DNA from: an uncultured Prevotella sp.
Lineage (GTDB): Bacteria; Bacteroidota; Bacteroidia; Bacteroidales; Bacteroidaceae
Reading direction: 5' to 3'
Assembly: GCA_947303825.1 (NCBI GenBank)
Contig: CAMYZK010000017.1
Span: forward strand, 1 to 16,854
DNA length: 16,854 nucleotides
Shown here: one piece after another, positions 1 through 16,854 of the stretch
How positions within the stretch are numbered: position 1 is the stretch's first letter
Layout: each line of letters starts with the position of its first letter
Translations under genes and position numbers: made by a program
Notes under the pieces: model-generated
What the model saw: the letters and a program-made list of their open reading frames with translations, nothing else
The model's database searches: none
Told to the model about the DNA's origin: nothing

Positions 1-1238
1 CCAAAACTTGCCAGGTCGGGAGCACGGAACAGTGTGAATGCCAGCGACACAAAGACGTATGTCAGCAGCCAGCTCAGTGCATTGCCCCACCAGGTGCGAG
101 GGATGGTAATCTTGAGCTGACGTGCAAAAAACTTGTGAATGCAGAGGCCCACCCCATGCAGCGCACCCCAGATGATGAACATCCACGAAGCACCGTGCCA
201 CAGTCCGGCAACCATCATCGTAAGGAAGTTGTTGAGATAGGTGCGTGCCGTGCTGCAGCGGTTGCCGCCAAGGGGTATATAGACATAGTCGCGGAACCAT
301 GTGGAGAGCGAGATGTGCCACCGCCGCCAGAAATCGGTAAGGTTGAGCGAGCGATAGGGGAACCAGAAGTTGTCGGGCAGCCAGAAACCCATCATCGCCG
401 CCACACCGATGCTCATGTCGCTGTAGCCGGAGAAGTCGAGGTAGAGCTGTATGGGATAGCCCATCATGGCCATCATGTTCTCGAAGCCCGAGAAGGCCGT
501 CGGCTCGTCAAACACCCATCCATTGAACTGCGCTATGTAGTCGGAGAGCAGGTTCTTCTTTATCAGTCCCAGCATGATGAGCATCAGGCCCGTCCACACC
601 ATGCGGCTTGATGCCTGGTGGTTGCGGCGCAGACGTGGCAGCAGGTTCTTGGCACGGGTGATGGGGCCAGCCATGAGCAGTGGGAAGAAAGTAAGATAGA
701 AATAGTACTCCAGACGGGTGGGATGCATGGTGAAGCGGCCCCGGTATACATCGACGGCATAGCTGATGGCCTGGAAGGTGTAGAAGCTGATGCCCACGGG
801 CAACGCTACTGCCGAGGGCGAGAAGTTTGTAGAGAAGAGAACATTGACGATGTCGTTCACTACAAACAGGAAGTACTTGAAATAGCCCAGCAGCAGCAAG
901 TCGATGACCACCACCAGCGTGAGCCACATCTTCTGCTTCTTGCGTGTGGAGGCAGAGCGCATCACCTCGGTCAGGCGGTAGTTGACAATAGCCGTGGCAG
1001 GCAGCAGCATGGCCACCCAACCGTTGGTCTTGTAGGCAAAGAAGAGGCTGAAGGCAATGACGTAGAGCATCATGGCCGTGCGGCTCTTGCTGCGCAGCAC
1101 TACAAAGATGCTCAGGAAGATGATGAATAAGACGGCAAAGGGCATGCTACCTATCATCAGCGGACTGGAAGGATCGTAGGTGAATAGACTTCTTATCCAT
1201 TCACCCATCATTGCTGTAATACTGGCTGTCTGTTCCAT
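1..1238 (-). CDS. MBOAT family membrane O-acyltransferase (AlgI/DltB-like), C-terminus cut by window edge
   Basis: I translated this from the minus strand: 412 codons are open from the ATG at 1238 to the window edge. Full-length family members are usually about 460-500 residues, so only the C-terminus is missing. The protein is rich in hydrophobic helices. It has the MBOAT hallmarks: FPLLMAGPITR (residues 185-195), DFSGYSDMSIG (268-278), DFWRRWHISLSTWFRDY (302-318), and LWHGASW with the presumed catalytic histidine H348. These enzymes sit in the inner membrane and pass acyl (often acetyl) groups from the cytoplasm to an extracytoplasmic polymer, usually with an SGNH/AlgJ-type partner. Such a protein is encoded 29 bases upstream, so the two are probably co-transcribed. 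The family is secure. The acceptor (exopolysaccharide, teichoic-acid-like polymer or other) cannot be told from sequence. Confidence 0.93.
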   Translation of the reverse strand, partial: MEQTASITAMMGEWIRSLFTYDPSSPLMIGSMPFAVLFIIFLSIFVVLRSKSRTAMMLYVIAFSLFFAYKTNGWVAMLLPATAIVNYRLTEVMRSASTRKKQKMWLTLVVVIDLLLLGYFKYFLFVVNDIVNVLFSTNFSPSAVALPVGISFYTFQAISYAVDVYRGRFTMHPTRLEYYFYLTFFPLLMAGPITRAKNLLPRLRRNHQASSRMVWTGLMLIMLGLIKKNLLSDYIAQFNGWVFDEPTAFSGFENMMAMMGYPIQLYLDFSGYSDMSIGVAAMMGFWLPDNFWFPYRSLNLTDFWRRWHISLSTWFRDYVYIPLGGNRCSTARTYLNNFLTMMVAGLWHGASWMFIIWGALHGVGLCIHKFFARQLKITIPRTWWGNALSWLLTYVFVSLAFTLFRAPDLASF

Positions 1239-1267
1239 TTATTGCTGCTCGATGAATGGGTATGGTC

Positions 1268-2071
1268 TTATTTAGGCCCCTTGTCTTCCGGCATCAGCAC
1301 AATGCGCTTGTGGGCGGTGTTCTTCTTTCCTGGCTGAGGTTTCTCAAACCTGATGGGGTGAATGGACTGTCCACGGTTCATCCAGGCAGCCACGCTGTCC
1401 ATCCAGACATCGCATCCGCGCTGGCTCACATGGTGCTTGTCACTGGCACGCTCTAGCTTCAGGTTGAGGCTGGGATAGTAGGCACGCTTGCCGAAGTGCT
1501 TCTCTATGAGGGCATTGATACCCGTGTCTTTCTTCCAGTTGGGCGGTCCTATCCAGATGGTAGGCACTGTGCCGCACTGTGCCTTTATCATCTTAATATA
1601 TTTGTCGCGGTTGTCCAAGTCGCGCACAAAGAGCTCGTTGCCTCCCAGACATATAAATATATGTGTGGGGTTAAGCTTCTTGATATAGAACTTCAGGGCA
1701 TTGGTCTTTGCCCATATCTCGGTAGACGAACTGTACCACACCACGCTGGTACACTTGTGCCCGTTGGCATTGCAGTAGGCGGCCACGCTCTGGCGCAGAC
1801 GCTCGTTCATCGAGTCGCCCACGAGCAACACGTGCTGTGTGGTGGTGTCTTTCTCGCATTCGTCGGCCTTGGCCGTGGCCAGGCTGTCGGTAGCTGCCAC
1901 GCCGGTGGGCTCGTCGACAGCTTCTGCCGACACTTCGGTAGCTATTCCCAGTGGCAGCTGCTTCAGTCCAAGCCCAGTAACCAGGCCGCTGTCGCTTGGC
2001 AGCACAGCGTATGCCATCACCACCAGTGTGGCACAGAGCAGAAGTGCTATCAGTGCAAATGAGTGTTTCAT
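1268..2071 (-). CDS. SGNH/GDSL hydrolase-like periplasmic protein, membrane-anchored, probable partner of the MBOAT enzyme
   Basis: This 267-residue protein starts with a hydrophobic segment (residues 5-24) that acts as an uncleaved anchor or signal peptide. A low-complexity linker follows to about residue 78. The SGNH fold then shows: block I VLLVGDSM with nucleophile S87, block III LGGNE with N145, and a block V DxxH motif (D211, H214). Family knowledge: SGNH proteins beside MBOAT genes (AlgJ/AlgX, DltD, PatB type) move acyl groups to surface polymers in the periplasm. I infer the same here from the MBOAT gene 29 bases downstream. The alternative is a free-standing esterase. No TAnnTTTG promoter is visible in the 151 bases upstream, so the gene may be read through from glsA-glsB or use a promoter I cannot recognise. 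Confidence 0.85.
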   Translation of the reverse strand: MKHSFALIALLLCATLVVMAYAVLPSDSGLVTGLGLKQLPLGIATEVSAEAVDEPTGVAATDSLATAKADECEKDTTTQHVLLVGDSMNERLRQSVAAYCNANGHKCTSVVWYSSSTEIWAKTNALKFYIKKLNPTHIFICLGGNELFVRDLDNRDKYIKMIKAQCGTVPTIWIGPPNWKKDTGINALIEKHFGKRAYYPSLNLKLERASDKHHVSQRGCDVWMDSVAAWMNRGQSIHPIRFEKPQPGKKNTAHKRIVLMPEDKGPK

Positions 2072-2074
2072 TTG

Positions 2075-2122
2075 GTCGTTTGGGGGATTAGTCGTTTTGT
2101 CGTTTGGGGGATTGGTCGTTTA
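2075..2122. repeat. Two tandem copies of a 24-bp G-rich repeat
   Basis: Copies lie at 2075-2098 and 2099-2122 and match at 22 of 24 positions. Each starts with GTCGTTTGGGGGATT, followed by a second, shorter GTCGTTT. They begin 3 bases upstream of the SGNH-like gene's start codon, so on the coding strand they form a C-rich leader. Function is unknown. The pattern resembles slippage-prone simple repeats that I recall from Prevotella and Bacteroides spacers, but I cannot check that here. Confidence 0.85.
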
Positions 2123-2171
2123 GTTATCGCCTCTCATCTTAACTATTAATGGCCGCAGAGAAATGTCTCTC

Positions 2172-2224
2172 AACTCTTAACTAACTCTTAACTCTTAACT
2201 CTCAACTCTTAACTCTTAACTCTC
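2172..2224. repeat. Heptanucleotide tandem array, consensus AACTCTT/AACTCTC
   Basis: Seven full 7-bp units lie at 2172-2178 and 2183-2224, with a 4-base partial unit (AACT) after the first. The last six run T, T, C, T, T, C at their final base, so the array has a 21-bp higher-order period. The last unit overlaps the stop codon of the glsB-like gene (2223-2225). On the minus strand the units read as GAGTTAA or GAGTTGA. No CRISPR-type spacers are present. The array sits between glsB and the SGNH/MBOAT pair. No strong terminator hairpin is visible; a 5-bp stem at 2157-2170 is too weak to claim. Confidence 0.9.
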
Positions 2225-3215
2225 AATATCCTGACTTGTATATTATCTTGCCTGCACCGCTGGTAATTTTCATTGCCTCGGGGTGATCCTTGATGAAAGA
2301 GTCGATGTGGCGCACCCGCTTCTCCTCAAGTATCTCGTCCATAGCGATAAGGATGCCCGTCTCCTCTACGTCGCCAAACCCATAGTTGATGGCCGTTCCG
2401 AAGAGCTTCATAGTGGGCGACAGGCTCATATACGCATTGACCAGCGGCGGGATATTGTAGCCCAAGGCTCGTACTTCGCGGTTCAGTATGCGGTAGTCAT
2501 CCTTGAAGTTGTTCTCACAGAACAGCTCCTCCAGCTTTTTCTCGTCACTCTCTATCTTCAGCGGCTTCAGTGGCACCACCAGGCCTTCCTTGTCGCCGAA
2601 GTACTTCTTCAGGAAAAAGAGAATCATGTCGCGCCCCTCGCGTATATAGCTGGGGTACATTGTCATCTTTCCGAAGAAGTATTTTACGTTGGGCATGATG
2701 ACTGTCAGAGCTCCCAGTCCGTCCCACAGGTTGTCGAGGGCGAAGAGGCTCTTTGCTCCCATCCTTGAGCTTTGGTAGGGCAGGCTCACGAACGACCGTC
2801 CCAGCTCAATGGTGTAAGGCATGTATTCGTCTAGGAACTTCTGGCTGAAGTGGAACATGTGGCTTGTGGCCAGGTGGGGCTGCCCGTCGGCACCGATGTC
2901 CCATTTCGTCCCCTCCAGGTAGCGATAGCCGCCAATGATCTCGTTGGCCTCGGGATTCCATACGATAAGCTGCTTGTAGCAGTTCTCGCAGATGTCAAAC
3001 TCGTCAATGTCGCAGTCCTTACCTGTTCCTCCTCCTGCCTCACGGAATGCTATCTCGCGCAGACGGCCGATCTCACGCATCACATTCGGGGCGTTGTGGG
3101 CCGTAACGATATAAATCTCATTGTGGCTCTTGTTTGTCATGCGGAGCTGACGCTCGGCAGTGAGTTCTTCTTTGAGCACCTCAACAGGTATGGGTGCTAT
3201 TATGGGCTGTTCCAT
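2223..3215 (-). CDS. glsB: GNAT/OlsB-family N-acyltransferase, probable glycine N-acyltransferase GlsB
   Basis: This 330-residue protein looks like the OlsB/hemolysin-like GNAT group (COG3176). The N-terminal half carries the acyltransferase core, with the IGGYRYL strand (94-100) and the hallmark IELGRSFV (136-143) followed by a basic, small-residue stretch to about residue 160. Family knowledge: in Bacteroides thetaiotaomicron, glsB makes N-acyl-glycine from glycine and an acyl donor, and glsA adds a second acyl chain to give diacyl glycine lipids. The same gene pair is seen here, 5 bases apart, which suggests coupled translation. It has no signal peptide, so it probably works in the cytoplasm or at the inner-membrane surface. 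The alternative substrate would be ornithine (OlsB type). The gls assignment rests on the adjacency and on Bacteroidales ancestry. The stop codon is embedded in the heptamer array. Confidence 0.85.
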   Translation of the reverse strand: MEQPIIAPIPVEVLKEELTAERQLRMTNKSHNEIYIVTAHNAPNVMREIGRLREIAFREAGGGTGKDCDIDEFDICENCYKQLIVWNPEANEIIGGYRYLEGTKWDIGADGQPHLATSHMFHFSQKFLDEYMPYTIELGRSFVSLPYQSSRMGAKSLFALDNLWDGLGALTVIMPNVKYFFGKMTMYPSYIREGRDMILFFLKKYFGDKEGLVVPLKPLKIESDEKKLEELFCENNFKDDYRILNREVRALGYNIPPLVNAYMSLSPTMKLFGTAINYGFGDVEETGILIAMDEILEEKRVRHIDSFIKDHPEAMKITSGAGKIIYKSGY

Positions 3216-3220
3216 TATCT

Positions 3221-4051
3221 TTATAGTTTATAGACTTGTTCCTTTACGTATTCGGCCCATTCTGCGGGCGTCTTCGACTTGTCGGTAAATGTTTGCCAGG
3301 GTATAGGCTTGCCTATCTTCACAGGGAAAGTGTTGCCCCTGTTCTTGTACATCTCGTCAACGAGGTAAAGCATTGCCACATTGACCTTCTTGACATAGCG
3401 GTCGCTGATGTTCGACAGGCGATAGAAGAAGTTGCTGTTACGCCCTCCGAAGTGTATGGGCACCACGTCGCGCTGCGTCTCAATGCTCTTGGTGATAAAC
3501 GTCTTCTTCCACGGCAGGTCGCGTATCTCCCCGTTCTTGCGGCGCGAGCACAGGCCGGCAGGGAACATCAGCAGATGGTAGTCGCCCCTGAAGCCCTCCT
3601 CTACAATCTGGGGGAAGGCACGCGAGCGCTTTGTCGTGGTGTTGATGGGTATGCACAGCGGAGCCAGGCCCGGGAGCGTCATCAGCAGGTCGTTGACAAG
3701 GTAGCGGAAGCGGTCATCGTAGTGGCGGCCTATCACGGCTCCCAGGGCTACACCGTCAATGCCCCCCATGGGGTGGTTGGACACAAACGTGTACAGATGG
3801 CCGTCGTCCTTGGGAGGAAGGTTCTCCATGCCTTCAACCTCAACCTTTGTGTCGAGAAACACCAGACATTCCTCCAGCCAGGGAGAACCCTTGAGGTGAC
3901 GTGTCCTCCACAGAAACTCGTTCAGATGGTCCTGATGGGCACGTCGCTTAAGCCAGCCTTTAACAAATCCCGGCACCCAGCGGGCTTTCTTGCCCATCTT
4001 CTCGCGCAGTATTCTGTCAATGTCTATGGTTTTCTCGGTAATGACATCCAT
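3221..4051 (-). CDS. glsA: PlsC-like lysophospholipid-type O-acyltransferase, probable GlsA
   Basis: The chosen ATG at 4051 gives 276 residues. The frame is open much further upstream (to 4480), but that part would cross the divergent promoter region and has no family-like sequence. The acyltransferase core shows SNHPMGGIDG (91-100) as the catalytic motif, followed by FPAGLCSRR (163-171) in the place of the usual FPEGTRSR block, then VVPIHF (196-201). Family knowledge: these enzymes move an acyl chain onto a hydroxyl of a lysolipid. Beside a GNAT partner they finish ornithine or glycine lipids, here probably N-acyl-glycine to diacyl glycine lipid. It is the first gene of the glsA-glsB pair, and a TACTTTTG box lies 30 bases upstream. 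One oddity: histidine 93 and aspartate 99 are five residues apart rather than the classic four. Confidence 0.85.
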   Translation of the reverse strand: MDVITEKTIDIDRILREKMGKKARWVPGFVKGWLKRRAHQDHLNEFLWRTRHLKGSPWLEECLVFLDTKVEVEGMENLPPKDDGHLYTFVSNHPMGGIDGVALGAVIGRHYDDRFRYLVNDLLMTLPGLAPLCIPINTTTKRSRAFPQIVEEGFRGDYHLLMFPAGLCSRRKNGEIRDLPWKKTFITKSIETQRDVVPIHFGGRNSNFFYRLSNISDRYVKKVNVAMLYLVDEMYKNRGNTFPVKIGKPIPWQTFTDKSKTPAEWAEYVKEQVYKL

Positions 4052-4080
4052 TATGTTATAGATTTGATACTTTGAGCTTG

Positions 4081-4115
4081 CAAAAGTAACACTTTTTTTT
4101 GGTTTGTTGAACAAA
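4081..4115 (-). promoter_or_regulatory. Probable Bacteroidetes-type promoter for glsA-glsB
   Basis: On the minus strand, TACTTTTG (4088 down to 4081, followed by C) matches the -7 box TAnnTTTG. A TTTG at 4115-4112 could be the -33 box, but the 23-base spacing is longer than the usual 19-21, so the upstream element is uncertain. The -7 box ends 29 bases from the glsA start codon, which leaves a short leader. Confidence 0.6.
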
Positions 4116-4158
4116 AACTCCAAAAATATAGTAAAAATGTTATCTATTACGATAATAA

Positions 4159-4190
4159 TTTGATTTTTTAAAAGTTTTTTCGTATTTTTG
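4159..4190 (+). promoter_or_regulatory. Bacteroidetes-type promoter for the 4281-5548 gene pair
   Basis: TTTG at 4159-4162 and TATTTTTG at 4183-4190 (followed by C) are 20 bases apart, which is the expected layout for the major Bacteroidetes sigma factor. Transcription should start near 4195-4200, leaving a leader of about 80 bases. This argues against the in-frame TTG at 4188 as the start of the next gene. The region is AT-rich and divergent from the glsA promoter. Confidence 0.75.
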
Positions 4191-4280
4191 CAGAATGTTG
4201 ACTGTACCGATTGTCTGGCAAGGGTAACATCAGCATTGCAATACCTATTAACTGAATACAAACTATTAACAATTCCATTT

Positions 4281-5072
4281 ATGAAACACAAAACGATTGT
4301 TCCGTTGCTCATCCTCATGCTCTTTGCACCATTGGCCATACATGCGCAGGGGTCGGGGATAAGCAAGGATGCGCTAAAGAACTTTGATGACGGCGGTACT
4401 GTATACGTAAACACCAAGGCTCCCGGAGTACACAAGGAATACGACGAGAAGTATGGTGGATATGTATGGAAGGACGGCATGGGCAGCTACATCTGCAAAG
4501 ACAAGAACATGAAGCCACTGCACGACATTGACAAAGACTATTATTTCTCAGGCACCAACAACGACCCCGACAACCCCAAGGCCAGCTACAACGTGAAGAA
4601 GGTGTGGGACGAAGACCGTGGCTGCTATGTGTGGAAAGATGACACCGGCAACTTCGTAGGGCGCGACAAGCCATCGGCCGACAAGCAGAAAGACTGGCTG
4701 GCACAGAAAGACCAGGACTGGCTGAAGAACGGCACCGCACCGGGCGTGAAAGGCAAGCCCTCCGGCAGCAGTACGGCGAAGAAAGACGATGCCGACACTG
4801 GCAGTGCCGACTCTGGCACAGACAAGACAGAGTCGAAAGGCGATAGCGGAAAGACTATCGGAGGCAGTTCCGATGTTGACATGGAACACCTGATAATAGA
4901 GAGCGATGCACAGCTGGCTAAAGCCGAGGCTGCACTGAATGAGGCAAAGGCTGCCATAAAGATGGCGAAGGCCCAAGGAATAAACATCGACGAGTACTTC
5001 GACACCAGACTCATAAAGCAGGCCGAGGACAAGATAAATGAGTACAAACGTAAACGCAATATGATGAAATGA
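4281..5072 (+). CDS. Secreted protein of unknown function with two WKD-type repeats and a helical C-terminus
   Basis: I do not recognise a named family. The ATG at 4281 gives 263 residues and starts right at a good signal peptide (about residues 1-22, ending IHAQ). The frame opens earlier at 4188, but that TTG overlaps the promoter. The mature protein has two copies of a motif 55 residues apart: YGGYVWKDGMGSYICKDK (58-75) and RGCYVWKDDTGNFVGRDK (113-130). A Ser/Asp/Lys/Gly-rich linker follows (about 155-200). Then comes a charged, alanine-rich helix, probably coiled coil (about 201-258). It should be exported to the periplasm or outer surface. The gene overlaps the next lipoprotein gene by 4 bases (ATGA), so the two products are probably made together and may interact. 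Confidence 0.85.
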   Translation: MKHKTIVPLLILMLFAPLAIHAQGSGISKDALKNFDDGGTVYVNTKAPGVHKEYDEKYGGYVWKDGMGSYICKDKNMKPLHDIDKDYYFSGTNNDPDNPKASYNVKKVWDEDRGCYVWKDDTGNFVGRDKPSADKQKDWLAQKDQDWLKNGTAPGVKGKPSGSSTAKKDDADTGSADSGTDKTESKGDSGKTIGGSSDVDMEHLIIESDAQLAKAEAALNEAKAAIKMAKAQGINIDEYFDTRLIKQAEDKINEYKRKRNMMK

Positions 5073-5548
5073 AAAAGACAGCTTTCTTTAACCGCATACT
5101 TTGCGCATCTGCCATACTGGTGGCACTCCTGCTGGCAGGATGTAACAAACAAGCTAAGAGCGAGGCCGATGAAGAACCCGAAGACTCGGTGGCAAAAGAG
5201 GCTACATGGGACTACTTCCTTGTTGGCTCATGGCGCTATGTTGAGGATTCCAACGGAAAGAACTCCACATACCCCGAAGGCATAGAGACTTTCTTCGCCA
5301 ATGGCGACTACATCTGCTACACCCAGGACAGCAATGGCGAAAAGGTAATCATCAACGGCACCTGGAAGCTGGACGACGAGGAAGACTACGTCGTTTGGGT
5401 TACTCAGGAGAAGATAAAAAACGCAGAGAAGACCATCAGCTCAGACGACAAGGAGCTGAAGTATGTTATTAACAGCATTGCTCCAGAGAAAGCTCTCGTC
5501 TATCAGGTAGAAGACTCCTATCGCTCGGCAGAGTGGATGGGACAATAG
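5069..5548 (+). CDS. Small lipoprotein with a lipocalin-like or beta-sandwich domain
   Basis: This 159-residue protein has a lipoprotein signal peptide with a clear lipobox, LLAGC, and cysteine 25 as the lipid site. An acidic linker (about 31-45) leads into a beta-rich domain beginning LVGSWRYVED (51-60) and including NGTWKLDDEED in mid-domain. The GSW start followed by a GTWKL strand resembles lipocalin-like lipoproteins common in Bacteroidetes, but this is pattern memory and not a firm assignment. The start codon overlaps the stop of the preceding secreted protein (ATGA), which indicates translational coupling. The gene ends 31 bases before a strong hairpin, so it is probably the last in its transcript. 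Confidence 0.85.
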   Translation: MKKTAFFNRILCASAILVALLLAGCNKQAKSEADEEPEDSVAKEATWDYFLVGSWRYVEDSNGKNSTYPEGIETFFANGDYICYTQDSNGEKVIINGTWKLDDEEDYVVWVTQEKIKNAEKTISSDDKELKYVINSIAPEKALVYQVEDSYRSAEWMGQ

Positions 5549-5579
5549 GTGCAGTCCTTACATCATTGACACATATTTT

Positions 5580-5623
5580 ATACTACCGTCACCCCCGCTC
5601 ATGCAGGTGGGAGACGGTAGTAT
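5580..5623 (+). terminator. Strong hairpin, probable transcription terminator
   Basis: The 11-base arm ATACTACCGTC (5580-5590) pairs perfectly with GACGGTAGTAT (5613-5623). Past an A/A mismatch the stem continues with CCC against GGG. An AT-rich stretch with several Ts follows (5621-5634) but no clean T-run. Its position just after the lipoprotein gene and before the next promoter supports termination of the 4281-5548 transcript. Confidence 0.7.
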
Positions 5624-5649
5624 TATCATTCTTTAGAGGAGTCGCACCC

Positions 5650-5694
5650 GAATTCGCCAAGGGCAATTCCGCGCGTCAAAATCAAAATAGACGC
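5650..5694. other. Two further small inverted repeats in the intergenic region
   Basis: GAATT-c-GCC (5650-5658) pairs with GGC-AATTC (5662-5669) around a 3-base loop with one bulged base. Next, GCGTC (5673-5677) pairs with GACGC (5690-5694) around a 12-base AT-rich loop. With the hairpin at 5580-5623 they make three consecutive inverted repeats upstream of the 5726 promoter box. They could be part of the 3' end of the previous transcript or protein-binding sites. Function is unknown. Confidence 0.5.
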
Positions 5695-5701
5695 AACAAT
5701 A

Positions 5702-5733
5702 CTTGCATATATTAAAAGTATTCATTACTTTTG
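5702..5733 (+). promoter_or_regulatory. Bacteroidetes-type promoter for the three-gene unit 5794-8650
   Basis: TACTTTTG at 5726-5733 (followed by C) matches the -7 box. CTTG at 5702-5705 is a 3-of-4 match to the -33 TTTG box at 20-base spacing. Transcription should begin about 55 bases before the start codon at 5794. Confidence 0.65.
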
Positions 5734-5777
5734 CTGTCGAAATAAAAAAAGAATACTTTGACCTATTCTACGTAAAC

Positions 5778-5826
5778 AATACAAAACGAAACAATGAGAA
5801 AGATTCTCCTGATGGCCGCAGTCGCC
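5778..5826 (+). repeat. 49-bp direct repeat, copy 1 (leader plus signal-peptide code)
   Basis: This block runs from 16 bases before the start codon through the first 11 codons of the 5794 gene. It is identical, base for base, to 6906-6954 at the start of the next gene. The leader part includes ACAAAACGAAACA. Identity across both the untranslated and coding parts shows that the duplication, or later conversion, included the leader. Confidence 0.9.
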
Positions 5827-6861
5827 CTGATGACTGCCATGAACGCACAGGCGCAGAAGATCAAGGTAGTAGATAATGATGGCAATGCCATCCCGTTGGT
5901 AAGTGTGATGACCGAGGACGGTGTCCTCATCGGCACCACCGGCATGGACGGCGTGCTGGCCGATGTGAAGGGTGCCCGGAAGGTGGCCTTGACCCACGTG
6001 GCCTACAAGCCGCAGCTGGTCATCGTGGCTTCGCTGCAGGGGGGACGTATCACGTTGGAGGACATTGGTTATGACCTCGACGAAATCGTGGTGAAGCCCA
6101 AGCCCTACATCTATGTCGAGGTCTTCTACCGTGTCTATGTCTATCGCAACGACTCACTCTGCTATTTCCTCAGCGGCATCATGCCCAATGCCTACGACAT
6201 CCAGAAAAAGAAGATAGAGCATGGCAGCTATAACCAGGCAAAAAGCGAATTCTGTGAAAAGATGGGTGCTGCCGTCACATGGGCCGTCAGGGCAGAAAGA
6301 TTTGAAGCCGGCATAGCGGGCACCGGGAATTTACAGAGCATGGAGAAGCGCTTGAAAGACAAGTATTTCGTGACGGCTACTGTCGATAGTCCCGACCATA
6401 CGACTTACAGCAATCCGGAGGACGTCATAGGCCAGCTTGTACGCACTAGCGGTCAGAAGCGCATGACACTTGATGCCGGCAAGATGCAAATGTATGCCAA
6501 CAAAGCCAAGGGAGAGACGAAGATGCTGAAGAAACGTGAGGAAAAGGGCTACGAGTATCAGTTCACAACGATTTATGATGACGATACGGAGCCGAAGCAC
6601 GCGATAGAAAACTACATGATGGAATTGAATCACTGGGAGTATAACGACAAGAAAAGCCACGTGAAGTTCTTTATTGAGAACTACGCCACCGACCACTACT
6701 ACATGGACAAGCAGGAATGGAAGGACAAGAAGAAGTCGATGAAGGAAGACTACAGCCCCATGATGAAGCTCGACCAGCTGGACGCTTACGCCACCTCGCA
6801 CAACATCCCCGCCCTGTCGCCTGCCGCACGTCAGGCCATCGGGAAGCTCAGGCAATGGTAA
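5794..6861 (+). CDS. Secreted protein with SusC-type carboxypeptidase-regulatory-like domain, paralogue 1
   Basis: This 355-residue protein has a signal peptide (about 1-20, ending AQA). The domain that follows (about 22-100) has the features of the CarboxypepD_reg-like beta-sandwich at the N-terminus of SusC/TonB-dependent receptors: DNDGNAIPLVSVMTEDG, a glycine turn, VALTHVAYKPQ and the closing LDEIVV (95-100). In SusC proteins a TonB plug and barrel would follow. Here there is instead a soluble, charged region of about 255 residues that I cannot assign, with YIYVEVFYR, DSL and GIMPNAYD near its start. It probably sits in the periplasm or on the outer membrane. It is paralogous along its whole length to the 6922 gene downstream and shares its leader, so it arose by tandem duplication. 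A barrel gene ends the unit. Substrate or partner is unknown. Confidence 0.87.
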   Translation: MRKILLMAAVALMTAMNAQAQKIKVVDNDGNAIPLVSVMTEDGVLIGTTGMDGVLADVKGARKVALTHVAYKPQLVIVASLQGGRITLEDIGYDLDEIVVKPKPYIYVEVFYRVYVYRNDSLCYFLSGIMPNAYDIQKKKIEHGSYNQAKSEFCEKMGAAVTWAVRAERFEAGIAGTGNLQSMEKRLKDKYFVTATVDSPDHTTYSNPEDVIGQLVRTSGQKRMTLDAGKMQMYANKAKGETKMLKKREEKGYEYQFTTIYDDDTEPKHAIENYMMELNHWEYNDKKSHVKFFIENYATDHYYMDKQEWKDKKKSMKEDYSPMMKLDQLDAYATSHNIPALSPAARQAIGKLRQW

Positions 6862-6905
6862 AGAAGAACGGAGCTTATCGGGGTGGAAACACCGACTTTG
6901 AAATT

Positions 6906-6954
6906 AATACAAAACGAAACAATGAGAAAGATTCTCCTGATGGCCGCAGTCGCC
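6906..6954 (+). repeat. 49-bp direct repeat, copy 2
   Basis: Identical to 5778-5826. It again runs from 16 bases before the start codon through codon 11, here of the 6922 gene. A shorter part of the coding section (ATGGCCGCAGTCGCCATGATG) also occurs in the signal-peptide code of the third gene, starting at 8072. Confidence 0.9.
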
Positions 6955-8034
6955 ATGATGACTGCCATGAGCTCACAGGCACAGAAGATACAGATAGTAG
7001 ATAACGATGGCAATGCCATCCCGCTGGTCAGTGTTCTGACCGAGGACGGTGTGTATATCGGCAAGACCGACCTGAATGGTGTGCTGGCCGACGTGAAGGG
7101 AGCCCAGAAAGTGGGTCTGAGCCACGTGGCCTACAAACCGCAAATGGTCACGGTGGCCTCGCTTGCGGAGGGCAAAGTCACGATGGAGGATGCAGACCTC
7201 GGTCTCGACGAAATCGTGGTGAAGCCCAAGCCCTATATCTATGTGGAATACTACTTCCGAGGCTTCCGCTACATCGGCGACTCGCTGCGGGCCTACGGCG
7301 CAGGCATCATGCCCGTGGCCTACGATATCAAGAAGCACTACGAACCCAAAACTCGCTATGTGGCCTCGAAAGGTATCTTCGCCAACAAGGCGATAACCTG
7401 GCATGGAGCAGAAATAGCTAACAAGACACAAGAGATAGCCAAGCGCAACAAAAAACCGATGACCCAGAAATGGGTGATGGCAAAGGTTGTGCAGGAAACG
7501 TATGGGCTCAGTGTGACCAAAGACAGTGCAAGCCGAGAGCAGAACGGAGTTGGCTCCAAGCGCTGGCGGGTGGAAAACCCGAAGGGGATGGTAGGACAGA
7601 TTGTGCACGACGGAGGACTGTCGTATACTACGCTCGATGCCGCATTGATGCAGCGCTATCAAGACGAAATGGAAGGCAACGACAAACTACTGAAGAGACG
7701 GAAGGAGGCCGACTATGCCTACCAGTATGCCGATGTCTACCGCCTGCCGAGCGAAGATGACGGCGATATCCCCGACTTGGCCCGACTGGTTATGACGATG
7801 TACCACTGGGAACATAATACCGACAAGGGGCGCGAGCGCGACATCTACTACGTTTATGTTGTTAGTCATAGTTATGTCGACGAGGACGAGTTCAAGGCTC
7901 ACAGCAAGAATCTGAACCGCGGGCATGAAAGCGATATGACACTTGAAGAACTGCAAACATACGAGCGCCAGCACAATATCCCCGTCCTCGATGCCGTGCA
8001 ACTCAAGGCTATCGAAGCTTTAAAGACCCATTAA
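6922..8034 (+). CDS. Secreted protein with SusC-type carboxypeptidase-regulatory-like domain, paralogue 2
   Basis: The ATG at 6922 gives 370 residues. An ATG at 6883 in the same frame would add 13 residues ahead of the signal peptide and is unlikely, because the start at 6922 matches that of paralogue 1. Signal peptide about 1-20, then the same beta-sandwich (DNDGNAIPLVSVLTEDG, VGLSHVAYKPQ, closing LDEIVV). The next 15 or so residues (KPKPYIYVEYYFRGFRYIGD) are very like paralogue 1. After that the two diverge, although alignable islands remain to the end (LDA, LLKRR, MYHWE, HNIPVL). No barrel or catalytic motif is visible. It lies 60 bases after paralogue 1 and 16 bases before the outer-membrane barrel gene, so all three are probably one operon. 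Its function is not recognised; I infer only an envelope role. Confidence 0.87.
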   Translation: MRKILLMAAVAMMTAMSSQAQKIQIVDNDGNAIPLVSVLTEDGVYIGKTDLNGVLADVKGAQKVGLSHVAYKPQMVTVASLAEGKVTMEDADLGLDEIVVKPKPYIYVEYYFRGFRYIGDSLRAYGAGIMPVAYDIKKHYEPKTRYVASKGIFANKAITWHGAEIANKTQEIAKRNKKPMTQKWVMAKVVQETYGLSVTKDSASREQNGVGSKRWRVENPKGMVGQIVHDGGLSYTTLDAALMQRYQDEMEGNDKLLKRRKEADYAYQYADVYRLPSEDDGDIPDLARLVMTMYHWEHNTDKGRERDIYYVYVVSHSYVDEDEFKAHSKNLNRGHESDMTLEELQTYERQHNIPVLDAVQLKAIEALKTH

Positions 8035-8050
8035 TAATATATATATTTAT

Positions 8051-8650
8051 ATGATGAAAAAGATATTCGTAATGGCCGCAGTCGCCATGATGGCTGCAAT
8101 GAATGTAAGCGCACAGAATGGTTACGACGAGACAAAACACGAGGTGGCTATCACCCTCGGTGTGTGGTCGAACTCGCAGATTATCGATGCGTTTGAAAAT
8201 ATAGGCGGTGCCCTTGTGGGTGCCAAGTTTGAGAACGAAAAGTTCACGGGCCCCATCAGTGCAGAGTATTTCTATCACGTGAAGAACTGGCTCGGTGTAG
8301 GCGGCATCCTCGCCTACGGTCAGAACAAGCAGGATGTCTATCTCCTTGGCGACAAGGACGGTGAAATCAAGAACACCTACCTGACGCTGATGCCAGCCGT
8401 AAAGCTCGACTGGCTCCGCAAGAAGCACTTCGGCATGTACTCCAAACTTGCCGTCGGTGCCACCCTGCGCAACGAGAAGTACAACAGCGTTGATGCATCA
8501 AGCAAAGATGACAGCGACAGTGAGGTTCACGTGAACTGGCAGGTATCGCTGCTCGGAATAGAGGCCGGCGGCCCCACCATCCGTGGTTTCCTTGAGCTGG
8601 GCACTGGTGAACAGGGCATCATGCTCGTCGGTGTGCGCTATAAGTTCTAA
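8051..8650 (+). CDS. Small outer-membrane beta-barrel protein
   Basis: This 199-residue protein has a signal peptide (about 1-21, ending VSA) and then alternating polar/hydrophobic strands separated by turns. The last residues, MLVGVRYKF, end in the C-terminal phenylalanine typical of outer-membrane barrels. The strand count and length suit an 8-stranded barrel of the kind common in Bacteroidetes. Translation may begin at 8051 or at the adjacent ATG at 8054. The signal-peptide code shares 21 bases exactly with paralogue 2, so the three signal sequences have a common source. It is the last gene of the 5794-8650 unit. Whether the barrel anchors or exposes the two paralogues is inference only. 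Confidence 0.87.
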   Translation: MMKKIFVMAAVAMMAAMNVSAQNGYDETKHEVAITLGVWSNSQIIDAFENIGGALVGAKFENEKFTGPISAEYFYHVKNWLGVGGILAYGQNKQDVYLLGDKDGEIKNTYLTLMPAVKLDWLRKKHFGMYSKLAVGATLRNEKYNSVDASSKDDSDSEVHVNWQVSLLGIEAGGPTIRGFLELGTGEQGIMLVGVRYKF

Positions 8651-8745
8651 TGTCCCGCCTCCTCTGCCTACCCGTCATCCATGAGCTGAAAAATTGATCG
8701 GGTTATGGTCACTCTCGCTCGGCAATAAAAAAAATTGCTGTTTTC

Positions 8746-8776
8746 TTTGTGTTGTGCCCGTTTCATCGTATCTTTG
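8746..8776 (+). promoter_or_regulatory. Bacteroidetes-type promoter for the 8867-16854 operon
   Basis: TTTG at 8746-8749 and TATCTTTG at 8769-8776 (followed by C) are 19 bases apart, the best-formed promoter in the window. Transcription should begin near 8783, leaving a leader of about 85 bases with no obvious riboswitch or strong hairpin. A weak inverted repeat (GCAAT/ATTGC around seven As, 8722-8738) just upstream could help end the previous transcript. Confidence 0.8.
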
Positions 8777-8866
8777 CACATAAAAGGTGCGTCAAAGAGA
8801 TATTCCGTGTCGCAGCGCTCTGAAATAAGACAGATATCAACAATCAAAGCTGAAAAGAAATACCAC

Positions 8867-9004
8867 ATGAAAATCAAGTATTCAAAACCAACAACAACGG
8901 TCGTCCTGATAAAAGGAGGACAGCATTTACTTGCGGGAAGTGGCGGAGTTCAAGCCACGATGTCGGGATATGATGAAGACACAGCAGGTGGCTTTTCACA
9001 ATAA
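8867..9004 (+). CDS. 45-residue peptide with LLAGSGG motif, first gene of the fimbrillin-like/giant-protein operon
   Basis: The ATG at 8867 lies about 85 bases after the predicted transcription start. The longer open frame from 8735 would begin upstream of the promoter and is ruled out. The peptide has a basic N-terminus (MKIKYSKPTTT), a short hydrophobic run (VVLIKGG), the motif QHLLAGSGG and an acidic C-terminal end (GYDEDTAGGFSQ). It has no standard signal peptide or transmembrane helix. I recall similar short proteins with a (K/Y)xKPT start and an LLAGS or ILAGS motif as common in Prevotella genomes, but cannot confirm this here. The glycine pairs (GG at 17-18 and 26-27) recall double-glycine leaders, yet no C39 peptidase is visible in the window. 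It lies 18 bases before the fimbrillin-like gene. Its role is unknown. Confidence 0.75.
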   Translation: MKIKYSKPTTTVVLIKGGQHLLAGSGGVQATMSGYDEDTAGGFSQ

Positions 9005-9022
9005 GAATATAACTAACAGATT

Positions 9023-9997
9023 ATGAAGAAGATATATTTCAAGACTGGTATAGTAGGAATCATTTGCCTATTGTCATTTACTACCGTTCCTGTTTCCTGT
9101 TCCTCCGATGATGACGGGTCGGAGAACACCGAGCAAAACACCGACGGCCGCAAACTTCGGCAGTTGACCATTACCGACGTACCCATCACAAGGGCTACGC
9201 TCGATGAAAAAGGTTCCGCTATTAGTGCATTATGGACTGCAGGTGACAAGGCTACATACTTTAACCTGAGCACCTTTCTCACCAATAATATGGATTACGG
9301 TACGCTCGAAGCTTCTAAGACTGCTAGAACTTCCACTTTTACTGGTACTGTCCGATGTGGAAAAGACGATTATATTTCTCTGTTCTATCCCGCGACAGGC
9401 CCTTATCCTATTACATATCCTAGTACGGATTATCGGGGCACTTTTGCTGTCAAACTGAGCGGTCAGAAAGGTACACTTGCAGATATTGCCACGAACTATC
9501 ACTATGTCTATGGCATAGGGGAAGTGGCTTCAGTAACTGAGACCACAGCCACTGCTACCATCTCGCCGATGAAGTCGCTGCTCGCTGTGTGTAGGTTCAC
9601 ATTCAAGGATGGCAGCAACACTATTCCAGTTAAAACACTGAGTATAGGCTATGGATACAATGACGCGTCATACGGATATTCTGAAACTGGTTACCCTCTC
9701 ACTGGAACTGTGAATCCTTTCAAAAAGGTTAATAATGTAACAACAATTGTTCCTATTGAGGATATAAGCGTGACAGCCGATCCTCCTTCAGACACCCGGC
9801 TCACCTTTAACTTTGGTGATGCCCCAGCCGGTGCAGTCTATGCGGCTCTTTTCCCTGTAAGCAGCCAGCTTTTCCATTTCACCGTTACAAACGATGACGG
9901 CACCTACACCGGCACTGCCACAGCCACCCTGAAAGCAGGAAAATTCTACAACGTTCCCCCCCTCAAGTTAACTAAGAAGTTACCAAGTAATAACTAA
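9023..9997 (+). CDS. Fimbrillin-like (Mfa/FimA-type) surface lipoprotein
   Basis: This 324-residue protein has a lipoprotein signal peptide with cysteine 26 (TVPVSC; proline at -3 is not the usual residue). The stretch after it, SSDDDGSE, is the acidic type that acts as a surface-export signal for Bacteroidetes lipoproteins. The mature part resembles fimbrillin-like proteins: ITRATLDEKG (55-64), then LWTAGDKATYF (70-80), a beta-rich body with a VTIS-type mid strand, and a late strand of the ATATLKAGKFYNVPPLKLTK type. Family knowledge: these form or decorate type V pili, where the lipoprotein is moved to the surface and processed. It sits between the 45-residue peptide (18 bases upstream) and the giant protein (12 bases downstream), so a role in a shared surface structure is likely. 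By eye its codons are more T/A-ended than those of its neighbours. A stand-alone surface lipoprotein is the alternative. Confidence 0.82.
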   Translation: MKKIYFKTGIVGIICLLSFTTVPVSCSSDDDGSENTEQNTDGRKLRQLTITDVPITRATLDEKGSAISALWTAGDKATYFNLSTFLTNNMDYGTLEASKTARTSTFTGTVRCGKDDYISLFYPATGPYPITYPSTDYRGTFAVKLSGQKGTLADIATNYHYVYGIGEVASVTETTATATISPMKSLLAVCRFTFKDGSNTIPVKTLSIGYGYNDASYGYSETGYPLTGTVNPFKKVNNVTTIVPIEDISVTADPPSDTRLTFNFGDAPAGAVYAALFPVSSQLFHFTVTNDDGTYTGTATATLKAGKFYNVPPLKLTKKLPSNN

Positions 9998-10009
9998 AAA
10001 CCAAACGAT

Positions 10010-13000
10010 ATGAAAACTAACCAACTTATCAGAATGATGGCTGTGGTGCTGGTGGCACTGCTGGCCGGGACCTCGCCTTCTTGGGCGTGGGGCTATGAAG
10101 ACTGGGACTACGACGAGGGCGGAGGACGATACTACTTCCGCAGTGAGAACCACTACTACAATGACTGGAACGCTGGTGCCGTGGATGCCTTCCGCACCCA
10201 GAGCACCTTCAGCTTCGCCGACGACCGCTTTGCATGGGAATTCGAGTTCCGCGTCCTTAACCCTAACATCTATATATATAATGTGGCCCTCGAAGGCGAA
10301 GTCTTTGTAGTGACGCGCGACGATGTGTCGCACAAGATGGGCACCTGGAAAAAAACGCAGAGCGAGACCAGCAATCCTACCTGGAGTGTGACCGACAACA
10401 GTTACGGCACTTTCAACGTTTCCAAGGTCGGCGACGGCCACTCGATGAAGGTGAAGTACTCGCCCAAGCAACGTGCCTTCGACGACGGTGTGAAGTGCAT
10501 CGTCTTCAAGAGCCACATCCTCTATAACTATCAAAACCAGAAGAAGTGGGACTCAGGCTGGATGCAGTATGAGAAGCCGCTCGACCTGGCAGCCGTCTTA
10601 GGAGAAGAGACGCCCATGCCACGCATGACCTACGAATGGAAAGACGATGGCAACATGGTTTGCACGGCCAAAAACATGCTCAACAAGTTCAACAATGCCT
10701 ACTACAGCTGTCAGCGCTATGGCTTAGACCTGTACTATGGAAACCGTCGTGGAGATTATGACAACCTGAATCCCTATAACAATTTGGACAGGTGTGTGAT
10801 CACCGACCACTACAACGGAACAATGGACGCGGTGTTTACCACTGGGGCATCAAACGATAATACGCCTCCTTACACCACGCCTGTCTTCACAAAGTACTTC
10901 GCACGCACTCACGTCTATCCCAATGGCAACAAGAGCGTTGAAGAAGAGTTCACACAGCCTTACGTCTATGATGTCCTCAAGCCCTTCACCTATCCTGCAA
11001 CGATGAGCGTGGAGTTTGACAAGTGGAACAAGCACACTACCATCAAGTGGACCCGCCAGAATTCAGTGCGTGCCAACGACTGGAACAATCAGCCGCAGGA
11101 TGTGGCCTGCCGCTTCGACGGCAAGTGGTATGTGGTACGCTATGAGAAAGACCATCCTGCCGACTATACCCTCTTAGGTTCAAAGAAGGGCGATGATGCC
11201 AATCTTCAGATGACTGACGACGACTTCGAGTATGAGAAAGACTACGTCTATCGCGTGCTCTTCATCCCTACACTCCTTGAGAACAAATGCAAGGACCACC
11301 TCACTGAGGCCATTCCAGGCGAGAACCCGGACTATACTGGGTCGGCACGCCTCTGGAAAGAGACTGCGCTGAGCACGAAGCTCGACATGCCCATCCGCCT
11401 GGCCCAGGACCGCACCTATTTGACAGCCGTGCATCTGGTGTGGGAATACTGCGTGCAGCCCTCCGGCCAAAACTGGACCATCGAATACAGTCCGGCGGGC
11501 GAGAACGCCTGGCGCGTGTTGGACAACAGCCTTAACGTCGACCCCGACAAGTCGGTGGCCAGCTTCGATGCCGACGGCACCGTGTGCGACCTGATGGACT
11601 ACCGTGTGAAGACCGCGTATGCCGGCAAGGAGTTCTACAGCAACGTCATCACCGGCAGCCTCCCGGCAGGCAGCTATATCAGCGAGGTGAAAGCCTCGAC
11701 AGGCACTGAGGAGAAGACCGTCGTCGTGAAATGGAAGGTGACACGCGCCGACATGACCAACGACATCTACTACCGTGTGCTGCGCCGTCAGATAGGCACC
11801 GACGAGTGGACGCTCGTCACCGACGACATCCACGGCACGGCATCTGAATATACCTACACCGACGACCGCGTGATGGCCGGCTCGTACTATGAGTACACCG
11901 TCGAGGCATACGGCGCGAAGTGCGAGGACCAGTTGGTGAAGACCGACGAGGTCATCACTCCCGGCTTCTCGCAGGCTCGCGGCACCATCACCGGCCACAT
12001 CGCCTTCGGCACCGGCACCGCCGTCACCGGTGTGCGCGTCAGCTTAGTGAAGTCGTCGGCCGACGAGGACACCGACCAGCCGCAGTTCCTCTCACGCTAC
12101 ATCGAGGGCGAGGGCAAGGGTCTGCAGTGGATGGCCGACTCGGCCAAGTATGCCGGCGTGCTCAACAGCGGCAAGAACCTTACGCTACAACTGTGGGCAA
12201 AGCCCGACGCCAACGGCGCAGCGCAGATGGGGCTGCTCAACCTTCCAGGCACTGTGGAGATAGGCGTCAAGCGCATCGGCGACACGTCGGGCTACGAGCT
12301 GCAGCTGCCCGTGGAAGGCGATGACCGCTACCTCACTGTCGACGGCAGCTTCATGATAGGCAGTGCCAGCGACTGGAAGCACTTTGCCGACTTAGTGAAT
12401 GGCGGGCGTAACAATCTTAACGCAGTGATGACCGCCGATGTAAACCTGAGCGAGGCACTGACGATGGTGGGCACCAGTAGCCACCCCTATAGCGGTACCT
12501 TCGACGGCAACGGCCATACGCTGACCTTCAATCCCGTGCCCTTCAGTGAGCAATACGTCGCTCCCTTCCACTGTGTGGGCAACGCCACCATACGCAACCT
12601 CCATGTGGCAGGCTCCATCAGCAGCTCGCAGAAATTTGCAGCAGGCCTCATTGCCAGTCTCACCGAAAACGCAACCACCGTCATTGAGAACTGCCGCTCG
12701 TCGGTCAACGTGGGCAGCACCGTCAGTGGCGATGCCACCAACGGCGGCTTCGTGGCCAATGCAGGCTACTGCAAACAACTGACCCTGCGCAACTGCCTGT
12801 TCGACGGCAGTCTGACGGGCGAGAACAGTCACAGCTTTGGCGGCTTTGTGGGATGGAGCGAGGAGAAAGTGACGGTGGAGAACTCAGTGTTCGCACCCTC
12901 CTCCGTCACAGTGAAGAGCGATGTCTGCTGTACCTTCGCTCGCATGAGAAACGCAAGTAAGCTGACGCTCACCAATGCCTACTACACTCAGTCCATCGGC

Positions 13001-16000
13001 ACCGAGCAGGGCACCAGCATGAGCGGGCACGACCTGCAGACGCTGGCTTCTACGCTGGGGGCGTCGTGGAGCGTGCTCAGCGATAAGCTGATGCCCGTGC
13101 TGACCACCGTCGCCGTGCAGGCCGCCACCCGCAAGGCATACACCGTAGCCACCGTGGAGAAGGGCAACGGCACGTCCCAGGACAGCACCGCCGTCTACCA
13201 GCTCTATGCCGTAGACCTGACTACCGCCACTCCGAAGGTAAAGGAGTTTCCCTCGCTCACCTTCAGCAGCAGCGAGTTCACTCACGTGGCCGCCATCTAC
13301 AATGGTTCGTCGAAGTGGACCTTCTATGTGGGCACCGACACGCTGCGCACCGACGAGATGACCATCGACGACAGCAAGTGGAACACCTTGCAGAAAGTCT
13401 ATGACACCTCTACAGCCGCTAACACCACACCCACCATGGGCTTCGGCGGCACCAACCGTGTGTCGGGCAATGCGTTCAAGGGCTATGTCGATGACATCCG
13501 GCTTTGGAGGCATGCCCTCAGCGAGAAGGAACTGAACGCCAACTATACACGCATCCTTGGCGGTACCGAGGACGGCCTCATGCTCTACTGGCCATTGGAC
13601 GAGGGCATCAGTGTGAAGAGATATGCCTTCGACGTGGCACGCCAAGATGGTATCTACCAACTGAACCACCCCGTGGTGGGCGTCAACGCCACCCCGTCGG
13701 CCACCGTGCCCAACGCCCGCTATCTGGCACTCTATGGTCTGACAGACGCTGAGGGCGACTATATCATCAAGGGCATCCCGTTCCAGCAGGGCGGCACAAA
13801 CTACAAGCTCGTTCCCTCGATGGGCAGCCACGAGTTCAACCCCAACTCGCGCTCGATGTTCATCAGCCCCACTTCGCTGACGGCCAACAACATCGACTTT
13901 GAGGACGTGTCGTCGTTCCCCATGAGCGGCCACATCTACTATGCCGGCACGAACATCCCCGCCGAGGGCATACAGTTCTATATAGACGGCGAGTTGGTGA
14001 CCGCCAACGGCGAGGAGAAGAAGACCGATGCCAATGGCTATTACCAGATTTCAGTACCCATCGGCTGGCACTATGTCCAGGCCAAGCTGGGTGGCCACAC
14101 GATGGCGGCGGGCGGTCGCTTCCCCACCGAGAAAACATTCAACTTCAACCGCGCCGTACAGCACGACTTTGCCGACTCCACGCTGGTCAACTTTGTGGGC
14201 CGTGTGGGCGGCGGCGTACGCAACGACACGCTGGCCGTGGGCTTCGCCGAGTCGAAGAACAACATTGGCATGGCCATCATACAGCTGAAGCTGAACAACG
14301 AGTCGTTCTCGTTCAACCAGCTGCAGGGCGACCCCTACACGGCGGCCACCACGCAGCGCACCTGGGACAGCGACACCACCAGCATCGCCAGCCGCGCCTG
14401 GACAGGCACCGACTACGACGCGAAGTACATCTACATCCGCACCGACTCGCTGACGGGCGAGTTCTCGGCGCTGCTGCCCCCGCTGAAATACATCACCAAG
14501 AGCATACGCTTAGTGGAGAAAGAGAAGAACCCCGACATAGAGTTCACCACGCTACCCGAGATTGACATGACCAACGCAATGAAGGAGTTGAAGGACTCGC
14601 TGAAGCAGGCTACGGAGCTGGGCGACTCGGTGTTCCACTACTACACTTACAACTCAAAGATGGTGCAGACACACTTCAGCAAGCCCATCGTAGAGCTGTC
14701 GCAGCCCGGCAGCGACCCTGGTGTGTTCGGCATCGCTGAGTACAAGGGCGAGGACGCGCTGGGCAAGTTCACCGTCGGCAACCTGTGGACGAAGCAGGAT
14801 GACGGCACCATCAAGTACAACTACGGCTTCCCCATCTACAATATGGGCAACACCTACCGCATGACGTTCTTCGGCTATGAACGCTACCTGAACTACGACA
14901 GCGGCAAGCCCGTGGAGCACATCATCCCGCTGAACGGGCAAGTGCTCACCATCGCCAACGAGATGAGTGCCGACCAGAAGGTGGTCTATGCTTCCGACGG
15001 CACTAAGCCCGAATACCAGCCGGGACAGGTGTACGACCTGAAGGACAACCAGATTGTGCTCGACAGCGTTGGCCGGTTCACCATGCAGTGGAGCACCGGC
15101 GCGCCCAATGTGGCGAGCCCCTTCACGCGCCACCTCGGCGTGACGCTGGTGCGCAACGGGCGCACTTACATACCTGCCACCCTCGACGCCGTCGTGGTGG
15201 GCAGTCTGCCCATGGGCAACAACTTCGTGACCAACGGCCCCTCCAAGGTGCTCATGGTGCTGCGCGACCCACCGGGAGCCAAGTCGAAGACGGTGTGGAA
15301 GCGAGGCACCACAACGACAACGGTGGAGACCTCGGCCAACGGCGGCTACGGTGATGAGAAATTCGCATACTCAACCAGTACGGGTGTCAAGACTGAGACA
15401 CATGCCGGACTGGGCATCATGACACTGACACTGCAAAACGAAACGACCTTCGACACCAACGACGGCATACACTACAAGTGGAATAAGGAGTCGTCGAACG
15501 AGACAAGCTGGGCGATGACTGCCACGCAGGATATCTCGACCAGCGCCACGAAAGACTACTGCGGCTCAAAGGGCGATGTCTTCATAGGCTTCTCCACCAA
15601 CCTGCTCATCGGCCAGTGCCGCAAGGTGGGATTCTTCCGCGACAACGAGAGCGCACCCTTCGAGCTGAAGGAAAACGTGGCCGTGAGCATTGGTGACAGC
15701 GTGACCACCAACTTCATGTATTCCACCTACGAGTTGGAAGAGGTGATGATGCCGAAATGGAAGGAGACGCGCAACAACTACCTCACACAGCATTTCAACA
15801 CCGAGGACGAGGCGAAAGCTTTCGTCAACAACACCAACGAGGTGGTTTACGTCACCTGGCTGAAGGAAGACGACAAAGACTACGGTAAGAAAGGTACCTA
15901 CCTACCCGTGGTTCCTGTATCATGGGACCAGAAGGAAGAATATGTGGCCGACGACATGGTGCAATGGTGCAACGACCAGATAGACAGCTGGAGGGAAGTG

Positions 16001-16854
16001 CTGAGCAACAATGAGGAAGACAAGGTGAAGTCGATGGCCGACCATGACAACTGGCTACGCAACATCTCCTTCGACGGCGGCTCGAGCTATACCTACACCA
16101 GCAAGAATGACACCACTGAAACCTCGAAGGTGAGCTATTCGCACAATCTGGGATATATGCTGAAGCTTGGCTACAGTAGCAAGACCAGCGCCTTCGTCAC
16201 CTTCAAGAGCACGTTCTCCATGGACACCGAGAACGGATGGTCGCACTCCGATTCCGATACGGACAAGGAATACAACTATGCCGAGTTCGACTACATCTTC
16301 GACGATGGCAACAAGGGTGCCGACTTCTCCGTCGACATCTACAAGTCGAAGGCAGGATGGAGCGACATCTTCAGCCTCTTCGGCGGCCAGTCGTACAACC
16401 CCTACGAGGGCGAGGAGAAGACCAAGTACTTCGAGGAAGGACAGCACACGCTGAGCAACGGCACGGTGCGCATGGAGCAGCCCGACATCAAGGTCAGCCT
16501 CGATGGCCAGATAGCTGCCAAGGAGGCCACGCTCACCGACGTACCGGCGGGACAGACAGGGCAGTTCACCCTGCACCTATCAAACAACAGCACCACCACG
16601 CAGGGCTTCGACTTCAGCTACAACATCATGGTGCAGGAGATGGCCGACACGTTGGGACTGGAGATCCTGATGGACGGCGTTCCCGCCAATGGGCGCAGCA
16701 TCTTTGTGCCTGCCGGCGAGACGGTGAAGAAGATTATCACCGTGCGGCAGACCGACCAGAGCATCCTCGACTACGAAGGTGTGGAGATATGGTTCCTCTC
16801 GCAGTACCAACCCATCAAAATCAACGACAAGTGTAAGCTCAACGTACACTTCAA
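10010..16854 (+). CDS. Giant secreted multidomain protein (FN3-like, split LamG, GLUG-type beta-helix, carboxypeptidase-regulatory-like), 3' end beyond window
   Basis: One frame stays open for 2,281 codons from the ATG at 10010; I checked it at several points along its length. Signal peptide about 1-26 (ending SWA). Domains in order: an aromatic beta-rich region (27-325); FN3-like segments near 329, 464 and 555; a short carboxypeptidase-regulatory-like segment at 658 (GTITGHIAFGTG); the first half of a LamG-like domain (about 690-780, LTLQLWAKPD at 724); a GLUG-type beta-helix (about 785-1031, GTFDGNGHTL at 829, GGFVGWS at 944); the second LamG half (FTHVAAIYNG at 1090, YVDDIRLWRHALSEKELN at 1159); two carboxypeptidase-regulatory-like segments (1243 and 1307); and a long unassigned region with LRDPPG (1751) and GGQSYNPYEGEE (2125). 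A beta-rich domain begins near 2156. It is probably a surface adhesin or binding protein. A type IX secretion tail could lie past the edge but cannot be seen. Confidence 0.88.
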   Translation, partial: MKTNQLIRMMAVVLVALLAGTSPSWAWGYEDWDYDEGGGRYYFRSENHYYNDWNAGAVDAFRTQSTFSFADDRFAWEFEFRVLNPNIYIYNVALEGEVFVVTRDDVSHKMGTWKKTQSETSNPTWSVTDNSYGTFNVSKVGDGHSMKVKYSPKQRAFDDGVKCIVFKSHILYNYQNQKKWDSGWMQYEKPLDLAAVLGEETPMPRMTYEWKDDGNMVCTAKNMLNKFNNAYYSCQRYGLDLYYGNRRGDYDNLNPYNNLDRCVITDHYNGTMDAVFTTGASNDNTPPYTTPVFTKYFARTHVYPNGNKSVEEEFTQPYVYDVLKPFTYPATMSVEFDKWNKHTTIKWTRQNSVRANDWNNQPQDVACRFDGKWYVVRYEKDHPADYTLLGSKKGDDANLQMTDDDFEYEKDYVYRVLFIPTLLENKCKDHLTEAIPGENPDYTGSARLWKETALSTKLDMPIRLAQDRTYLTAVHLVWEYCVQPSGQNWTIEYSPAGENAWRVLDNSLNVDPDKSVASFDADGTVCDLMDYRVKTAYAGKEFYSNVITGSLPAGSYISEVKASTGTEEKTVVVKWKVTRADMTNDIYYRVLRRQIGTDEWTLVTDDIHGTASEYTYTDDRVMAGSYYEYTVEAYGAKCEDQLVKTDEVITPGFSQARGTITGHIAFGTGTAVTGVRVSLVKSSADEDTDQPQFLSRYIEGEGKGLQWMADSAKYAGVLNSGKNLTLQLWAKPDANGAAQMGLLNLPGTVEIGVKRIGDTSGYELQLPVEGDDRYLTVDGSFMIGSASDWKHFADLVNGGRNNLNAVMTADVNLSEALTMVGTSSHPYSGTFDGNGHTLTFNPVPFSEQYVAPFHCVGNATIRNLHVAGSISSSQKFAAGLIASLTENATTVIENCRSSVNVGSTVSGDATNGGFVANAGYCKQLTLRNCLFDGSLTGENSHSFGGFVGWSEEKVTVENSVFAPSSVTVKSDVCCTFARMRNASKLTLTNAYYTQSIGTEQGTSMSGHDLQTLASTLGASWSVLSDKLMPVLTTVAVQAATRKAYTVATVEKGNGTSQDSTAVYQLYAVDLTTATPKVKEFPSLTFSSSEFTHVAAIYNGSSKWTFYVGTDTLRTDEMTIDDSKWNTLQKVYDTSTAANTTPTMGFGGTNRVSGNAFKGYVDDIRLWRHALSEKELNANYTRILGGTEDGLMLYWPLDEGISVKRYAFDVARQDGIYQLNHPVVGVNATPSATVPNARYLALYGLTDAEGDYIIKGIPFQQGGTNYKLVPSMGSHEFNPNSRSMFISPTSLTANNIDFEDVSSFPMSGHIYYAGTNIPAEGIQFYIDGELVTANGEEKKTDANGYYQISVPIGWHYVQAKLGGHTMAAGGRFPTEKTFNFNRAVQHDFADSTLVNFVGRVGGGVRNDTLAVGFAESKNNIGMAIIQLKLNNESFSFNQLQGDPYTAATTQRTWDSDTTSIASRAWTGTDYDAKYIYIRTDSLTGEFSALLPPLKYITKSIRLVEKEKNPDIEFTTLPEIDMTNAMKELKDSLKQATELGDSVFHYYTYNSKMVQTHFSKPIVELSQPGSDPGVFGIAEYKGEDALGKFTVGNLWTKQDDGTIKYNYGFPIYNMGNTYRMTFFGYERYLNYDSGKPVEHIIPLNGQVLTIANEMSADQKVVYASDGTKPEYQPGQVYDLKDNQIVLDSVGRFTMQWSTGAPNVASPFTRHLGVTLVRNGRTYIPATLDAVVVGSLPMGNNFVTNGPSKVLMVLRDPPGAKSKTVWKRGTTTTTVETSANGGYGDEKFAYSTSTGVKTETHAGLGIMTLTLQNETTFDTNDGIHYKWNKESSNETSWAMTATQDISTSATKDYCGSKGDVFIGFSTNLLIGQCRKVGFFRDNESAPFELKENVAVSIGDSVTTNFMYSTYELEEVMMPKWKETRNNYLTQHFNTEDEAKAFVNNTNEVVYVTWLKEDDKDYGKKGTYLPVVPVSWDQKEEYVADDMVQWCNDQIDSWREVLSNNEEDKVKSMADHDNWLRNISFDGGSSYTYTSKNDTTETSKVSYSHNLGYMLKLGYSSKTSAFVTFKSTFSMDTENGWSHSDSDTDKEYNYAEFDYIFDDGNKGADFSVDIYKSKAGWSDIFSLFGGQSYNPYEGEEKTKYFEEGQHTLSNGTVRMEQPDIKVSLDGQIAAKEATLTDVPAGQTGQFTLHLSNNSTTTQGFDFSYNIMVQEMADTLGLEILMDGVPANGRSIFVPAGETVKKIITVRQTDQSILDYEGVEIWFLSQYQPIKINDKCKLNVHF

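Follow-up and report, generated by a model that had tools for sequence, protein, structure and literature searches.

A leader-bearing small peptide encoded with a fimbrillin-like lipoprotein and a giant T9SS-type protein in an uncultured Prevotella sp.: a candidate LPP-like precursor in Bacteroidales

What might a peptide of 45 amino acids do when its gene stands between a promoter and the genes for two presumed surface proteins, one of them more than 2,280 residues long? The question arises from a contig of an uncultured Prevotella sp. (GenBank assembly GCA_947303825.1, here G000; contig CAMYZK010000017.1), the whole 16,854 nt of which were analysed and are referred to below as the window. 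The window is the complete contig 17 (G000:C17) of a genome that is 70.7% complete and distributed over 385 contigs, so that the giant ORF is cut by the contig end; its missing third was read from relatives instead. The features of the locus are as follows:

8746..8776, + strand, Bacteroidota-type promoter TTTG-N19-TATCTTTG (pattern match)
8867..9004, + strand, 45-aa precursor-like peptide (from ATG), LLAGS family
8867..8932, + strand, leader-like part of the peptide, residues 1-22 (putative boundary)
8879-8890, + strand, YxxP motif, residues 5-8, within the leader-like part
8933..9001, + strand, core-like part, residues 23-45, with the conserved Ser at residue 25
9023..9997, + strand, 324-aa lipoprotein of type V pilin (FimA/Mfa) fold, with lipobox-like Cys26 and invariant Arg57
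10010..16852, + strand, giant LamG protein, first 2281 aa, without a stop codon up to the contig end
12302..13195, + strand, insert within the LamG region, residues ~765-1062 (borders approximate)
13253..13534, + strand, second half of LamG (Laminin_G_3), residues 1082-1175, Pfam E 2.4e-7

The promoter, the peptide, the lipoprotein and the giant ORF follow one another in this order with intergenic gaps of 18 and 12 nt, just as a preliminary description had stated, and the three genes likely form one candidate operon; the span originally assigned to it (10010-16854) covers the giant alone, the operon starting at about 8776. The pattern TTTG-N19-TATCTTTG, which we take to be the Bacteroidota promoter consensus, had two matches on the + strand of the whole window. 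Neither RNA families nor tRNAs were found in the window, and no further pilus genes within the contig. Three secreted-protein-like genes on the + strand (5794-6861, 6883-8034 and 8051-8650) carry near-identical N-terminal signals; the first two appear to be paralogues arranged in tandem, and the product of the third matches OMP_b-brl just below the cut-off. A barrel-like ORF similar to this last product (3619-4168) stands after a peptide-lipoprotein pair at locus L157.

Judged by its sequence, the giant is one of a family of proteins most of which, when full-length, bear a C-terminal domain (CTD) of the type IX secretion system (T9SS). A total of 937 proteins were related to it (120 listed), and among the matches listed P0002 and P0003 were 98 and 97% identical, respectively, over the whole query. 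These two proteins, 3,539-3,565 aa long, end in a short T9SS CTD, which in P0002 consists of the site ...DPS/GI... followed by WYTLQG, SGVYLF and a basic tail; for the short T9SS CTDs of P. intermedia, the available text of PMC11969387 describes cleavage at PT/GI and motifs B, D and E. The domain sought past position 16854 is present in P0002, P0003 and most full-length relatives read, and absent from the window ORF, which ends with the contig. By eye, a similar or related T9SS-type tail was recognized in most giant ORFs that have a stop codon, but not in L041, L042, L049 and L063. SprA, the T9SS translocon (TIGR04189), is encoded at full length in G000 (2612 bits) and in none of 14 control genomes. 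At L055 two giants stand in tandem, the second beginning where the first ends. As for the internal architecture, the LamG module of the initial proposal was retained with a significant match, spanning only positions 73-150 of the 151 of the profile, and in P0002 LamG is the sole Pfam family above the cut-off, in three stretches; the proposed beta-helix stretch (about residues 765-1062) corresponds to no Pfam family. Many relatives of ~3,220 aa are without residues ~765-1062, their matches reaching ~770 and resuming at ~1062-1082, and residues 778-1032 match other proteins on their own. Matches to the giant at E <= 1e-20 occurred in 99 of 200 genus genomes, many of the listed ones covering the inserted module only.

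Type V pilins reach the surface as lipoproteins, and their operon partners are an Mfa or Fim accessory set. The lipoprotein of the window is of the type V pilin (FimA/Mfa) fold, as assigned by sequence or model, and its early designation as fimbrillin-like was borne out: 18 of the 47 aligned proteins match Mfa_like_1, the window's own member being without a match. Both the lipobox-like Cys26 and Arg57, which follows the first strand, are invariant (47/47). The giant and the lipoprotein probably have a joint role in adhesion.

To what extent the three genes travel together was assessed in 41 other giant ORFs, 33 of which, with 2.6 kb or more of sequence ahead of them, were taken for the order count. 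The peptide and a window-like lipoprotein both lie upstream of 11 of the 33 giants; strict adjacency as in the window was seen at three of these (L033, L038 and L039), the other eight having inserted sequence or genes, and at L069 the lipoprotein upstream of the giant is a short remnant. No window-like lipoprotein unaccompanied by the peptide was found upstream of the 33 giants. The order peptide-lipoprotein-giant also recurs in another family (L254). The anticipated conservation of gene order in related genomes thus holds for these cases and fails for the remaining 22 of the 33 giants, which have no window-like lipoprotein upstream and include close relatives (L037, L040-L042, L044 and L048); because of these 22, the scattering of genes that had been named as evidence against the operon was partly found, and only one in three of the giants examined retains the operon. 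Giants without a window-like lipoprotein may still be directly preceded by the peptide (L059 and L063 by HMM, L055 and L066 by eye), and at L057 a giant is accompanied by the peptide and another, not window-like, lipoprotein. At L032, L034, L035, L036 and L046 the fimbrillin is separated from the giant by an additional lipoprotein-like gene of 370 aa. At L255 (1501-2610, genome G413) the peptide and the lipoprotein occupy one ORF, either as a true fusion or through a lost stop codon.

The peptide itself, compared with its relatives, is a member of a large unnamed leader-bearing family that is not peculiar to this operon, and it has the look of a substrate for a peptide-modifying (RiPP) pathway. 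A 13-peptide profile found nine places in its own genome G000, and one of 22 rows scored in 89 of 100 genus genomes, with as many as 27 hits in a single genome. Scans of 22 peptides against Pfam and NCBIfam yielded no family match above what chance would give; the top NCBIfam hits, all weak, were lasso peptides (three matches, E 0.14-0.45). The leader follows the pattern Y-x2-P-x3-[VI][VI]...[LI]L-x2-S, as counted in 70 genus and 23 outside-genus peptides for which a YxxP match was the condition of inclusion. Relative to the Tyr of YxxP, most peptides have V/I at +7 and +8 and L/I at +16, often with L at +17, while Ser occupies Y+20 in 52/70 genus and 16/23 outside-genus peptides and falls within +18..+21 in 66/70 and 22/23, respectively. 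The corresponding Ser counts were 5/70 and 0/23 in the control stretch +8..+11, and 22/70 and 7/23 in the stretch +24..+27. LLAGSGG, first regarded as special to the operon, is instead the end of this leader-like segment common to many peptides. The portion C-terminal to the conserved Ser varies with the neighbouring gene: the signature MSGY...GGFSQ is common to peptides of the present peptide-lipoprotein-giant operon type, and its general form [IM]SGY...GFxQ occurs in 7 of the 93 peptides, of which five have a separate gene visible downstream, in each case that of a window-type lipoprotein; the remaining two are in frame with the lipoprotein (L255) and without downstream sequence, respectively.

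The genomic surroundings of the family were scored with a CTD HMM built from the tails of 65 distinct giants only, blind to peptide neighbours. The 70 unique genus peptides divide into 33 that stand behind a CTD gene, 25 in front of a lipobox gene, three with both neighbours and nine with neither. A T9SS-cargo-like gene is thereby directly followed by 36/70 peptides, compared with 26/494 background genes taken from two 400-kb stretches of two other genomes (p 4e-21, kinship ignored), with gaps from the cargo stop codon to the peptide of -4 to 153 nt. In G000, the eight places of the 13-peptide profile outside the window lie directly behind a same-strand gene with a T9SS-type tail, and in a later search every non-window peptide hit (10/10) follows a CTD gene, nine as scored with the CTD HMM and the tenth at C63 (gap 18 nt, E 4e-9). 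The link to lipoproteins was weak under a loose lipobox test (28/70 peptides preceding a lipoprotein vs 70/288 in the background, p 0.007), and a test that includes an acidic export-like signal gave 19/70 vs 23/288 (p 4e-5). Script-scored context revealed neither a CTD nor a lipobox neighbour for 13 of the 23 outside-genus peptides. At L130, L160, L270, L274 and L277 peptides follow genes with another C-terminal tail (e.g. ..NGKIAIYKNGVKFNVAGQ.. or ..GDKMYDATGRLVK), which may be another signal for export.

PqqD domains were sought in 17 genomes, and 16 loci were viewed. By eye, an HprK-like ORF (~300 aa) lies near PqqD in at least 11 of the 16 loci and a signal-peptidase-like ORF (~150 aa) in about 10, together with an MsbA-like exporter in some and an NTP transferase in a minority. 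Family scans of cluster members, which covered L197, L199 and L205 only, placed PqqD (8e-17), ABC and NTP_transf_5 above the cut-off, and the HprK-like and signal-peptidase matches under curated cut-offs. In G000 the PqqD gene lies elsewhere in the genome than the window operon and near a contig end, and further cluster genes are not visible there because the contig ends beside it. All seven PqqDs aligned (7/7, including that of G000) match PF05402 and have invariant N35 and D73; their nearest solved relative by sequence is TfuB1, which we take to be a lasso leader-binding protein, and whose N and D align with these two residues. In LppB, N33 and D70 engage the Pro and the Tyr of the YxxP motif (PMC13381572), and by analogy N35/D73 of PqqD may correspond to them. 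As a separate observation, the window encodes on the - strand an acyltransferase/GNAT-like pair (2223-3215 and 3221-4480, named by eye), look-alikes of which stand directly before HprK-peptidase-PqqD genes at L197 (3857-5705), with one look-alike also at L202 (3099-3927); the pair may reflect an ancient association with the PqqD cluster.

Across 100 genus genomes, 79 have both the peptide and PqqD, 10 the peptide only, three PqqD only and eight neither (p 2.9e-5); the corresponding figures are 41, 1, 2 and 6 for the 50 good genus genomes, and 6, 4, 16 and 220 for 246 other genomes of the order (p 4.3e-5, kinship ignored). Discordant genus genomes include G032 (97% complete), with two peptide hits and no PqqD, nine further peptide-positive genomes without PqqD (completeness 56-88%), and G045 and G064, with PqqD and no peptide hit; outside the genus, 16/22 PqqD genomes are without a peptide hit and 4/10 peptide genomes without PqqD. 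G004 and G222 were scored peptide-negative although a YxxP ORF lies near their PqqD, and G269 was scored PqqD-negative although its peptide precedes HprK-like and peptidase-like genes; both discordant cells are uncertain, because the profiles miss divergent members such as those of G004 and G222. SprA is present in 95/100 genus genomes, including all eight good peptide-negative ones, so T9SS does not explain the absence of the peptide. In a 40-genome SprA phylogeny, where the weak G004 PqqD counted as absent (present in the genus count above), PqqD and peptide each change four times, and of four independent pairs two agree, two show no difference and none is opposite (sign test p 0.5); with only four changes per trait, the genus co-occurrence figures are not independent.

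More telling for the RRE link than co-occurrence are the gene neighbourhoods. Outside the genus, a locus found by the peptide alone (L262) has peptide, HprK-like and signal-peptidase-like genes; one found by PqqD alone (L300) has a gene with a long T9SS-type tail (by eye), PqqD and, 11 nt away, the peptide; and L301 combines PqqD, NTP transferase-like, HprK-like and Wza/Wzc-like (by eye) genes with the peptide and a lipoprotein matching Mfa_like_1. Within the genus, L208 carries peptide and lipoprotein, with PqqD 306 nt further, all on one strand. The precursor gene thus stands beside cluster genes at L262, L300 and L208, and is scattered in the window and most genus loci seen. Genes with a long T9SS-type tail (by eye) also lie upstream of PqqD-HprK-like-peptidase-like genes at L298 and L299, outside the genus, where no peptide was recognized. 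A tie of the peptide family to T9SS cargo, lipoproteins and the PqqD/RRE cluster is supported by association.

We consider it reasonably probable that the locus encodes a surface assembly of two exported proteins together with a small RiPP precursor, matured in trans, that resembles those of linear polyphosphorylated peptides (LPPs). The precursor would be made beside its surface protein, here the fimbrillin/giant pair, and its leader (YxxP...LLxxS) would be captured by a PqqD-type RRE encoded elsewhere in the genome, a step that association supports through co-occurrence, neighbourhoods and residue conservation. For the modification and purpose of the peptide we infer the following course: an HprK-like kinase would phosphorylate the conserved Ser just after the leader, a signal-peptidase-like protease would cut the leader near ...LL/AGS, an MsbA-like ABC protein would export the core, and the exported core would meet and act with the lipoprotein or T9SS-secreted neighbour. 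Besides the few independent events, the discordant genomes, the sub-cut-off kinase and peptidase matches and the weak loose lipoprotein test described above, two more findings count against this reading: ...LL/AGS is unlike a classical signal peptidase site, and cargo genes with a peptide are a minority, most T9SS cargo having none (two 400-kb stretches contain 26 cargo-like tails and ~2 convincing peptides by the strict pattern).

The position of the peptides next to T9SS cargo and lipoproteins would also suit a small intracellular chaperone or adaptor, dedicated to the neighbouring large surface protein and accompanying it to export without ever being modified or cut, and the operon-specific core described above (7/93; 5/5) fits such a role; we regard it as unlikely, since it leaves unexplained the co-occurrence and neighbourhoods with PqqD, HprK-like and signal-peptidase-like genes, as well as the lasso/LPP-like leader grammar with its nearly fixed Ser. 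Far less credible still is the idea of a regulatory leader ORF through which translation of the next gene would be coupled or attenuated. In its favour, the peptide is the first ORF after the window promoter, 18 nt ahead of the lipoprotein, and other peptides likewise stand just before a lipoprotein gene; against it, the peptide follows the cargo in 36/70 cases, often with no gene of at least 100 aa visible downstream within the scanned distance, and amino acids, besides position, are conserved across families.

A type V pilus, with the giant as a very large adhesive tip or partner and the peptide as a small structural part, is compatible with the precursor reading as regards the two large proteins; both the giant tip and the surface fibre anchored by the lipoprotein, the other option of the preliminary description, would be putative roles. 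The pilin fold of the lipoprotein, the order shared by 11/33 giants and one other family, and the single ORF of L255 speak for it, but type V pilins are exported as lipoproteins and the giant resembles T9SS cargo, 22/33 giants have no window-like lipoprotein upstream, the contig holds no other pilus genes, and many relatives of the peptide adjoin non-pilin proteins; as a full account of the locus it appears improbable.

Beyond the window, the precursor reading can be extended, tentatively and as something possible rather than expected, to a multi-substrate RiPP pathway of Bacteroidales in which dozens of phosphopeptides, each dedicated to an adjoining surface protein (T9SS cargo or lipoprotein), share a single maturation set of RRE, kinase, signal peptidase and exporter. 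If so, this would be a cell-surface system of a previously undescribed kind, supplying a peptide as modification or as cofactor. If LPP-like machinery runs in Prevotella-like bacteria with precursors paired to identifiable surface proteins, that pairing would offer a handle on the purpose of such peptides, T9SS cargo would gain an unsuspected small partner, and a large set of small ORFs would receive its first annotation.

Among known systems, the type V pilins (FimA/Mfa) of Bacteroidales share with the present lipoprotein the fold, the lipobox-like Cys and the Arg after the first strand, and differ in their partners, an accessory Mfa/Fim set as against the peptide and a T9SS-type giant. The short-CTD T9SS cargo of Prevotella intermedia has the same arrangement of C-terminal motifs as the relatives of the giant and many of the peptide-linked genes; unlike in the present system, neighbouring small peptides are not mentioned for it in the available text of PMC11969387. 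Paeninodin-type lasso systems, as outlined in the available parts of PMC7533575 and PMC13381572, combine a PqqD/B1-type leader binder, a [Y/W]xxP leader, an HPr kinase and a nucleotidyltransferase, all with candidate counterparts in Bacteroidales; their clusters also have a leader peptidase B2 and a macrolactam cyclase, neither of which was recognized by eye beside the PqqD genes.

The closest resemblance is to the LPP RiPPs. Their parts, according to the available text of PMC13381572, are an archaeal-type signal peptidase, a discrete RRE, an HprK-like kinase that phosphorylates core Ser3, an NTP transferase and an MsbA-like exporter, and their leader reads YxxPxVLxHQxIxFETxxS; the same source states that LPPs, including the RRE clade, are restricted to Bacillota and that their biological role is unknown, and its main text contains neither 'Bacteroid' nor 'Prevotella'. 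The Bacteroidales peptides share with LPPs the N-terminal YxxP leader, the variable core and the conserved Ser near the leader end, and loci of relatives have a discrete RRE, often with candidate HprK-like and signal-peptidase-like genes, at times with an MsbA-like exporter or an NTP transferase; as in LPP clusters, no lasso cyclase was noticed by eye, and polysaccharide genes lie nearby (in L301, by eye). On paper, the Bacteroidales system, known here from its genes, would thus resemble LPP machinery in a different host group, Bacteroidales instead of Bacillota, with Ser mostly at Y+20 compared with Y+18 in the printed LPP motif (our own count), and with precursors that, unlike those of LPPs, are dispersed, reach up to 27 hits per genome and adjoin T9SS cargo or lipoprotein genes.
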